Source: Pelagibius litoralis (GTDB taxonomy: Bacteria; Pseudomonadota; Alphaproteobacteria; Kiloniellales; Kiloniellaceae). Taken from it: 64,000 nt of DNA. Where the stretch lies: the NCBI RefSeq assembly GCF_011683915.1, contig NZ_JAAQPH010000004.1:248001-312000 (forward strand). The letters are read 5' to 3'. Both the position numbers and the translations under genes were made by a program. Within the stretch, counting starts at the first letter, position 1. The number at the start of each line of letters is the position of its first letter. The notes beneath the pieces are model-generated. The model saw nothing but the letters and a program-made list of their open reading frames with translations. It was not told the origin of the DNA and ran no database searches. Below are positions 1-64,000 of this stretch, piece after piece.

Positions 1-1489
1 CGTCTTCTCTCAAGGCTCGAAAGAATCCGACAAGCTGGAAGAACACGATGAAGGTGAAGGGAACCGCCCCGGTGATGGCCATGGCCTTGGCCACTGTCAC
101 GCTACCGGAAACCAACACACCGAAAGTGATGGCAGCCATGATGATGCCCCACAGCAGCTTGGTCTTGGTATCCGGATTCAGGTTGCCGTTGGTTGTCATC
201 ATGGAGACGACGAAAGTACCGGAGTCGGCACTGGTCACCAGGAAGATGAAGATCAGAATGATCGCCAGGATGTTCAGCAGCCCAGTACCGGGAAGATAGC
301 TGAAGAAAGTGAACAGCGCCTTGGTGACGTCTTCGAAGACGACCTCGGCCAGGCCGCCGCCGCCGTTCATTTCGATGTACATGGAGGCGCCGCCGAAGAC
401 AGCGAACCACAGCATGGAGAAGACCGTGGGGATCACCACGACGCCGATGCAGAACTCGCGAATGGTACGGCCGCGGCTGATGCGGGCGATGAAGATGCCG
501 ACGAAGGGCCCCCAGGCAATCCACCAGATGAGGTAGGTCAGGGTCCAGCCGTGGGTCCAGCCGCGCAGGGAATCGTCATAGGAGAAAATCCGGAAAGAGA
601 GAAGAACGAACTGGCTCAGGTAGTCGCCGATGGAATTGACGAAGGCATCGAGGATAAAGGTCGTCGGTCCGGCGAACAGCACCACCAGCATGATGACGAT
701 GGCGATCACCATGTTGATGTTGGAGAGAATCTTGATGCCCTTGTCGACGCCGGTGCAGGCCGAGAGCAGGAAGCAGACGGTCATGACCACCAGAATGCCG
801 ATGGCGATCGGCAGTGAACTCGGATCGGTGCCGAAGACTTCCGCCAGGCCGGAGCGCACCAGCAGCACACCCATGCCGAGCGAACCGGCGAGCCCGAAGA
901 CCACGGCCATTACCGCCAGAACGTCGGACACCACCGCGACGCCGTGGGTCAGCTTGTCGCCAAGCAAGGGGCGCAGGGCATACTCGATGGGCGTCGACAC
1001 CATCGAGGGGGCGTTTTTGCGGAATACGAAGTAGGCGATCACCAGGGCGCAGACGCCGTAGATGGCCCAGGCGTGAAAACCCCAGTGCAGGTTGGTGATG
1101 ACGAAGGCCATGCGGGCCGCTTCGGCGGTCTGGCCTTCCATGCCCGGCGGTGAATAGAAGTGATACATCGGCTCGGCCACACCCCAGAACAGAAGGCCCG
1201 AACCCATGCCGCCGGCAAAAAGCATGGCAATCCAGGAGGCGGTGGAGAATTCCGGTTCCTCGTCGTCCCTGCCCAGTTTGATTTCGCCGTAGCGGCTGAC
1301 CGCCAGAAAAACCACGATGAAAACGAACATCGTGCAGGTCAGCATGAACAGCCAGTCAAGGTATTCCAGCGCCCCTGAGGTCAGGGCCACCGCAGCGCCG
1401 GTCACGTCGTCCGGCGCGACCACGCTCCAGACGCCGATGATGGCACTGAGGCCGACTGAAATGATGAGTACAAGGTTCTTGATTGGCAT
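1..1489 (-). CDS. BCCT family betaine/choline/carnitine transporter (3' end outside window)
   Basis: Sodium- or proton-coupled uptake of a quaternary ammonium compatible solute across the inner membrane is the known role of this family. Translating the minus strand from ATG 1489 gives 496 residues with no stop before the window edge, so the C-terminus is missing. The protein is strongly hydrophobic. It has the glycine-rich GMGSG...WGVAEP segment at about residues 94-107 and the tryptophan-rich WTLTYLIWWIAWGPF block near residue 300, both BCCT hallmarks. A GGGAGG-like ribosome site lies just upstream of the ATG. The substrate cannot be fixed from sequence. A GlxA-type regulator of the kind that controls betaine metabolism elsewhere lies 13 kb away, a weak link only. 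Confidence 0.93.
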   Translation of the reverse strand, partial: MPIKNLVLIISVGLSAIIGVWSVVAPDDVTGAAVALTSGALEYLDWLFMLTCTMFVFIVVFLAVSRYGEIKLGRDDEEPEFSTASWIAMLFAGGMGSGLLFWGVAEPMYHFYSPPGMEGQTAEAARMAFVITNLHWGFHAWAIYGVCALVIAYFVFRKNAPSMVSTPIEYALRPLLGDKLTHGVAVVSDVLAVMAVVFGLAGSLGMGVLLVRSGLAEVFGTDPSSLPIAIGILVVMTVCFLLSACTGVDKGIKILSNINMVIAIVIMLVVLFAGPTTFILDAFVNSIGDYLSQFVLLSFRIFSYDDSLRGWTHGWTLTYLIWWIAWGPFVGIFIARISRGRTIREFCIGVVVIPTVFSMLWFAVFGGASMYIEMNGGGGLAEVVFEDVTKALFTFFSYLPGTGLLNILAIILIFIFLVTSADSGTFVVSMMTTNGNLNPDTKTKLLWGIIMAAITFGVLVSGSVTVAKAMAITGAVPFTFIVFFQLVGFFRALRED

Positions 1490-1697
1490 CCCCACGCCTC
1501 CCGTTCTCGGCGCTTTTCATCGCCGTGAAATTTTATGTCATTTTTGTTTTTCCGCTTGTTCGAAAGTTACCATGCGACGCGTGAACTGTCATCCGGTTGA
1601 ATCCTGGGGATAGATTCACTTTCGCACGAGACAGCGTCCCGTGACGGTGTCTCGGCAGCTCTTCAGGGGGATTTGCGCGACGCTCAGGGCGCGACGC

Positions 1698-2510
1698 TCA
1701 GGACTGGGGCGGCGGGGCGAAGTTGCGGCGCAGATAGGCCGGTTGGAAGCCCGCCTTCACGATGTTTTTGAAGGAGTGTTGCGGATCGCCTTCAACCTCC
1801 TCGCCGGTGGCGGTTACCATGGTTCGGCAGTTGGCTTTCAGCGCATCTTCGATGCGGCGGCTGAGCAGGGCGGCCTGGCTGCCGCGCTGGCGATAGGCCG
1901 GGGCCGTCGCGCCCCAGTCGAACCAGGCCATGCCCTGGTCGATGAAAAGCGCGCCGGTGCCGGCCGGCGTATCGCCGTCGAAGGTCATGTAGAGCCGCCA
2001 CTTGGGTCGATGAACCAATCCCGCGAGCCAAGCGCAGCCTTCTTCGCTCAGGCCGAATCCGGTACCGGCGATCTGCCCGAAATCCTCGGCATGCTCGGGT
2101 CCGATCTGTTTCACCGTGAAGCCGGTGATGACCTTCGGTGCGGGATCGGTGCCACGGCGGAATTTGATCCAGCCGCGGGCCTGGACCAGTCCGCTCCGAC
2201 CCATCACGTCGTCCAGGCCTTCCGGCCGGGCTTCGGGGTGCAGATGAAAGAAGAACCGCCGGACCCCGGCGCTCTCGTAGACATCGCGCACCTGCGCGAT
2301 CGTGGCGGCGCCGTCGGTCGCCTCAATGCCCAGCCCGATCGCGCGGTTGACGACGATACTCGGGTCTTTGGCGGAGACTGAGGCCAGGGCCGTGCCGATG
2401 GTTTTCAGCTCCAGGCCGAGGCGATGACGCAGGTCTTCCGGCGCGGCGGCGTGAAGGTCGGACAAGGCGGCACGCTCCAGGCGCTCGGCCTGCAGGGAAA
2501 AGTCTTCCAC
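1698..2510 (-). CDS. GNAT family N-acetyltransferase
   Basis: A predicted cytoplasmic acetyltransferase of 270 residues. The C-terminal half (about 130-265) fits a GNAT fold. The segment at 206-220 (YRQRGSQAALLSRRI) matches the acetyl-CoA pyrophosphate-binding loop R/Q-x-x-G-x-G/A at the start of a helix. The N-terminal half is less conserved and could be a second, degenerate GNAT-like domain. The acceptor substrate is unknown. It stands alone between the BCCT transporter and a PhyH-type oxygenase, all on the minus strand but with about 100-200 bp gaps, so an operon is not evident. Confidence 0.85.
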   Translation of the reverse strand: MEDFSLQAERLERAALSDLHAAAPEDLRHRLGLELKTIGTALASVSAKDPSIVVNRAIGLGIEATDGAATIAQVRDVYESAGVRRFFFHLHPEARPEGLDDVMGRSGLVQARGWIKFRRGTDPAPKVITGFTVKQIGPEHAEDFGQIAGTGFGLSEEGCAWLAGLVHRPKWRLYMTFDGDTPAGTGALFIDQGMAWFDWGATAPAYRQRGSQAALLSRRIEDALKANCRTMVTATGEEVEGDPQHSFKNIVKAGFQPAYLRRNFAPPPQS

Positions 2511-2614
2511 GGTTTCTGCTCCAGATCGGAAAGCGGCTGGTGAATTTGCGGGTCTTTGTTCCCGCTATCCTGAACAGATACGTGGGTAGGGCGTTTCGGT
2601 TTCAACGGCGTAAA

Positions 2615-3487
2615 TCACGAGGCTTGTGCGTTTTCCCACAATGTCGGGAAGAAATCGCTGATCAGGGCATCGCCCTCGCGGTGACCGGCCGCTTCCATGA
2701 TGGCCCGTTCCTGCTTCGCCCAGTCGCCGCGGTAGCGGATATGACCGTCCTCCTTGGTCATGCGCAGGGTATAGCGGCGCACCGTGCTCTTTGGGGTGCT
2801 GGCGCCAAGGGCACCGTGCAGACAGCGCATGTCGAAAAAAACGCAGTCACCCGGCGCACAGTCGAAAGAGACGAGGTCATAGTCACCCGGGGCGGCATCG
2901 ATGTCCGGCGGTGCCTCGTAGCGCTGGCCGTTGATGACGCCGGGCTCCGCGGCGGCGCTGTGGTCGGCAAAGAGGGTCCGCATGAACAGCCGGTTCCAAA
3001 GATGCGAACCGCGCACGAAGGCGATACTGTCCTCCTTTGACGTCGGGTCCAGCGGCAGCCAGAGAACGCACATGCTGCCCTCGAAATCGAAGTAGGAGAT
3101 ATCGTGGTGCCACGGCGGCCGGGCGGTCGATCCGGCTTCACGCAGGAACCAGTTGTCCATAACCAGATTGATGCGCCGGGCATCGAGCAACTGGGCCGCC
3201 AGGCCAGCCGCCGGTGATTGGCGTACAAAGCGCTCGAAGGGCGGAAAGTCGGACCAGACCCAGAAATCCTCGATATAGCGGGGCCCGCTGTTATCCGCTG
3301 CGGCGCGGCGTATCTCCTGTTTGGGGCTGGGGCGCTCCAGGTTCTCCGCAATACCGCAGCGCAGCAGGTCCAGCCATTGCGGGCCGAAAACCTGACGCAG
3401 GCAAACCACGCCATCGCGCCTGAAAGTGTCAATGGCCTCGTCCGAGACCTTTGGGCCGAGGCTTGGATCGGGTCTGCTGTTCGGCAT
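2615..3487 (-). CDS. Phytanoyl-CoA dioxygenase (PhyH) family protein
   Basis: A predicted non-heme Fe(II)/2-oxoglutarate-dependent hydroxylase of 290 residues. The facial triad is visible as H127-x-D129 (in PPWHHDISY) with distal H224 (in RCLHGAL), followed by arginines at about 238-242 that may hold 2-oxoglutarate. The frame is open back to 3616, but I chose ATG 3487 because the family's N-terminal helix (SDEAIDTFRRDGVVCLRQVF) begins just after it. The upstream extension is low-complexity and unlike the family. The substrate is unknown; PhyH relatives act on acyl-CoAs, ectoine and small metabolites. The ribosome site is weak. Confidence 0.85.
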   Translation of the reverse strand: MPNSRPDPSLGPKVSDEAIDTFRRDGVVCLRQVFGPQWLDLLRCGIAENLERPSPKQEIRRAAADNSGPRYIEDFWVWSDFPPFERFVRQSPAAGLAAQLLDARRINLVMDNWFLREAGSTARPPWHHDISYFDFEGSMCVLWLPLDPTSKEDSIAFVRGSHLWNRLFMRTLFADHSAAAEPGVINGQRYEAPPDIDAAPGDYDLVSFDCAPGDCVFFDMRCLHGALGASTPKSTVRRYTLRMTKEDGHIRYRGDWAKQERAIMEAAGHREGDALISDFFPTLWENAQAS

Positions 3488-3712
3488 TTTCTCGTATTTC
3501 CAGCTGCGCGCGTGCCCTTGCCGGCCTCTCAGCGCAAGCATGCCATCAGGTTCCCCCTGGCTGTCAACGCCGCGCTGGACAGGCGGGGCTGTCCTTCCCC
3601 ATACTTCTCGCAACAAAGAAATACAAAAGTTCGCCCAGTGGAGTGCGCAGCCGAAAAAGGGGCAAAGCCCCGGGGCCCGCGGACTTCACGCTGTCCTGGG
3701 GAGGTCAGACCC

Positions 3713-4033
3713 ATGTGCCATGTTTTTGCCGGGCAGGATCCCGACACCTATCGTTTCGTGACACGCTCCATTCGCATCAACGGCCACAGCACGTCGGTGC
3801 GTCTTGAGGCCCGGTTTTGGGATATTCTCGAAACCATGGCCGCGTCGCAGAAACTGACCGTGCCGCAGTTCGTCTCGGAACTCTACGAAGAGGTTCTGGA
3901 ACTGCAGGGCGAGATCAGCAACTTTGCCTCTTTGCTGCGTTGCGCCTGCCTGCTTTTCCTGACCGACGAGCGCTTTCCGGCCACGGCCCGCCTGCCGGTG
4001 ACGCTGGCGGTCGAGGAGAGCGTTGCGGTTTAG
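3713..4033 (+). CDS. Ribbon-helix-helix domain protein
   Basis: A 106-residue protein whose middle (about 17-65) matches the alphaproteobacterial RHH_4 family: RSIRINGHSTSVRLEARFWD followed by a helix-turn-helix ending in FVSELYEE. These small proteins are annotated as putative DNA-binding regulators, and targets are not known. The reading frame is open much further upstream, but ATG 3713 is preceded by a strong GGGGAGG site at 3698-3704 and begins where family similarity begins. The C-terminal 30 residues look like an extra helix. It is monocistronic. Confidence 0.85.
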   Translation: MCHVFAGQDPDTYRFVTRSIRINGHSTSVRLEARFWDILETMAASQKLTVPQFVSELYEEVLELQGEISNFASLLRCACLLFLTDERFPATARLPVTLAVEESVAV

Positions 4034-4290
4034 GGGGCACCAGGGCCGCCGTAATAGGGGCCGCTGTAGTAGTGGCATAACACCACTCGCCCGGCGCTCG
4101 GCGTTACACTTCTCTCCGTAGCGACCGAAGCAACGAAAGAACAAAAAACATCGGTCTGGATGGATCGCTGCCGGGCGCGCCTGCCTGCCTGCGTTTTGCG
4201 TGGCAGTGGCGTTGGACCGCAGTGCCGTCAGGCCGCAGCGCCGGCAACATCGATCCCGGCAATATCGACCATTGAACGGAGAGGACCGCC

Positions 4291-4686
4291 GTGGCCAAAG
4301 CCATTCACACCATGATCCGCGTGATGGAGGAGGAGCGCTCCGTCGCGTTTTATCGTGCGGCCTTCGCTCTGGACGTGGCCGACCGTTTTGACTTCGACGA
4401 CTTCACGCTGATCTACCTGCGCAACCCGGAGAACGACTTCGAGGTCGAGCTGACGGTGAACAAAAGCCAGAGCGAGCCCTATACCCACGGCAGCGGTTAC
4501 GGTCATCTGGCGGTCGCGGTGGCGGACCTGCCGGCGGAACATGAGCGCTTCGAGCAGCTGGGGCTGAACCCCAACCCGATGAAGGAGTTTCACCACGACG
4601 GCGAGCTGATGGCCGCGTTTTTCTTCGTGCAGGACCCGGACGGCTACAAGATCGAAGTCCTGCAGCAGCACGGGCGCTATCGCTGA
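4291..4686 (+). CDS. gloA: VOC family protein, probable lactoylglutathione lyase (glyoxalase I)
   Basis: A 131-residue vicinal-oxygen-chelate protein. Glyoxalase I converts the hemithioacetal of methylglyoxal and glutathione to S-lactoylglutathione in the cytoplasm, using Ni2+ or Zn2+. The start (IHTMIRVMEEERSVAFYRAAF), the central GYGHLAVAV segment carrying a metal-ligand histidine, and the C-terminal DPDGYKIEVLQQ with a ligand glutamate fit this family at its usual length. A GGAGAGG-type site precedes ATG 4291. It lies just upstream of the Tat dehydrogenase pair but is separated by 66 bp with its own ribosome site, so co-transcription is possible, not proven. Confidence 0.86.
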   Translation: MAKAIHTMIRVMEEERSVAFYRAAFALDVADRFDFDDFTLIYLRNPENDFEVELTVNKSQSEPYTHGSGYGHLAVAVADLPAEHERFEQLGLNPNPMKEFHHDGELMAAFFFVQDPDGYKIEVLQQHGRYR

Positions 4687-4752
4687 CGAGAAACCGCATA
4701 AGCGGCAACGACAAAGACAAAAAATCAAAACCAAGGATCGAGGAGGAAAGCC

Positions 4753-5304
4753 ATGAGGAGCTTGGACAAGCGGGCGAAGGTCACGCGGCGGCGGTTCCTG
4801 AAAACCGCCGGGGCCGGAACGGCCGGCATCATTGCCGTGGTGAACGGCGGCGTCGTCATGGGTGCGGGCGGTGCCTGGGCGATGGAGGTGAAGACCCTGC
4901 GGCCGGGCAGTATGGCGACCTTGGTCCAGATGGCCCGTGACATCTATCCGCACGATCACCTGGCCGACAAGTACTACGCCCAGGCGATGATCGGCTACGA
5001 CGCCTCGGCGGGCGACGATGCGGAGCTGAAAACCATGCTGGAGGCCGGCGTCGACTTTGTCGATGCCACGGCACAGGCGCGCCACGGCGGCGGCTATCTG
5101 TCGATCGGTTGGGAAGAGGACCGCGTGGCGATCCTCACGTCGATGGAAGACAGCCCGTTCTTCCAGAAGATTCGCGGCGGCCTGGTGACCGGCCTCTACA
5201 ACCAGCCGGAGGTCTGGGCGAAGTTCGGTTACGAGGGTGCCTCGGCCGAGCAGGGCGGCTACATCAGCCGCGGCTTCGATGACATCGACTGGCTGGAAGC
5301 CTGA
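4753..5304 (+). CDS. Gluconate 2-dehydrogenase subunit 3 family protein, Tat signal
   Basis: The small (gamma) subunit of membrane-bound/periplasmic FAD sugar or alcohol dehydrogenases. It stabilises the GMC catalytic subunit and carries it through the Tat system. The 183-residue protein starts with a twin-arginine signal (TRRRFLKT at 11-18, hydrophobic stretch to about 40, probable cleavage after AWA at 43). The body contains the ARDIYPHDHLADKYYAQ motif typical of this family. A GAGGAGGAAAG site precedes the ATG. It is followed after 17 bp by the GMC gene, so the two should be co-transcribed and co-exported. Confidence 0.9.
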   Translation: MRSLDKRAKVTRRRFLKTAGAGTAGIIAVVNGGVVMGAGGAWAMEVKTLRPGSMATLVQMARDIYPHDHLADKYYAQAMIGYDASAGDDAELKTMLEAGVDFVDATAQARHGGGYLSIGWEEDRVAILTSMEDSPFFQKIRGGLVTGLYNQPEVWAKFGYEGASAEQGGYISRGFDDIDWLEA

Positions 5305-5321
5305 GGGAGGGAGACGAGATC

Positions 5322-6893
5322 ATGGCACAGACATTCGACATGAACGACGACAGCGTCGTTGTCGTCATCGGCTCCGGTGCCGGCGGCGGAACCCTCGGCA
5401 CCCAGTTGGCGCTGAAGGGAATCAGAACGGTTATCCTGGAAGCGGGCGGCCGTCACGAGATCGACGATTTCGAAAACGACGAGTGGGGGATGTTCGGCAA
5501 GATCTCCTGGCTCGACGCGCGCACCACCTCGGGCGACTGGCGGGTCGCCAAGGACTTCCCCGGCCTGCCGGCCTGGATCGTCAAGGCCGTCGGCGGCTCG
5601 ACGGTGCACTGGGCCGGCGCCTCGCTACGGATTCAGGAACATGAGTTCAAGGCGCAGAGCACCTACGGCAACGTTGCCGGTGCCAACCTGCTGGACTGGC
5701 CGATCACCCTGCAGGAGATGGAACCCTACTACGCCCAGGCCGAGGATCGCATGGGCGTTACCCGGACCAACGGCATCGACGGCCTGCCGGGCAGCAACAA
5801 CTTCAAGGTCATGAAGGCCGGCGCCGACAAGCTGGGCTACAAAAACTGTCATACCGGGCGCATGGCGATCAATTCCGCAGATCGCGACGGCCGCGGTGCC
5901 TGCCAGCAGATCGGTTTCTGTTTCCAGGGCTGCAAGACCGGCGCCAAGTGGTCGACCCTCTACGCCGAGATTCCCAAGGGCGAGGCGACCGGCAAGCTGG
6001 AAGTGCGGCCAAATGCCCAGGTGCTGCAGATCGAACACGACGCCTCCGGCAAAGTGACCGGCGTGCTCTACGCAGATGCCGAGGGCAAGCAGCACCGCCA
6101 GAAGGCGCGTGCCGTGGCCGTCGCCGGCAACTCCATCGAATCGCCCCGGTTGTTGTTGAATTCCGCGTCGTCGATGTTCCCGGACGGGCTCGCAAATTCT
6201 TCGGGCCAGGTCGGGCGCAACTACATGCGCCACATGACCGGCAGCGTCTACGGCATCTTCGACCGTCCGGTGCACATGTACCGCGGCACCACCATGGCGG
6301 GGATCATCACCGACGAGTCGCGGAACGACCCCGCGCGCGGCTTTGTCGGCGGTTATGAGATGGAGACCCTGTCGCTGGGCCTGCCCTTCATGGCGGCTTT
6401 CCTGAATCCGGGCGCCTGGGGGCGGAGCTTCGCCTCGGCCATGGACATGTACGACCACATGGCCGGCATGTGGCTGGTCGGTGAGGACATGCCGCAGGAA
6501 TCCAACCGCATCACGCTGCATGCCTCGATGAAGGACCAGCACGGCCTGCCGATTCCGGACGTGCATTTCGACGACCACCCCAACGACATCGCCATGCGCA
6601 ATCATGCCTTCGGGCAGGGCGCCGCTGTTTACGATGCGGTGGGGGCGGTCCGGACTTTCCCGACACCGCCCTATCCCTCGACCCATAACCTGGGTACCAA
6701 CCGGATGAGCGAGAGGGCCCGCGACGGCGTGGTGAACAAATGGGGGCAGACCCACGACATCGCCAACCTCTTCGTTTCCGACGGCAGCCAGTTCACCACC
6801 GGCGCGTCGGAAAATCCGACCCTGACCATCGTCGCCCTGGCTCTGCGCCAGGCCGACTATATCGCCGAACAGATGGGCAAGAATGCGATCTGA
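5322..6893 (+). CDS. GMC family FAD oxidoreductase, catalytic subunit of a Tat-exported dehydrogenase
   Basis: A 523-residue glucose-methanol-choline oxidoreductase. It has an FAD-binding GxGxxG at 17-22 near the N-terminus, the GGSTVHWAGAS block at about 90-101, and the C-terminal GMC signature with SDGSQFTTGASENPT. It has no signal peptide and presumably travels with the Tat-tagged small subunit encoded immediately upstream. C194, C200 and C204 form a C-x5-C-x3-C cluster reminiscent of the 3Fe-4S site of sugar dehydrogenase alpha subunits. The usual third subunit, a multiheme cytochrome c, is not adjacent. The substrate (polyol, sugar acid or alcohol) is unknown. Confidence 0.92.
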   Translation: MAQTFDMNDDSVVVVIGSGAGGGTLGTQLALKGIRTVILEAGGRHEIDDFENDEWGMFGKISWLDARTTSGDWRVAKDFPGLPAWIVKAVGGSTVHWAGASLRIQEHEFKAQSTYGNVAGANLLDWPITLQEMEPYYAQAEDRMGVTRTNGIDGLPGSNNFKVMKAGADKLGYKNCHTGRMAINSADRDGRGACQQIGFCFQGCKTGAKWSTLYAEIPKGEATGKLEVRPNAQVLQIEHDASGKVTGVLYADAEGKQHRQKARAVAVAGNSIESPRLLLNSASSMFPDGLANSSGQVGRNYMRHMTGSVYGIFDRPVHMYRGTTMAGIITDESRNDPARGFVGGYEMETLSLGLPFMAAFLNPGAWGRSFASAMDMYDHMAGMWLVGEDMPQESNRITLHASMKDQHGLPIPDVHFDDHPNDIAMRNHAFGQGAAVYDAVGAVRTFPTPPYPSTHNLGTNRMSERARDGVVNKWGQTHDIANLFVSDGSQFTTGASENPTLTIVALALRQADYIAEQMGKNAI

Positions 6894-6967
6894 CCGCGCG
6901 TTTCCCGTCTGATCACCGGGGCCGCCCCTCTATCGTCTTCTGCCGGGCGGCGCCCGACTTGCCGACT

Positions 6968-7002
6968 GCGGCGGCTCCCTAGCGGGGCCGCCGCCTTTTC
7001 TT
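6968..7002 (+). terminator. Rho-independent terminator after the GMC gene
   Basis: A GC-rich stem of about 12 bp (left arm 6968-6978, right arm 6984-6995, five-base loop) is followed directly by TTTTCTT at 6996-7002. It lies 75 bp past the GMC stop codon and would end the gamma-subunit/GMC transcript. Confidence 0.8.
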
Positions 7003-7039
7003 GGCTGCAAGGGCTGCTGCCGACCCCATATCAGACGGG

Positions 7040-7696
7040 ATGACGAACCCGATCATACGGCGGCAGACCCTGGCGGGGCGCTTGGCGGCGCTTCTGCTTG
7101 CGCTCGCGGTTCTGACACCGGGCGGGGCCACGGCTGCACCGGCAGACCTGGCCGGCTGGGGTGCCGCGCGCTGGGGCATGACCGGGCCGGAGCTTGAAGA
7201 GGCGCTCGGCGATGCGGTAGCCGCCTTGCCCGGGCGCTGGCTCTACGGCGGCGCCTATGCCGAACTGGGCTTACCGGATGTCGAGATCGGCGGTCTCGCC
7301 TTTACCGGCTATCTGCAGATGGACGCGAAGACCGACCGCCTGCGTCAGGTGCTGCTGGAGCGCCGACGGGTCGGTGCCACGCCCGCGGCCTTCGAGCGCC
7401 TGGTGGAAGCCCTGGAGGTGACCTACGGCAAGCCGAGCCTGGTCTGCAGCCAGGCCAAGCGCGGCGGCGCGCCCTTGGACTATGAAATGATCTGGCGCTT
7501 TGCGACCACCACGCTCCACGCCAAGTTTCTCGACTTCTCCACCACCGCGGCTTTCGGCCGCGACCCCCAGGCCGGCATCGACCCGCTGACGCCGGAACGC
7601 GAAGTCAGGCGCAACCTCCGGCGCTTCATGCCCCGGCGCATCCTGCTGCGCTTCCACGACAGCCGCGAAAGCGATCTGGATCGTGGGTGTCCTTAA
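7040..7696 (+). CDS. Exported protein of unknown function
   Basis: A 218-residue protein with a convincing signal peptide: basic start (IIRRQTLAGR), hydrophobic core LAALLLALAVL, cleavage near ATAAPA. The mature part is a compact alpha/beta-looking domain with WGAARWGMTGPELEEALG and a C-terminal arginine-rich segment. This WGM...M-pattern resembles small periplasmic proteins of unknown function, but I cannot name a family with confidence. The frame opens at a TTG at 7001; I prefer ATG 7040 because the signal peptide starts there. It sits between a terminator and a convergent LysR gene and is probably monocistronic. Confidence 0.7.
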   Translation: MTNPIIRRQTLAGRLAALLLALAVLTPGGATAAPADLAGWGAARWGMTGPELEEALGDAVAALPGRWLYGGAYAELGLPDVEIGGLAFTGYLQMDAKTDRLRQVLLERRRVGATPAAFERLVEALEVTYGKPSLVCSQAKRGGAPLDYEMIWRFATTTLHAKFLDFSTTAAFGRDPQAGIDPLTPEREVRRNLRRFMPRRILLRFHDSRESDLDRGCP

Positions 7697-7715
7697 AATC
7701 CAGCGTGCGTTTGTT

Positions 7716-8600
7716 TCATGCCAGGGCTTCAGCCAGGAAATCGAAAACCAGGCGGATGCGGCGGCTGGTGTGAAGTTCGCGATGGGTGACGAGCCAGACC
7801 GGTACGGGAATGGGATCGAGTTCCGGCACAACGCATTCGATGCCGGGTGTCAGCGCCGCGACCTCCCTGGTCATCACGCCGATGCCGAGCCCTTGCTTCA
7901 CCATCTCCCAGACTACGATGCCGCTGGCCGAGTTGATTTTGAAATTGCGCCTGGTCAACGAGAGGCCGAGCGCATTCAGGACGGGAAGCATTCGCTCCGG
8001 ATCTTCGAAGCCGATGAACGGCGCCTCCGACAGTTCACGCGCCGAGGTAGGGCGACCGTACTTTTCAATGTAGGCGGCCGACGCATAGAAGTGTGCCGAG
8101 GTTTCCTGGACGAGCTTCGCGATCAGGTCCGGTTGTTCCGGGCGCACATGGCGGATGGCGATGTCCGCTTCGCGCCTGCGCAGATCGCGCACGGCGTTTG
8201 AGGCAACCACCTCGACTTCGATTCCGGGCGCGACAGCGCGCAGGCCTTCGAGGATGGGCGGCAGCCGCAAAGCCGAGGCCAAATCGCTGGCCGTGATGCA
8301 GACCTGCCCCTCGATCGTCTGGGATTGGCCGGAGGCCGCGAGCGAAAGGCGCCCGGCCGCATCGCCCATGGCCCGGACGTGGTCGAGCAGTTCCAGGCCG
8401 GCTTCGGTCAGAGACAGGGACCGGCCGACCCGCTCGAAGAGCGTGACGCCCAGATCTTCTTCCAGGGCGGCGACCTGGCGGCCCAGGGTCGGTTGGGTCA
8501 AGCTGAGCGCCCGGGCGGCGGCGGAGAGCGAGCCTTCCTCGGCGGTGGCGAGGAAGGCGCGCGCCTGGTTCCAGTCGAAGGAGACGGATTGCCAATTCAT
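7716..8600 (-). CDS. LysR family transcriptional regulator
   Basis: A 294-residue LysR regulator: N-terminal winged helix-turn-helix (about 8-66, with GSLSAAARALSLTQPTLGRQVAALE) and a C-terminal periplasmic-binding-protein-like effector domain (about 92-290). It is divergent from a methyltransferase gene across about 110 bp. A perfect AAATTTGT-N11-ACAAATTT palindrome begins two bases upstream of its start codon, which suggests autoregulation and control of the divergent gene. The effector is unknown. Confidence 0.92.
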   Translation of the reverse strand: MNWQSVSFDWNQARAFLATAEEGSLSAAARALSLTQPTLGRQVAALEEDLGVTLFERVGRSLSLTEAGLELLDHVRAMGDAAGRLSLAASGQSQTIEGQVCITASDLASALRLPPILEGLRAVAPGIEVEVVASNAVRDLRRREADIAIRHVRPEQPDLIAKLVQETSAHFYASAAYIEKYGRPTSARELSEAPFIGFEDPERMLPVLNALGLSLTRRNFKINSASGIVVWEMVKQGLGIGVMTREVAALTPGIECVVPELDPIPVPVWLVTHRELHTSRRIRLVFDFLAEALA

Positions 8601-8602
8601 GC

Positions 8603-8629
8603 AAATTTGTATATCAGAACGACAAATTT
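8603..8629. promoter_or_regulatory. Operator-like palindrome in the LysR/methyltransferase divergent region
   Basis: AAATTTGT (8603-8610) and ACAAATTT (8622-8629) are perfect 8-bp inverted arms separated by 11 bp. This fits a LysR T-N11-A site. It overlaps the region where the LysR gene's own promoter or leader must lie. Confidence 0.6.
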
Positions 8630-8713
8630 CCGCAATTTATCTTTGTTATATGCATGGTTAGACAACTCGGAAGGGGGCCGAACCATGACCGTCTCCAGTA
8701 ATTAGGGAAAGAT

Positions 8714-9337
8714 ATGAAAAGCAGCGAAAAGTTCTGGGACAAGACCGCTGAAGACTACGCGAAGTCGCCGATCAAGAACGTCCCGGCTTACCAAGAGAGC
8801 CTGGCGCGGACCAAGGCCTACCTGTCTGAGGACGACAACGTCTTGGAGGTCGGCTGCGGCACCGGCTCGACCGCCTTGTTGCTTGCCGGCTCTGTGAAAC
8901 ACATCACGGCGACGGACATTTCATCGAACATGATTGCCATCGGCTGGCGCAAGGCGCAGGAGCAGAAGGTGGCGAACATCACCTTCGCGAGGGCAACCCC
9001 CTTTGATGACATCGAAGCGGAAAAGCCCTTCGATGCGGTCTTGGCGTTCAACGTTCTGCATCTCCTGGAAGACACGCCGAAGGCGCTTCGCCGCCTGCAT
9101 GACCTCTTGAAGCCTGGCGGACTGCTGATCTCCAAGACCGTCTGTCTGGCCGAGGAAAACCGCCTCTGGCGGGTGCTGATCTTCCTTATGCAAAGGGTCG
9201 GCTTTGCCCCTTTTGTGAAATACCTGAAGGTCAGTGAGCTTGAAGACTGCATCGCGGACCAGGGCTTCGAGATCATCGAAACCGGAAGCTATCCTTCATA
9301 CTCGCGGGGCAGGTTCATTGTCGCGCGGAAGTTGTAA
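8714..9337 (+). CDS. Class I SAM-dependent methyltransferase
   Basis: A 207-residue cytoplasmic methyltransferase of the UbiE/type-11 kind. Motif I (VLEVGCGTGST) is at 43-53, the acidic ribose-binding D is in TATDISSNM at about 70, and the post-II block is LKPGGLLISKTVC at about 133. The substrate is unknown. GGGAAAG precedes the ATG. A six-codon mini-ORF (8684-8704, ATGACCGTCTCC...TAG) ends nine bases before the start and could be a leader, though this may be chance. The gene is divergent from the LysR regulator and is its most likely target. Confidence 0.88.
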   Translation: MKSSEKFWDKTAEDYAKSPIKNVPAYQESLARTKAYLSEDDNVLEVGCGTGSTALLLAGSVKHITATDISSNMIAIGWRKAQEQKVANITFARATPFDDIEAEKPFDAVLAFNVLHLLEDTPKALRRLHDLLKPGGLLISKTVCLAEENRLWRVLIFLMQRVGFAPFVKYLKVSELEDCIADQGFEIIETGSYPSYSRGRFIVARKL

Positions 9338-9357
9338 GACTGCTCTCCGGCTTCGTC

Positions 9358-9681
9358 TCACGCGACATCCACCCCGACATCTACGATGGACGCTTCGCCG
9401 TTTCCTTTATCGCGGATATAGCGCATCTGATGGCCGCGTCGCTCTATGATCTCACAATCCAGACCGAGATCTTCGCCATCGAGTTCTGCCGTTCTGCAGA
9501 AGTATTGATCCTGCCAATACCACGCGCCGGTCAAAAGGCTCTCGCCGATGCGGCCTGAAATCCGCCCGTCGGCATGAAGGGTGAATGTCATATCTTCGGA
9601 TGTCAGCACTTTGTCGGCGAAAGCTTGCCGAAACATCTCTTCGGTTTCCACGCGCTGCCAGGCGAGTCCCGGTGGCCGCAT
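9358..9681 (-). CDS. Conserved hypothetical protein
   Basis: A 107-residue protein in the chosen frame. The frame is open to ATG 9780, but ATG 9681 has an AGGA site eight to nine bases upstream, and the extra N-terminus is low-complexity. The middle contains LTGAWYWQDQYFCRTAEL followed by DLGLDCEII, a W-x-W-x-D-x-Y-F-C-R pattern I associate with small alphaproteobacterial proteins, sometimes mislabelled dihydrodipicolinate reductase. No signal peptide is seen in this start choice. It is convergent with the methyltransferase (20 bp gap) and divergent from the next LysR gene. Function unknown. Confidence 0.6.
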   Translation of the reverse strand: MRPPGLAWQRVETEEMFRQAFADKVLTSEDMTFTLHADGRISGRIGESLLTGAWYWQDQYFCRTAELDGEDLGLDCEIIERRGHQMRYIRDKGNGEASIVDVGVDVA

Positions 9682-9863
9682 TTTTTGGGTCCTCGTGTTA
9701 GGTTGGATCTCTGTGTTTTGATCGGCGTGATCTGACCATGGGTGACTGCTTCGGCCCCGTCCATCAAGATACGTCACCATCGGCGTGAAGGCTTTGCCGC
9801 TGAGGCCTATATCCTACAGTTCTGAAACGTTTTTCCAGTGATGCTTTTCGGATATCGTTGGGA

Positions 9864-10745
9864 ATGGAACTCAGACACCTTCGCTATTTCATTGCCATTG
9901 CCGACCACGGCGGCGTGCGCCACGCAGCGGACCGCCTGAACATCGCCCAACCCGCCGTTTCGCGCCAGATCAAGGATCTTGAGGCCGAACTCGGATTTGA
10001 TCTGCTGCGCCGGGCGGGGCGCGGGGTTGTTTTGACAGATGCCGGCAAGGTTTTTGCCGAAGAGGCGCGTGCTATCCTGGCCCAGACTGCCGCCGCCATC
10101 GAAAAGGCCCAGCGTGTTGCGGACGGTCGTGGTGGCAGGCTTAAGGTCGGCTTGTTGGAAAATGCATCCTGGTCGGGACCTTTGCCGCTTGCGCTGAACC
10201 GCTTCGCACGGGTTCATCCGGAGATCCAGCTTGATGTGGTGCCTCTTGCATCGATTGCGCAGATTGAGGCCGTGCGCGATGGCGCGCTCGATGCCGGCTT
10301 CGTTTACCGCCAGGACAATCTTGTCGAAAGCAAGTTGACGGTTCATCCGCTGGCCACCGACGACGTGGTCCTGGCCGCCCCTGCCGACATGGCTTTCGGT
10401 CATGACGGCCCACTTGACCCGGCGCAGGTCGACGGCCTGGCGATGGTGCGCTTCCGACGCGAGGCCGCCCCTGCTTATTTCGACCGGCAGGTAGTGGCGA
10501 TGACTGCCCTTGGCATCGAGCCGCAGACTGTGCAGCAGGCTGACAACGAGACCACGATCCTCAGTCTTGTCTCGGCGGGTGTCGGCTGCGCGCTTGTCAA
10601 CTCCGCCAATATGCAGCGCCCGCCGCGCGGTGTTCAGTTCCGTAAGGTGAAGGGGCTGTCGGTACCGCTGGAGTTCGTCTTTATCCACCGGGCCAATCCG
10701 GGCAGCCTGACAAAGCTCTTCACTGATACGGTTCTGAATAAATGA
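9864..10745 (+). CDS. LysR family transcriptional regulator
   Basis: A 293-residue LysR regulator with N-terminal HTH (MELRHLRYFIAIADHGGVRHAAD, then LNIAQPAVSRQIKDLE) and a C-terminal effector-binding domain. The opening resembles the CbbR/BenM-like group that regulates aromatic or small organic compound use. I chose ATG 9864 over the in-frame TTG at 9858 because family members start MELRHLRYF. It is followed on the same strand by a secreted NTF2-like protein and a Tat-exported SDR, which it may control; the 100-bp gap contains operator-like palindromes. Confidence 0.9.
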   Translation: MELRHLRYFIAIADHGGVRHAADRLNIAQPAVSRQIKDLEAELGFDLLRRAGRGVVLTDAGKVFAEEARAILAQTAAAIEKAQRVADGRGGRLKVGLLENASWSGPLPLALNRFARVHPEIQLDVVPLASIAQIEAVRDGALDAGFVYRQDNLVESKLTVHPLATDDVVLAAPADMAFGHDGPLDPAQVDGLAMVRFRREAAPAYFDRQVVAMTALGIEPQTVQQADNETTILSLVSAGVGCALVNSANMQRPPRGVQFRKVKGLSVPLEFVFIHRANPGSLTKLFTDTVLNK

Positions 10746-10747
10746 TG

Positions 10748-10794
10748 CCCATAAAGTATCGCTTCTAGACGATAACGGTATTTGTTGTTATGGG
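10748..10794. promoter_or_regulatory. Possible operator upstream of the NTF2-like/SDR genes
   Basis: CCCATAA (10748-10754) and TTATGGG (10788-10794) form inverted arms. Inside them ATAAC and GTTAT form a second pair with a 10-bp spacer. This sits just after the LysR stop and about 50 bp before the next start. The region is AT-rich compared with its surroundings. The role is inferred. Confidence 0.35.
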
Positions 10795-10845
10795 TTGTGA
10801 CGCCCATCTCCAGCCTATCGAAACACCGTGCGATGGAGATGGCCG

Positions 10846-11412
10846 ATGAAAACCCTTGCCCTAGCAGCAGCCCTTGCCGTGATGCTGCCCCTCAGTGGCC
10901 ATGCCCAGACGGCGGCCCCGATTTTCCAGGGTAGCCCCGTCACCGCCGAGACGCTGGTCGACCGGGCCGAGATGGTTCGCCTTGCCGACACGCTGGACGC
11001 CGCCGTCGACGCCAAGGACTGGGCGCTTGCCCGCAGTCTTTTCACCGATCAGATCGATGTCGATTTCACGTCCCTTGTTGGTGGCGAACCGGCGACCATT
11101 CCCGCTGACGGCTTGATTGCCGGCTGGTCCGGCAACCTGACGGCGGAGAAGGAAAGCTTTCACCTGCGCGGTAATCACCGCATCACCTTCACCGGCGCCG
11201 ATAGCGCCGTGATGCTCAGCCACGGCTATGCCTGGAACCGCATGGAACGCGGCGCCCGGCCGGAGAACGGCGGCAATCCGCTGTGGGAGGTCTGGGGCAC
11301 CTATGAACATGGTTTTGAACGGGTTGATGGTGACTGGAAAATCAACGCCATGACCTTCACGGCCACCGCCGAACGGGGCAGTGAATTCGTTCGCAACACA
11401 CCGGGCAGTTAA
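10846..11412 (+). CDS. Exported SnoaL/NTF2-like domain protein
   Basis: A 188-residue protein. It begins with a Sec signal peptide (MKTLALAAALAVMLPLSGHAQ, cut near HAQ-T). The mature part has the NTF2-like cone pattern: VRLADTLDAAVDAKDWALARSLFTDQIDVDF, then HLRGNHRITFTGADSAVM, and a closing strand DGDWKINAMTF. Such domains act as hydratases or isomerases or just bind small molecules, and no catalytic assignment is safe. GGAG lies seven bases before ATG 10846. The SDR gene follows by 97 bp; both products leave the cytoplasm. Confidence 0.8.
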   Translation: MKTLALAAALAVMLPLSGHAQTAAPIFQGSPVTAETLVDRAEMVRLADTLDAAVDAKDWALARSLFTDQIDVDFTSLVGGEPATIPADGLIAGWSGNLTAEKESFHLRGNHRITFTGADSAVMLSHGYAWNRMERGARPENGGNPLWEVWGTYEHGFERVDGDWKINAMTFTATAERGSEFVRNTPGS

Positions 11413-11509
11413 GTCCAAATCCGCAACCCATAATCAGACTCACGAAACCGAAGACTTGGTTGGTGGCGCGGCGTCTCCACGCCCCTGCCTATTCAAAAGG
11501 ACTCTTGTA

Positions 11510-12409
11510 ATGCCATCCGAAACTGCAGCCACCCGACGTTCCTTCCTAACCCGCGGGGCGCTTGGCCTGGCCGTCACCGCCGCCACGGCGGCGGCTGCCT
11601 CCACGGCAAACGCAAACGCGCTGAACCCGCTTGCGGCGCCTGAACGGGCCGATCCGAGTGGCGATTTTGCCGGCAAGGTGGTGGCGATCACCGGTGGCAA
11701 TTCCGGTATCGGCGCCGCGACGGCCCAGGCTTTTGCCATGGCGGGCGCGAAGGTCGTTATCACCGCCCGCCGCGATGCCCTGGGCAAGGAAGTCGAAGCC
11801 GAGATCCGCGCCAAGGGGGGCGAGGTCACCTGGATGGTGACCGATGTGCGCGACCCCGCGCAGGTCGAGGCCTTCGTCGCCGCGACCGTCTCAACCTACG
11901 GACGGCTCGACGTGCTGTTCAACAACGCCGGTATCTTCATGACGCCGGCCCTGATCGAAGATATCCCGGTCGAGAACTTCGAGGATATGATGCGCACCAA
12001 TACCAACGGTGTTTTCTATGGGATGAAGTACGCCATTCCGGTGATGAAGGCCCAGGGCAACGGCGTGATCGTCAACATGGCCTCCGTCGCGGCCCACCGC
12101 AGCTATCCCAACACCGCGCACTACAATGCGTCAAAGCACGCCGTGGCCGGCCTGACCAAAGCCGGTGCACAGCTGGCCAAGGACAACATCCGCGTGGTGT
12201 CGATCTCTCCTTTTGCGGTGGATACGCCGATGCTGCGCGAAAGCTTCGACCACCAGGGCTTTACCTATGAAGCGGCCGCGCCGGGTTTCGTGACACCCCG
12301 GATCATGGACCCACATGAAATGGCTGAGGGGGTCATGTTCCTCGCCTCCGATGCCGCCACCGCCTTCAACGGCATGGACCTTGACGCAACCGGCGGACAA
12401 CTCGCCTGA
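11510..12409 (+). CDS. SDR family oxidoreductase with Tat signal
   Basis: A 299-residue short-chain dehydrogenase. The cofactor motif TGGNSGIG is at 61-68, NNAG at 138-141, and catalytic S192, Y205 and K209 (AHYNASKHAV) are intact. It starts with a clear twin-arginine signal, TRRSFLTRG at 8-16, followed by an alanine-rich hydrophobic region with a cut near NANA (34-37). An SDR carried to the periplasm must travel folded with NAD(P) bound, as known for glucose-fructose oxidoreductase. AAGGA at 11497-11501 supports ATG 11510; the open frame further upstream is ignored. The substrate is unknown. Confidence 0.88.
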   Translation: MPSETAATRRSFLTRGALGLAVTAATAAAASTANANALNPLAAPERADPSGDFAGKVVAITGGNSGIGAATAQAFAMAGAKVVITARRDALGKEVEAEIRAKGGEVTWMVTDVRDPAQVEAFVAATVSTYGRLDVLFNNAGIFMTPALIEDIPVENFEDMMRTNTNGVFYGMKYAIPVMKAQGNGVIVNMASVAAHRSYPNTAHYNASKHAVAGLTKAGAQLAKDNIRVVSISPFAVDTPMLRESFDHQGFTYEAAAPGFVTPRIMDPHEMAEGVMFLASDAATAFNGMDLDATGGQLA

Positions 12410-12428
12410 CCCCCGACACTGTTGCGAC

Positions 12429-13388
12429 TTACAGGTACGTCCCAGCCAATGTAAAGACTTCGCCGCCGAGGCCGAGTTTGAAGCGGGCGATGCCGGGCTG
12501 GCTTTCGGTGTTCACCCCGCCGAGGTCGAGCCAGTCGATTCCACTTGCTTTCAGGGTATCGATGCCGCGCCAGAGCAGCAGGTTGTGGGCCTGGCCGACG
12601 CGCCCGGCATCGCTGGTCCAGGAGGCGAGGTAGGTGGCGGCTCTGCCGTGGCGGATCAGGATCACCCCGGCGACCAGGTCGTCGTTCAGCCGCGCGGTGA
12701 GCGCGACCACGGCGTCGCGGTCGTGGCGCGCCAGGGCGGCGATGAAGTCGCCGTTGGGGCCGACGAAACGCTTCCTGCGGCGGAAGCGGTCATACAGCAG
12801 CAGGGATTGGTTGAGGCGGCGCGGGTGGGTCGTCTCTTCAATGTCGAAGCCCGCTTTCTCCGCCTGCTGCAGGGCATTGCGCCACTTGCCGTGCAGGCCG
12901 GCGCGCAAGGCCTCGGTTGGCGGGCGCAGGTCGAGCCAGATCGAAGAGTAGCCGGTCACCACCGGGTGCAGGCCCTGGGCCTGCAGCATGGCGGCGCTCT
13001 TCGGGTCCGCCGGCAGTTCCGGCAGCCAGAACAGGAAGTCGCCGAAGCGGCGGCGGAACTGCCGGGCGAGGGTCCGGCAGACCAGTGGCGCCCGCGAATC
13101 GCTCAACGGATCGATCAGCCAGATGGGGCCGCGCAGCACCCGGGCAATGCGGGTGAAGAGGCGGTCCCGGCAGAAGGCCTGGACCATGGCCAGCGGTTCG
13201 CCGCCCTGGCTGATCAGGCCGCGCTCGGCCCGCAGGCCATGCTCGCTTTCGATTGCCGCGCCATAGGCCCAGGCCTGCTCCAGGCTGCTCTGTCCGGCCT
13301 GGCGGGTGAGGGCTTCCCAGGTCTCGCGGGGGCAGGGCTGCCAGGCGATCTCGCTGTCGGGTTCCGGGGCTGCGACCATGGCCGCCAT
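12429..13388 (-). CDS. FemAB/BioF2-type GNAT acyltransferase
   Basis: A 319-residue protein with the fold of peptidoglycan-bridge (FemAB) or related aminoacyl/acyl transferases. The signature LHGKWRNALQQAEKAGF is at about 170-187, the second GNAT half follows with VAGVILIRHGRAATYLASW, and a C-terminal block is near DWLDLGGVN. True FemAB bridge formation is not expected in Gram-negatives, so the acceptor may be a lipid, polysaccharide or exported peptide. The frame begins at a TTG (13415); ATG 13388 is preferred. It is divergent from a small membrane protein. Confidence 0.8.
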   Translation of the reverse strand: MAAMVAAPEPDSEIAWQPCPRETWEALTRQAGQSSLEQAWAYGAAIESEHGLRAERGLISQGGEPLAMVQAFCRDRLFTRIARVLRGPIWLIDPLSDSRAPLVCRTLARQFRRRFGDFLFWLPELPADPKSAAMLQAQGLHPVVTGYSSIWLDLRPPTEALRAGLHGKWRNALQQAEKAGFDIEETTHPRRLNQSLLLYDRFRRRKRFVGPNGDFIAALARHDRDAVVALTARLNDDLVAGVILIRHGRAATYLASWTSDAGRVGQAHNLLLWRGIDTLKASGIDWLDLGGVNTESQPGIARFKLGLGGEVFTLAGTYL

Positions 13389-13431
13389 AGTCCCGGTTTT
13401 CACCGGGCCCGGCAATCTTTAGTCTGGGGTT

Positions 13432-13656
13432 ATGACCCAGCAAAGCGACAGCCCCTCGCCGCAGGTAGATACCGTGGCGGAGATCCGGGGGCACCGGATT
13501 CCCAAGCGCCGTTTCACGCGCTGGGCGCTCTACTACTTCATTCTCTATATCGTGCTGCCGGTGCTGGCTGTCAGCCTGCTGGCCGATGCCATCCTGTATT
13601 TTCTTTTCACCCGCTTCACCGATCACTGCTATGCGCTGTTCTGCCTGCTTAACTGA
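13432..13656 (+). CDS. Small single-pass membrane protein
   Basis: A 74-residue protein with a charged cytoplasmic N-terminus (residues 1-29, with RIPKRRFTR) and one or two closely packed hydrophobic segments from about 30 to 72. It has no family I recognise. It starts 43 bp from the divergent FemAB-like gene, so they share a promoter region. Confidence 0.6.
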   Translation: MTQQSDSPSPQVDTVAEIRGHRIPKRRFTRWALYYFILYIVLPVLAVSLLADAILYFLFTRFTDHCYALFCLLN

Positions 13657-13695
13657 AGCGTCATTTGACCGGGCTGCGGGCGAACTGGACTGCCG

Positions 13696-13956
13696 TCAGT
13701 CGGTGGAGGCTGACTCCACCGTGCGCCGCCCGTGGTTCGTCAGCAGCACCGCATGGACGCCGGGGCTCACCCGCGTCACGGTCAACCAGCCCTTGGCCCG
13801 GCATTCCTCAATCGTGCGCCAGAGGATGGTCGGCGCGGACTGCTCGGTCACGGCGATTTCGCCGGACATGCGAAGCAGTTCCAGAACCAGTTGCTGTTGC
13901 GGAAGCAGGGAAGCCAAGTCTGTCGGACTCTCTATGTCTTCGGGATGAGAGAGCAT
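13696..13956 (-). CDS. Hypothetical protein, possible small winged-helix fold
   Basis: An 86-residue protein with LPQQQLVLELLRMSGEIAVTEQSAPTILWRTIEECRAKGWLTVTRVSPG, then LLTNHGRRTV. The pattern of helices followed by a strand and a final TNHGRRTV resembles small winged-helix (MarR/PadR-like) domains, in which a helix and a beta wing follow the recognition helix. This is a pattern impression, not a family match. It is on the same strand as the XRE regulator but 233 bp downstream of it and beyond a strong hairpin, so it is probably transcribed separately. Confidence 0.55.
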   Translation of the reverse strand: MLSHPEDIESPTDLASLLPQQQLVLELLRMSGEIAVTEQSAPTILWRTIEECRAKGWLTVTRVSPGVHAVLLTNHGRRTVESASTD

Positions 13957-14110
13957 CGAACGCTGAGGATGCTGCGTCCGATGGTGAAGCGATACCGGAT
14001 TGTCTGCGGCAGGAAGCTAGCAGAAGACTGCGGCCCGAAGCAGCACAAAGCGATCTGCCGCGAGACTGCTCGGCTCCGTCTGGCGCTGCCAGGAGGAAGT
14101 TGACAGGGGA

Positions 14111-14149
14111 CTCCGGGCTGCCGGACCCCTGAGGTCCGGCAGCCCGGAG
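14111..14149 (-). terminator. 17-bp perfect hairpin downstream of the XRE gene
   Basis: Arms 14111-14127 and 14133-14149 are perfectly complementary with a five-base loop. It lies 41 bp beyond the stop of the XRE regulator. There is no clear T tract on either strand, so it may stop or protect the transcript rather than act as a classic terminator. Confidence 0.55.
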
Positions 14150-14189
14150 CGGTTTGCCGTCTCGAAGCCTCTGACTTGCGGCCCGGGCT

Positions 14190-14561
14190 CTAGTGCGTCC
14201 GGCCGTCGGCCAGAACGCGGCACAGCTGGCTCACAGCTTCCTGGTGGCGATCGTTTGAAATCCGCGTGAAGTTCCTGGCCAGATCAAGGCACATTCTCTG
14301 GCGCTCGTTCAAGCGGCCGTCGTCGCTGTTCAGGCCTTCATAGAAGAACCCGATATCGACACCGAGAACCTTGGAGATTTCAAACAGTCGACCTGCAGAG
14401 ACACGGTTGATGCCGCGCTCGTACTTGTGGGCCTGCTGATAAGTTACGCCGATCATCTCTGCGAGCTGTTGCTGGGTAAGTCCCAACATGGTGCGCCGCT
14501 CGCGGATACGCTGACCAACGAACTTTTCAACGGTTTGTATGTTAGCAGTTACTGTTTCCAC
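14190..14561 (-). CDS. XRE family helix-turn-helix regulator, PraR/PhrR-like
   Basis: A 123-residue regulator. The HTH_3 domain spans about 14-72 (VGQRIRERRTMLGLTQQQLAEMIGVTYQQAHKYERG...). This layout, with the VTYQQAHKYERG recognition helix and the LFEISKVLGVDIGFFYEGL tail, is that of the alphaproteobacterial PraR/PhrR group, which represses biofilm and quorum-related genes in rhizobia. The C-terminal ~50 residues are helical. An inverted repeat (GATTCTT-N14-AAGAATC, 14584-14611) starts 23 bp upstream of its start codon and could be an autoregulatory site. Confidence 0.88.
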   Translation of the reverse strand: METVTANIQTVEKFVGQRIRERRTMLGLTQQQLAEMIGVTYQQAHKYERGINRVSAGRLFEISKVLGVDIGFFYEGLNSDDGRLNERQRMCLDLARNFTRISNDRHQEAVSQLCRVLADGRTH

Positions 14562-15173
14562 TCGATTTCACCATCTCTGTTACGATTCTTCCTCAACCAC
14601 AAGTAAGAATCTAATCAATATGACCAGGAAACATAATCACTTCATCGAGTAAATATAACAAGAAGTTTTTCGCGAAAGGGGAACAAAGATTGAGGTTTTA
14701 TTTTTCCCGATAGCTACCCCTTCTGGTCGTAGGGCAGGTTTACCCGGGCAGGCGAACTGTTTTCATATCAACAGCTTACCATTTTTCCCACGGCACCTTC
14801 GGCGTGGTGTCCGTTTGATCGCCTCGGCTCTGGAAAATCAATCCAAAGTCTGATCGATCCCTGCCTAATCAACTTATGGCAGCGATCTGGCGCCACAACC
14901 CCCTTTCACCGAATTTTGTTCGGGCCTTGGGGCCCGGCCGCTGAGCCGGGACGTGGCGGCTGCTTTCCTTTGAGGCGCGTCAACCTCTCGTTCAGGATGA
15001 ATCTATTGCCGTCTTATCCTCTTTCGCGCCAGGGACAAATTAGGGGCGGTACCAATCCCGCCCTGCTGGCGGCGCGGCGTTCCGGCTTTCCCGACATCAT
15101 GTTTGCGCGGTCTTTTGGTGCGCCGCCGCCGGGATTAGACTGTCGGCAGCAACCCTTGAAAGACGGAATACAG
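14562..15173. other. Intergenic region, AT-rich in its first 340 bp
   Basis: About 610 bp between the XRE gene and the GlxA regulator start. The first part (to about 14900) is clearly AT-richer than the flanking genes and has the inverted repeat noted separately. The second part reads open in the GlxA frame but without family similarity. No convincing small gene or structured RNA was found. Confidence 0.5.
14584..14611. promoter_or_regulatory. Inverted repeat upstream of the XRE gene
   Basis: GATTCTT (14584-14590) and AAGAATC (14605-14611) are perfect inverted arms 14 bp apart, in an AT-rich stretch directly upstream of the regulator's start. A role as operator is inferred from position. Confidence 0.4.
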
Positions 15174-16211
15174 GTGTCGGGTACTCAGGATCACGAAGCG
15201 CAGCAGACCTTTGCTTTTCTTCTGCTGCCGGACTTTGCCATGCTGTGTTTCAGCGCGGCGATAGAGCCCCTGCGCGTCGCCAATCGCTTTGCCGGCCGGC
15301 GCCTCTACGACTGGCAAATCGTCACGCTCGACGGCCAGCCCGCGTCTTCTTCCGGTGGCACGGGTGTCCTGGCCGACTGTGCCCTGCCTGACTGTGAACG
15401 CCCGGACTATTTCCTGGTTGTCGCCGGAATGAACGCGCAGCGCTTTACGGACCCTCAGACCATCGGTGCCCTGCGGCGGCTGGATCGCAGCGGCTGCCGG
15501 GTCGGCGCGCTCTCCACCGGCAGCTATCTGCTGGCCCGGGCGGGCCTGCTGAACGGCCATCGCTGTACCGTGCACTGGGAGAACCTGGACGGGTTTCGCG
15601 AGGACTTTCCGGACCTTGAGGTGACGGGCGAGTTGTTTGAGGCGGATGGACCGCGTCTGACCTCCTCGGGCGGAACCGCGTCACTGGATATGATGCTCAG
15701 CCTTATCGCCAAGGATCACGGCCGCGACCTGGCGACGCAGGTCGCAGAGCAATTCATTCACGAAAGAATACGCGAGACCCATGATCATCAGCGCATGAGC
15801 CTCCAGGGCCGGCTCGGCGTCAGCCATCCGAAACTGCTGCAGGTCATCGCGATGATGGAGGCCAACCTGGAGGAACCGCTGCCCAGGGCGGAACTGGCCC
15901 GCCAGGCGGGGCTTTCCAACCGCCAGCTGGAGCGTCTCTTTCGGAAGTATCTGGGCCGCTCGCCGACCCGCTATTACCTGGAACTGCGCCTTCACAGGGC
16001 GCGTGCCCTGTTGTTGCAGACCGCCATGTCGATTCTGAACGTCGCCCTGGCTTGCGGCTTCGTCTCCGCCTCGCATTTTTCCAAGTGCTATCGGGAGTTT
16101 TTCAACAAGATGCCCCGTCAGGAACGCCAGGGTGAGGAACACCAGACGCCGCGTGCCGACACGGCCGCGGCACAGGACTCTCAGGGAAGCTCTATCGGTC
16201 AGCGCCGCTAG
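15174..16211 (+). CDS. GlxA family transcriptional regulator (DJ-1/PfpI domain plus AraC HTH)
   Basis: A 345-residue regulator. The N-terminal DJ-1/PfpI-like domain (about 10-180, starting TFAFLLLPDFAMLCFSAAIEPLRVANRF) senses a ligand. The C-terminal AraC domain has two helix-turn-helix units (about 225-310, with LARQAGLSNRQLERLFRKYLG and ALACGFVSASHFSKCYREFF). GbdR and related regulators of betaine and carnitine use have this architecture, but the effector here is not known. The frame is open from 14916. I chose GTG 15174 because family similarity begins right after it and a GGA lies eight bases upstream; ATG 15099 is an alternative. Confidence 0.88.
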   Translation: MSGTQDHEAQQTFAFLLLPDFAMLCFSAAIEPLRVANRFAGRRLYDWQIVTLDGQPASSSGGTGVLADCALPDCERPDYFLVVAGMNAQRFTDPQTIGALRRLDRSGCRVGALSTGSYLLARAGLLNGHRCTVHWENLDGFREDFPDLEVTGELFEADGPRLTSSGGTASLDMMLSLIAKDHGRDLATQVAEQFIHERIRETHDHQRMSLQGRLGVSHPKLLQVIAMMEANLEEPLPRAELARQAGLSNRQLERLFRKYLGRSPTRYYLELRLHRARALLLQTAMSILNVALACGFVSASHFSKCYREFFNKMPRQERQGEEHQTPRADTAAAQDSQGSSIGQRR

Positions 16212-16223
16212 AGCAGATCCGAT

Positions 16224-16691
16224 CTAGACGGCGATGCGGATGAAGGTCGCGCTTTCCGGCATAATCTCCGGCTCGCCGCCGGCTTTGCGGTAGATGTCGC
16301 TGCCCATCAGGGCACCGTCGCGATGCTGTGACAGGGCGCTCTGCGGGGTGGCGCGGGACCCTTGGGAGGTCTGGGCCTGCTCCTGGCCGAGAACCTGAAC
16401 CATGAAGGGCATCGAGGTCAGCCCGGAGAAGCTGATCAGACGGCCCTTTGCCGGTTCCTGAACCTGGACGGCGCGGCTACGCCCTTGTGATCCCTGCTGT
16501 TCCTGCCAGCGGCGCTCTTCCACCGAACCGCGCTGCTGGGCGGTCTGCCCGTCCCGGCGATCGGCTGCAGGGCTTCTGACCACCGCTTCGATGGCCTGCT
16601 GGGTGCCGGTGTTCTGGGCCGCAACCGCAGACGGCGCCGACGGCTTGGCGTCGGGCGCTGGCAGCAGCAGAAGTTTGGAAACACCGGTCAT
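16224..16691 (-). CDS. Hypothetical protein, glutamine-rich
   Basis: A 155-residue protein with a disordered, Gln/Arg/Ser-rich body and a short hydrophobic patch LTSMPFMVQVLGQEQ at about 91-105. The PF-x-x-QVLGQE pattern recurs in small alphaproteobacterial hypotheticals located near flagellar or regulatory genes in my recollection, but I cannot name a family. It ends 12 bp from the convergent GlxA gene. Its upstream side is a strongly AT-rich region. Confidence 0.55.
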   Translation of the reverse strand: MTGVSKLLLLPAPDAKPSAPSAVAAQNTGTQQAIEAVVRSPAADRRDGQTAQQRGSVEERRWQEQQGSQGRSRAVQVQEPAKGRLISFSGLTSMPFMVQVLGQEQAQTSQGSRATPQSALSQHRDGALMGSDIYRKAGGEPEIMPESATFIRIAV

Positions 16692-17041
16692 CGGTCTGAG
16701 TTCAATTCCTCTATCCTATCCCCACCTATAATATGTGCATCTTATGAAAAATTTATCAAGCATTGAATCTAATATGCTTTACATATTAACCAATAAAATT
16801 ACCTAAAATACAAATCATTCTTACTATAGTTGTGTATATGAAGCGGAAATACATCATAGTTAATGAAAAGTATAAAGTCATCGCTGGCGATGTTTCATTT
16901 TTCTTTAAGGGGTGACTGTCACATTCATTGTTAGTCGGGTGCCGAAGGGCACCTAAAAATCGGCCGAAGACCTTTTTACATCAGTTCTGTGTATAGCCGT
17001 TCTGGATGTGGGGGTTCAGCTTCAGGTAGGAGTGCGCCGGC
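16692..17041. other. AT-rich intergenic region
   Basis: About 350 bp between divergent genes. Roughly 16730-16920 is the most AT-rich DNA in the window. A small hairpin, GGTGCC-gaag-GGCACC, lies at 16938-16953, followed by TAAAAAT. Promoters for both flanking genes must be here; I could not fix a specific one. Confidence 0.5.
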
Positions 17042-18769
17042 GTGATCGATGCCATAGCAAAAGACGATAGCCATTTGGAACTGGAGCGCCTGAAGGGCGC
17101 GCTCTGGGCTTCCGGCGATGTTGTCTACGATTGGGACCTGGCCACCGATCACATTGCCTTTTCAGGCGACGTGGCGGCTCTGTTCGAATCCGATAATCTG
17201 ACGGTGCCGGCAAGCGGGGAAGACCTGCAGCTGCGGATCAGCCCGGAGGACATTCCGCGCCGCCGCCGGATCCTGTCGGATCACTTTGCCGGCTCGGCGG
17301 CCTATGACTGCGAATATCGAATTCGCAGCGGGCAGGGCGAGTTCCAGTGGCTGCATGACCGGGGCTCGGTCCAGTACTCGGCGGCCGGAACGCCGGCGCG
17401 CATGACCGGCGTTATCCGTCTGGTCACCCTGCGCAAGAAACACGAAGAGCGGCTGCAGTACCTCGCCAACTTCGACGACCTGACCGGACACTATAATAAG
17501 CTTCGCATGCGTGAAGCCCTGGAACACGCGCTGACACAGTCGCAACGCTTCGGGCAGCCCGGGGTTTATATGGTGATCGGTGTCGACCATCTGGACCGCA
17601 TCAACACCGGCTACGGCTATGAGGTTGGAGACGCGGTACTGGTGGAAATCGGCCGGCGCCTCGACAATTGGCTGCGCGCCGCCGACGTGATCGGCCGGCC
17701 GAGCGGCGATTGCTTTGGCGCGCTCCTGTCTGTCTGCAGCGAGGAGAAAGCGCAGATCGCCGCGGAACGTATTCTGCAGTCGATGCGCGATCAGCCGATC
17801 GTTGTCGGGCAGGAGAAAATCCATGTGACCGTGTCGATCGGCTCCGTGGCCTTTTCCGCTCAGAGCAAGACGGCGGTCGATGCGATGACCAAGGCCGAAA
17901 GTGCCCTGCAGCAGGCCAAGACTGCCGGACGCGACTGCTTGCGTTTCTTCGAGTTGACCGAGGCTCAGCGCCAGGACTACCGCGCCTCCATGGACATCGG
18001 TGAGGAAGTTCAGCAGGCCTTGAAGGACAACCGGATCGTCCTCGCCTATCAGCCGGTCGTCGACGCCCAATCCCACGTCGTGCGATACTTTGAGTGCCTG
18101 GTGCGCATGTATGACCGTGAGGGCGCGCTTGTGCCTGCGGCGCAGTTTGTGCCCGCCATCGAACAGCTCGGGCTGATGCGCTCGATCGACAATCGGGTGC
18201 GCGATCTGGCGATCGCTGCGCTTGAGCGTTTTCCCAACGTGAATCTCGCGATCAATATCTCCGGACTGACGGCGACCGAGCACTCCTGGCAGCGTGGCCT
18301 GGTGGCCCGCCTGAAGGATCGCCGCGACCTGGCGTCGCGCCTGATCGTCGAAATCACCGAAACGACCGCCTTGATGGACATCGACGAAACCTCGCGCTTT
18401 GTCTTTTCCCTGCGCGGCCTTGGGTGCGAGGTGGCGCTGGATGATTTCGGTGCCGGCTTTACGACCTTTCACCATCTGCGGGCCCTGACCGTCGATGTGG
18501 TGAAGATCGACGGCTCCTTCATCCATCACATCACGTCGGACAAGCAAAATCAGATCTTCATCCGCAACCTGCTTGCGCTGGCTGGCACGCTGGGTGTTTC
18601 GACCGTCGCCGAATGCGTCGAAACAAAGGAGGAGGCGGACTACCTCTCCGCTGAAGGGGTGGATCTGCTGCAGGGTTACTATTTTGGCCGGCCGGACATC
18701 GACGACCGGCTGTTGACCTTCCAGCAGGGCAATCAGGCCCGGATCAAATCTTCAGCCGTCGGCGACTGA
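17042..18769 (+). CDS. PAS-GGDEF-EAL protein, probable c-di-GMP phosphodiesterase with degenerate GGDEF
   Basis: A 575-residue signalling protein: PAS_3-like sensor (about 15-135), GGDEF (about 145-305) and EAL (about 320-565). The diguanylate cyclase signature is replaced by SGDCF (221-225), so cyclase activity is unlikely, though GTP binding could remain. In the EAL domain the signature is ECL (351-353) with the catalytic glutamate kept. The later catalytic residues are present: N in NLAINIS, E in VEITE, DD in ALDDFGAGF, K in VVKIDG, E in VAECVET, and QGYYFGRP. It should hydrolyse c-di-GMP. No membrane segments are seen. The start is GTG 17042 with a GGAG site. Confidence 0.92.
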   Translation: MIDAIAKDDSHLELERLKGALWASGDVVYDWDLATDHIAFSGDVAALFESDNLTVPASGEDLQLRISPEDIPRRRRILSDHFAGSAAYDCEYRIRSGQGEFQWLHDRGSVQYSAAGTPARMTGVIRLVTLRKKHEERLQYLANFDDLTGHYNKLRMREALEHALTQSQRFGQPGVYMVIGVDHLDRINTGYGYEVGDAVLVEIGRRLDNWLRAADVIGRPSGDCFGALLSVCSEEKAQIAAERILQSMRDQPIVVGQEKIHVTVSIGSVAFSAQSKTAVDAMTKAESALQQAKTAGRDCLRFFELTEAQRQDYRASMDIGEEVQQALKDNRIVLAYQPVVDAQSHVVRYFECLVRMYDREGALVPAAQFVPAIEQLGLMRSIDNRVRDLAIAALERFPNVNLAINISGLTATEHSWQRGLVARLKDRRDLASRLIVEITETTALMDIDETSRFVFSLRGLGCEVALDDFGAGFTTFHHLRALTVDVVKIDGSFIHHITSDKQNQIFIRNLLALAGTLGVSTVAECVETKEEADYLSAEGVDLLQGYYFGRPDIDDRLLTFQQGNQARIKSSAVGD

Positions 18770-18800
18770 ACGCAGCCGCCGAGGCAGCTTCAGGCAGTCC

Positions 18801-19442
18801 CTATTCCTTGTCCTTGGTCATGGTGTTGATCTGCCGCTGCAGCTGATCAAGCTGCGCTTTCAACACCTCAAGCGACTCGGTCGAAGCTTCCTTCTTGCCG
18901 TCGCCTTCCTTACCGACGCCTTCGCCCTCGGCCGGCTTGTTCGCCTTGCCGTCCTGATCCTGCGGGAAGGGGGAGAACATCCGCATGGCGGTTTCGAACA
19001 GGGCCATGTTCTGCTTGCCGACTTCCTCAAGGTTGCCGAAGGGGAACATGTTGCCGAAGGTCTCTTGCATGGATTGGCGCATCTGGTCCTGATTTTGGGA
19101 AAAGCCCTCCATCATGTGCTCCAGGTAGCGCGGGACCATCCACTGCATTGAATCGCCGTAGAAGCCGATCAACTGCCTGAGGAAATTGATCGGCAGCAGA
19201 TTCTGGCCCTTGGACTCTTCCTCGACGATGATCTGGGTGAGGACCGCCCGGGTGATGTCTTCGCCGCTTTTGGCGTCGTAGACAACGAAGTCGACGTCTT
19301 CCTGCACCATGGTGCAGAGGTGATCCAGGGTTACATAACTGCTCGTGGCCGTGTTGTAGAGACGGCGGTTCGCATACTTCTTGATTGTAATGGGGCCGTC
19401 GGACCCACCCTGTTTCTTGCCGTCTTTGCTGGTGCCAGCCAA
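18801..19442 (-). CDS. phaR: Polyhydroxyalkanoate synthesis repressor PhaR
   Basis: A 213-residue regulator that binds PHB and DNA and represses phasin and PHB genes in other species. The conserved N-terminal PHB_acc_N domain (about 17-78: ITIKKYANRRLYNTATSSYVTLDHL) and the following PHB_acc segment with FLRQLIGFYGDSMQWMVPRYLEHMM are intact. A charged, disordered linker and a C-terminal coiled coil (LEVLKAQLDQLQRQI) follow. Translation appears to begin at TTG 19442; no ATG precedes the conserved domain. It is divergent from the PHB polymerase-like operon. Confidence 0.95.
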   Translation of the reverse strand: MAGTSKDGKKQGGSDGPITIKKYANRRLYNTATSSYVTLDHLCTMVQEDVDFVVYDAKSGEDITRAVLTQIIVEEESKGQNLLPINFLRQLIGFYGDSMQWMVPRYLEHMMEGFSQNQDQMRQSMQETFGNMFPFGNLEEVGKQNMALFETAMRMFSPFPQDQDGKANKPAEGEGVGKEGDGKKEASTESLEVLKAQLDQLQRQINTMTKDKE

Positions 19443-19712
19443 GTTCCCGTGCCTTTCCCGCCGTCATGCCCCGCGTTCGTAAGGCTCTGGGGCAAGCGTT
19501 CCTTTTGGTTGCCGGATTGCCGAATCGCAGCCTGTCGGCCCCTGGGGCCCGGGTCTCTGCCTGCAGATCCGCAACGCCTAATGGATATTGCTGCGCCGCA
19601 TCACGGCCTGTCAACGCTCCTCTCTTGCAGGCCGCTGCCTGTTGCCGGGCCGGAAATCAGGACAGGGCTCATCTGGCCAGGGCCCCTCGACGGGGGCTAT
19701 ACTGGCCCGGAG

Positions 19713-20189
19713 ATGAGCCAGTCGGACGAACTTGACGAGTTGGCGCGGCGCTATGTGGACCTGTGGCAGGACCAATTGACCGCGTTGGCTGCGGACCCGG
19801 ACTTTGCCGAAGCCATGCAGCGGGTCATGGCCTCGCTCGGGGTTACGGCCGCCGGTTTGCCGGCGGCCTGGGCCGCCTGGCCGGCTGCGATGGCCAGCAT
19901 GATGGCTGCGGCGCAACCGGGATCTTCGCCTGGGATCTCGCCGGGGAACTCCAAGAACCACAGCGCGGCCGGGGGGCGGGATAAGCATGACGGGCCAGAA
20001 GCCCCAGAAATCAAGGATACCGGAACCGGCTCGTCTCGGGCCGCGTCCGCTGCCGCTGCACCTGATGGCGGCGAGCCTGACCTGGGCCTCCTCACGCAGC
20101 GCCTTGCCGCTTTGGAACAGCGGATCGCTACCCTGGAAGGGGGAACTGGCCGAACGCGCCGAAAACCTAAGGCAAAGGCTGAAGGCTAG
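19713..20189 (+). CDS. Small PhaE-like partner protein of a PhaC-like gene
   Basis: A 158-residue protein. The N-terminus (ELARRYVDLWQDQLTALAADPDFAEAMQR) resembles the start of PhaE-type polymerase subunits and phasin-like helices. An Ala/Met-rich helix and a disordered linker follow, ending in a coiled coil (LLTQRLAALEQRIATLEGG) and a basic tail. It is half the size of classical PhaE. The last 203 nt overlap the next gene out of frame. Its position before the PhaC-like gene and opposite phaR supports a role in PHB granule assembly. Function is inferred. Confidence 0.7.
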   Translation: MSQSDELDELARRYVDLWQDQLTALAADPDFAEAMQRVMASLGVTAAGLPAAWAAWPAAMASMMAAAQPGSSPGISPGNSKNHSAAGGRDKHDGPEAPEIKDTGTGSSRAASAAAAPDGGEPDLGLLTQRLAALEQRIATLEGGTGRTRRKPKAKAEG

Positions 20190-21279
20190 CGGCGACCCCG
20201 AAGCCTCCGCCGGCAGGCTCGAAGCATTTTCCGGGGCCGTCGAAAAAGAGGTCGCGCGACGCATGGCGACCCTCTTTGAGGGCATTGAGGCCTATCGTCA
20301 CCACCCTTATAGGCGCAGACTGACCGACCCCCCGGTGCTGTGGTCGGAGGGCTCTACCCGTCTGCTCGACTACGGGGCCCTTGCCGGCGCCGCCAAAGAT
20401 GCGCGGCCGCTGCTTGTCATCCCCTCACTGATCAACCGGGCCTATGTGCTGGACCTGACGGCCGAGCGCTCATTTCTGCGCTGGTTGGCCGGCCAGGGCC
20501 TGCGCCCGCTGCTGGTCGATTGGGGCCATCCGGCGGCGATGGAGCGGGTTTTCACCCTGACCGACTACATCGCCGGGCGTCTGGAGCGGGCCCTCGACTT
20601 CGTGCTGCAGGAAAGCGGCCGGCGGCCCCTGGCCCTGGGTTACTGCATGGGCGGTCTGCTGGCTCTCGGGCTTGCGGCGCGTCGGCAGGCCGATCTTCCG
20701 GGCCTCGTGCTGATGGCCACGCCTTGGGACTTTCATGCCGAGAACGCGCCGCACAGCCGCCTCGCCGCCGCGACCCTGCCGCTGGCCGCGCCTTTGCTGG
20801 AGATCATGGGCGAGATGCCGGTGGATCTGCTGCAGGCGCTTTTTTCCAGCCTGGACCCTCATCTGGTGGTGCGGAAGTTCCTGGCCTTCGCAAAACTGGA
20901 TCAGACCAGCGCCAAGGCGGACAATTTCGTGGCGCTGGAGGACTGGCTGAACGACGGGATACCCCTGGCGGCTGCGGTGGCGCGGGAATGTCTTGGGCGT
21001 TGGTATGGCGACAACGCGACGGCGCAGGGCCGCTGGTTGCTCGCCGGAACGCCGGTCGATCCGGCCAAAGTCACCCTGCCGTCGCTCTGCGTTATCCCGG
21101 CGCAGGACCGGATCGTTCCGCCCGCCTCCGCCCTCGCCCTGGCCGCGGCCTTGCCCGCCGCGGAAACCGCCAGTCCGGCGGTCGGCCATATCGGCATGGT
21201 GGTCAGCGGTCAGGCCAGGACCACGGTCTGGGAGCCGATGCTGCAGTGGATCACGGAACAGCCCGCAGACAGTCGCTAA
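19987..21279 (+). CDS. Alpha/beta hydrolase of the PhaC (PHA synthase) family, short form
   Basis: A 430-residue protein with the polymerase-type catalytic triad: nucleophile C220 in GYCMGG, D374 in AQDRIV, and H401 in GHIGMV. The sequence between (RPLLVDWG, VLMATPWDFH) is PhaC-like. Length is between class III PhaC (about 355) and class I (about 590). I chose ATG 19987, with a GGCGGGA-like site, because the segment GPRPLPLHL before the next methionine looks conserved in this subfamily; ATG 20065 is the alternative. It probably polymerises 3-hydroxybutyryl-CoA with the small upstream protein as partner. A depolymerase or thioesterase role is less likely but not excluded. Confidence 0.82.
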   Translation: MTGQKPQKSRIPEPARLGPRPLPLHLMAASLTWASSRSALPLWNSGSLPWKGELAERAENLRQRLKASGDPEASAGRLEAFSGAVEKEVARRMATLFEGIEAYRHHPYRRRLTDPPVLWSEGSTRLLDYGALAGAAKDARPLLVIPSLINRAYVLDLTAERSFLRWLAGQGLRPLLVDWGHPAAMERVFTLTDYIAGRLERALDFVLQESGRRPLALGYCMGGLLALGLAARRQADLPGLVLMATPWDFHAENAPHSRLAAATLPLAAPLLEIMGEMPVDLLQALFSSLDPHLVVRKFLAFAKLDQTSAKADNFVALEDWLNDGIPLAAAVARECLGRWYGDNATAQGRWLLAGTPVDPAKVTLPSLCVIPAQDRIVPPASALALAAALPAAETASPAVGHIGMVVSGQARTTVWEPMLQWITEQPADSR

Positions 21280-21439
21280 GGAATCCAGCGCGCCGCTTGC
21301 ACCGAGCGCCCGTCTGTCCTTATATCAAGGGAGAGGTTAACCAAGGCAGGGCACCCCGAAGGCAGCGGGGGTCCCGGTTCGCGGATCGCAGCTTTGCTCA
21401 CCGAAAGCGCGCGCCGCTCAAAAAGGGAGAACTCCGAAC

Positions 21440-22615
21440 ATGACCGAAGTCGTAATCGCTGGCGCCGCCCGCACCCCCGTCGGTGCTTTCAGTGGCGGCC
21501 TGTCTTCTGTGCCGGCCTCCACCCTGGGGGCGGTCGCCGTCAAGGAAGCCATGAAACGGGCCAAGGTTGAGGCCGAAGAGGTGGACGAGGCAGTTCTGGG
21601 CCAGATCCTGACAGCCGGCGCCGGTCAGAACCCCGCCCGCCAGGCCGCGATCGAAGCCGGCATTCCGGTCGAGAAGACGGCCTACCAGATCAATCAGCTC
21701 TGCGGCTCGGGCCTGCGGGCCGTGGCCATCGGCTCCCAGGCGGTACAGGTCGGCGATTCCCGCATCGTCGTTGCCGGCGGTCAGGAAAGCATGAGCCTGG
21801 CGCCCCATGTGGCGCATCTGCGCAATGGCCAGAAGATGGGCGATCTGAAGTTCATCGACTCGATGATCAAGGACGGCCTCTGGGATGCCTTCAACGGCTA
21901 TCACATGGGCAATACGGCGGAGAACGTGGCCAAGCAGTGGCAGATCACCCGCGAAGAACAGGACGCCTTCGCCGCCGCCTCGCAGAACAAGGCCGAAGCG
22001 GCGCAGAAGGCCGGCCGTTTCAATGACGAAATCGTTCCGGTCACCATCAAGACCCGTAAGGGCGAGACCATCGTCGATGCCGACGAGTACCCGCGTCACG
22101 GCGTGACCGCCGAATCGCTTTCCGGTCTGCGTCCGGCCTTCGATAAAGAGGGCTCGGTCACGGCCGGCAACGCCAGTGGTATCAACGACGGTGCCGCTGC
22201 GGTGGTGCTGATGTCGGCCGAGGACGCCGCCGCGCGCGGCGTTGCGCCCCTGGCGCGGATCGTTTCCTGGGCGACCTGCGGCGTCGATCCTTCGATCATG
22301 GGCACCGGGCCCATTCCCTCCAGCCGCAAGGCGCTTGAAAAGGCCGGCTGGTCGGTCGGCGATCTCGATCTTGTCGAGGCCAACGAGGCTTTTGCGGCCC
22401 AGGCCCTGGCGGTCAACAAGGACATGGGCTGGGATACCGACAAGGTGAACGTGAACGGCGGCGCCATCGCCCTCGGCCACCCGATCGGGGCTTCCGGTGC
22501 CCGCGTTCTGGTCACGCTGCTGCACGAAATGGCCAAGCGCGATGCCAAGAAGGGCCTCGCCACGCTCTGCATCGGCGGCGGCATGGGCATCGCCATGTGC
22601 CTCGAACGGGACTGA
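21440..22615 (+). CDS. phaA: Acetyl-CoA C-acetyltransferase (beta-ketothiolase)
   Basis: A 391-residue biosynthetic thiolase that condenses two acetyl-CoA to acetoacetyl-CoA, the first step to PHB. The nucleophilic cysteine C88 sits in [11 protein letters not shown]. The catalytic histidine is in [10 protein letters not shown] and the second cysteine in [12 protein letters not shown] near the C-terminus. Length and motifs are those of PhaA/AtoB. AAAAGGGAGAA precedes the ATG. The leader from 21280 to 21439 is 160 bp, so it may have its own promoter in addition to read-through from the PhaC-like gene. A strong terminator follows. Confidence 0.95.
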
Positions 22616-22660
22616 TAGCACAGGCGGGCACAGACTCCCGATCCCTTACTGAAGCGTCAG

Positions 22661-22688
22661 CCGGCCCGCATCTTTGCGGGCCGGTTTT
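22661..22688 (+). terminator. Rho-independent terminator after phaA
   Basis: A perfect 10-bp stem (CCGGCCCGCA 22661-22670, TGCGGGCCGG 22675-22684) with a TCTT loop, followed by TTTTC. It separates phaA from phaB, so phaB needs its own promoter in the next 200 bp. Confidence 0.9.
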
Positions 22689-22891
22689 CGCTTACCGGGC
22701 TGTGCCCCCGGGAGACAGCGGCGCAGCCACGCAAATTCCACGCAAGCTGCGCGCGCAGCGGTTGGCGGCTCTCGCGATCCGTGTTTTGATGTTTAAGACC
22801 GCTGACTATGGGGTTCATGACGAAACGCCAGGCGGCGGTGGGTATGGCGGCCCGACTGGCGGCCTGGAACTTTAAACGGGGAGGTTCGGCG

Positions 22892-23617
22892 ATGGCGCGT
22901 GTGGCTTTGGTAACGGGGGGGACCCGTGGAATTGGTGCGGCGATTTCGATTGCCTTGAAGGACGCTGGCTACACCGTGGCGGCCAGCTACGGCGGCAATG
23001 ACGAGGCCGCCAGCAAGTTCAAGGACGAAAACGGTATTGCCGTCTACAAGTGGGATGTCGGCGACTTCGAGGCCTGCAAGGCCGGTATCGCCCAGGTCGA
23101 GGGCGAACTCGGCCCGGTGGATGTGTTGGTGAACAATGCCGGTATCACCCGCGACGGCACCCTGCACCGTATGTCCGTCGAGAACTGGCGGGCCGTCATG
23201 TCCACCAATCTGGACTCGCTTTTCAACATGACCCGCAATGTCATCGAAGGCATGCGCGGCCGTAACTATGGGCGCATCATCTCGATCTCCTCCATCAACG
23301 GCCAGAAGGGCCAACTCGGCCAGGCCAACTACTCCGCGGCCAAGGCCGGCGTCTTCGGCTTCACCAAGGCGGTGGCCCAGGAAAATGCCTTCAAGGGCAT
23401 CACCGTCAACGCCGTCGCCCCGGGCTATATCGGCACCGAGATGGTGCGCGCGGTGCCGGAAGAGATACTGAATACCAAAATTCTGCCGCTGATCCCGGTG
23501 GGCCGCCTGGGCGAGCCGGAAGAGATCGCGCGCTGCGTCGTCTTCCTGGCGGCGGAGGACTCCGGTTTCATCACCGGTGCGACGCTCAGCGCCAACGGCG
23601 GCCAGTACATGGCCTGA
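22892..23617 (+). CDS. phaB: Acetoacetyl-CoA reductase
   Basis: A 241-residue NADPH-dependent SDR that reduces acetoacetyl-CoA to (R)-3-hydroxybutyryl-CoA for PHB. It has the cofactor motif TGGTRGIG at 9-16, the NNAGITRD block, catalytic S and Y-x3-K (QANYSAAKAG), and a C-terminal NGGQYMA that is characteristic of PhaB. The frame is open upstream to 22808; GGGGAGG at 22880-22886 fixes ATG 22892. It lies 276 bp after phaA beyond a terminator. FabG is the main alternative, but the gene context and C-terminus favour PhaB. Confidence 0.94.
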   Translation: MARVALVTGGTRGIGAAISIALKDAGYTVAASYGGNDEAASKFKDENGIAVYKWDVGDFEACKAGIAQVEGELGPVDVLVNNAGITRDGTLHRMSVENWRAVMSTNLDSLFNMTRNVIEGMRGRNYGRIISISSINGQKGQLGQANYSAAKAGVFGFTKAVAQENAFKGITVNAVAPGYIGTEMVRAVPEEILNTKILPLIPVGRLGEPEEIARCVVFLAAEDSGFITGATLSANGGQYMA

Positions 23618-23627
23618 TGGGCCGGTC

Positions 23628-24068
23628 TTGGAATCCGAATTTTCTGAGAACCCTCCGCGTCAGGCGCCCCTGCCGTCGAGGCTGATTCTCTTCGACGGGG
23701 TCTGTGTGCTCTGCAACGGGTCGATGCAGTTCGTCCTGAGGCATGAGCGCATGCCCACGTTTCACTTTGCCCCCATCCAGTCGCCGCCCGGTCGGCAGGC
23801 TCTCATCGCCTACGGGCAGGCTGTTGAGGACTGGGACTCGGTCGTGGTGATCGATGACGGAACGGTCTATCTGAAGTCCGATGCGGCGCTTCGGATCGCC
23901 CGCGGCCTGAAGGCGCCCTGGTCCTGGCTCACTATTCTGCGTGTTCTCCCGCGCGGGCTGCGTGACTGGTTCTACGACCGGGTGGCGCGCAACCGCTACC
24001 GCCTCTTCGGGCGCTATGACCACTGCATGGTTCCCGGCCCGGATCTGCGCCGCCGGTTTCTCTCGTGA
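23628..24068 (+). CDS. DCC family thiol-disulfide oxidoreductase (DUF393)
   Basis: A 146-residue protein of the DUF393 family, named for a D-x-x-C-x-x-C motif: here FDGVCVLCNGSMQF at about 18-32. The two cysteines fit a thioredoxin-like active site. The rest shows the expected SDAALRIARGL and C-terminal FGRYDHCMVPGPD blocks. The role is unknown in most bacteria; members are predicted thiol oxidoreductases. The start is uncertain. The frame overlaps phaB, so TTG 23628 just past the phaB stop is most economical. It overlaps the next gene by four bases, so they are coupled. Confidence 0.8.
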   Translation: MESEFSENPPRQAPLPSRLILFDGVCVLCNGSMQFVLRHERMPTFHFAPIQSPPGRQALIAYGQAVEDWDSVVVIDDGTVYLKSDAALRIARGLKAPWSWLTILRVLPRGLRDWFYDRVARNRYRLFGRYDHCMVPGPDLRRRFLS

Positions 24069-24649
24069 CTGCTGCGGTGGAAACCTCCTTGCCGCTTTAC
24101 CGCCGCGTGCTCGGCGGCGATTTCGACCGTCTGCCGCCGGAGGTTCGGCGTCTGCACGATCATCCCGGACGGCTCTGTGCCGCCGGGCGGTGCCGGATCG
24201 AACGCGGCGGTCATCCGCTGGCGCGCGTCATTGCCGGCCTCTTCGGATTCCCGCCCGGGGGTGAGGACGTCGCGGTGCGCGTCTGTTTCAGCACCGCGCG
24301 GGGCGTTGAGACCTGGGACCGGGATTTCGGCGGCCATCGGTTGCGCAGCCGGCAGGGCGGTCTGCCGGGACAGCCCGACCTGCTGTACGAAAGCTTTGGT
24401 CCCAGCCGCTTCACGATCCGGCCGCGCGCAACGGCGGAGGGACTGGACCTCCAGCTTTGCGGCGTCGTGCTGCTGGGATTGCCGCTGCCGCGACCGTTCT
24501 GGCCGGAAATTCGCGGTCGGGAAAGGGTGGAGACCGGGCGCTTCACTTTCGATGTGGCCATTGCCCTGCCGCTCATCGGCCTGCTGATCGCCTACAGCGG
24601 TTTCCTCCTGCCCGAAGCGGGCACGGGCGATAAAGGTCGCGCCGCATGA
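24065..24649 (+). CDS. DUF4166 domain protein
   Basis: A 194-residue protein that starts at GTG 24065 within the stop of the DCC gene. The pattern [34 protein letters not shown] and [16 protein letters not shown] is that of DUF4166, often found fused to or next to SDR/saccharopine-like or DCC proteins. A hydrophobic C-terminal stretch (about 163-183) could anchor it in the membrane. No enzymatic role is established. Confidence 0.8.
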
Positions 24650-25077
24650 ACGACTATCCCAACCGGCCGTTGATCGGTGTCGGCGTCATCGTCTTCAAGG
24701 GGGAGCGCGTGCTGCTGATCCGCCGCGGCAAGCCGCCGCGCGAAGGCCAGTGGTCGCTGCCCGGCGGGCGCCAGCGCCTCGGTGAGCGCATCGAAGAGGC
24801 GGCCGCGCGGGAGGTGCGCGAAGAAACCGGATTGGAGATCGCGGTCGGCCCGCTTGTCGACGTGGTAGACTCCATCACCCGCGATGCCGGCGACGCGGTT
24901 CAGTATCACTACACGCTGATCGACCTGCTGGCCGAATGGCGGGCGGGCGAAGCCCGCGCCGGCCACGATGCGTCAGAGGTAGTCTGGGCCGATCCGTCGG
25001 ACCTTGCGGGTTACGGTCTCTGGGCGGAGACCGAGCGCATCATCGCTTTGGCATTGCAGAAACGAAACAGCAGCTGA
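24646..25077 (+). CDS. NUDIX hydrolase
   Basis: A 143-residue NUDIX pyrophosphohydrolase. The full box G-x5-E-x7-R-E-V-x-E-E-T-G is at residues 41-63 ([22 protein letters not shown]), so the Mg2+-binding glutamates are intact. The [17 protein letters not shown] lead-in is typical of the ADP-ribose pyrophosphatase/MutT-like group. The substrate is not deducible. It overlaps the DUF4166 gene by four bases, making a three-gene coupled unit with the DCC protein. Confidence 0.92.
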
Positions 25078-25113
25078 CTTGCCAGGCGCGGCGCGGGGGG
25101 CTATCAGCCATTG

Positions 25114-26013
25114 ATGCCTGCGCCTTTGCCCGATCCCACCGCCGCCCGCCGCCTGCGTGCCACCCTGATCGGCGGCATCGCCGTGCTGCTCTGGTCGCTC
25201 CTGGCGCTCTTCACCACCGGGGCGGCGGGCATTCCACCCTTCCAGCTGCTGGCCATGACCTTCGCCGTGGCCTTCGTGGTCAGCGTCGTCATAATTGCGC
25301 TGCGCGGCGGCGGTGGCTTCGCTGCCTGGCGGCAGCGCCCGGCGGTCTGGCTGCTCGGGGTCTGCGGCCTCTTCGGCTATCACTTCTTCTATTTCGTCGC
25401 CCTGGGCAACGCCCCGGCGGTGGAGGCCAGCCTGATCGCCTACCTCTGGCCGCTGCTGATCGTCGTCTTCTCGGCCCTGCTGCCGGGGGAGCGGCTGCGC
25501 TGGTTTCATCTGGCTGGCGCCCTGCTGGGGCTCGCCGGGGCGGCTTTGCTGGTGACCGGCGGCGGGCAGATCGCCTTTCGCGCGGAATTCACCCTGGGTT
25601 ATCTCGCTGCCGTCGCCTGTGCGCTCACCTGGTCGAGTTACTCAGTCCTGAACCGGCGTTTCGGCGCTGTGCCGACAGAGGTTGTCGGCGGCTTCTGCGG
25701 AGTCGTCGCGCTGCTCGGCCTTGCCTGTCACCTGACCCTGGAAAGCACGGCGGTGCCCCAGGGCATCCAGTGGCTGGCGGTACTGGGCCTTGGCCTCGGG
25801 CCGGTCGGCGCTGCTTTTTTCGTCTGGGACTACGGCACCAAGCACGGCAACATCCAGGTGCTGGGCGCGCTGTCCTACGGCGCGCCGCTGCTCTCCACCC
25901 TGGTGCTGGTCGCCTTCGGCAAAGCGGCGGCGACCTGGGTGATCGCCCTGGCCTGCCTGCTGATCGTCGCCGGGGCGTTGCTTGCCTCGAAAGACCTGCT
26001 CCGCAAAACGTGA
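25114..26013 (+). CDS. DMT superfamily EamA transporter
   Basis: A 299-residue inner-membrane protein with about ten hydrophobic segments in two EamA repeats. The YHFFYFVALGNAPAVEASLIAYLWPLLIV block resembles the YddG aromatic amino-acid exporter subgroup. It probably exports amino acids or related metabolites; the substrate is inferred only from family. ATG 25114 is one codon inside the longest frame. It follows the NUDIX gene by 36 bp on the same strand. Confidence 0.88.
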   Translation: MPAPLPDPTAARRLRATLIGGIAVLLWSLLALFTTGAAGIPPFQLLAMTFAVAFVVSVVIIALRGGGGFAAWRQRPAVWLLGVCGLFGYHFFYFVALGNAPAVEASLIAYLWPLLIVVFSALLPGERLRWFHLAGALLGLAGAALLVTGGGQIAFRAEFTLGYLAAVACALTWSSYSVLNRRFGAVPTEVVGGFCGVVALLGLACHLTLESTAVPQGIQWLAVLGLGLGPVGAAFFVWDYGTKHGNIQVLGALSYGAPLLSTLVLVAFGKAAATWVIALACLLIVAGALLASKDLLRKT

Positions 26014-26020
26014 CGGGCTT

Positions 26021-26455
26021 CTATTGGCTTTGGCGGGGCAGGGGTCGCCAGTCCGGCGGCGCCATTTCGAAACCCTCAAACTGAAAACCGGGCGCCACGG
26101 TACAGCCGACCAGGGTCCAGGCGCCCAGCGATTCGGCGGTCTGCCAGACCCCGGCGGGCACGACGATCTGCGGGCGCTGCCGGACCGCCAGCTCCGGCCC
26201 CAGGGTCTGGGCCTCGGCGTCATGTCCATCAGCTGAGAGGGTCAGGACCAGCGGCGCGCCGGCGTACCAGTGCCAGACCTCCGCCGCATCGACCCGGTGC
26301 CAGTGGGAGTGTTCGCCGGCCGCCAGCAGATAGTAGATCGCCGTCGAAGCAGGGCGTCCGTCCGCCGGGGCGGGGTCGCGGAAAGTCTCGCGGAAGTGGC
26401 CGCCCTCCGGGTGCGGCTGCAGGTCAAGCTGGGCGATGATGCCGGCGGCGTCCAT
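26021..26455 (-). CDS. Cupin domain protein (DUF985/Cupin_5)
   Basis: A 144-residue single-domain cupin. It has the family start LDLQPHPEGGHFRETFRDP, the first cupin histidines in SHWHRVDAAEVWHWYAG (about 50-66), and the closing PAGVWQTAESLGAWTLVGCTVAPGF. A metal site is likely from the HxH arrangement. The role is unknown; relatives were proposed as sugar epimerase-like. It is convergent with the EamA gene (7 bp gap) and divergent from a methyltransferase across a CtrA-type box. Confidence 0.87.
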   Translation of the reverse strand: MDAAGIIAQLDLQPHPEGGHFRETFRDPAPADGRPASTAIYYLLAAGEHSHWHRVDAAEVWHWYAGAPLVLTLSADGHDAEAQTLGPELAVRQRPQIVVPAGVWQTAESLGAWTLVGCTVAPGFQFEGFEMAPPDWRPLPRQSQ

Positions 26456-26498
26456 GATGCGCGCTCCTTTTCTGCCGGTAGCGGGGCGGGGCTGGCTG

Positions 26499-26514
26499 TT
26501 AAGGATGGATTAAC
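26499..26514 (+). promoter_or_regulatory. CtrA-type binding box upstream of a methyltransferase gene
   Basis: TTAA at 26499-26502, seven bases (ggatgga), then TTAAC at 26510-26514. This is an exact match to the alphaproteobacterial CtrA consensus TTAA-N7-TTAAC. It lies 55 bp before the methyltransferase ATG (26569) and 44 bp from the divergent cupin start. Function is inferred from the motif. Confidence 0.6.
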
Positions 26515-26568
26515 CATAACGGCCCGAAGGTCGCAAGCGGCGCCCCGTTGTGCTAAAGAAGGTCCGTT

Positions 26569-27327
26569 ATGTGGCATGATGTCGTTGATCTGCGGGAGTT
26601 TTATGAAACCCGCCGCGGCCAGGTGGCGCGCCATATGGTGCGCCGCGCGGTGCGCTCCATCTGGCCGGACTTGACTGGCCAGACCCTGCTGGGCCTGGGT
26701 TTCGCCACCCCCTATCTGCGTCAGTTCAAGAACCAGACCGAACGGACCCTGGCTTTCATGCCGGCCTCCCAGGGGGTGCTGCATTGGCCGCCGGAAGGGC
26801 CGGGCGTGGTGTCGCTGGTCGAGGAGACCGAACTACCGCTGCCCGATTACTCCGTCGACCGCGTTCTGCTGGTGCATGGTCTGGAGAACAGCGAAGCCCT
26901 GCGTGCCCTGCTGCGGGAGATCTGGCGCGTGTTGACCGGTGACGGCCGGCTGCTGGTGGTGGTGCCGAACCGCCGTGGCATCTGGGCGCGCTCGGACCGT
27001 ACGCCGTTGGGCTGGGGGCATCCCTACAGCGGCGCCCAGCTTTCACGATTGCTGCGCGACAACATGTTCATTCCGGCCCGCACCGAGCGGGCGCTCTACG
27101 TGCCGCCGACCCGGTCGCATACGCTGCTGCGCTCGGCGCCGGCTTTTGAGCGTATCGGTGCGCGCTTCTTTCCCACCTTTGCCGGTGTGGTGATGATCGA
27201 GTCCGGCAAGCAGCTCTATGCCGGCACCATGAAGCGGGCGCCGCGCCGCCTTGGCCGGCCGGTGGTGGTTCAGTTGCCCCAGGCCGCCGGGCGCGTTCAC
27301 CGCGAGAAGACGCCCAAGCTGACCTGA
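26569..27327 (+). CDS. Class I SAM-dependent methyltransferase-like protein
   Basis: A 252-residue protein. A methyltransferase type-11 core lies at about 35-145, with a degenerate motif I (TLLGLGFATPYL in place of D-x-G-x-G) and a clear downstream block PDYSVDRVLLVHGLEN...LLREIWRVLTGDGRLLVVVPN. Members of this alphaproteobacterial family are commonly found near glyoxalase II genes; that gene is not here. The C-terminal ~90 residues include a basic tail. The weakened SAM motif suggests altered binding or a non-catalytic role. A CtrA-type box stands in its promoter region. Confidence 0.82.
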   Translation: MWHDVVDLREFYETRRGQVARHMVRRAVRSIWPDLTGQTLLGLGFATPYLRQFKNQTERTLAFMPASQGVLHWPPEGPGVVSLVEETELPLPDYSVDRVLLVHGLENSEALRALLREIWRVLTGDGRLLVVVPNRRGIWARSDRTPLGWGHPYSGAQLSRLLRDNMFIPARTERALYVPPTRSHTLLRSAPAFERIGARFFPTFAGVVMIESGKQLYAGTMKRAPRRLGRPVVVQLPQAAGRVHREKTPKLT

Positions 27328-27333
27328 TCCGGT

Positions 27334-27417
27334 CTAGCGCAAAGCGAAGGCAAGCGATGCCGCCAAGACCGCGAAGCTGACACCCCAAAAAGTCCATAAG
27401 AGAAGTCGGTGGCGCAT
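27334..27417 (-). CDS. Possible 27-residue single-pass membrane peptide
   Basis: On the minus strand, 12 bp after the stop of the ferric-reductase-type gene, ATG 27417 opens a 28-codon frame ending TAG at 27334. The peptide is MRHRLLLWTFWG followed by a hydrophobic run (VSFAVLAASLAFAL) and a final arginine: a positively charged start and one membrane-spanning helix. It has only a weak ribosome site (AGGGT), so translation would probably be coupled to the upstream gene. By analogy to small subunits of membrane redox enzymes it could be an accessory subunit. This is inference. Confidence 0.4.
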   Translation of the reverse strand: MRHRLLLWTFWGVSFAVLAASLAFALR

Positions 27418-27429
27418 TGGTGACCCTGT

Positions 27430-28785
27430 TCAATCGTAGCTGAATTTTTCGGAGACGATTTGGCGCATCGGCACGCCAAGCTTCTCCAGTGTTTCTTCGA
27501 CGCTGTCGATCATCGCTGCCGGGCCGCAAACGACATAGAGCCAGTCGGCGGCATTTTCGATGTCGAGCAGTTGCGCCAAGACCGGCCCGTCGAGTTGTCC
27601 CCTCGGCCCATCCCACAAGTTGGGCGGTTCCGAGAGGACCAAGTGGACATCGAGCCGCAGGCGCTTTGCCAAGTCGTCAAGTTCGGCGCGGTACAAGATC
27701 TGTTCGGCCAAGCGATTGCCGTAGACGAGCTTCATTGGCCGCGGGTCCCGCTCGGCGTGCAGTTGGCGCAGAATGCTCATGATGGGCGCGATGCCGACAC
27801 CGCCAGCGATAAGGATCAGCCCGGCGGCCGTCCTGCCGGACAGGGTCAAATTGCCGTGCGGCCCGTCGACGTAGGCGCTGGTGCCGAGTGGCAGAGCACC
27901 GATGGTATCGGTGAAATCGCCGACCTCCTTGATCGTGAAGCCAAGTCTTGGCCGGTCCGCCGGGCAGGAGCTGATCGAAAAGGGGTGCTCGGTGATTGCG
28001 AAGGGCTGGCGGCCCAAAGTCAGCCAGACGAACTGTCCGGCCTGGAAGTCGATGGCCTGACCGCGAAGCGGCTCAATTACGACAGTCCAGGTTTTGAGGG
28101 CGGCCTGCTCCACCGAGACGACCCGATAGCGATGGCGCAGTTGTCGAAATGGCGTCACCAGGTAGACCACAAGCAGTGTCAGCAAGGCGATGGCGACCAT
28201 GACAAGCCAGAACGTTTCCAGCGTCGGATGCCCGCTGTAGCGCCCGGCCTCGATGGCATGGTGTGCGCCGGCAATGGCGATGGCGGCGGCCCCCAGACCG
28301 TGGGAGAGGCGCCAGGTTTCGTATCGGTAGGGCAGCTTGTCGCGGCCTATCGCCAACAGGATCAGTATCGCCAACAGAATCCAGGCGACAACCCCGGTGG
28401 CGACCGAAGCCGCGTCGAGACCCAGTGCGTACTGGCCGCTTGGATCCCAAGGTAAGGTGTGTTTGAGCGGCGTCGCGTAGAGAAAGGGGTGGATGAGTAT
28501 GAAGACGACGAGTGAACGCGCGATCAGCTGATGAAATCGCATGGTCAGATCGATTCCGACACGGCCCGACACGGCCCGGAACCGGCCAGAGAGCACGAAT
28601 TCCATCAGCAGCATGGCGAAGGCGACCATGGCGAGCGCTGAGGAAAGCTCGTCTCGGAACCCCCGCGGCTCGATGCCTTGGGCGTAAGCCAAAGCCAGGG
28701 GCGCAAGGGCGACACTGATATACCCGGTCAGCAGCCATAGGGGATGGATCCGGTATAGGATCGGCTCTTTTCGGTCACCGCGCAC
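27430..28785 (-). CDS. Ferric reductase-like transmembrane flavocytochrome
   Basis: A 451-residue membrane oxidoreductase. About six hydrophobic helices at residues 10-225 form a ferric-reductase-like (Ferric_reduct) domain with heme-ligand candidate histidines (MRFHQLIARSLVVFILIH and SHGLGAAAIAIAGAHH). An FAD-binding segment follows (ITEHPFSISSCP at about 270), then an NAD(P)-binding ferredoxin-reductase domain (LIAGGVGIAPIMSILR at about 325, VVCGPAAMIDSVEETL near the end). It would move electrons from cytosolic NAD(P)H across the membrane to ferric iron or another acceptor. The start is GTG 28785 with GAGGGG upstream. A tiny membrane peptide may be co-translated downstream. Confidence 0.9.
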   Translation of the reverse strand: MRGDRKEPILYRIHPLWLLTGYISVALAPLALAYAQGIEPRGFRDELSSALAMVAFAMLLMEFVLSGRFRAVSGRVGIDLTMRFHQLIARSLVVFILIHPFLYATPLKHTLPWDPSGQYALGLDAASVATGVVAWILLAILILLAIGRDKLPYRYETWRLSHGLGAAAIAIAGAHHAIEAGRYSGHPTLETFWLVMVAIALLTLLVVYLVTPFRQLRHRYRVVSVEQAALKTWTVVIEPLRGQAIDFQAGQFVWLTLGRQPFAITEHPFSISSCPADRPRLGFTIKEVGDFTDTIGALPLGTSAYVDGPHGNLTLSGRTAAGLILIAGGVGIAPIMSILRQLHAERDPRPMKLVYGNRLAEQILYRAELDDLAKRLRLDVHLVLSEPPNLWDGPRGQLDGPVLAQLLDIENAADWLYVVCGPAAMIDSVEETLEKLGVPMRQIVSEKFSYD

Positions 28786-29351
28786 CCGTCAATCCCCTCT
28801 AAACTTCGGCGTGTTTCGAATCCGCCTTTCCGTCCTCTGCGGGACCATGATGGGCGATTTTCCCAGAATCGGAGACGCGGTGCAGCAACGCTATGCGGTT
28901 TTGCGATTAAGATCCGAAAGTTTTTGCGGCATACCCGTGGTTCGCAGCGTCAGCGGGGCGGGAAGCAGCCTGTTCCTTTACTGTACCAGCCATCCAGGTT
29001 GGGAAACAGGGATTGCGGTCCTCTCGAGAACTGTCCGACAGCATGGTCGATGTCGGGCGCCTGGGATGTTAGCTTAGAGCCATAAAGCCCGCCGTATCGT
29101 TTCGGCGGGGTGAGGGCTTAACTGAGAGCCTTGAGAAAAGACCGCTTCTGCCCCCTATCCGTGCCGCCGCCATCCAGCATGGCCACGACGGGGTTGCGCC
29201 AACGACACTGCGGCAAATGGTTGCAGCGGCGCTGCGTCTCATTCCGAAAGGGGCAGGACGGCCTCTATATCAGGTCCATGACATTCCGACCCCCTCACGT
29301 TCAGACCCGTGACATTCGGACCGACATCACAGAAGTCGAAGCGAGAACGTC
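28786..29351. other. Long intergenic/leader region upstream of cydA
   Basis: About 565 bp between the divergent reductase gene and cydA. A hairpin CCCGCCG-tatcgttt-CGGCGGG lies at 29088-29109, and two similar TGACATTCGGACC/TGACATTCCGACC words lie at about 29278-29324. No FNR box or known riboswitch was recognised. Short open frames here (such as 28811-29077) have no family features and I do not call them. Confidence 0.45.
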
Positions 29352-30746
29352 ATGAGTGATTTCTTCGATGCGACAGTTCTGGCCCGGGCGCAGTTCGCCT
29401 TTACCGTCGCGTTCCACATCGTCTTTCCGTCCTTTACCATCGGCCTGGCCAGTTATCTGGTGGTGCTGGAAGGGCTCTGGCTTGCCAAGAAGCAGGATGT
29501 CTACCTGCGGCTCTACAAGTACTGGTCCAAGATTTTCGCCCTGTCTTTCGGTATGGGCGTCGTCTCCGGCATCGTGATGAGCTACCAGTTCGGCACCAAC
29601 TGGGGGCCTTTCTCGGACATGACCGGTCCGGTCCTCGGCCCGCTGCTGGGCTATGAGGTCTTGACCGCCTTCTTCCTGGAGGCCGGTTTCCTGGGCGTCA
29701 TGTTGTTCGGCATGAACCGTGTGGGCCCGAAACTGCATTTCTTCTCCACGCTCATGGTCGGCGTCGGCACGCTTTTCTCCGCCTTCTGGATTCTCTCGGC
29801 GAATTCCTGGATGCAGACGCCTCAGGGCTTTGCCATCGAGAACGGCCAGTTCGTTCCGGTCGACTGGTGGCTGATCGTTTTCAACCCCTCCTTTCCCTAT
29901 CGCCTGGTTCATATGGTGCTGGCCGCCTACCTGACGACGGCCTTCGTCGTTGCTGCGGTGGGCGCCTATCATCTGTTGAAGGACAAGCAGAACAAGGCCG
30001 CGCAGATCATGTTTTCCATGGCCATGTGGATGGCCCTGCTGGTGGCGCCGCTGCAGCTTGTTGCCGGGGACCTGCACGGCCTCAACACCCTGGAGCATCA
30101 ACCGGCCAAGGTCGCGGCGATGGAGGGGCACTGGGAAACCCGGCGCGGCGCCCCGCTGGTTCTCTTCGGCTTGCCGGATATGGCGGCCGAGGTGACGCAT
30201 TTCGAAGTCGCCATTCCCAAGCTCGGCAGCCTGATCCTGACCCACGAGTGGGACGGCGAGGTGCAGGGACTGAAAGACTGGCCGCCGGAGGATCGCCCGA
30301 ACGCGGCGATCGTGTTCTGGAGCTTTCGCATCATGGTGGGCCTCGGCCTGCTGATGATCTTGGTCGGCGGGCTCAGCCTTTTCATGCGCTGGCGCGGCCG
30401 GCTGTATGATCAGCCCTGGTTTCTGCGCTTGGCCCTGGTGATGGGTCCCAGCGGATTCGTGGCCGTCCTCGCCGGCTGGTTCACGACGGAGGTCGGGCGT
30501 CAGCCTTATCTGGTGTATGGCCTGCTGCGCACGTCGGACGGGGTATCGCCCATCGATGCCCTGGCGGTCGGCACCTCGCTGGCGGCTTTCGCGGTGGTCT
30601 ACTTCGTGGTCTTCGGGGCGGGCATCTACTATCTGCTTCGGCTCATGCGCCAGCCGCCGCGCGCCGATGAGCCGGGACCGCAAGGTGACGCACCGCTGCG
30701 CGCCGCCGGTATCGCTTCGGTCCCGCCGCCCCGGCCGGCGGAATAA
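29352..30746 (+). CDS. cydA: Cytochrome bd-type quinol oxidase subunit I
   Basis: A 464-residue membrane subunit of the bd-type terminal oxidase, which oxidises quinol and reduces oxygen to water without proton pumping. Heme ligands and key residues are visible: H22 in AFHIVFPS, E102 and E110 in YEVLTAFFLEAG, H187 in YRLVHMVLAAY. The periplasmic Q loop (about 230-285, with GHWETRRGAPLVLFGLPD) is of the short CioA type associated with cyanide-insensitive oxidases. It is followed after 16 bp by cydB and then a CydX-like gene. The 565-bp leader suggests oxygen-dependent control, but no site could be named. Confidence 0.96.
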   Translation: MSDFFDATVLARAQFAFTVAFHIVFPSFTIGLASYLVVLEGLWLAKKQDVYLRLYKYWSKIFALSFGMGVVSGIVMSYQFGTNWGPFSDMTGPVLGPLLGYEVLTAFFLEAGFLGVMLFGMNRVGPKLHFFSTLMVGVGTLFSAFWILSANSWMQTPQGFAIENGQFVPVDWWLIVFNPSFPYRLVHMVLAAYLTTAFVVAAVGAYHLLKDKQNKAAQIMFSMAMWMALLVAPLQLVAGDLHGLNTLEHQPAKVAAMEGHWETRRGAPLVLFGLPDMAAEVTHFEVAIPKLGSLILTHEWDGEVQGLKDWPPEDRPNAAIVFWSFRIMVGLGLLMILVGGLSLFMRWRGRLYDQPWFLRLALVMGPSGFVAVLAGWFTTEVGRQPYLVYGLLRTSDGVSPIDALAVGTSLAAFAVVYFVVFGAGIYYLLRLMRQPPRADEPGPQGDAPLRAAGIASVPPPRPAE

Positions 30747-30762
30747 AGGAGGAGGCAGCAGC

Positions 30763-31764
30763 ATGTTCGATCTGGCACTTATCTGGGGTCTTCTGATCGC
30801 GCTGGCGGTTCTGATCTACGTGATTCTCGACGGTTTTGATCTCGGCATCGGCATCCTCTTCCCGCTCATCAAGGGTGAACAGAACCGCGACGTCATGATG
30901 AACAGCGTGGCGCCGGTGTGGGACGGCAACGAGACCTGGCTGGTTCTCGGCGGCGGTGGTCTCTTTGCGGTTTTCCCTCTGGCCTATTCGGTGATTCTGA
31001 CATCTCTCTACGCGCCGCTGATCGCCATGCTGCTGGCGTTGATCTTCCGCGGTGTGGCTTTCGAGTTCCGTTTCAAGGATGCCAGGCACAAGCCGCTTTG
31101 GGATCTGGCTTTCGCCGGCGGTTCGATCCTGGCGACTTTCTGTCAGGGTGTTGTGCTCGGCGCCTTCATCCAGGGGATCGAGGTTCAGGACCGCGCCTAT
31201 GCCGGTGGCTGGTTCGACTGGCTGACACCGTTCAGCCTCTTCACCGGCTTTGCCCTGGTGGTCGGCTATGCGCTGCTCGGTGCCGGTTGGCTGGTGATGA
31301 AGACCGAAGGTCCGCTGCAGGCGCGCGTCTATGACCTTATGACGGGCCTGGCGGCGGGTTTGGTCTTCTGCATCGGGATCGTCAGTCTTTGGACGCCGCT
31401 GCTGAATGCGGAAATTGCCGGGCGCTGGTTTTCCTGGCCCGGCCTGCTCTATCTGTCGCCGGTGCCGATCCTGGTCCTGGTCAGTGCCCTCGGTCTTTAC
31501 CGCGCGATCAGGCAACGCCGCGAGGTGCTGCCCTTCGTGCTCTCGCTGGGGCTCTTCGTTCTTTCCTATGCCGGGCTTGGGCTCAGCCTCTATCCCAACA
31601 TCGTTCCGCCCGACGTGACCCTCTGGCAGGCGGCGGCGCCGGATAAGACGCTTGGTTTCATGCTTGTCGGTGCGGCGATCCTGCTGCCGCTGATCCTTGG
31701 CTATACCAGTTATGCCTACTGGGTGTTTCGCGGCAAGGTGAGGCCCGGGGACGGCTATCATTGA
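30763..31764 (+). CDS. cydB: Cytochrome bd-type quinol oxidase subunit II
   Basis: A 333-residue polytopic subunit II. It has the diagnostic ILDGFDLGIGILFPL near the N-terminus, VWDGNETWLVLGGGGLFAVFPLAYS at about 48-72, and the RGVAFEFRFK segment. AAGGAGG at 30746-30752 overlaps the cydA stop codon, and ATG 30763 follows; the longer open frame upstream is within cydA in another frame. Its stop codon overlaps the TTG start of the small third gene. Confidence 0.96.
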   Translation: MFDLALIWGLLIALAVLIYVILDGFDLGIGILFPLIKGEQNRDVMMNSVAPVWDGNETWLVLGGGGLFAVFPLAYSVILTSLYAPLIAMLLALIFRGVAFEFRFKDARHKPLWDLAFAGGSILATFCQGVVLGAFIQGIEVQDRAYAGGWFDWLTPFSLFTGFALVVGYALLGAGWLVMKTEGPLQARVYDLMTGLAAGLVFCIGIVSLWTPLLNAEIAGRWFSWPGLLYLSPVPILVLVSALGLYRAIRQRREVLPFVLSLGLFVLSYAGLGLSLYPNIVPPDVTLWQAAAPDKTLGFMLVGAAILLPLILGYTSYAYWVFRGKVRPGDGYH

Positions 31765-31898
31765 CCGGTGATCGCGACGGAAACGGCGGCCTGAAGCCGG
31801 CGCTGCGGCGGTTCCTCTGGTTTGTCTTTCTTTGGATGGCCGGGGTCGGCACCCTGGCCGCTGCGGCCTACCTGCTGCGTCTGACCCTGGGGCTTTAG
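31761..31898 (+). CDS. CydX-like small subunit (DUF2474 type)
   Basis: A 45-residue protein: a 16-residue charged N-terminus (TGDRDGNGGLKPALRR), one hydrophobic helix (FLWFVFLWMAGVGTLAAAAYLL) and a short tail. The FLWF..LWM..VGTLA..AYL pattern is that of DUF2474, found downstream of cydB in many proteobacteria and analogous to E. coli CydX, which stabilises the oxidase hemes. It starts at TTG 31761, overlapping the cydB stop (TTGA), so translation is coupled. Confidence 0.75.
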   Translation: MTGDRDGNGGLKPALRRFLWFVFLWMAGVGTLAAAAYLLRLTLGL

Positions 31899-31915
31899 AC
31901 TTTTTTGGTTTAGAC

Positions 31916-32015
31916 GGCGCCGGCCCGCACCCCCTCCCGGCCACCCATATCATAATGGCATTGGGTGGCCGGGAGGGGGTGCGGGCTGGAACCGTATCGA
32001 CGCAAGTCGAAGACG
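31916..32015. repeat. Palindromic repeat element, copy A
   Basis: A 100-bp element found again at 61850-61951. It contains a 25-bp stem (arms 31922-31946 and 31963-31987, one G-T pair) with a 16-base loop, followed by a mini-hairpin TCGAC-GCAA-GTCGA (31997-32010) with a GNRA-type loop. It fills the space between the convergent 3' ends of the CydX-like gene and a methyltransferase, so it could also end both transcripts. Confidence 0.85.
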
Positions 32016-32017
32016 CT

Positions 32018-32788
32018 TTAGGCGAGGCGGCCCAGGGGAATGATCTCCCGAGAATTTGCCGCATAGGCGCCGCCTTCCCAGTCGCCGAGCCATTCGTCGA
32101 CCGCCAGGCCCGCGTCCGCCAGTATCGCCGCGAGTCTATCGTGAGGCGTAAAACGAATCTTCGATGTCGCCGACAAGACTCGTTCGCTGCTGGCGATCCG
32201 GTAGTGCGTTTCATAGGTGACAATGCCGGTTTTCGCATCATGGTTCGCGTCGTTCCAGGCTTCGACCCTGCCAAGCTGCGGATGCATCAAACTGCGTTGC
32301 GAGCTTTCCGCGACCCAACCCCGCCAGGCCCCGGCGGCAGGGTTGCGGGTATCGAAGATGAAGCGGCCCTGCGGCGCCAGGTGGGCGGCGACGGTGGCCA
32401 GCGCCGCCTGCTGATCGCTGTCGGTGAGGAAGGCCTGAAAGGCGTGGCCGGTCAGCAGGACGAGATCGAACTGCCGGCCGAGCCTGACTGTTCGGGCATC
32501 CGCCTCGCGCCAAGTGACCTTGTCACCGCCGGGTCGCTGCCGTGCGATGTCGAGCATCGCCGCCGCCGGATCGACGCCGGTCACTTCTCTGCCGCCCGCG
32601 CTTCTATTCGTGGCGAGGCGCGTCGCCAGCTGGCCGGTGCCGCAGCCGAGATCGAGAACCGACCCGGCAGGTTTCGCCAGTTGCAGGCAGTATTCGAAAT
32701 CGGGCGCCCAGCCGTTTTCCAGATCGTAGAACTGTGCCAGTTCCCGGTCCCGGTACAGCCTGTCGTTTTGCGGATCGTCTTGCGGCAT
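32018..32788 (-). CDS. Class I SAM-dependent methyltransferase
   Basis: A 256-residue methyltransferase. Motif I is VLDLGCGTGQLA at 44-55, the acidic motif II region VTGVDPAAAMLD at about 68-79, and the post-motif block LAPQGRFIFDTRNP at about 137. The substrate is unknown. It lies 39 bp upstream of metW on the shared strand order (metX-metW-this gene), so it could belong to the methionine operon's tail. A palindromic repeat abuts its stop codon. Confidence 0.88.
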   Translation of the reverse strand: MPQDDPQNDRLYRDRELAQFYDLENGWAPDFEYCLQLAKPAGSVLDLGCGTGQLATRLATNRSAGGREVTGVDPAAAMLDIARQRPGGDKVTWREADARTVRLGRQFDLVLLTGHAFQAFLTDSDQQAALATVAAHLAPQGRFIFDTRNPAAGAWRGWVAESSQRSLMHPQLGRVEAWNDANHDAKTGIVTYETHYRIASSERVLSATSKIRFTPHDRLAAILADAGLAVDEWLGDWEGGAYAANSREIIPLGRLA

Positions 32789-32827
32789 GGTTTTCGCTGG
32801 CGCGGTTTAAACGGTCGCCACAGTCCG

Positions 32828-33466
32828 CTAGTCCTTCTTCAGGCGGAAGATTGCTTTCTCGCCCAGCAGGTTGGCCAGGCGTCCGCCGCCAAGGCCGCTT
32901 TGCAGGCGGTCGCCGCCCAGCACCAGGGTTTCCTCAATCTCCATGCCGCAGGCATGGCAGAGATCGGTGAAGTCCCTGATGGTGCAGAAATGGATGTTCG
33001 GCGTCTCGTACCAAGCCTCCGGAATAGAGTCGGTTACCGGCATCCGGCCCCGGAACGCCAGGTGCAAGCGCACCCGCCAGTGACCGAAATTGGGGAAGGA
33101 GACGATGGCATGGCGGCCGATGCGCGCCATCTGCTCCAGCACCTGTCGCGGATCCCGTGTGGCCTGCAGGGTCAGGCTCAGGATCGCATAATCGAAGGCG
33201 TCGCTGGGGTAGTCACCCAGGTCGGTATCGGCGTCGCCCTGAATAACCGAAAGGCCGCGCGCGACGCAGGCGTTCACATTGCGCTGAGAGAGTTCCATGC
33301 CGCGGCCCACGACCTGACGGTGGCGCGCCAGGTGGTCCAGCAGGGCGCCGTCACTGCAGCCGATATCGAGCACCCGCGCGCCCGGTTCCACCATCCCGGC
33401 GATAAGGGCGAGGTCGCTGCGCAGCGCGGCGGCCTGGGTCGCGGAAGGATTGTCGAGCGGACTCAT
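32828..33466 (-). CDS. metW: Methionine biosynthesis protein MetW
   Basis: A 212-residue methyltransferase-fold protein. VLDIGCSDGALLDHLA is at about 34-49, and the MetW-specific VQGDADTDLGDYPSDAFDYAILSLTLQAT segment and FPNFGHWRVRLHLAFRGRMPVT block are present. MetW partners with MetX in homoserine acylation in many bacteria, probably modulating its activity. Its start is 25 bp past the metX stop, so they are co-transcribed. Confidence 0.95.
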   Translation of the reverse strand: MSPLDNPSATQAAALRSDLALIAGMVEPGARVLDIGCSDGALLDHLARHRQVVGRGMELSQRNVNACVARGLSVIQGDADTDLGDYPSDAFDYAILSLTLQATRDPRQVLEQMARIGRHAIVSFPNFGHWRVRLHLAFRGRMPVTDSIPEAWYETPNIHFCTIRDFTDLCHACGMEIEETLVLGGDRLQSGLGGGRLANLLGEKAIFRLKKD

Positions 33467-33491
33467 CGAGACGCCTTTGTCGAACAGGGTT

Positions 33492-34670
33492 TCACGGAAA
33501 ACTCAGTCCGCGGTGCTCGGCACAGCCGTTCAGGAAGCCGCACAGCGTATCCCTGAACTCCGGTTCGTCCAGCAGGAAGGCATCGTGGCCCGCATCGCTT
33601 TCGATCTCCACGAAGCTGACATCCGCGGCGGCGGCGTTCAGGGCGTGGACGACATCGCGGTTCTCCGCCGTGGGAAACAGCCAGTCGCTGGAAAAGGAGA
33701 TGACGCAGAAGCGCACCGGCGTAGAGCGGAATGCGTTGGCCAGCTTGCCGCCGAACTCCTCTGCCAGGTCGAAGTAGTCCATCGCCCGGGTGATGTAGAG
33801 GTAGGAGTTGGCGTCGAAGCGCTGCACGAAACTGGCGCCCTGATGGCGCAGATAGCTTTCGACCTGAAAGTCGGCATCGAAGCCGAAGGTCAGGCCTTTG
33901 CGGTCCTGCAGCCGGCGGCCGAACTTGCGATGCAGCGCCGGTTCCGAGAGATAGGTGATGTGGGCTGTCATGCGGGCGACGGCCAGGCCGCGGTCCGGGT
34001 TCCGGCCCTCCGCCAGGTAGCGCCCGCCGCACCAGTCCAGATCCGCCATGATCGCCTGGCGGCCCACCTCGTGGAAAGCGATGTTCTGCGCCGTGTGGCG
34101 CGCTGCCGTGGCAATCGGGATCGCCGCGAAAACCTTTTCCGGATAGCTGGCCGCCCACTGCAGCACCTGCATGCCGCCCATCGATCCGCCGGTCACGCAG
34201 AACAGCTTGTCGATTCCCAGATGGTCGATCAGCAGTTTCTGCGCGCGCACCATGTCGCCCAGGGTGATGACGGGCAGGTCCAGTGCCCAGGGCTCGCCGC
34301 TTGCCGGGTTGATCGACTTCGGGCCGGTGGTGCCCATGCAGCCGCCCAGCACGTTGATGCAGATGACGAAGTAGCGGTCGGTGTCGAGCGCCAGGCCCGG
34401 GCCGACCATCAGGCTCCACCAGCCGGGTTTGCCGGTCACCGGGTGGGTTTCGGCCACGAACTGGTCGCCGGTCAGGGCGTGGCAGACCAGGATGGCGTTG
34501 GATTTGTCGGCATTCAGCCTGCCGTAGGTCTGGTAGGCCAGGGTGAAAGGCCCCAGCTCCACCCCGCAGTCGAGCATAAAGGGCGCCTCACGGCCGAAGT
34601 CCGCCGTCGACCCGGCCTGCGGTGCGTCCGCCGTTCCAACCGGCTCCGTGATTTGCCGCTGATCGCTCAA
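33492..34670 (-). CDS. metX: Homoserine O-acyltransferase
   Basis: An alpha/beta-hydrolase-fold enzyme that acylates L-homoserine from acetyl- or succinyl-CoA, the committed step to methionine. The nucleophile serine is in [10 protein letters not shown], the catalytic aspartate in SSDWLFPT and the histidine in DAGHDAFLL, all at family spacing. The oxyanion region CHALTGDQ and the [12 protein letters not shown] block are conserved. The start is uncertain, with no ATG. I prefer TTG 34670, preceded by GGACGG, over TTG 34694. It heads metX-metW and is divergent from the chorismate mutase operon. Confidence 0.95.
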
Positions 34671-34776
34671 AGTCCGTCCAATCTTGCATCCCAAGGCCCG
34701 TTGCCCCGGCCCGGTTATCCAGGCTGGGGGCTGCCGGCCGCCCGGGTTTCCGTCCCGGGCAGGATAGGGGGCCCCA

Positions 34777-34806
34777 TAGCTAGGGAGCCCGGGCTGCCCC
34801 TGTCAA
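34777..34806 (-). promoter_or_regulatory. Sigma70-type promoter candidate for metX
   Basis: On the minus strand a consensus TTGACA (34801-34806) is followed after 18 bp by TAGCTA (34777-34782). About 100 bp of leader then precedes metX, including a CCCGGG-N7-CCCGGG hairpin (34741-34759). The -35 match is exact and the -10 imperfect. Confidence 0.5.
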
Positions 34807-34915
34807 CCTTTCTTGGCGCGGGTCCAGGCTGCGCTTTTAGTGTAAGGTTTTCTTTGATTTTACCCTATCCAGCGACTATCAGTAGCACCGCCTTGGCGGC
34901 AGGTATCGGGGCAAT

Positions 34916-35848
34916 ATGTCAGAAAAACCGACTTCTCTGGACGATTTGCGTCGCAAAATCGACGAGATCGACAATTCACTCCACGACTTGCTCATGCGTC
35001 GCACCGAGCTTGCGCGCCAGATTGCCCTGGCCAAAGGCAGCAATGCGGTGATCATGCGGCCGGGCCGCGAGGCGCGGGTGCTGCGCCGGCTTGTGGGCCG
35101 GCACCAGGGGCCTTTCCCCAAACCGGTGATCAGCCGTATCTGGCGCGAAATCATCTCGGTCTTCACCCGCTTGCAAGGGCCCTTTGCCGCCGCGGCCTTC
35201 GCACCGGAGGGGGGCAGCGATCTGTCGCTGCTGGCCCGCGATCATTTCGGTTCACTCACCCCGATCACCAGCTACGGCTCGGAAATGGGGGTTTTGCGCG
35301 CCGTCAGCGACGGCAAGGCCAATATCGGCATTCTGCCGCTGCCGGAATCGGACCGCGGCACCCCCTGGTGGCCGAAGCTGGCGCGCAGCGGCAAGGCCTC
35401 GCCCAAGATCATCGCCCGCCTGCCTTTTGCCGCGCTGGACGGCGGCCGCCGGCACGGGCCGGAAGCGGTCGTGGTTTCCCTGGCGGAGCCGGAGGAAAGC
35501 GGTGACGATCAGGGGTACCTGATTGTCGAACTGGACGAAGCGGTTTCGCGCGGGGCCCTGAAGACCCTGCTGTCGGATGCAGGCTTTGAGGTGCGTAACA
35601 CCCAGGCCTGGGTCGATGCGCCCGACCGCCCGCTTCACCTGGTCGAGGTTGAGGGCTTCCTCGCCAGCGACGACGCCAGGGTTGCCGCCCTGGTGGCGGA
35701 GACCGATCAGGTCAGCCATGCCTGGGCAGTGGGCAGCTTTGCGGTGCCCCTGACGGCGGAAGACCTGGCCAACAGTCCCGCCCCTTCTACCCAGGCGGAA
35801 AACGGTGATGCCAGCGACGCCGATGCAGCCTCTGCAGGGGTGTCATGA
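34916..35848 (+). CDS. Chorismate mutase (AroQ type) with C-terminal regulatory-like extension
   Basis: A 310-residue protein. Residues 5-90 are an AroQ-class chorismate mutase (LDDLRRKIDEIDNSLHDLLMRRTELARQI, then R-x-x-E-A-R-V-L-R-R and IWREIISVFTRLQ). The remaining 200 residues (FAAAAFAPEGG...) look like a prephenate dehydratase-type periplasmic-binding fold that lacks the dehydratase signature, plus an ACT-like end. It converts chorismate to prephenate for phenylalanine and tyrosine. It overlaps hisC by four bases. Confidence 0.9.
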   Translation: MSEKPTSLDDLRRKIDEIDNSLHDLLMRRTELARQIALAKGSNAVIMRPGREARVLRRLVGRHQGPFPKPVISRIWREIISVFTRLQGPFAAAAFAPEGGSDLSLLARDHFGSLTPITSYGSEMGVLRAVSDGKANIGILPLPESDRGTPWWPKLARSGKASPKIIARLPFAALDGGRRHGPEAVVVSLAEPEESGDDQGYLIVELDEAVSRGALKTLLSDAGFEVRNTQAWVDAPDRPLHLVEVEGFLASDDARVAALVAETDQVSHAWAVGSFAVPLTAEDLANSPAPSTQAENGDASDADAASAGVS

Positions 35849-36927
35849 GCCTTTCGCCGCGTCCCGGCATTCTCGATATCGCGCCTTATGTCGGCGGCGA
35901 ATCAAAGGCTGAAGGTGCGAACCGGGTCGTCCGTCTCGCGTCCAACGAGAACCCGCTCGGTCCGAGCCCGCGCGCCATCGCCGCTTATGTGGCCGAGCAG
36001 GAAAACCTGCACCGCTATCCGGACGGCGGGGCCTTGGCGCTGCGTCGGGCGTTGGCCGAGGCCGAGGGCCTGGATGCCGACCGTATTGTCTGCGGTGCCG
36101 GTTCCGATGAACTGATCGCCCTCCTGGTGCGCGCCTATGCGGGACCGGGAGACGAGGTGCTCTACAGCGAGCACGGCTTTCTGATGTACGGCATATCGGC
36201 AAGGACCGCCGGCGCGACGCCGGTAACCGCACCGGAGGTCGCTCTGACCGCCGATGTCGACGGCCTGCTGGCGCGGGTGACCGACAAGACCCGGATGCTG
36301 TTCCTGGCGAACCCGAACAATCCGACCGGCAGCTACATCTCGGAAGCGGCGCTGAGACGTCTCCATGCCGGCCTGCCGCCTTCGGTGCTGCTGGTGATCG
36401 ATGCGGCCTATGCCGAGTATGTAACGGCGGCGGACTATCCGCGGTCGGCGGCTCTGGTGGAAGAAGCCGACAACGTCGTCATGCTGCGCACCTTTTCGAA
36501 GATCTATGGTCTCGCGGCGTTGCGGCTGGGCTGGGCCTATGCTCCGGCCGCGGTCGTCGATGTACTGAACCGGGTGCGCGGCCCCTTCAACGTCAGCCAG
36601 GCGGCGCAGGCGGCGGGCCTCGCCGCGATCGCCGATACCGACCATATCGCCAAGTCTGTCGCCCACAATACCAAGTGGCGCAGTTGGTTCTCCGAGGTCG
36701 CTGCCAAGGCTGGTGCCGAGCCGATGCCCTCTGCCGGCAATTTCATGTTGCTGCGCTTTCGTGGCGGGCAGGCCGAGGCCGAGAGCGTGTTGGCCGACCT
36801 GAAACGCCGGGGCATCCTGGTCAGGGGCGTGGCCGCCTACGGCCTCGCCAACTGCCTTCGGGTGACCATCGGTACGGAAGACGAGATGCGGGCGACCGCC
36901 GAGGCGCTGCAGGCGGTGCTCCGGTGA
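35845..36927 (+). CDS. hisC: Histidinol-phosphate aminotransferase
   Basis: A 360-residue PLP-dependent class I/II aminotransferase. It has the N-terminal SNENPLGPSPRAIAAY, the GSDELI motif, FLANPNNPTG, and the Schiff-base lysine in RTFSKIYGLAALRLGWAYA. It acts in histidine synthesis. Placed between chorismate mutase and prephenate dehydrogenase, it probably also transaminates aromatic keto acids, as reported for such gene arrangements. ATG overlaps the previous stop codon and its own stop overlaps tyrC. Confidence 0.95.
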   Translation: MSLSPRPGILDIAPYVGGESKAEGANRVVRLASNENPLGPSPRAIAAYVAEQENLHRYPDGGALALRRALAEAEGLDADRIVCGAGSDELIALLVRAYAGPGDEVLYSEHGFLMYGISARTAGATPVTAPEVALTADVDGLLARVTDKTRMLFLANPNNPTGSYISEAALRRLHAGLPPSVLLVIDAAYAEYVTAADYPRSAALVEEADNVVMLRTFSKIYGLAALRLGWAYAPAAVVDVLNRVRGPFNVSQAAQAAGLAAIADTDHIAKSVAHNTKWRSWFSEVAAKAGAEPMPSAGNFMLLRFRGGQAEAESVLADLKRRGILVRGVAAYGLANCLRVTIGTEDEMRATAEALQAVLR

Positions 36928-37907
36928 CCTTGCCGGCGACCCCGGATGCTGAGCCGCTGTTTGGGCGGGTTGCGCTTTTGGGGGCCGGCCTGATCGGCTC
37001 CTCCCTGGCCTGGGCAATCCGCGCCCGGGGGCTGGCGGCGCATGTCTCAGCCTATTCCCGCCGTGAAGAGACCCGCCGGACGATTGCCGAGCTGGGTTTC
37101 GCCGATTCCCTGCATGACAATCCCGGCGATGCGGTTGCCGGCGCGGACCTGGTGATCTTCTGTGCCCCTGTCGGGGCCAATGCCGCGCTGGCTGAGGCCA
37201 TCACTGGGCAGCTTTCGCCCGGGGCCATCGTCACCGATGTCGGCTCGGTCAAACAGGCGGTGATCCGTGACATCGGGCCTTTTCTGCCGGACGGCGTGCA
37301 TTTCGTGCCCGGCCATCCCATTGCGGGGACCGAGAATTCCGGACCCGAAGCGGGCTTTGCCGATCTCTTCGAACAACGCTGGTGCATCCTGACCCCGCCG
37401 CCGGGCACGCCGGAGGCGGCGACCGAGAAGCTTACGGCTTTTTGGCAGGGCCTGGGCTCGACCATCGAAGTCATGGATGCGGCGCATCACGACAAGGTGC
37501 TGGCCATCACCTCTCATCTGCCTCACCTGATCGCCTATACCATCGTCGGCACCGCGACCGATCTGGAAGAGAGCGAGCGGGCGGAGGTCGTGAAGTTCTC
37601 CGCCGGCGGGTTTCGTGACTTCACGCGTATCGCCGGGTCGGATCCGGTGATGTGGCGCGATGTTTTCCTGCACAATCGCGAGTCGGTGTTGGAGATGCTG
37701 CAACGCTTCTCAGAAGACCTGACCGCCCTGCAGAGGGCGATCCGCTGGGGCGAGGGCGAAACCCTGGAGGGTCTTTTCCGCCGCACCCGTGAAATCCGCG
37801 CCGGCGTCGTCGACGCCCATCAGGCCGGTTCCTTCGATCCTAGAGAACCGGAGCGATCGGGAACAGCGGGACCGGTCCAAGATAAAGCAGACCATCCCGC
37901 AGAGTAA
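36924..37907 (+). CDS. tyrC: Prephenate/arogenate dehydrogenase
   Basis: A 327-residue TyrA-family dehydrogenase. The Rossmann motif GAGLIGSSLAWAIR is near residue 19, followed by DVGSVK, the HPIAGTENSGP block with the catalytic histidine, and AITSHLPHLIAY. It oxidises prephenate or arogenate for tyrosine synthesis. The start GTG 36924 overlaps the hisC stop (GTGA), completing a coupled chorismate mutase-hisC-tyrC operon. Its last 68 nt overlap the 3' end of the convergent DUF2125 gene. Confidence 0.93.
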   Translation: MTLPATPDAEPLFGRVALLGAGLIGSSLAWAIRARGLAAHVSAYSRREETRRTIAELGFADSLHDNPGDAVAGADLVIFCAPVGANAALAEAITGQLSPGAIVTDVGSVKQAVIRDIGPFLPDGVHFVPGHPIAGTENSGPEAGFADLFEQRWCILTPPPGTPEAATEKLTAFWQGLGSTIEVMDAAHHDKVLAITSHLPHLIAYTIVGTATDLEESERAEVVKFSAGGFRDFTRIAGSDPVMWRDVFLHNRESVLEMLQRFSEDLTALQRAIRWGEGETLEGLFRRTREIRAGVVDAHQAGSFDPREPERSGTAGPVQDKADHPAE

Positions 37908-38865
37908 TCGGCGCTTCGAGCACCGTCGCGTCCGAGGTCGTGTCGCGCCGGCCCAGAGCGGCAACCGCCAGCCGCGCGGCAAAGGCGGCCTCCGGTTTGA
38001 TATCACCGCTCTCGATCAATCTGTCGATGATCTCCTCCGCCCCCTTCAATTTGGTGTCGAAGCGTCCCGCCGGGCGCAGGGCCTGGTCCAGAGCGATATT
38101 GCCACTGGCCTGCAGGTCCAAGGGCCCCCAGCGCGCCGCCAGCCGTCGGAACCGCCAAAGCCCGCCGGCATCGCGCCAGAGCGGCAGGGCGACGACCGGC
38201 TTGCCGCGGGGAATGCCGCCCACCACAGTCGAATCGAAGGACAGCCGGGCCAGGGCGTTGCCCAGAGGGCCGCCATGACCTTGCGGCAGTTGCAGGGCCA
38301 GGGCTTCGCCGACCAGCTCCAGCGTCTCCGGATCGTCGCCGCTGGCGGCTTGCAGCGGTCCCAGGCGTGCTGTCAGCCGCTCCGCCGAGACAGGATCCAG
38401 CCCGGGACCCTCCAGCCGCAGGACACCGAGATCGACCATGGCGCGGTCGACCTGGCCGTCGAAGGCGAGCACCACCCGGCCCTGGGCTTCTTCGGCCATG
38501 ATATCCGCCTGTTTCCGGTCTCCACCCTCGGCCAGGCGCAGGTGGTGGTTGCCGGGAAATTGCAGGTCGATGGTGAAGGGGTCCCAGAGCCTGGCCTCCC
38601 CCGAAATCGTCGGGCCTTCCCAGGTCAGGTCCTGTGGGCTGGTCACTTTTGGCGCGTCGAAGGTCACCGTCAGCGCGAAAGGGAAGCCGGACATCTGCGG
38701 TCCATCGTAGGCGATCTCATAGCCCCGTTCGACCTGCTGGCCGCGCCAGCGCTCGATCCCCTCGGCCAGAGCCGCAGAGGCCCAGAACCAGTAGCCCGCC
38801 AGGGCGAGCGAAAAGAGGCAAAGGGTCGCGACAAAGGCGATCGACAGGTGCTTACGGCGGCGCAT
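37840..38865 (-). CDS. DUF2125 domain-containing exported/anchored protein
   Basis: A 341-residue protein with an N-terminal signal anchor (RRRKHLSIAFVATLCLFSLALAGYWFWASAAL) and the DUF2125 layout: YDGPQMSGFPFALTVTFDAPKVTSP near residue 55, then repeated beta-rich segments to the end. DUF2125 is an alphaproteobacterial periplasmic or outer-membrane-associated family of unknown function with AsmA-like beta structure. The frame is open to 39024; ATG 38865 is chosen because it begins right before the basic anchor. It overlaps tyrC convergently and is divergent from the ChaC-like gene. Confidence 0.85.
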   Translation of the reverse strand: MRRRKHLSIAFVATLCLFSLALAGYWFWASAALAEGIERWRGQQVERGYEIAYDGPQMSGFPFALTVTFDAPKVTSPQDLTWEGPTISGEARLWDPFTIDLQFPGNHHLRLAEGGDRKQADIMAEEAQGRVVLAFDGQVDRAMVDLGVLRLEGPGLDPVSAERLTARLGPLQAASGDDPETLELVGEALALQLPQGHGGPLGNALARLSFDSTVVGGIPRGKPVVALPLWRDAGGLWRFRRLAARWGPLDLQASGNIALDQALRPAGRFDTKLKGAEEIIDRLIESGDIKPEAAFAARLAVAALGRRDTTSDATVLEAPITLRDGLLYLGPVPLFPIAPVL

Positions 38866-39038
38866 GGGCGCAGGGTACTCCCGAATTGCTATGGTGGTCG
38901 CCATGATAGAAGGCGGCCTGTGCCCACGCAGCCACAAATCCAGCCGACCCTCATGCGGCCGTTTGGATGGATGCTTGAGGCCGGGGCTCCGATTTGTTGG
39001 TATAGGGGCGGCGCTGCACATCATGATCGGGATAAAAC

Positions 39039-39650
39039 GTGACGGAGACCGAGTGGCCGGACCTCGATGGTCTGGAATCCCTTTCTGCCGAGGAGATGGC
39101 CGCCCGGCGCCTGAGCCTGCCGCCGCGACAGGATTTCTGGGTTTTCGGCTATGGATCTTTGATGTGGCATCCGGGCTTTCCCCATGTCGAAGTCCGCATT
39201 GCCCGCCTGAACGGTCTTCATCGGCGCTTTTGCGTCTTTTCTCACAGATATCGCGGCACCCCGCGTCTGCCGGGGTTGGTTCTGGGGCTCGATCGCGGCG
39301 GTTCCTGCCGCGGTCTGGCCTTTCGGGTACCGGCGGCCGAAGGCGAGGCGGTGCTCGATTATCTCTATGAGCGCGAGATGATCACCGGCGTCTACCTGCC
39401 GTCCTGGCGCGCGGCGAAAACCGATCAGGGCGTTGTCCCGGCGATTACCTTCGTGGTCGACCGCGCACACCCGCAGTACGCCGGTGGTCTGCCCCACGAC
39501 CGGATTGTCGAGATGATCCTGCAGGGGCGCGGCGACCGTGGCCCCTGTGTCGAATACCTGGAAAACACCGTGCATCACCTGCAGGCCCTGGGTCTGCGCG
39601 ACCGCGCGCTGGAGCGTCTTCTGAGCGAGGCCAGAGTGCGCCGAGGCTGA
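39039..39650 (+). CDS. Gamma-glutamylcyclotransferase (ChaC-like)
   Basis: A 203-residue protein. The nucleotide-independent glutamyl-binding loop YGSLMW is at about 38-43, and the downstream RFCVFSHRYRGTPRLPGLVLGLD and YEREMITGVYLPSW blocks carry the catalytic glutamate. ChaC enzymes cleave glutathione to 5-oxoproline and Cys-Gly. The start is GTG 39039. It follows a gap of about 170 bp from the divergent DUF2125 start. Confidence 0.92.
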   Translation: MTETEWPDLDGLESLSAEEMAARRLSLPPRQDFWVFGYGSLMWHPGFPHVEVRIARLNGLHRRFCVFSHRYRGTPRLPGLVLGLDRGGSCRGLAFRVPAAEGEAVLDYLYEREMITGVYLPSWRAAKTDQGVVPAITFVVDRAHPQYAGGLPHDRIVEMILQGRGDRGPCVEYLENTVHHLQALGLRDRALERLLSEARVRRG

Positions 39651-39748
39651 GAAGCCGTATCTGCTCTACCGGCCGCTTCGCCCGGTACTGCAGACTTGCT
39701 GGGTATAACGAGGTCCCCGGGCCCCCTGATCTGCGTCGTCCGGTCTGC

Positions 39749-39764
39749 GTCACATTTTAGTGAC
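39749..39764. promoter_or_regulatory. GTCAC-N6-GTGAC palindrome upstream of the YHS/bufferin block
   Basis: A perfect inverted repeat, GTCAC (39749-39753) and GTGAC (39760-39764), lies about 95 bp before the YHS gene in an AT-richer stretch. It is the best operator candidate for the metal-defence block. I did not find a clear ECF-type -35/-10 pair. The regulator is unknown. Confidence 0.4.
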
Positions 39765-39858
39765 GTCTCGTGATTTGATCGCGACCCGATTACGCAAATA
39801 TCTCTATCTAGTCAGGCGCCTGCCTGTTCTTTCAAACTGAAGATGCGAGGTCCTCCCC

Positions 39859-40401
39859 ATGATGCGCAAACTTATTCTGGCATCGGCTTTGTCGGTGTTG
39901 GTTACCGGTGCGGCCCAGGCCGGCGAGCAGTATGTCGATGAGTCCGGTTTCGCGATCAGCGGCTATGACGCTGTGGCTTATTTCGACATTCAGCAAAATG
40001 CCGTGGGCACCAGGCAGCCGGAAGCAGTGCCCGGCAAGGCTTTGATCACGGCGGAATACAACGGCGCCACCTGGGCGTTCTCCACCGAGGCCAACCGTGA
40101 CAAGTTCGTTGCCGATCCGGCGAAGTATGCGCCGGCGTTCGATGGGCATTGCGCCTACGGCCTGGCCCAGGGCGGCAAGGTCCCGGCGAACCCCAATCTC
40201 TGGCGCATCGTCGACGGCAAGCTCTATCTGAACATCACGCCGAACGTGGTCGGGTTCTGGGAAAGCGACATCCCCGGCAATCTCACCAAGGCCGACCAGA
40301 ACTGGACAGGCAAGGAAGCCGCCCCCGCGTCGTCGCGCAGCTGGAAAGCGATCGACGACAACAAGGGTACCTACAGCGTTACTGCGCCCATCGAGGGATA
40401 A
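39859..40401 (+). CDS. Exported YHS domain-containing protein
   Basis: A 180-residue protein with a Sec signal peptide (cut near AQA-GE at about 21). A YHS-like domain follows: ISGYDAVAYFD at 34-44, then YNGATWAFSTEANRDKFVADPAKYAPAFDGHCAYGLAQG. YHS domains are metal-binding modules, and this YDAVAYF form is widespread in periplasmic proteins. It ends 81 bp before the DUF2282 precursor on the same strand with no terminator between, so it may be the first gene of the bufferin-type operon. Role in metal handling is inferred. Confidence 0.88.
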   Translation: MMRKLILASALSVLVTGAAQAGEQYVDESGFAISGYDAVAYFDIQQNAVGTRQPEAVPGKALITAEYNGATWAFSTEANRDKFVADPAKYAPAFDGHCAYGLAQGGKVPANPNLWRIVDGKLYLNITPNVVGFWESDIPGNLTKADQNWTGKEAAPASSRSWKAIDDNKGTYSVTAPIEG

Positions 40402-40482
40402 CCCGACGTTTGACGTCTTCCTGTGCCCCGGTTCTTGCTAGGTTACCGGGCGACACGGGTGAAGCAGAGGAGATTTGAGAGA

Positions 40483-40815
40483 ATGGCTGAAAAGACCAAG
40501 GTTGTCTCGGCGGCGATGATTGCCGGGGCCGTGGCCCTCGCGGTATCGGCGACGGCGAACGTGGCCCCCGCCGGTGCCGCAGCAAAAGAAAAATGCTACG
40601 GCATTTCTCTGGCCGGGCAGAACGACTGTGCCGCCGGTCCCGGCACCACCTGTGCCGGGACTTCGACAATCGACTACCAGGGCAATGCCTGGACGCTGGT
40701 TCCGGCCGGCGATTGCCTGAAGTACGGCGTCGAAGAGGCCAACGCGGACTTCGAGCTGCCGGGCGACCGCACCGGGGCGCTGGAAGCCCTGGAACGCGAC
40801 CTGCCGCAGGCCTAG
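40483..40815 (+). CDS. bufA: DUF2282 family bufferin-type RiPP precursor
   Basis: A 110-residue precursor with a signal-peptide-like N-terminus (hydrophobic 8-33, cut near AGAAA). The core has four cysteines at C38, C49, C57 and C78 ([17 protein letters not shown]...TCAGTSTID...PAGDCLKYG), the BufA1/DUF2282 pattern. In characterised bufferins the central cysteines become thiooxazoles made by the DUF692 enzyme and the product binds copper in the periplasm. Residues 83-110 form an acidic tail. AGAGGAG at 40466-40472 fixes ATG 40483. A strong hairpin follows, before the modifying-enzyme genes. Confidence 0.92.
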
Positions 40816-40844
40816 GCTGAAGACCGCCTGAGGATGGATCTGAT

Positions 40845-40892
40845 GGGAACACCGGCCCGATTGTGCGATTCCGCTATCGGGCCGGTGTTCCC
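40845..40892 (+). ncRNA. 17-bp perfect hairpin between bufA and bufB (processing or attenuation element)
   Basis: Arms 40845-40861 and 40876-40892 are perfectly complementary, with a 14-base loop and no T tract. It lies 29 bp past the bufA stop and 35 bp before the bufB start. It probably stabilises the precursor mRNA or attenuates read-through, giving more precursor than enzyme. This is inferred from structure and position. Confidence 0.7.
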
Positions 40893-40927
40893 GCTCATCC
40901 CTGCCCGACCGCCCCGGCCAGACTAAA

Positions 40928-41827
40928 ATGACCAAACCCATGACCATACCGAGCCGCGCCGGGCTGGGCCTGAAGGCTCAGCACTATGACGTCATCCTGG
41001 ATACCAGGCCCGATGTCGGCTGGTTTGAGGTGCACGCCGAGAACTACATGGGCGCGGGCGGTCCGCCGCACCACTATCTGACCCGGATCCGCCGGGACTA
41101 TCCCCTTTCGCTGCACGGCGTCGGCCTTTCCATCGGCGGCGCGCAGCCGCTGGACGAGGCGCATCTGGCGCGCCTCAGGGATCTGGCCGAGCGTTATGAA
41201 CCGGGCCTGGTAAGCGAACACCTCGCCTGGTCGACCCATGACGATATCTATCTGAACGATCTGCTGCCGCTGCCCTATACCGATGAGGCGGTGATGCGCG
41301 TCAGCGACCACCTGGACCGGATGCAACAGGTGCTGCGCCGCCAGGTCCTGCTGGAGAATCCCTCGACCTATGTGGCCTTTGAAAACAGCGCCCTGAGCGA
41401 GATCGATTTTCTCCAGGCCGTGGCGAAGCAGAGCGGCTGCGGGCTGCTGCTGGATGTGAACAACGTGCTGGTTTCAGCGACCAATCAGGGCTATTCGGCC
41501 GAAGCTTACATCGACGCTTTTCCCCTGGACCTGGTGGGTGAAATTCATCTCGGCGGCCATGCAACCGAACGCGAGGCGACCGGCGGGACCCTGCTTATCG
41601 ATGCCCATGACCGGGCGGTGGACGACCAGGTCTGGGCGCTCTACGCCAGGACGCTTGCGCGCGGTGGGGCAAAACCCAGCCTCATCGAATGGGACAACGA
41701 CCTGCCGGCCTGGGAGACGCTCTACGCCGAAACCCTTACGGCCGAGCGCTTCATCGCGGCCCAGGTATTCTGCGGCCCCAAAGACCCGGCCCCACTTCCC
41801 CGGACTCAGCATGCCGTCGCTCGCTGA
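40928..41827 (+). CDS. bufB: DUF692 multinuclear non-heme iron oxidative enzyme (MNIO), bufferin maturase
   Basis: A 299-residue TIM-barrel protein of the DUF692/MNIO family, which includes MbnB and TglH and modifies cysteines in peptides. Candidate metal ligands are visible: H63 (SLHGVGLS), E97 and H98 (VSEHLAW), H104, E143 (LLENPSTY), D176/N178 (LLLDVNNV), H207 and H211 (IHLGGHA), D225/H227, and E254 (LIEWDND). It is expected to install thiooxazoles in the adjacent DUF2282 precursor. ATG 40928 is used; ATG 40940 is possible. It overlaps bufC by 17 bp. Confidence 0.93.
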   Translation: MTKPMTIPSRAGLGLKAQHYDVILDTRPDVGWFEVHAENYMGAGGPPHHYLTRIRRDYPLSLHGVGLSIGGAQPLDEAHLARLRDLAERYEPGLVSEHLAWSTHDDIYLNDLLPLPYTDEAVMRVSDHLDRMQQVLRRQVLLENPSTYVAFENSALSEIDFLQAVAKQSGCGLLLDVNNVLVSATNQGYSAEAYIDAFPLDLVGEIHLGGHATEREATGGTLLIDAHDRAVDDQVWALYARTLARGGAKPSLIEWDNDLPAWETLYAETLTAERFIAAQVFCGPKDPAPLPRTQHAVAR

Positions 41828-42599
41828 TCTGCAGGGCGGTTTCGCCGCGGCGCTGCGTGACGCCGGCCTGCCGCCCCCCGCGACCATCGCGGGGCAGGCG
41901 CGGCAGCCGCAGAGCCGCCGCTTCGACGTCTACCGCAACAACCGGATGGCCAGCCTGATCGAGGCGCTGGAATCCGCTTTCCCGGCGCTGCGCCAACTTG
42001 TCGGCGATGCCTTCTTCAAGGCGGCGGCCAAGGCCTATATCGATCTGGATCCGCCGCAATCGCCCGTCTTGCTGCTCTACGGCCAGGGTTTCGGCAAATT
42101 CCTGGACGGCTTTCCTCCGGCATCTCAGGTGCCCTATCTGGGCGATGTCGCGCGGCTGGAATGGGCCCGGCTTAATGCCTTTCACGCCGCCGATGCGGCG
42201 TCCCTGGCCATCGACCGGCTGGCGGCATTGCCGCCGGCAGACCTGGCGGGCTTGCGCTTTGAGCTGCACCCCTCTCTGCAGTTGCTGCACTCACGCTGGC
42301 CGGTGGTTTCGCTCTGGGCCAGCAGCAGCGGCACCGATCCCGATGCCGCGGTCGAGATGAGCCAGGGCCAGGATGCCATGGTGATCCGCCCGGCACTGAA
42401 CGCGGACACGCGCATCCTGCCGGCCGGCGGCTATGACTTCATCGGGCGGCTTCTGGCCGGGGCGCCCCTGGCCGAGGCCGCCGAGCTGGCGGCACTCCGC
42501 GACCCGGCTTTCGATCTTGCAGTGCATCTGCAGGGGCTTTTCGAAGTCGGTGCGGTGACTGCTGTTTTGCCGGCAGGCCCTGAACCCAAGCAAGAATAG
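41811..42599 (+). CDS. bufC: DUF2063 family partner of the MNIO enzyme
   Basis: A 262-residue protein. The N-terminal DUF2063 region (LADLQGGFAAALRDAG...RFDVYRNNRMASLIEALESAFPALRQLVGDAFF) and a C-terminal helical-beta part are typical. In related clusters this partner recognises the precursor leader and delivers it to the DUF692 enzyme. ATG 41811 lies inside the end of bufB, so translation is coupled. The frame is open further upstream but that part shadows bufB. Confidence 0.9.
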   Translation: MPSLADLQGGFAAALRDAGLPPPATIAGQARQPQSRRFDVYRNNRMASLIEALESAFPALRQLVGDAFFKAAAKAYIDLDPPQSPVLLLYGQGFGKFLDGFPPASQVPYLGDVARLEWARLNAFHAADAASLAIDRLAALPPADLAGLRFELHPSLQLLHSRWPVVSLWASSSGTDPDAAVEMSQGQDAMVIRPALNADTRILPAGGYDFIGRLLAGAPLAEAAELAALRDPAFDLAVHLQGLFEVGAVTAVLPAGPEPKQE

Positions 42600-42609
42600 G
42601 CTGAAGACG

Positions 42610-43194
42610 ATGACCCAATTGACTGCTCTCTATGACCGGATCTTTGGCCTGATCGAGGCGAAACTGGACGGCTGGTTTCTCGGGTTCCTCGCCCGTCTGG
42701 TCTTTGCTGCGGTGCTGGCGGTCTACTACCTGCATTCCGCCAGCCTGAAGGTGGGCGACGGCGTGACCGGATTTTTCAGCGTCGGCGACAATGCCTATTT
42801 TCAGATTCTGCCCTCGGTCGTCGAAGCCTATGGCTACGACGCCTCGCAGGTGCCGTTCTTCCCCTATGACCTCATCGTCTTCGCTGGCACCTATGCCGAG
42901 TTCGTTCTGCCGCTGCTCATCGTGTTCGGGCTTTTCACGCGTCTCGCCTCATTGGGTATGATCGGTTTCATCGTGGTGCAGAGCTACGTCGACATCGCTT
43001 TTCACGGCGTCGACGCGGCGACCGTCGGATCCTGGTTCGACCGCTTGCCGAGCGCCGCCATTCTCGACCAGCGCGCGCTCTGGGTTTTCCTGTTGATTGC
43101 CCTGGTGGTGAAGGGGGCCGGCGCGCTTTCGCTGGACCATGTCCTGGGCAGGGTGGTGCGGGTGAAACAGCCGCCCCGGCCCGTCACGGCGTAG
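42610..43194 (+). CDS. DoxX family membrane protein of the bufferin cluster
   Basis: A 194-residue inner-membrane protein with four hydrophobic segments (FLARLVFAAVLAVYYLHSASLK at about 24-45, then about 90-110, 115-133 and 160-180) in the DoxX pattern. DoxX-type genes complete many bufferin and gold/copper-induced clusters. A redox role in precursor or quinone handling has been suggested for DoxX proteins, but its exact task here is unknown. It starts 10 bp after bufC. Confidence 0.9.
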   Translation: MTQLTALYDRIFGLIEAKLDGWFLGFLARLVFAAVLAVYYLHSASLKVGDGVTGFFSVGDNAYFQILPSVVEAYGYDASQVPFFPYDLIVFAGTYAEFVLPLLIVFGLFTRLASLGMIGFIVVQSYVDIAFHGVDAATVGSWFDRLPSAAILDQRALWVFLLIALVVKGAGALSLDHVLGRVVRVKQPPRPVTA

Positions 43195-43215
43195 GCGGCC
43201 GCGACCCCTTTACAG

Positions 43216-43980
43216 TCAGCTCACCAGGCCGACCCGGCGTCGGCCTTCTTCGGTTTTCAGCGAGAAGTCGGTGCCGGCGAATTCCGCGGCCTCAGCCGTG
43301 CACAGCCAGGCAATCGCGCGGGCAGGCCAGTCCGCCGGGATATGGACAGAGGGGTCCAGCTGGCTGACCGGGTTGATGCCGGAAGCCTTGATCGAAACCT
43401 GCATGTCGGTGGCGACGGTACCGGGGCTCAGACCCACCACCCGGATGCCTTTTTCGCGGTATTCCTTGTCGGCGCAGCGGGTCAGCGACAGCACGGCGGC
43501 CTTCGTCGAGCAGTAGTGGCTCCAGCCCTCGAGGGCCCCGGTAGCGGCGCCTGAGCTGATGTTGACGATCACGCCGCTGCCCTGCGCTTCCATGACCGGG
43601 AGCGCGGCGCGCAGACCGTGGTAGACGCCCTTGAGATTGATGTCGACGGCAAGGTCCCAGGCTGCCGGGTCGGACTCGCCCAGGCGCGCAATCGGGTCGA
43701 TCACCCCTGCGTTGTTCACCAGGATGTCCAGGCTGCCATAGGTGCTTCGGCAATGCTCGACAGCGGCGGTGACATCGTCATAGCGGCTGACGTCGCAGGC
43801 AACGGCGCTCGCCTTGTCGCCTGCCTCGGTGATCTTCGTGGCCAGCGCCTCGATCTCATCCAGGCTGCGCGCGGCAAGGACAACTGAGACGCCCAACCGC
43901 GCCAGTTCCTCGGCCGCGGCGGCGCCGATCCCCCGGCTGGCGCCTGTGATAACAGCGGTCTTGCCCTGCAGTTCCTGCAT
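43216..43980 (-). CDS. SDR family NAD(P)-dependent oxidoreductase
   Basis: A 254-residue short-chain dehydrogenase. TGASRGIG is at about 13-20, NNAG at about 90, and the catalytic serine and Y-x3-K (SHYCSTKAAV) at about 155-161, all intact. The segment GLSPGTVATDMQVSIKASGINPVSQLDP is like that of yeast-type and FabG-related reductases, but the substrate is unknown. It is convergent with the DoxX gene across 21 bp. The 140 bp upstream separates it from the ribonucleotide reductase gene on the same strand. Confidence 0.92.
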   Translation of the reverse strand: MQELQGKTAVITGASRGIGAAAAEELARLGVSVVLAARSLDEIEALATKITEAGDKASAVACDVSRYDDVTAAVEHCRSTYGSLDILVNNAGVIDPIARLGESDPAAWDLAVDINLKGVYHGLRAALPVMEAQGSGVIVNISSGAATGALEGWSHYCSTKAAVLSLTRCADKEYREKGIRVVGLSPGTVATDMQVSIKASGINPVSQLDPSVHIPADWPARAIAWLCTAEAAEFAGTDFSLKTEEGRRRVGLVS

Positions 43981-44120
43981 TCTGTGTTCTCCCTGATATT
44001 GGAATTGTGGATGTCCCTGACCGGAAGGCTTCGCGGCAGCCTTGCCTGTTGGCAGCGGGACCGGCCCCGCGCGTAGGGTTTGGTTTGGGCGGTGCTACCC
44101 GCCCGATCGGACTTTGTTGT

Positions 44121-46457
44121 TTAGCCACACTTGGAGTAACCGCAGGCGGTGCAGAGGTCGCAGCCCTCCTGGCGGATCAGGCTGGCGCCGCCGCACTTAG
44201 GGCATTGGGCAAAGCGCCGGTCGCCGGCGGGATTGCCCAGGTTCACCACCGCCTTTTGTTCGCCGTCCTGCGGCGCATCTTTGGCCTGCAGGAAACCGAT
44301 CTCCATCATGTGCTGCTCGATCACCCCGCCGATGGCGGCCAGCAGGGAGGGAACGTAACGCCCCTCCATCCAGGCGCCGCCGCGCGGATCGAAAACCGCC
44401 TTCAGCTCCTCTACGACAAAGGAGACATCGCCGCCGCGGCGGAACACGGCGGAGATCATGCGGGTCAGTGCCAGGGTCCAGGCATAGTGTTCCATGTTCT
44501 TCGAGTTGATGAAGATCTCGAAGGGGCGCCGGCGTTGCTCCTGGCCGCCGCCCTGCTTGCCGGCGCTTTCCTGAACGATGTCGTTCAGGGTGATGTAGAT
44601 CGCATGGTCGCTGTCGGGCCAGCGCAGCTTGTAGGTACTGCCGGGCAGGGCCTCCGGCCGCGCCAGCGGGTCGGTCATGTAGACCACCTCGCCCTCTGAG
44701 GTGAGGCCGCTGGAGGCCTGCCCGTGTGCCGGCGCTGTTTGTCCGCCGTCTTTCGGCTCGACCGAGAGCACGGCCCCGGTGATCTCGTTGGGCCGATAGG
44801 TTGTGCAGCCCTTGCAGCCCAGGTCATAGGCCTGGGCGTAGACATCCTTGAAGGCCTCGAAAGAGATCTCGGCCGGCAGGTTGATGGTCTTGGAGACCGA
44901 ACTGTCGATATAGCGCTGCACGGCGGCCTGCATCACCACATGGGCGGCGGGTTCCAGCGTCTGGGCATCGACAAAGGCGGGGGTCAGCGGCGCTTCCGGC
45001 CCTTTCAGGCGGCGGTAGAGGCGATAGGCGTAGTCGCTGACGTCCTCTTCGCGGCGGCTGCCGTCGGGCTGCAGAATCCGCCTGGTGTAGGCGAAGCTGA
45101 AAACCGGCTCCAGGCCGGAGGAGATGTTGTCCGCCAGCAGCGAAATGGTGCCGGTGGGTGCGATGGAGGTGACCAGGGCATTGCGGATGCCGTGGCGGGC
45201 GATGCCGTCGCGCAGTTCCTCGTCCAATTCGCGGATCGACTCGCCGGCCAGATAGGCTTCGCGGTCGAACAGCGGAAAGGGCCCTTTTTCCTTGGCGAGA
45301 TCGATCGAGGCCTGGTAGGCGGCGTGCCGGAAGGCGGCCATCCAGCGTTCCGTCATCGCCACCGCCTCGGCGGAGCCATAGCGCAGCCCGCAGCAGATCA
45401 GCGCATCGGCCAGACCGGTAACGCCCAGGCCGATGCGGCGTTTCGCCTGGGCCTCCTGGCGTTGCGCCTCCAGCGGGAAGCGCGAAACGTCGATGGCGTT
45501 GTCGAGCATGCGCACGGCGGTCGGCACCAGGGCTCCCAGGGCTATGACATCTAGCGCCGCCTCCGCCTCGAAGGGCCTGGTCACCAGGGCGGTCAGATTG
45601 ATCGAGCCCAGCAGGCAGGCGCCATAAGGCGGCAGCGGCTGCTCGCCGCAGGGATTGGTCGCCCGGATGGTTTCGCAGTAGTGCAGATTGTTGCGCCGGT
45701 TGATGCGGTCGATGAAAATCACCCCCGGCTCGGCGGCGGCATAGGTCGCCCGCATGATGCGGTCCCAGAGGACGCGGGCCTGGATGACACGGTAGACGGT
45801 CCCCTCAAAGGCCAGTTGCCAGGGCTGGTCCTCGCGCACCGCCTGCATGAAGGCGTCGCTGATCAGGACCGAGAGATTGAACATGGAAAGCCGGCCCGGC
45901 GTCTGCTTGGCTTCGATGAAGGCTTCGATGTCCGGATGGTCGCAGGCCAGGGTGGCCATCATCGCGCCGCGGCGTGACCCGGCACTCATGATGGTCCGGC
46001 ACATGGCGTCCCAGACGTCCATGAAGGAGAGCGGGCCCGAGGCGTCCGCGCCGATCCCGTGAACCGGTGCGCCGCGTGGCCTGAGGGTGGAGAAGTCGTA
46101 GCCGATGCCGCCGCCCTGCTGCATGGTCAGCGCGGCTTCCTTCAGATGCTCGAAGATGCCGGCCATATCGTCGGGGATGGCCCCCATGACGAAGCAGTTG
46201 AACAGGGTGACGTTGCGGTCGCTGCCGGCCCCGGCCTGGATGCGCCCGGCCGGCAAAAAGCGAAAATCGCGCAGCGCGTCATAAAATTCGGATTTGACGG
46301 TGCCCTGGGTTGAATATTGTCCTTCAGCGGCCGCCAAAGCTCCGGCAATCCGCCGCCAGGTGTCGGCGACGGTTTTGTCCACAGGCTCGCCCGAGGCCGC
46401 CTTGAGGCGGTACTTCATGTCCCAGATTTCTTGTGACAGGGCCGAGAATTCAGACAT
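44121..46457 (-). CDS. nrdJ: Adenosylcobalamin-dependent (class II) ribonucleoside-diphosphate reductase
   Basis: A 778-residue NrdJ of the zinc-ribbon (NrdJ_Z) type. It reduces ribonucleotides using a cobalamin-generated thiyl radical, in air or without it. The redox cysteine pair includes NCFVMG near the N-terminus and GCKGCTTYRPN later. The active-site NPCGEQPL carries the thiyl cysteine with its asparagine and glutamate neighbours. The C-terminus is a zinc ribbon (CPKCGG...CDLCTACGYSKC). ATG 46457 fits the family start; the open frame to 46664 lacks similarity. No cobalamin riboswitch was seen upstream. A PduO-type adenosyltransferase that makes its cofactor lies 15 kb away. Confidence 0.95.
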   Translation of the reverse strand: MSEFSALSQEIWDMKYRLKAASGEPVDKTVADTWRRIAGALAAAEGQYSTQGTVKSEFYDALRDFRFLPAGRIQAGAGSDRNVTLFNCFVMGAIPDDMAGIFEHLKEAALTMQQGGGIGYDFSTLRPRGAPVHGIGADASGPLSFMDVWDAMCRTIMSAGSRRGAMMATLACDHPDIEAFIEAKQTPGRLSMFNLSVLISDAFMQAVREDQPWQLAFEGTVYRVIQARVLWDRIMRATYAAAEPGVIFIDRINRRNNLHYCETIRATNPCGEQPLPPYGACLLGSINLTALVTRPFEAEAALDVIALGALVPTAVRMLDNAIDVSRFPLEAQRQEAQAKRRIGLGVTGLADALICCGLRYGSAEAVAMTERWMAAFRHAAYQASIDLAKEKGPFPLFDREAYLAGESIRELDEELRDGIARHGIRNALVTSIAPTGTISLLADNISSGLEPVFSFAYTRRILQPDGSRREEDVSDYAYRLYRRLKGPEAPLTPAFVDAQTLEPAAHVVMQAAVQRYIDSSVSKTINLPAEISFEAFKDVYAQAYDLGCKGCTTYRPNEITGAVLSVEPKDGGQTAPAHGQASSGLTSEGEVVYMTDPLARPEALPGSTYKLRWPDSDHAIYITLNDIVQESAGKQGGGQEQRRRPFEIFINSKNMEHYAWTLALTRMISAVFRRGGDVSFVVEELKAVFDPRGGAWMEGRYVPSLLAAIGGVIEQHMMEIGFLQAKDAPQDGEQKAVVNLGNPAGDRRFAQCPKCGGASLIRQEGCDLCTACGYSKCG

Positions 46458-46667
46458 GGCCAAGCCTTTCAACGATCCTAAGATCCCGGATTTGAGCCAT
46501 CTTGCGGCAGAAATGCTGTGTCGACGATAGGTCTGGCTCCTTGCCCGGTCAAGCCGTGTTCGGTTTTTGTTTCTTTCGCCGATTCGCGGCCCGGCGATAT
46601 CTTGGCAAGCGGAGATTTTCCCCCGTTTGTTGCCGGGACGAGAGCTGTCCACAGCTTTGCGCACAAG

Positions 46668-47429
46668 CTAATCGATCTGCTGAGTCGATTCCCCCGCTTG
46701 AGGCATAAGCATTTTCTGATGATTGGGCGATGCCAGGGCGCGGCTGCGCTCTTCGATTGCGGTTTCCAGGCGCCGCAGGAACTCTTTTCGATGCAGCCCC
46801 GGCTCGATCTGGGGAAGGAACTCCAGGACGATGGTTCCGGCCTTTTTTGCAAAGCGGTGGCGGCCCCAGAAAAGGCCGGAATTCAGGGCCACCGGCACGA
46901 CGCCGATGCCGAGTTGGCTGTAAAGCGCGGCAACGCCCGGATGGTAGGGGCGCTTTTGGCCGGGGGCGACCCGCGTGCCCTCAGGGAAAATCACGATGGG
47001 CCGGCCTTGGGAGACGGCGTGTTTGGCCTTGGCGACCATCTTGCGCAGGGCCCGGCTGCCGCCCTTGCGGTCCACCGGCACCAGGCCGGCGCGCAGCAGG
47101 TAGAGCCCGAAAACCGGTATCCAGGTCAATTCCTGCTTCAGGACGAAGCTGTGGTCCCACAGCAGCAGGGAGAAGATGAGCGTATCCCAGGCGGACTGAT
47201 GCTTGGCCGCGATCAGGACCGGTCCATCCGGCAGGTTCTCAAGGCCGCGCACCTCGTAGCGCAGGCCGCAGAGGATGCGCAGGGCCGCCATGATGCCGCC
47301 GACCCAAAAGCGGCCGAGATGATACAGCCAGCTGCGCGGCCCCAGCATCAATGGCAGGCCGACGACCAGGATCAGGCTGGTCCAGACGTAGAAGAAGAGA
47401 TTGAACAGCAGGGACCGGAGCAGGGTCAT
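46668..47429 (-). CDS. plsC: Lysophospholipid acyltransferase family protein (1-acylglycerol-3-phosphate acyltransferase)
   Basis: A 253-residue membrane-associated acyltransferase. The catalytic H-x4-D motif is HQSAWD at about 78-83 and the substrate-binding FPEGTR is at about 150-155, with a hydrophobic N-terminus (LFNLFFYVWTSLILVVGLPLML). It would make phosphatidic acid from lysophosphatidic acid in phospholipid synthesis. It overlaps the YdcF gene by four bases and is the last gene of the ftsE-ftsX-ydcF-plsC operon. Confidence 0.92.
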   Translation of the reverse strand: MTLLRSLLFNLFFYVWTSLILVVGLPLMLGPRSWLYHLGRFWVGGIMAALRILCGLRYEVRGLENLPDGPVLIAAKHQSAWDTLIFSLLLWDHSFVLKQELTWIPVFGLYLLRAGLVPVDRKGGSRALRKMVAKAKHAVSQGRPIVIFPEGTRVAPGQKRPYHPGVAALYSQLGIGVVPVALNSGLFWGRHRFAKKAGTIVLEFLPQIEPGLHRKEFLRRLETAIEERSRALASPNHQKMLMPQAGESTQQID

Positions 47430-48076
47430 GGCACCGCTGCCACCAGGCTTTCAAACCAGTTCCGGACCACGGCGACCAGATACTTGCTGTATTCCGACAC
47501 CAGCAGCGAGCTGCTGCCGGGCCAGAGCCACCAGTCGTCGCGCTTGAAGGGTTCGGGAAACACCGGGTGCGGGACGACCTCGATACCGGGCATGCGGCGG
47601 CGAAATTCCAGCAAAGAGCGCGGCATGTGATAGGTCGCCGTCACCAGCCTGAGAGAGGCCGCACCCTCGGCAGCAATCCAATCCGCCGTCTCGATCGCGT
47701 TGCCCCGGGTGTTGTCGGCCTCGTAGCCCAGAAAGACGCAGCAGGACAGGTCTTCGGGCGACTGTTCGAAAACTTCCAGCAACTGGCGCACGTCGATGCC
47801 GCGATAGACGCCGGATACGAAGAGCTTGTCCGCCTTTTGGGCGGTCAGCAGGGCCAGGGCCGTGTTCAGGCGGTCGCTGCCGCCGGTCAGGACCACGATG
47901 GCGTCGGTCTGGCTTTCAAGATCCTGCACCTCCGTGGGCAGTTGGCTGGCAAACCAGAACAGGCCGCCGCCCCAGGCCAGGCCGAGGATCGCCGCCACCG
48001 CCAGCAACCTGCGCAACCAGCGAAGCTTGCCGGCGACCGACCTCAGGCGATCCTTTCCAGAGGGGCGCTGGCGCAT
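47426..48076 (-). CDS. YdcF family (DUF218) membrane protein
   Basis: A 216-residue protein: one N-terminal membrane helix (about 20-42, LLAVAAILGLAWGGGLFWF) and a DUF218 domain (IVVLTGGSDRLNTALALLTAQKADKLFVSG, NTRGNAIETADW, LVTATYHMPRS). SanA/YdcF relatives are linked to envelope integrity. ATG 48076 overlaps the ftsX stop (TGATG). The longer frame upstream shadows ftsX. Confidence 0.9.
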   Translation of the reverse strand: MRQRPSGKDRLRSVAGKLRWLRRLLAVAAILGLAWGGGLFWFASQLPTEVQDLESQTDAIVVLTGGSDRLNTALALLTAQKADKLFVSGVYRGIDVRQLLEVFEQSPEDLSCCVFLGYEADNTRGNAIETADWIAAEGAASLRLVTATYHMPRSLLEFRRRMPGIEVVPHPVFPEPFKRDDWWLWPGSSSLLVSEYSKYLVAVVRNWFESLVAAVP

Positions 48077-48975
48077 CACGGCATCCTGGCCAGGGTGCGC
48101 AGCACGGTGAAACGCGCTGTCAGCATGGTCACCAGGGCTGAGGCAACCGGCAGGAGGATCAGCAGCGACCACTCGTGGGGCAGCAGGCTCATTTCAGGCA
48201 GCAGTCCGGAGTTGATGCGCTGCAGAAGATGGCGCCCCAGATAAAGGGTCGGGAGGGCGCAGAGCAGCCCGATCAGGCCGCCGCGCAGGCCGAGGCTGAG
48301 GGCATGGTTCTGAAACTGGCGGGCGACATAGGAATCCTGCGCGCCGATCAGATGCAGCAGTTCGATGGCCTGCTCGTGGGCCGCCAGACCCATGCGGGTC
48401 ACGAAAGCCACCATGATCGCGGCGGCGCAGACCACCATGGCGACGATCACGATGGCCATGATCTCCACCGCCCAGGCGAGGTCCAAAAGGTGCGACAGCC
48501 AGCGTTGGTGATCGTCCACCAGGCTGCCGGGCGCAATGGCCAGGACCGAGCGGCGCAGGGCCGCCAGATCCGGTGGCTGGCCTGCATCCACCGTCACGGC
48601 GATCAGCCGCGGCAGCGGCAGGTCGCCGGCCAGCACCGCATCGCCCAGCCAGGGCTCCAGCAGTGCCGATATCTCGCTGGTCTGCATGGCGTCGACCGCG
48701 ATAACCCCCTGGGTCTGCTCGAGCAGGGCGACGACTGCCGGCAATACGGGGTCGTTCCCGGTCGCGTTTTCCGCTGCTGGTGCCGCAGCCGGCAGCTGAA
48801 CCGTCAAGGCGCCGGCCAGCCCGCTGTCCCAGCGCGAAGCCAGCTTGTTGGCCACCATGGCGCCGGCCAGGGCCAGGGCCGCCAGATAGACCATGATGGC
48901 AACCAGCAGCGGCAGATAGCGGCCTGAGGCATCGCGGTCGAGCGGAACCGCCTGATGTTTGCGCCGCCGGCTCAT
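48076..48975 (-). CDS. ftsX: Cell division protein FtsX
   Basis: A 299-residue permease-like subunit with four membrane segments: one near residue 30, a periplasmic domain of about 55-160, and three helices from about 165 (LAWAVEIMAIVIVAMVVCAAAIMVAFV). FtsEX regulates periplasmic amidase activation during division rather than transport. Its start overlaps ftsE by four bases and its end overlaps the YdcF gene. Confidence 0.93.
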   Translation of the reverse strand: MSRRRKHQAVPLDRDASGRYLPLLVAIMVYLAALALAGAMVANKLASRWDSGLAGALTVQLPAAAPAAENATGNDPVLPAVVALLEQTQGVIAVDAMQTSEISALLEPWLGDAVLAGDLPLPRLIAVTVDAGQPPDLAALRRSVLAIAPGSLVDDHQRWLSHLLDLAWAVEIMAIVIVAMVVCAAAIMVAFVTRMGLAAHEQAIELLHLIGAQDSYVARQFQNHALSLGLRGGLIGLLCALPTLYLGRHLLQRINSGLLPEMSLLPHEWSLLILLPVASALVTMLTARFTVLRTLARMP

Positions 48976-49664
48976 GGCGCTTCCCGTTTGGGTGCGGCAG
49001 CGGAATCGCCGGACGAATCGATCTCGCCGCCGCTCAGCCGGGTAATTGGATGGCGGAAGCGCTGAACAAGCGATTCGTTATGCGTGGCGATGACAACGGT
49101 GGTGCCGATTTTGTTCAGCTCTTCGAAGAGATAAAGCAGCCGTACCGCCATGCGGTCGTCCAGGTTGCCGGTCGGTTCGTCGGCCAGCAGCAGGCTGGGC
49201 CGGCCGATGACGGCACGGGCGATCGCCACCCGCTGCTGCTGCCCGCCGGAGAGCGTTGGCGGCAGGGCATCCATGTGGTCGGCCAGGCCGACCCAGCTCA
49301 GCAGTTCTTCGACGTCCTTGGCACTGCGGGCGCCGGCTTCTCCGCTGATTTGCAGAGGCAGGGCCACGTTTTCGCGCGCGGTGAGGTGTTCCAGCAGTCG
49401 AAAGTCCTGGAAAACGACTCCGATTTGCCGCCGCAGCAGGGCCGTCTCGCGCCGCGAGAGCCCGGCGATATCGCGCCCGAAGAGCGCCACGCGGCCGTCG
49501 CTGGGGTGCTGCGCAAGGTACATCATGCGCAATAGCGAAGATTTGCCCGCGCCGCTGGCCCCGACGAGGAAGTGATAGGATCCGGGGTCGAACTGCAGGG
49601 AGATGTGCTTCAGGATCTCCGGACCCTTGCCATAGCGCAGCACGACGTCCTCGAAGCGAACCAA
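48972..49664 (-). CDS. ftsE: Cell division ATP-binding protein FtsE
   Basis: A 230-residue ABC ATPase. Walker A GASGAGKS is at 35-42, the Q-loop in [22 protein letters not shown], the signature LSGGQQQR at about 137, and Walker B LLLADEPT at about 157. It powers FtsX. Translation begins at TTG 49664, preceded by AAAGGGAAA. It heads ftsE-ftsX-ydcF-plsC and is divergent from the MJ0042 zinc-finger gene across about 145 bp. Confidence 0.95.
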
Positions 49665-49809
49665 ACTTAAATTTCCCTTTTGCGGAAGCGTGAATCGAAA
49701 ATGGCATAGGCACGTCAGCCCCGTAAAGGTTTCTGCTCATGCCTTGCTTTGATTATACCCCGACCATATAAGATTACCGGATCATCTGCTGGGGGGGCAG
49801 TGCGCCTCT

Positions 49810-50478
49810 ATGATTGTTTCTTGTCCTGCCTGCGAAAGCCGCTTTGCCGTCGAGCGAGAACAGCTCGGCTTTGACGGGCGTATCGTGCGCTGTGGCAAGT
49901 GCGGCAATTGCTGGCATCAGATGCCGGAGGACGAACCGCCCGAGGCTGTTGAAGCCGCGCCGGCGGAATCCGAATCCATTCCCCCACCGCCGCTGCGGCC
50001 GCCACAGCGGCGGCCCGCCCCGAAAAAAGCCAAGGCCAGACGCGGCGGTGCTATCGGCTGGCTGTTGTTGCTGTTGTTCCTGCTCGGCCTGGTCGCCGGT
50101 GCCTGGTTCGGACGCGATCAGGTCGTCGCCCAGTTCCCGCAGACCGAACCCGTCTATCAGGCGCTTGGAATTCCCGTGATGCCGCCAGGGCCGACGCTGG
50201 AACTGCGGGTTGCCGATCCGAAGTCGACGGTGCGTGAAGGCGACAGGGTTATCCTCTTGAGAGGCACTGTCACCAACATCTCAACGCGCAAGCAGTCGGT
50301 GCCGAAGCTGATGGCACGCCTGACCGGCAAGGACGGGGAGGTCCTGCTTGAGTGGGTCTTCGAGGCGCCGAAGGCCGAGTTGGATGCCGGCGGTGAGGTC
50401 GAGTTCGCCACCGAAGCGGTGAACCCGCCAAGCGAAGGCCAGAACCTCACGATCAACTTCGTCAAAGAAGAGGAATAA
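49810..50478 (+). CDS. MJ0042-type zinc-finger membrane protein (DUF3426-like)
   Basis: A 222-residue protein. The N-terminal zinc ribbon has C5-x2-C8 and C28-x2-C31 (VSCPACESRFAVE and VRCGKCGNCW). A proline-rich linker, one membrane helix (about 79-97, IGWLLLLLFLLGLVAGAWF) and a C-terminal beta domain (LRGTVTNISTRKQSVPKLMARLTG) follow. This combination, often next to ftsEX in alphaproteobacteria, has no proven role. It is monocistronic or leads into cpdR. Confidence 0.92.
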   Translation: MIVSCPACESRFAVEREQLGFDGRIVRCGKCGNCWHQMPEDEPPEAVEAAPAESESIPPPPLRPPQRRPAPKKAKARRGGAIGWLLLLLFLLGLVAGAWFGRDQVVAQFPQTEPVYQALGIPVMPPGPTLELRVADPKSTVREGDRVILLRGTVTNISTRKQSVPKLMARLTGKDGEVLLEWVFEAPKAELDAGGEVEFATEAVNPPSEGQNLTINFVKEEE

Positions 50479-50510
50479 CCGTTCCGGCGCGTGCCGATCG
50501 GCCCTTCCCA

Positions 50511-50526
50511 TTAAGCCTTGCTTAAC
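50511..50526 (+). promoter_or_regulatory. CtrA-type binding box upstream of cpdR
   Basis: TTAA (50511-50514), seven bases (gccttgc), TTAAC (50522-50526): an exact match to the CtrA consensus TTAA-N7-TTAAC. It lies 133 bp before the cpdR start and 33 bp after the preceding gene. Function is inferred, but CtrA-cell-cycle logic fits the downstream gene. Confidence 0.7.
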
Positions 50527-50658
50527 CACGCGGTGGCAGTTTGGCCAAGAGGGTCGGGCCCGGTAGCCCGTTGGAGTCGGACACGCCGCAGAGGCGCTTC
50601 AACTCCTTTCGAGACCGGGCTCCGGACCGATCGATGATCCGCAGGAGAGGTTAGCAAC

Positions 50659-51036
50659 ATGGCGCATATCCTGGTCGCCGAAGACGATACTGCAGTTCAG
50701 AGCTTTGTCAGCCGGGCCTTGGCCCATCGGGGCCACAAGGTGACCTCCGTAGAGGACGGCGTGCAGGCCTTGGAGGCACTTGGCGGCAGAGAGTTCGATC
50801 TGTTGATTACCGACATCGTGATGCCGAGCCTCGACGGTATCGGTCTTGCGCTGAAAGTGGCGAAGGATCACCCCAGCCTGCCGGTCCTGCTGATGACCGG
50901 CTACTCCGCGGAGCGCCAGCGCGCGCATAACCTCGAAGAACTGATCTGCGAAGTCATTACCAAGCCCTTCACGCTGCTCGAGATCTGCGAGGCTGCCGAG
51001 GCCGCCCTCGAAACCGAGCCGATGACCTGCCACTAA
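50659..51036 (+). CDS. cpdR: Single-domain response regulator CpdR
   Basis: A 125-residue stand-alone receiver. The acidic pair E8-D9-D10, phosphoacceptor D52 in LLITDIVMPSLDG, the threonine in LLMTGYS, and the lysine in VITKPF are all intact. CpdR, when unphosphorylated, primes ClpXP to degrade CtrA and other cell-cycle proteins. Family resemblance is in AEDDTAVQSFVSRAL and the length. GGAGAGG precedes the ATG. A CtrA-type box lies upstream, suggesting feedback. Confidence 0.9.
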   Translation: MAHILVAEDDTAVQSFVSRALAHRGHKVTSVEDGVQALEALGGREFDLLITDIVMPSLDGIGLALKVAKDHPSLPVLLMTGYSAERQRAHNLEELICEVITKPFTLLEICEAAEAALETEPMTCH

Positions 51037-51073
51037 GGCCGTCGTTACCAGGGCCGTTGCAGCAGAGTCTGAT

Positions 51074-53587
51074 CTAGAACTGCTTCAGCAAGCGGTCGAT
51101 ATAATCCAGTTCCTCCAAAGAGCGGTTCCGCTGGCCGCGCCGGCGGCGTAGTTCGTCGACGATCTCGCGGCTGCGCTGCAGCTCCATCTGATCGGGAATC
51201 TGGACACCCTCGCCGATATTGGTGTTGCCGCTGGAGCCCTCTCTCTCGCGTCCCAGGGGATCGCGGTTGGCCGGGCCGGGGCGTCCGGAGACGCTGCCTT
51301 CGCCGGTTTCGCCGGGCTGATTGGCGAACATCTCCATGAAGCGGTCCAGGGTGGCCTGCATGCCCTGCTGCAACTGATCCAGGGATCGGGTCTGGGGCGG
51401 CACGGCTTGGCCCGGCTGCTCGCCTGAAAGGGCATCGCGGGCATCGCGCATTTCCCGCTCCGCACGGCCCAGCGGCCGGGGGATGTCGCCCATTGCATCG
51501 CCGAGCTGGCGCATCAGCTCGCCCAGGCTGCGGCGCAGTTCCTCCTGGCGCTGGGCATCCGACATGTTGTCGCTCTGGCCCTGCCGCTGGTTCTGTCCTT
51601 CGCCTTCCCCCTGGCCCTGCGGGCTGTTTTGCTGTTGGCCCTGCTGCGAACGGTTGAAGCTGCGGTCCAGAAGGTCCTGCTGCTCGCGCATCATGTTTTC
51701 CAGGTTCTCCATCATGCGCGAGGCATCCTGCATGTCCTGGTTCATCTGCCCGGCATAGGGATTGGCCGTCAGGTTTTCCAGCATCTCGCGGAGCTGGGAC
51801 AGCAGCTCCTGCGCGGCCTCACGCGCGCCGGACTGCGCCAGTTCGCGGGCCCGCTCGATCAGGCTCTGCAGGTCCTGGCGGTTCAGCATCTGCGCGTTGG
51901 GCGGCATTTGTTCGCTCGGCTGTTCGCCCTGCGCCATCTGCTCGCGCATCTGTTCGGCAAGCTCGTCGAGAAAATTGTCGAGGGCGGCCTGGAGTTCATC
52001 CATCAGGCGCTGGATCTCCGCGTCGTCGGCGCCGCGCTCCAGGGCCTCCGCCAGCGCCTGCTGGGCGTCGCGCAGCGCGCGCTCGGCAATGGCCAGTTCG
52101 CCTTCCTCGATGCGCAGGGCCGTATCCCACAGCAGTTGCTGCACTTCGGTTATGGCCTTGGCGGAGGGGTCGTAGATCAGGCGGCGCTCGGCGGAGCGGA
52201 TCGCCAGGGCGACCACCAGATCGTGGAAGAAGTGATCGGGACGCTCATAGAGCGCGCTCAGGCTCTGGACCACCGGCAGGCGCGCCTGCGGATTGAGGGT
52301 CAGCTGTTTGCGCAGCTCGACCAGGGCTCTCGCCACCGGATGATTGAAGATTCGTTCCGGCAGCACCGTCCGCAGGGTTTCGCTGCGTCCTTCCTGGCCC
52401 GGGTGATCCCTGGCGACCAGTTGAATCTCGACAGCCAGTCCGGCCCAGGGGTGCGGGGTCAGGTCGCGGTAGGTTGCCGCCTTGCTGATCTTCGGCGCCG
52501 CGCCCGGCACCACCAGATCGATCTCCAGCGGCGTTTCCTCTGGTTTGTCGATCCGCGTGATAATCGCCTTGGCGGTGACCAGGCCATAGTCGTCTTCGGC
52601 CTGATAGGTGATCCGCAGTGCCGAACGCTCGCTGCGCCCCGGCGCCGATTCGAAGACGATCTGCGGCGGCGTGTCTGCGATCAGTTCAAGCGGCCATTCC
52701 GCCAGGTCGCGGCTGCCCTGCTGGATGCTGAGGCTGGTCCCCTCGCTCAGTTGCCGCTCCAGGCGATAGGCGTTCTGTGCGAAAGGCTCGAATGGCTCCA
52801 GGGTTTCGTCGATCTTGAGGCTCGGCGCCGTGTCGCCGCCCTGGACCTGAGCCAGCAGTACAGAACCGCTGGGGACCCGCAGGACCGGCTTGTTTTCCGC
52901 TGTGGCATCCAGATAGAGCGGTGCCAGGCCGGTGTAGGTCGGCGGGTTGATCCAGGCATCCAGGCTGGGCGGCAGGGCGGCTTGGCCGCTGAACTGGGGC
53001 GACACCGCGCTGGCCAGGCGGCTGGTCACGTTGCCGTCCGAGCTGGCGAAGGCGACAACGATCAACAGCAGCACGAAACCGCGCAGCGCCCAGGGGTCCA
53101 GGCCGGCCAGGCCCGGGCGCGGGGCGCGGACCCGAAGGCCGCTGAGGCCGCGGATCGCCCGATGCTGGTGGACCCGCCAGAGGGCCTTGGACGCCGGGTC
53201 GCCGTGGCCCGTCATCATCCGGTCGTCGAGAGCGGTGAGGGGCCGGTGGGAGAGGTCGCTGTCGCGTTCCAGGCGCCGCTTCGCGGCCTGCTGGTCCGGC
53301 AGCGTAATGGCCTTTTTGGCCCGCCAGAGGCCGTGGCCCAGGGCGCCGAGGAAACCGATGAGAACCAGCAGGTGGAGCCAAGCCGGCAGAGTCGGAAGGA
53401 TGCCGAAGAGCGCGAGTGAGAGAAACAGTCCGAAGATCCCGAGAACGGGCCAGATCGCGGGCCAGATGGTCTCCCAGGCGACGGCGCCGCGGGCAAGCCC
53501 CAGCAGCCAGCCGAAGTGCCTCAGCTTACGGTCGGATCGGGTGCTTCCCGCATCAGAAGAGGGGGTCTGCGGCCGTCTCGAGGTCAT
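51074..53587 (-). CDS. TIGR02302 family (DUF4175) membrane protein
   Basis: An 837-residue protein. Two to three membrane helices lie near the N-terminus (about 42-85 and 168-190). A large periplasmic region (about 195-480) follows, then a long glutamine/glutamate-rich, coiled-coil-prone part (about 500-760), and a C-terminal charged end (LEELDYIDRLLKQF). This layout is that of the alphaproteobacterial TIGR02302 family, of unknown function, usually beside lysA as here. Envelope-related activity is plausible from the topology. Confidence 0.9.
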   Translation of the reverse strand: MTSRRPQTPSSDAGSTRSDRKLRHFGWLLGLARGAVAWETIWPAIWPVLGIFGLFLSLALFGILPTLPAWLHLLVLIGFLGALGHGLWRAKKAITLPDQQAAKRRLERDSDLSHRPLTALDDRMMTGHGDPASKALWRVHQHRAIRGLSGLRVRAPRPGLAGLDPWALRGFVLLLIVVAFASSDGNVTSRLASAVSPQFSGQAALPPSLDAWINPPTYTGLAPLYLDATAENKPVLRVPSGSVLLAQVQGGDTAPSLKIDETLEPFEPFAQNAYRLERQLSEGTSLSIQQGSRDLAEWPLELIADTPPQIVFESAPGRSERSALRITYQAEDDYGLVTAKAIITRIDKPEETPLEIDLVVPGAAPKISKAATYRDLTPHPWAGLAVEIQLVARDHPGQEGRSETLRTVLPERIFNHPVARALVELRKQLTLNPQARLPVVQSLSALYERPDHFFHDLVVALAIRSAERRLIYDPSAKAITEVQQLLWDTALRIEEGELAIAERALRDAQQALAEALERGADDAEIQRLMDELQAALDNFLDELAEQMREQMAQGEQPSEQMPPNAQMLNRQDLQSLIERARELAQSGAREAAQELLSQLREMLENLTANPYAGQMNQDMQDASRMMENLENMMREQQDLLDRSFNRSQQGQQQNSPQGQGEGEGQNQRQGQSDNMSDAQRQEELRRSLGELMRQLGDAMGDIPRPLGRAEREMRDARDALSGEQPGQAVPPQTRSLDQLQQGMQATLDRFMEMFANQPGETGEGSVSGRPGPANRDPLGREREGSSGNTNIGEGVQIPDQMELQRSREIVDELRRRRGQRNRSLEELDYIDRLLKQF

Positions 53588-53664
53588 ATGTCCTCCTGTC
53601 CTTCCGTCTCCCCCATTTCCAAACTATAGCCAGATCCGAACGATGGTAGTCCGACTATAAAACG

Positions 53665-55020
53665 TTACGCCCCCAGGGCAGTCTTCAAACCACCGTGAGG
53701 GGTCTGCTGCTGCTCCCGCCCGGTTGCGGTCTCGTCCAACCAGTCGGGAAGGCGATCCTGTCCGATCATTGTGTCATAATTCATACGGGCGCGCACCACT
53801 GCCGAGCGGTCGCCGCGCACCAGGACCTCCGGGGCCAGGGGCCGGGAATTGTAGGTCGACGCCATGACGAAGCTGTAGGCGCCGGCGGAGCTGAAGACCA
53901 GAAGGTCGCCCTCGCGCAGGGGCGGCAGCGGGCGTTGCTTGGCGAAGGTATCCGTCGATTCGCAGACCGGCCCCACCACATCGACCGGGTGCAGGGCGGT
54001 CCCCTCCGGCGTTTGCGCGACCGGCAGGATTTCGTGCCAAGCGTCATAGAGCGAGGGGCGGATCAGGTCGTTCATCGCCGCATCGACGATGACGAAACGC
54101 CGCTCGCCGTTGTCCTTTACAAAGAGAACCCGGGTCACCAGCAGCCCCGCGTTACCGACCAGCAGGCGGCCGGGTTCGAAGACCAGCTCGGCGTCCAGGC
54201 CGCTCACCAGCCCACGGACCATCTGGGTGTAGTCGCGGACGCGCTGTTCGGACTCTTCGAACTGGCCCTGCAGATCGTGCTTGTAGCTGATCCCGATGCC
54301 GCCCCCCAGATCGAGACGGCGCAGCGGCACGCCGGCTGCGCGCAGTTCGTGGTAGAGGCCGATGAGGCGCTGAAAGGCGGCTCGGTAAGGTGCGACATCG
54401 GTCAACTGCGAGCCGATGTGAACCGCCAGTCCCTCGAAACGTATGCCCGGCAGGCTCTTGGTCTGCATCAGGAAGGCGCGGGCTTCGTCCGCATCGATGC
54501 CGAACTTGCTGTCGGCGCGCCCGGTGGTGATCTGATCCAGGGTGCCGGCGTCGACATTGGGGTTTACCCTGACGGCAACCGGCGCGGTCGTGCCGCGCTG
54601 CTGGGCGACCTGGGACAGCAGTTCCAGCTCGGCGAAGGACTCCACATTGAACTGCATGATGCCTGCATCCAGGCCGGCGGCCATCTCCGGCGCGGTCTTG
54701 CCGACGCCGGCAAAGACGATCCGCTCGGCGGGAACCCCGGCGGCAAGGGCGCGGCGCAGTTCGCCTTCGGAAACCACATCGGCGCCGGCACCCAGCTCGG
54801 CGAAGGTCTTAATGACCGCTTGGTTGGAGTTGGCCTTCAAGGCATAGCAAATGGTCGCGGGCAGGCCGGACAGCGCGGCGGCAAAGCTGCGGTAGCCGCT
54901 CTCCAGGGCATCGCCGGAGTAGCAGTAGAAGGGCGTGCCGACCTCCTCCGCCAGACGGTCGAGCGGTACCTGCGAAACATGCAGGCGACCGTCGCGATAG
55001 GGGAAGAAGTTACGGCTCAT
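53665..55020 (-). CDS. lysA: Diaminopimelate decarboxylase
   Basis: A 451-residue PLP enzyme that converts meso-diaminopimelate to lysine. The PLP lysine K62 is in ICYALKANSN, the phosphate-binding glycine motif is LDLGGGIGISY at about 225, and the second-subunit cysteine motif is VVGPVCESTDTF with the acidic YSFVMASTYNSRPLAPEV end. It follows an LptM-type lipoprotein gene and argH on the same strand, the common alphaproteobacterial argH-lptM-lysA order. Confidence 0.96.
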   Translation of the reverse strand: MSRNFFPYRDGRLHVSQVPLDRLAEEVGTPFYCYSGDALESGYRSFAAALSGLPATICYALKANSNQAVIKTFAELGAGADVVSEGELRRALAAGVPAERIVFAGVGKTAPEMAAGLDAGIMQFNVESFAELELLSQVAQQRGTTAPVAVRVNPNVDAGTLDQITTGRADSKFGIDADEARAFLMQTKSLPGIRFEGLAVHIGSQLTDVAPYRAAFQRLIGLYHELRAAGVPLRRLDLGGGIGISYKHDLQGQFEESEQRVRDYTQMVRGLVSGLDAELVFEPGRLLVGNAGLLVTRVLFVKDNGERRFVIVDAAMNDLIRPSLYDAWHEILPVAQTPEGTALHPVDVVGPVCESTDTFAKQRPLPPLREGDLLVFSSAGAYSFVMASTYNSRPLAPEVLVRGDRSAVVRARMNYDTMIGQDRLPDWLDETATGREQQQTPHGGLKTALGA

Positions 55021-55082
55021 GGATGTCGGTTCCTTTTCGGCAGCCTGTTTTTCCGGCGCTGGGCGGGAAAGGACGGCGCCTG

Positions 55083-55331
55083 TCAGTAGGTCGTGGTCTT
55101 GGTGCGCGAGTCTCTGAAGATCGATGTCGGCCCCCGGTCCTCATAGGGGTCTGCCCCCTCCGGCGGCGGCCCGACGGTGCCCGGCGCGGGATAGGCCTGC
55201 GGATAGGTGTAGGCGCTCTTTTCTGCTTCCGGCGGTTTGGGGCTGCCTTTTTTGCCGCAGGCGCCAAGTCCGATCAGCAGGGCCGTCATGACAACCACCA
55301 GGGCCAGGGATCGATTGTTTCGGCTTGCCAT
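55083..55331 (-). CDS. LptM-type small lipoprotein
   Basis: An 82-residue lipoprotein. The lipobox LGACGKKG is at about 22-29 after a short hydrophobic signal, followed by a proline-rich, disordered tail. LptM (YifL) members stabilise the LPS translocon LptDE. Its place between argH and lysA is a typical alphaproteobacterial pairing. ATG 55331 is used, one codon inside the longest frame; it overlaps the argH stop codon. Confidence 0.82.
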   Translation of the reverse strand: MASRNNRSLALVVVMTALLIGLGACGKKGSPKPPEAEKSAYTYPQAYPAPGTVGPPPEGADPYEDRGPTSIFRDSRTKTTTY

Positions 55332-56773
55332 CATTGGAAGCGCTCCTTTGCTGCGGCGATTGCCTGGCGCACCTGCGCCGGGGCCGTGCCGCCATGACTG
55401 TCGCGGCTGGCGACGGCTTTTTCAACGCTCAAAACCTCGAAGATCTCTTCGTTGATGCCGGCTTCGACGGCCTGCATCTCCGACAGCGGCAAGGCGGCCA
55501 GGGCGCAGCCGCGCTCCTCGGCCAGGCGGACGATGCTGCCGGTCACGTGATGGGCCTGGCGGAACGGCAGGCCGAGCCGGCGCACCAGCCAGTCCGCCAG
55601 GTCGGTGGCGGTGATGAAACCGTGGTCGGTCGCCTGGCGCAGGGCGGTGCGGTCGGCGGTCATGTCCTGGACCATTCCGGTCATGGCGGTGACGCAGAGC
55701 TGCAGGGTATCGGCCGCATCGAACAGCGGTTCCTTATCCTCCTGCATGTCCTTGCCATAGGACAGGGGCAGTCCCTTCATGACGATCAGCAGGCTGTTGA
55801 GGGCGCCGATCACCCGCCCGGCCTTGCCGCGGATCAGCTCCGCCGCGTCGGGATTGCGCTTCTGCGGCATGATCGACGAGCCGGTGGTAAAGGCGTCGGA
55901 GAGTTGGACGAAGCGGAAGCCGGCGGAACACCAGAGCACCAGCTCTTCGGCAAAGCGCGACAGGTGTATCGTCAGGATCGCCCCGGTGGAGAGGAACTCC
56001 AGCACATAGTCGCGGTCGGAAACCGCATCGATGGAATTGGCCATCGGCCGGTCGAAGCCCAGCGCCTTTGCCGTGGCCTGCCGGTCGATGGGAAACGACG
56101 TGCCGGCCAGCGCGGCGGCGCCCAGCGGCGATTCGTTCATCCGCGCCCGACAGTCGCGCAGGCGGCCGCGGTCGCGGCCCAGCATCTCGACGTAGGCCAT
56201 CATATGGTGGCCGAAAGTCACCGGCTGGGCTGCCTGCAGGTGGGTATAGCCGGGCATGATGCTGTCGGCCTCGGCCTCGGCCTGGGCGATCAGGGCGGCT
56301 TGCAGCCCGCCGACGGCGGCTTCCAGGCGCTCGACCGCGGCGCGGGTCCAGAGGCGCACGTCCAGCGCCACCTGATCGTTACGCGATCGCGCGGTGTGCA
56401 GGCGCCCCGCCGCTTCGCCGACCAGCTCGCGCAGCCTGGCCTCGATATTCATATGGATGTCTTCGAGGCTGGCTTTGAAGGTGAAGCTGCCGTTTTCGAT
56501 TTCTGACAAGATCGTGTCTAGACCCGAAAGGATCGCGGCCCCATCTTCTGGTGAGATGATCGCCTGCTCGACCAGCATGGCGCAGTGCGCCTTGGAGCCG
56601 GCGATATCCTGGGCATAGAGGCGCTGATCGAAGGAAATGGACGCATTGATCTGTTCCATCACTTCCGCAGGGCCCGCTGTGAAGCGGCCGCCCCACATTG
56701 CGTTGGCATCGCCGTCGTTCCTTGCCTCCGGGCCGTTCCCGGTGGATTTTAACTTTTGTGTATCAGCGGTCAT
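55331..56773 (-). CDS. argH: Argininosuccinate lyase
   Basis: A 480-residue fumarase/aspartase-superfamily enzyme that splits argininosuccinate to arginine and fumarate. The signature [12 protein letters not shown] is at about 296-307, with [12 protein letters not shown] and the [12 protein letters not shown] block. The N-terminus [20 protein letters not shown] is typical. Its start is only 25 bp from the divergent tlpA-like start. Confidence 0.96.
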
Positions 56774-56798
56774 CTGCCTTTAGGAGGCCTTTGCGAAA

Positions 56799-57503
56799 AT
56801 GGTCACGACAAACAGGGATACGCCCGGCGGTATCAGGCGCCTGGGGGCCAGGATCCGGCGGACCCAGACCGGGCGCATCATGCGAAGAGCCCTCGCAGCC
56901 GTCGTGCTCGCCGTCCTTGCCGTGGCCTTTGCGATCTACCCGGACCTGGTCCGGGCATCAGGCGAGGAAAGGGCACCCAGCGAGGCGCCGTCGGCCCTCA
57001 AGGGCCCCTTTACCGAGAACTTTACCTTTTCGGACCCGCCGGTGCCAGCACCGAGCGTTGCCTTCGAATCCCTTTATGGCGTCCCCCTGGACCTTGGCGA
57101 ATTCAAGGGCGAAGTGGTGCTGGTGAACTTCTGGGCCACCTGGTGCGCCCCTTGCGTGCGGGAGATGCCGGGGCTGGAACGCCTGCACCAGGCCCTGAAG
57201 GACGAGGGTTTTCTGGTCGCGGCGGTGTCCGAGGATCGCGGCGGCGCTGACAAGGTCGTGCCTTTCCTGGATCGTCTCGGCCTCAAGGAATTGCCGGTTT
57301 TCCTGGATCAGAAGGGGGCTCTGGCCCGGGCTTTTTCGGTGCGCGGCCTGCCGGCGACCTTCCTGATCGACCGCAACGGCGGTATCGTCGCCGGCCTGAC
57401 CGGGCCGGCGGAGTGGGACTCGCCCGAAGCGATTGCCCTGATTCGTCACTACCTGAGGTCCGATCCCAGCCCGGACGCGGGGGTTTCCAACACCTCAGGT
57501 TGA
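56799..57503 (+). CDS. TlpA-type thioredoxin-fold disulfide reductase
   Basis: A 234-residue membrane-anchored thioredoxin-like protein. A signal anchor lies at about 28-50 (MRRALAAVVLAVLAVAFAIYP) and the active site WCAPC is in LVNFWATWCAPCVREM, followed by GLPATFLIDRNG with the cis-proline. It should reduce periplasmic disulfides, for example during cytochrome c maturation or copper delivery. AGGAGG at 56781-56786 supports ATG 56799; ATG 56880 would start directly at the anchor. Confidence 0.9.
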   Translation: MVTTNRDTPGGIRRLGARIRRTQTGRIMRRALAAVVLAVLAVAFAIYPDLVRASGEERAPSEAPSALKGPFTENFTFSDPPVPAPSVAFESLYGVPLDLGEFKGEVVLVNFWATWCAPCVREMPGLERLHQALKDEGFLVAAVSEDRGGADKVVPFLDRLGLKELPVFLDQKGALARAFSVRGLPATFLIDRNGGIVAGLTGPAEWDSPEAIALIRHYLRSDPSPDAGVSNTSG

Positions 57504-57524
57504 GAGATGTGATAATTTTCTCAA
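57500..57524. promoter_or_regulatory. Inverted repeat TTGAGA-N13-TCTCAA
   Basis: Six-base perfect arms (57500-57505, 57519-57524) overlap the last bases of the tlpA-like gene, 88 bp before the next start. They could be an operator for the DUF6134 gene or a weak transcription end; the sequence alone does not decide. Confidence 0.35.
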
Positions 57525-57611
57525 AATGCACGGAAAACTTGTGATTTGCCGGGTCCCTGGCCGATACTAGGGACTGCCGCCCGGTGAGGCTGCAGTGGTC
57601 AGGAGGGATCC

Positions 57612-58361
57612 GTGTCCATCAATGCCCAGCGCTTCACAAGACCCCGACATCCCAGTTCCGGCGCCCGAACCAACCATGATTCCGGCGCGGGCACGGGGCC
57701 GTCACTCAGGAATCGCTATCCGGGAAATCGCTTTGCCGCTGCCGTAGCGGGCTTTGTCGTCCTGGCGGCCGCCGTGCTGACGTCAGCCCCCGCCGCGGCT
57801 CAGGACAACATGATCTTCGACGTGCTGCGCGACGGTGAGAAGATCGGCGAGCATCGGGTGACCTTCGAGCACGAAGAGGATTGCCTGAAAGTCTCGGTGG
57901 AGACCGGTATGGCCGTCCGGATCGCTTTCCTCACGGTATTCCGCTACGACCACAAGCGGGTCGAGCGCTGGCGCGACGGGGCGCTCGATTCCCTGGCCGG
58001 CATGACCAACGACGACGGCGAGGAGTACGAAGTCTCCATCGTTCACCGCGAAGGCACCTACAGCCGCACCGTGAACGGCATCGACGAGGAGATTGCCGGC
58101 CCGGTTTCCATCGACAGCCTTTGGAGCAAGGACCGGCTGACCGCCGGCAAGCTGTTTTCCAGCGCCGACGACAAGGTCTACCGGGTGCGCAGCGACCTCA
58201 TGGGACAGAAGATCATCGAACTGGATGGCAAGCCTGTGGAGGCCGCCCACTACCGGATGAGCGGCCAACTCACGCGCGATCTCTGGTTTGCGCCCGACGG
58301 CATGCTGGCGCAGCTGCGCTACGAAGACGACGGCTACGTCTTCGAATACGTCAGGCGCTGA
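57612..58361 (+). CDS. Exported DUF6134 family protein
   Basis: A 249-residue protein. A long basic leader is followed by a hydrophobic signal segment (AAAVAGFVVLAAAVLTSAPAAA, cut near 70). The mature domain matches DUF6134: IFDVLRDGEKIGEHRVTFE, VFRYDHKRVERWRDGALDSL, and the closing GMLAQLRYEDDGYVFEYV. Function is unknown; it is a predicted beta-rich periplasmic protein. AGGAGG precedes GTG 57612. Confidence 0.85.
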   Translation: MSINAQRFTRPRHPSSGARTNHDSGAGTGPSLRNRYPGNRFAAAVAGFVVLAAAVLTSAPAAAQDNMIFDVLRDGEKIGEHRVTFEHEEDCLKVSVETGMAVRIAFLTVFRYDHKRVERWRDGALDSLAGMTNDDGEEYEVSIVHREGTYSRTVNGIDEEIAGPVSIDSLWSKDRLTAGKLFSSADDKVYRVRSDLMGQKIIELDGKPVEAAHYRMSGQLTRDLWFAPDGMLAQLRYEDDGYVFEYVRR

Positions 58362-58400
58362 TCGGGAGGGTGCCGAACGGGAGCCTTGAGCAGGACGCGC

Positions 58401-59309
58401 TCAGCGCGTCGGGACGGGCTCGTCGCCGGAGTAGTCGTAGAAGCCGCGCCCGGCCTTTTTGCCCAGCCATCCCGCCTCGACGTATTTCACCAGTAACGGG
58501 CAGGGCCGATATTTGCTGTCGGCCAGACCGTCGTAGAGCACGTGCATGATGGAAAGGCAGGTGTCGAGGCCGATGAAGTCGGCCAGCTCCAGCGGGCCCA
58601 TGGGATGGTTGGCGCCCAGCTTCATGGCGGTATCGATGGACTTCACCGAGCCGACGCCCTCGTAGAGCGTATAGACCGCTTCGTTGATCATCGGCAGCAG
58701 GATACGGTTGACGATGAAGGCCGGAAAATCCTCGGCGGTGGCAGTGGTCTTGCCCAGTTTCTCGGCGAAACCGCGGATCGTCTCAAAGGTCGCCTCGTCG
58801 GTCGCGATGCCGCGGATCAGCTCGACCAGCTGCATCAGCGGCACCGGGTTCATGAAGTGCATGCCCATGAAGCGCTCGGGCCGGTTGGTCACCGAGGCGA
58901 GGCGGGTGATCGAGATCGAGGAGGTGTTGGAGCAGATGATCGCCTGCTCCTTCATCACCGGGCAGAGCGCCTTGAAGATCGCCCGCTTGATCTCCTCGTT
59001 CTCGCTGGCGGCCTCGATCACCACATCGCTGTCGTCGAAAACCTCCAGCCCGCCGCCGGCGACGATGCGTGCCAGGGCGGCATCCTTGTCGGCCTCGGTG
59101 ATCTTGCCGCGCTTGACCTGGCGCTCCATGTTGCCGGCGATGATACCGACCGCAGCCTTGGCCTGTTCTTCGGAGACGTCGGAGAGCTTGACGTCGTAGC
59201 CCGCGAGAGAACAGACATGAGCGATGCCCGCGCCCATCTGGCCGGCGCCGATCACGCCGACCGACTTCACGTCCAGGGGGCCTTCGGCCGCTGCGTCTTG
59301 ATCTGCCAT
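58401..59309 (-). CDS. 3-hydroxybutyryl-CoA dehydrogenase
   Basis: A 302-residue NAD-dependent dehydrogenase of the HBD/PaaH group. The Rossmann motif GAGQMGAGIA is at about 19-28, with SNTSSISITRLA, the catalytic histidine in MHFMNPVPLM, and the dimer/substrate block ANHPMGPLELADFIGLD. It oxidises (S)-3-hydroxyacyl-CoA in fatty acid or butyryl-CoA metabolism, and could draw on PHB breakdown. ATG 59309 has a GGA nine bases upstream; the in-frame GTG 59318 is less likely. It lies 72 bp after etfA on the same strand. Confidence 0.94.
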   Translation of the reverse strand: MADQDAAAEGPLDVKSVGVIGAGQMGAGIAHVCSLAGYDVKLSDVSEEQAKAAVGIIAGNMERQVKRGKITEADKDAALARIVAGGGLEVFDDSDVVIEAASENEEIKRAIFKALCPVMKEQAIICSNTSSISITRLASVTNRPERFMGMHFMNPVPLMQLVELIRGIATDEATFETIRGFAEKLGKTTATAEDFPAFIVNRILLPMINEAVYTLYEGVGSVKSIDTAMKLGANHPMGPLELADFIGLDTCLSIMHVLYDGLADSKYRPCPLLVKYVEAGWLGKKAGRGFYDYSGDEPVPTR

Positions 59310-59381
59310 CAGTTCCACTTACCCCGTCCTCATGCCTGGGTGATCAGGCCGGCTTCCTGCCGGCCGCTCGGTATCGCGGCC

Positions 59382-60317
59382 TCAGCCGCCCAGCTCTTTC
59401 TCCAGCTCCGGCACCGCCTGGAACAGGTCCGCCACCAGTCCGTAGTCCGCGACCTGAAAGATCGGCGCTTCCTCGTCCTTGTTGATGGCCACGATGACCT
59501 TGGAGTCCTTCATGCCGGCAAGATGCTGGATGGCGCCGGAAATGCCGATGGCCACGTAAAGGTCCGGTGCCACGACCTTGCCGGTCTGGCCGACCTGATA
59601 GTCGTTGGGCACGAAGCCCGCGTCGACCGCCGCGCGCGAGGCGCCGACGGCGGCGCCCAGCTTGTCGGCGACCCGTTCCAGCATGGCGAAGTTTTCGCCG
59701 GACTGCATGCCGCGGCCGCCGGAAATGACGATCCCGGCGGTGGTCAGCTCCGGGCGCTCGGACTTGGTCAGTTCCTGGCCCTTGAAGGCGGCGAGGCCGG
59801 CATCGCCGGTGCCCTCGACCGCCTCGACGGCGGCGGAACCGCCCTCGGCGGCGGCGGCGTCGAAAGCCGTCGCGCGGATCGTCAGCACCTTGATGGCGTC
59901 GCCCGATTTCACCGTGGCCAGCGCGTTGCCGGCATAGATCGGTCTGATGAAGGTGTCCTCGCCCTCGATGGCCGAGACGTCGGAGACCGGCTGCACGTCC
60001 AGCAGGGCGGCGGCCCGCGGTATGACGTTCTTGCCGAAGGTCGTGGCGGCGCTGATGACGTGGCTGTAGTCCGCCGCCAGCTTGGCCACCAGCGGCGCCA
60101 GGTTCTCGGCCAGGCCGTGGGCATAGGCGGGGTCGTCGGCCTTCAGCACCTTGGCGACGCCGGCGATCTTGGCGGCGGCCTCGGCGGCGGCGGCGCAATC
60201 GCTGCCGGCGACCAGGATATGGATGTCGCCGGGCAGCTGGCCGGCGGCGGTCACCGCGCTCAGGACAGCCGGCTTGATCTCGTTGTTTTCGTGTTCGGCG
60301 ATAATCAGCGTCGACAT
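59382..60317 (-). CDS. etfA: Electron transfer flavoprotein alpha subunit
   Basis: A 311-residue FAD-binding subunit. The C-terminal FAD motif is visible ([39 protein letters not shown] at about 190-230, then [27 protein letters not shown]). It collects electrons from acyl-CoA dehydrogenases and passes them to ETF-quinone oxidoreductase. Its ATG overlaps the etfB stop (TGATG). Confidence 0.96.
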
Positions 60318-61066
60318 CAGATCACCTTCGCTTCGTTACGCAGTTTCTCGAGCAGCTCGGCGACCGAGGCGACCTTCACACCGGCCTGGCGGGCCGGCGG
60401 CTCGGTGACCGAGACCACGGTCAGGCGCGGGCTGACGTCGACGCCCAGGTCCGCCGGGGTCATGGTATCGATCGGCTTTTTCTTCGCCTTCATGATGTTC
60501 GGCAGCGAGGCATAGCGCGGCTCGTTGAGGCGCAGATCGGTGGTCACCACCGCCGGCAGCTTCAGATCGAGCATTTCCAGGCCGCCGTCGACCTCGCGGG
60601 TGATGGCGAAGTTGCCGTCGCCCTTTTCGATCTTGGAGATGAAGGTGCCCTGGGGCCAGCCCAGCAGCGCCGCCAGCATCTGGCCGCACTGGTTGTTGTC
60701 GTTGTCGACCGCCTGCTTGCCCAGGATGACCAGCTCCGGGCCTTCCTTATCGACCACCGCCTTCAGCAGCTTGGCGATGGCCAGCGGCTCCGGGTCGGCG
60801 TCGCAGAGGATCAGGATGCCGCGGTCGGCGCCCATGGCCAGGCCCGTGCGCAGGGTTTCCTGGGCCGTTGGCAGCCCGGCGGAAACCACGATGACCTCGC
60901 TGGCGGTGCCGGCCTCCTTCAGGCGGACGGCCTCTTCCACGGCAATTTCGCAAAACGGATTCATCGCCATCTTGACGTTGGCCGTTTCCACCCCGCTTTG
61001 GTCCGGCTTCACGCGGACCTTCACGTTCGCGTCGATGACGCGTTTGATCGGAACGAGAATTTTCAT
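60317..61066 (-). CDS. etfB: Electron transfer flavoprotein beta subunit
   Basis: A 249-residue AMP-binding subunit. The start [21 protein letters not shown] and the signature [37 protein letters not shown] (about 165-205) are diagnostic. It heads etfB-etfA-HBD, an electron path for acyl-CoA oxidation. The 184 bp upstream separates it from the cobalamin adenosyltransferase gene. Confidence 0.96.
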
Positions 61067-61250
61067 CGCAGTCCTGCGACCTACCCCTCAGTTAGAATCT
61101 GTCAACGAGTCCGGCGACGGGTTGCGCTGAGGTGCAGGCAAGGCCCGGGCGTCAGACGAACGAACGCATACAGTACTATCTCGCACGCGCACAATAGGAG
61201 GCCGTTTCGGGAGTGTCAACGCGCGCGAAGGCCCCGTAGCCCAGGGTTTC

Positions 61251-61826
61251 CTAGCGATTCGCGCCGGGTACCCAGAGCACGTCGCCGGCGCCCTTGTCGT
61301 TCACGTAGCGGCTCATGACGAAGAACAGGTCGGACAGCCGGTTGATGTAGCGGATCGCTTCCGGGTTGATCGCCTCGGCCTCGGCCAGCACGGTGATCTC
61401 CCGCTCCGCCCGGCGCGACACGGTGCGGGCCAGGTGCAGATAGGCGGCGGCCGGGCTGCCGCCAGGCAGGACGAAGGAATTCAGCGGCGCCAGCTCGGCG
61501 TTCAGCCGGTCGATCTCCTGCTCCAGGCGCTCGACCTGGGGGGCGGTGACGCGCAGCGGCGGGTATTCCGGGTTTTCCACCTCCGGCGTCGCCAGATCGG
61601 CACCCAGGTCGAAGAGGTCGTTCTGCACCCGCCCCAGGATCTCGTCGATGGTCTTGTCGGGCAGCCCGGCGCTGTGCAGCCGCACCAGGCCGACGGTCGC
61701 GTTGGCCTCGTCCACCGTGCCGTAGGCCGCCACCCGGGGATGGTGCTTGACGACCCGCTGGCCGGAGCCGAGCGCGGTTTTGCCCTTGTCGCCGCCCTTG
61801 GTGTAGATGCGGGTCAGTTTCACCAT
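61251..61826 (-). CDS. PduO-type cob(I)alamin adenosyltransferase
   Basis: A 191-residue ATP:cob(I)alamin adenosyltransferase. The N-terminal ATP-binding motif RIYTKGGDKGKTALGSGQRV is at about 5-24, YGTVDEANATVGL at about 35-47, and the C-terminal RYINRLSDLFFVMSRYVN is characteristic. It makes adenosylcobalamin, the cofactor for the class II ribonucleotide reductase encoded in this window. A palindromic repeat lies 24 bp upstream of its start. Confidence 0.95.
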   Translation of the reverse strand: MVKLTRIYTKGGDKGKTALGSGQRVVKHHPRVAAYGTVDEANATVGLVRLHSAGLPDKTIDEILGRVQNDLFDLGADLATPEVENPEYPPLRVTAPQVERLEQEIDRLNAELAPLNSFVLPGGSPAAAYLHLARTVSRRAEREITVLAEAEAINPEAIRYINRLSDLFFVMSRYVNDKGAGDVLWVPGANR

Positions 61827-61849
61827 GATCTGGACTCTTATTTGTTTTC

Positions 61850-61951
61850 GGCGCCGGCCCGCTCCCCCTCCCGGCCACCCAATGCGATTATCCTAGTGGG
61901 TGGCCGGGAGGGGGAGCGGGCTGGAACCGCTGCGACGTAAGTCGAAAACGC
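61850..61951. repeat. Palindromic repeat element, copy B
   Basis: The second copy of the element at 31916-32015. The 25-bp stem has arms 61856-61880 and 61898-61922 with a 17-base loop. It is followed by CGAC-GTAA-GTCG (61933-61944), again with a GNRA-type loop. One stem pair has switched from A-T to T-A relative to copy A, so pairing is preserved. It sits between the HIG1-type gene and the adenosyltransferase. Confidence 0.85.
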
Positions 61952-61963
61952 ACAAAACCGGGC

Positions 61964-62164
61964 TCAGTCCTGCAGGCCGACCAGCACGGCAAGGGCGAAG
62001 ATGACCAGCGTGACACCCTGGGAGATGACCCGGGCGCGCATCAGCTTGTTGCCGTATTTTTCGTTGAAGTCGCCGCCCCGGGCCATGCCGATCATGCCCA
62101 CGGCGAGGACGCCCAGGGTCACCAGCATGGCGATCAGCAGGGCCACGAAGAAGAAGGTTTTCAT
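61964..62164 (-). CDS. HIG1 domain/twin transmembrane protein
   Basis: A 66-residue protein with two membrane helices (about 3-27 and 47-64) joined by NEKYGNKLMRARVISQG, the HIG1 signature loop (N-K-L-M-R-x-R-V). Mitochondrial relatives bind respiratory supercomplexes; bacterial members are uncharacterised but conserved in alphaproteobacteria. ATG 62164 is chosen because the hydrophobic start follows at once; the open frame to 62266 is unrelated sequence. Confidence 0.82.
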   Translation of the reverse strand: MKTFFFVALLIAMLVTLGVLAVGMIGMARGGDFNEKYGNKLMRARVISQGVTLVIFALAVLVGLQD

Positions 62165-62286
62165 CGTCAGAACATAGACCCCGCGATGAGACCTGCACCA
62201 GCGAAAACCCGCCTGCGGCAGTTTGTCGCGAACGGCGGCGGCTTCATCCTTCGAGACGGCGCCCATTCGGCTATGGGGCGCCTCCT

Positions 62287-62319
62287 CAGGATGAGGGGGA
62301 GAATAAAAACCTCATCCTG
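62287..62319. repeat. Short inverted repeat CAGGATGAGG/CCTCATCCTG
   Basis: Perfect 10-nt arms (62287-62296 and 62310-62319) with a 13-nt A-rich spacer. Similar CTCATCCTGAGG-type palindromes recur between genes in many alphaproteobacteria. It might fold on either strand. Confidence 0.55.
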
Positions 62320-62365
62320 GCCGGCCATAGATGTTTCCCCAAGCTGTCACCCCGGTCCCCAACCC

Positions 62366-62470
62366 GTCACCCCGGACTTGATCCGGGGTCCATGTCGCGG
62401 GCGGTCTCGCTTCCTCCGGGAAGAAGTCCCGCAAGCTGAACCATGGATCCCGGATCAAGTCCGGGATGAC
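62366..62470. repeat. Inverted repeat of the alphaproteobacterial GTCATCCCGGACTTGATCC type
   Basis: Two 29-nt arms (62366-62394, 62442-62470) are near-perfect inverted copies. Each contains its own CCCGGA-CTTGA-TCCGGG palindrome. The 47-nt centre is also GC-rich and can pair (CTCCGGGAAG/AAGTCCCG-like). This word is a common dispersed repeat in alphaproteobacterial genomes, known from general experience; only this one double-armed copy occurs in the window. Confidence 0.75.
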
Positions 62471-62516
62471 GACAAAAAAAGGGGAAACGACCGTTGCGCG
62501 CCCTGTCGCCGCCCGC

Positions 62517-63146
62517 CTAACGCCGCGCCAGGGCCAGCCCCAGGCCGGTGCCGATCAGCAGGGTGCCGGTGATGCCGTGACGCACCCGGTTGGCCCGGGC
62601 CGAGGCGAAGAGCCCGCGCGCCCGGCTGGCCAGCAGGGCATAGAGCCCGTCCAGGGTGGTGGCGATGATCACGAAGGCGATGGACATGGCCAGCAGCTGC
62701 GGGCCGACGGCCAGGGCCGGGTCGATGAACTGCGGGAAAAACGCCGCATAAAAGAAGATCGTCTTGGGGTTGGTGATCGCCACCAGCACGCCCTGGCCGA
62801 AGACGCCCTTGTGAGATTTCATCGGCGCCGTCTCTCCCTCAGCCCCGGCGGAGAAGACCGCGCGCCACTGTTTGATTCCCAAGTACAGCAGATAGGCGAC
62901 GCCGGCCCAGCGCAGCACCTCGAACAGATCGGCGGCCAGCGCCAGCACGGTGGTCAGCCCCAGCGCCCCGGCGGCCACCAGCAAGGCATTGCCGCTGCTC
63001 GCCCCCGCCACCGTGGCCAGGCCGATGCGCTGGCCGTAGGCCAGGGAATTGGCGATCACCAGGGTGACGATGGGCCCCGGCATCAAAATCAGCACGGCGG
63101 TGGCGAAGAGGTAGGCGGCGAAGAGTTCCGGATTGACGGCAAGCAT
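62517..63146 (-). CDS. LysE family translocator
   Basis: A 209-residue inner-membrane exporter of the LysE/RhtB family, with about six hydrophobic segments. The family start YLFATAVLILMPGPIVTLVIANSLAYG and the GASSGNALLVAAGALGL block are present. It probably exports an amino acid or homoserine lactone-like compound; the substrate is not deducible. It lies downstream of a repeat-rich spacer after the CMD-family gene. Confidence 0.9.
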   Translation of the reverse strand: MLAVNPELFAAYLFATAVLILMPGPIVTLVIANSLAYGQRIGLATVAGASSGNALLVAAGALGLTTVLALAADLFEVLRWAGVAYLLYLGIKQWRAVFSAGAEGETAPMKSHKGVFGQGVLVAITNPKTIFFYAAFFPQFIDPALAVGPQLLAMSIAFVIIATTLDGLYALLASRARGLFASARANRVRHGITGTLLIGTGLGLALARR

Positions 63147-63248
63147 GGCTTTACGGTCCCATTTCTTGAGCAGTTAGCAGCGGCTGGGAAAAGCAAAGAC
63201 AGGAAGGTTTGCGGATGTACAGCCTTAAAAGCGGGGGCGGGGGCACGC

Positions 63249-63392
63249 CGGCCGCCATCCCACCAATCGCCATCCCCTGCCGTCTATCCCTCCGCCGTCA
63301 TTCCGCCCCCGCCGCCCCCGACCGCCATCCCCTCCGCCGCCATCCCCCCGCCGTCACCTCCCCGCCGCCCCAGCCGTCACCCTCCCGCCGCA
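63249..63392. repeat. Degenerate tandem repeats, ~14-16 nt units
   Basis: About eight imperfect units of a CCGCCATCCC/CCGCCGTCA-type word lie head to tail, extending from the spacer before LysE into the last codons of the CMD gene. Read on the minus (coding) strand the units are G-rich (GGATGGCGGCGG-like). This is simple-sequence expansion, possibly of protein-coding or regulatory origin. Confidence 0.65.
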
Positions 63393-63976
63393 TCGCGGCC
63401 CACCTCCCGGTCCCCCTCCGGGCCGGGCACCAGATTAGGGACATGGCAGAAGCCCTGGGGCGCCACGTCCAGCGCGGCGTTGAACTTGCTCGACATGTTC
63501 TGAAAGGCGATCAGCCCGGTCAACTCGGCGCGGGCGTCCTCGTCGAACTGGGTCTGCAGGGCGGCGCGGATTTCGCCGGTGACCTCGCCGTCGGTGTGGG
63601 TCACGGCCTCCGCGTAGGCCAGGGCCGCGCGCTCGACCGGGGTGAACAGATCGCTCGTCCGCCAGTGCCCCAGGGCCAGGATCTTCGCTTCGCCGACCCC
63701 GCGTTTTTCCAGGGTCGCCGCGTTCACGTCGACGCAGAAGGCGCAGTGGTTGATCTGCGAAATCCGCACCGTGACGAGGGAGCGCAGAGCCGGGTCCAGC
63801 GGCGAGCCCCGGCGGTTCAGCGCGCCGTACAACAGCGCCAGCGCCGCAAACACCCAGGGCGAGCGCCCCCACAGCAGCCCGGGCTCCAGCACCTTGCCGT
63901 AGGTGCGTTTCTGCTTGCGGAAAAACAGCCGGATGAACCAGGGATAGGCGGCAAGCGGTTTGGGACTCACAAGCAT
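63377..63976 (-). CDS. Carboxymuconolactone decarboxylase (AhpD-like) family protein
   Basis: A 199-residue AhpD-like protein. The redox motif HCAFC (in ISQINHCAFCVDVNAA, about 78-93) fits an alkylhydroperoxidase-type C-x-x-C active site. The all-helical pattern SLVTVRISQ...ALGHWRTSDLFTPVERAALAYAEAV is that of the family. It may detoxify peroxides; other members decarboxylate lactones. ATG 63976 has a GAGG site 11 bp upstream and is preferred over GTG 63994. The C-terminal end runs into the tandem repeats. The window ends 24 bp beyond. Confidence 0.85.
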   Translation of the reverse strand: MLVSPKPLAAYPWFIRLFFRKQKRTYGKVLEPGLLWGRSPWVFAALALLYGALNRRGSPLDPALRSLVTVRISQINHCAFCVDVNAATLEKRGVGEAKILALGHWRTSDLFTPVERAALAYAEAVTHTDGEVTGEIRAALQTQFDEDARAELTGLIAFQNMSSKFNAALDVAPQGFCHVPNLVPGPEGDREVGRDAAGG

Positions 63977-64000
63977 CGGCGGCACCTCATGCACGCGCAG

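Follow-up and report, generated by a model that had tools for sequence, protein, structure and literature searches.

Comparative evidence for a YHS-domain protein gene as a conserved member of the bufferin operon in Pelagibius litoralis and other Alphaproteobacteria

A 64,000-nucleotide stretch of Pelagibius litoralis DNA (contig NZ_JAAQPH010000004.1, positions 248,001 to 312,000 of the forward strand; hereafter the window) was analyzed, with positions numbered from its first letter. Five genes lie on one strand at 39859–43194 in the order YHS-bufA (DUF2282)-bufB (MNIO)-bufC (DUF2063)-DoxX (Table 1). Profile searches gave 128.2 bits for the YHS gene against NF041384 (curated cut-off 70) and 32.7 against PF04945 (cut-off 30.3, a small margin; residues 61–93), 81.3 bits for the bufA product against PF10048 (cut-off 22.4), 384.9 bits for the MNIO enzyme against NF050167 (cut-off 310), 83.3 bits for the DUF2063 gene against PF09836 (cut-off 27.2), and 24.6 for DoxX against PF07681 (cut-off 23.6, a narrow margin). 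The MNIO enzyme also aligned to 3bww with an E value of 7.8e-41. Below their cut-offs were the BufA2 model against the bufA product (22.2, cut-off 60), as expected for Buf1, the HvfC equivalog against the DUF2063 gene (47.8, cut-off 142), and the HvfX equivalog against DoxX (31, cut-off 80). Judged from these matches, bufA-bufB-bufC-DoxX is a standard Buf1 bufferin cluster with all four core genes present, in agreement with the first-pass annotation, which had claimed a bufferin-type cluster in this order, and the gene set probably makes a copper-binding peptide. The coordinates and a terminator scan also bore out its placement of the YHS gene 81 bp upstream on the same strand: the gap to bufA is 81 bases (40402–40482) and contains no terminator-like site. 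The scan found 7 such sites in the region against 2.4 expected, one of them 3' of DoxX.

Table 1. Features of the YHS-bufferin locus (positions in the window)
Feature	Position	Strand	Remarks or basis
Interrupted palindrome GTCAC-N6-GTGAC, GTCACATTTTAGTGAC	39749..39764	+	core CACATTTTAGTGA fits dyad MAC-N6-GYGA
CGTGATTTG block of element GTMAC-N15-CGTGATTTG	39769..39777	+	alignment of relatives
Possible promoter TTGATC-18-TATCTC, just 3' of dyad	39775..39804	+	by eye from alignment
Short CAGGC-GCCTG hairpin 5' of YHS gene	39813..39826	+	kept in window and 6 congeneric sequences
YHS gene	39859..40401	+	180 aa, probably exported; first of set; profile match
His97-Cys98 of subgroup motif D-G-H-C	40147..40152	+	100-row alignment
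bufA, DUF2282 bufferin precursor	40483..40815	+	110 aa, Cys 38/49/57/78; profile match
BufA C-terminal 32 residues, ELPGDRxGALEALxRDLP-type motif	40717..40812	+	comparison with relatives
bufB, MNIO (DUF692) bufferin maturase	40928..41827	+	profile match, 3bww alignment
bufC, DUF2063 partner protein of MNIO enzyme	41811..42599	+	profile match
DoxX family membrane protein	42610..43194	+	profile match
Terminator-like hairpin 3' of DoxX, possible operon end	43226..43246	+	terminator scan

The Buf1 clusters of Caulobacter (CC3254–CC3257) and Cupriavidus (gigPABT) have the same order of four-Cys precursor, MNIO, DUF2063, and DoxX (a frequent member of such clusters), whereas here the YHS gene leads the set. 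The BufA cysteines C38, C49, C57, and C78 are positioned as first annotated, but the tail after the last of them is 32 residues long, not 28. Its motif is conserved after C78 among relatives, and by this comparison the acidic tail is no peculiarity of this locus. BufA is probably exported, as predicted by reading the sequence with the signal peptide judged by eye; export of the YHS protein is likewise predicted from reading its sequence.

The YHS protein is the Cys form of the YHS domain (seleno)protein family NF041384, whose Sec members are listed with the motif GxU in PMC13188914; the literature searched gave no function for this family. Selenocysteine is absent from the protein itself, Cys98 being coded in a frame without an internal stop. 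Selenocysteine was also rejected for relatives with a match across TGA, where the stop ends the gene in five such fetched loci. Cys98 is the sole cysteine from residue 30 on and is invariant in 100/100 rows of the tree set. Compared with the rest of the family, the subgroup of this protein carries a 9-residue insert and the motif D-G-H-C (42/42 subgroup rows; His97 in 0/58 others), and goes with DUF2282. The YHS/TRASH domains of copper ATPases and of the Mycobacterium phlei adenylyl cyclase have one Asp and three Cys as proposed ligands (PMC4626032). The window's protein matches Pfam YHS just above the cut-off, but the classical ligand set (one Asp/Cys and three Cys) is absent, all 100 rows having a single Cys from residue 30, and it is probably exported, in contrast to the cytosolic YHS/TRASH domains. 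No solved homologue was found by sequence (best E 0.011), and the fold search yielded no firm match: the best Foldseek E value (0.063) and the best Z score (4.5) both pointed weakly to a ciliary protein, and toluene monooxygenase hydroxylases reached only Z 2.2–2.6.

The five genes occur in the same order in 6/7 congeners, in 4/4 genomes of a sister genus (g3), and in G392 and G406; the set also recurs in further alphaproteobacterial families. In the class sample, at least 14 of the 135 genomes with DUF2282 have a YHS gene immediately 5' of it (11 found via coordinates and 3 more via fetched stretches). Only a YHS gene directly before DUF2282 was counted as linked; genes merely nearby were left out, being divergent in G315 and G095 and about 4.5 kb apart in G075 and G364. 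One linked genome, G051, has the pair with no MNIO gene found beside it. Among the other fetched stretches, no YHS gene was present at DUF2282 in G200 and G160, and no DUF2282 gene at YHS in G336 and G378. The genes adjoining unlinked YHS genes are mixed, and a rhodanese-like gene, named by eye, adjoins some of them.

We considered whether an ordinary bufferin cluster merely lies beside an unrelated, co-inherited gene. Among the matches listed, 121/135 DUF2282 genomes were not seen linked, and a separate listing showed linkage in only 6/80 loci. Taken alone, conservation inside the genus is weak evidence, because other neighbors are likewise kept there (an upstream ChaC gene in 6/6 congener stretches, a downstream SDR gene in 3/6). 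However, a rough estimate that ignores kinship gives about 0.01 linked genomes expected against the 14 or more seen, and linkage persists outside the genus although the flanks differ there, as seen by eye in ten loci, beside which no regulator gene common to the linked clusters was seen. Together with the co-occurrence and the dyad found when the genes are apart (see below), these points already disfavor a chance neighborhood, which we regard as very improbable.

In a 100-row tree, all 31 linked YHS rows fell into one 55-row group (SH-aLRT 89), and the linkage label changed 9 times against 26.5 when shuffled, with 3 changes forced by the starred branches. Among the genomes carrying this YHS unlinked, DUF2282 was still present in 21/25; within one family, DUF2282 presence was 19/19 versus 66/101 (P 0.0007). 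The closest named relative of the window's YHS, from Thalassobaculum fulvum, is of this kind, with DUF2282 on another contig. For the whole YHS family, 56/117 genomes had no DUF2282 match.

These counts bear on two further explanations. The YHS protein may serve the bufferin itself, binding the exported peptide, shielding its thiooxazoles or recovering the metal from it, instead of acting on free metal; the probably shared compartment of YHS and BufA and the near-constant presence of DUF2282 in subgroup genomes would suit this role, but the other 4/25 genomes carry this YHS with no DUF2282 match and, among the matches listed, linkage was not seen in most genomes with DUF2282. We consider such a role improbable. 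The slimmest chance is given to the YHS protein as an MNIO substrate whose single Cys becomes a thiooxazole. The sequence around Cys98 is G-H-C-A-Y-G, and in BufA the first Cys precedes Tyr-Gly; moreover, a survey of MNIO clusters states that the enzymes could modify proteins too (PMC12452194). The invariance of the Cys throughout the tree set and the many YHS genomes with no DUF2282 match argue against it, and folded domains make unlikely substrates.

The palindrome reported in the first-pass annotation before the YHS gene is indeed present. At one mismatch or fewer, the window holds 2 matches against 1.34 expected, so the palindrome alone is unremarkable and its weight comes from comparison. 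Its right arm varies in congeners, which had suggested a coincidence; this was overturned by the bufA upstream regions of split genomes, in which the dyad MAC-N6-GYGA occurs upstream of bufA in 18/19 and of YHS in 13/19, compared with 7/20 linked loci, the pattern having been derived from both the bufA and YHS upstream sets and picked after viewing these 38 split and 20 linked regions. Upstream of previously unused unlinked YHS genes, the dyad was present in 30/47 regions, unread beforehand yet mostly close kin of regions already viewed, against 5.5–8.4% in controls (22/262 for other upstream regions). It also occurred upstream of bufA in the wider class (10/29 versus 7.1%). On the opposing side, the dyad stands before 6/36 YHS genes outside the group (P 0.024), and in a distant linked set most regions lack it (3/16, P 0.055); 5 of these 16 (L065, L085, L088–L090) were already among the 20 linked, the new ones giving 3/11. 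Of the 20 linked regions, just two, those of the window and of G390, have the form TCAC-N6-GTGA. A width-20 motif trained on bufA upstream regions only had no clear match upstream of YHS in the same genomes, where 18/19 regions scored at the 43rd–98th percentile of control windows and one at the 18th.

The exact element GTMAC-N15-CGTGATTTG occurs once in the genome. A sigma-70 scan found no site at the possible promoter, and the CAGGC-GCCTG hairpin was set aside, compensatory change being absent. In contrast to Caulobacter with its SigF/NrsF control, the genome has no match to NrsF, and no SigF-type site (GTAACC-N16-CGAA) was found at two mismatches or fewer in 39306–41209; the palindrome was thus rejected as a SigF-type (ECF) promoter.

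Comparison of the sequences revealed conserved linkage, a distinct subgroup, co-occurrence, and a common upstream dyad. The first-pass view of the YHS gene as a putative metal-handling member was borne out, as regards operon membership, by the neighborhood survey, in which the gene recurs across genera and families with linkage clustered on the tree, and further by the co-occurrence when unlinked and the dyad. Membership of the YHS gene in the bufferin operon, as a conserved partner and not an accident, is well supported by sequence comparison. Our favored reading, which we hold to be probable, is a Buf1 operon with a fifth member, an exported YHS protein acting on the same stress and likely binding metal. 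We infer a single transcript starting from the element that holds the dyad, presumably under a regulator, which would run from YHS through bufA, bufB, bufC, and DoxX to the terminator-like hairpin. As reported for relatives, BufB and BufC would turn the two central Cys of BufA into thiooxazoles, and exported BufA would bind excess copper. The YHS protein, sharing the compartment of BufA, would most likely act on the same stress and bind or hand on a soft metal ion, above all copper, with the single invariant Cys and the neighboring His and Asp of D-G-H-C as its metal site.

There is some chance, though a minor one, that the YHS protein instead works in the periplasm as a thiol protein against oxidative or sulfur stress, sharing bufferin control as the stresses coincide. 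The GxU motif of the Sec members listed in PMC13188914 suits redox chemistry, the TRASH ligands are absent, a rhodanese-like gene (by eye) stands beside some unlinked loci, and the Caulobacter SigF set includes a sulfite oxidase subunit and DoxX (PMC3511200). The repeated bufferin linkage and the subgroup-specific His next to the Cys, however, suit a metal site.

No paper joining YHS and DUF2282 was found in the literature searched, and the word YHS is absent from the main text of the MNIO cluster survey (PMC12452194). That survey admitted unrelated genes to a cluster only if no more than 10 bp separated them from a relevant gene, a rule that would pass over a gene at a distance of 81 bases, and it reports that further conserved genes made up an extremely low proportion. 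The locus adds a probable new component and a candidate operator to bufferin systems, and an uncharacterised YHS protein family gains a testable function. For genomes that lack NrsF, the dyad is a starting point for learning how bufferins may be turned on. More tentatively, the D-G-H-C YHS proteins could be periplasmic metal-binding proteins dedicated to bufferins and controlled together with them, across many Alphaproteobacteria, by one shared regulator that binds the dyad; this would suggest that the YHS (seleno)protein family at large has a role with soft metals.

Pfam and NCBIfam identified all four core genes of the bufferin layout that the first-pass annotation had claimed, and because these are present the cluster belongs to the Buf1 bufferin type. 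The MNIO protein could be aligned with PDB 3bww over stretches that presumably contain the iron ligands. Gene calls and a terminator scan also bore out that YHS lies 81 bases before DUF2282 on the same strand with no terminator-like site in the gap; such a site was located 3' of DoxX. A ChaC-type gene ends upstream of the five genes, and an SDR gene lies downstream on the opposite strand. A short CAGGC-GCCTG hairpin ahead of YHS was kept in 7 sequences, with a T-rich stretch after it in the window and some congeners.

Features of the YHS-bufferin locus (window coordinates)
Feature	Position	Strand	Identified with
ChaC-type gene	end at 39650		
GTCAC-N6-GTGAC palindrome	39749-39764	+	
CAGGC-GCCTG hairpin	39813-39826		
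YHS gene	39859-40401	+	Pfam and NCBIfam
DUF2282 gene (bufA)	40483-40815	+	Pfam and NCBIfam
BufA tail motif	40717-40812		
MNIO gene (bufB)	40928-41827	+	Pfam and NCBIfam
DUF2063 gene (bufC)	41811-42599	+	Pfam and NCBIfam
DoxX gene	42610-43194	+	Pfam and NCBIfam
Terminator-like site	43226		

Among the matches listed for a class sample of 385 genomes, DUF2282 was represented in 135 and the YHS family in 117; both occurred in 61 genomes, compared with 41 expected under independence, kinship and genome size being ignored. By coordinates, DUF2282 was immediately preceded by a same-strand YHS gene (linked) in at least 11 genomes. DUF2282 loci were fetched from four genomes with no YHS among the matches listed, and three of these were linked (G082, G197, and G290, all of one genus) and one unlinked (G200). 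The linked total is therefore at least 14 of 135 DUF2282 genomes, a lower bound; the 14 are not independent cases. MNIO, DUF2063, and DoxX followed the pair in 13 of the 14; in the remaining genome, G051, the sequence next to the pair yielded no MNIO.

Among 40 relatives, YHS orthologues (74-93% identity) were found in six of seven congeners, with all five genes in order at each of the six loci; the seventh (G388) had a distant YHS only. The five genes were present in 4/4 genomes of the sister genus g3 and in genomes G392 and G406, and the same search revealed no orthologue in any of the nine genus g2 genomes. Since the congeners also retain the ChaC gene (6/6) and the SDR gene (3/6 stretches), the case for a unit comes from loci of other genera, where the flanks differed (ten loci, by eye). 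The neighborhood survey proposed in the first-pass annotation thus revealed that the pair recurs outside the genus with changed flanks. Six of the best 80 loci of a wider scan were linked, and the others were mostly Rhodobacterales with YHS apart. The six linked loci are from Oceanibacterium hippocampi (L084) and from MAGs of Rhodovibrionaceae (L085), Geminicoccaceae (L089), Erythrobacter (L156), and Alphaproteobacteria (L088, L090). On a Thalassobaculum plasmid originating from a hydrothermal vent plume (L163 14998-19561), genes for an ECF sigma factor and NrsF come after the five-gene set; the plasmid was taken as a contig of genome G380 and not counted as a further case. By eye, unlinked YHS lay close to permease-like and rhodanese-like genes in some Rhodobacterales (L079, L097), and a YHS family gene followed a metal-related ABC transporter-like set in Porticoccus (L154 1747-5450).

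A quick-search tree covered 100 YHS rows taken from the collected loci, of which 31 were linked, 68 unlinked, and 1 undecided. The linked rows all fell within one 55-row group (SH-aLRT 89, below the starred level of 95). Linkage changed 9 times compared with 26.5 with shuffled labels, a clustering that near-copies among the rows favor; 3 changes were forced by starred branches. The window's subgroup (42 rows, leaving out long-branched L078 at its base) carried D95, G96, H97, and C98 throughout, whereas H97 occurred in 0/58 others, and had 16-17 residues where other rows have 7-11. The window genome has one more YHS family gene (L001 1375-1854), which was unlinked and outside the bufferin-associated group.

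DUF2282 was present elsewhere in 21 of 25 unlinked genomes, of unknown completeness, picked from the best 80 loci for spread over genera. To control for kinship, the search was repeated within the family of G154 (120 genomes). Window-type YHS formed a clear class there (19 genomes, E <=2.4e-57; next match 5.8e-35), and DUF2282 was present in 19/19 of these compared with 66/101 others (P 0.0007). Genomes with other YHS types alone carried it in 39/52 vs 27/49 (P 0.03). In G527, one of the 19, YHS lies directly before bufA and bufB.

The palindrome taken alone means little. The block GTCACATTTTAGTG..G...CGTGATTTG was kept across the genus with few changes, and GTMAC-N15-CGTGATTTG had a single mismatch-free occurrence in the genome. 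In 19 split genomes, the motif upstream of bufA was GTGAcaCACg.gctcGTGAg (log-likelihood 179.9 vs 59.3 shuffled), which includes the palindrome's CAC-N6-GTGA. The dyad MAC-N6-GYGA, selected after inspection of split and linked upstream regions, occurred upstream of bufA in 18/19 and of YHS in 13/19 split genomes, and at 7/20 linked regions (14/20 with GTGT permitted); controls gave 4-12% and, for the relaxed form, 6-18%. In previously unread regions, it preceded unlinked group YHS in 30/47 (control 5.5%) and wider-class bufA in 10/29 (7.1%; 30 loci, one dropped, four linked). It was found at 3/16 distant linked YHS (P 0.055; 3/11 among new ones), 6/36 YHS outside the group (P 0.024), and 22/262 other long ORFs of the same loci. 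Start sites were set by a simple rule that shifts some of the positions. We read the dyad as a putative regulator site common to YHS and bufA in this part of Alphaproteobacteria.

The acidic BufA tail, earlier given as 28 residues, comprises 32 after C78. Its motif, of the type ELPGDRxGSLEALxRDLP, was kept in near relatives and falls outside the Pfam-matched stretch; GDRxGSLEALxRDLP is common to DUF2282 precursors with long tails from several families, whether linked or unlinked. Because it also occurs without an adjacent YHS gene (e.g., L007, L025, L033), it marks long-tailed Buf1 precursors and is not locus-specific. According to published work, the signal peptide participates in recognition by BufB-BufC (PMC12452194).

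The literature searched, including papers that name bufferins, gave no earlier report pairing YHS with DUF2282 or the YHS domain with DUF692. Papers on the YHS domain and copper included none on bufferins, judged by title, and main texts on MNIO or gig clusters contained no YHS-initial word. The Buf1 cluster itself is already known, and on these searches the pairing with YHS appears new.

AlphaFold2 (15 sequences) predicted a small, fairly confident YHS domain (mean pLDDT 84.2), and its comparison with solved structures gave no firm match. One Asp and three Cys have been proposed as the ligand set of YHS/TRASH modules (PMC4626032), whereas the window's YHS lacks that set; the name YHS is therefore by itself no sign of metal binding. 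What remains is a single invariant Cys, the only one from residue 30 onward in every one of the 100 rows, and, in the subgroup, the adjacent His. The main rival reading is that the protein does redox chemistry instead; Sec-containing members with the motif GxU have been tabulated for the family (PMC13188914). The Cys, the subgroup His, and the bufferin link would suit a candidate soft-metal site, with copper first.
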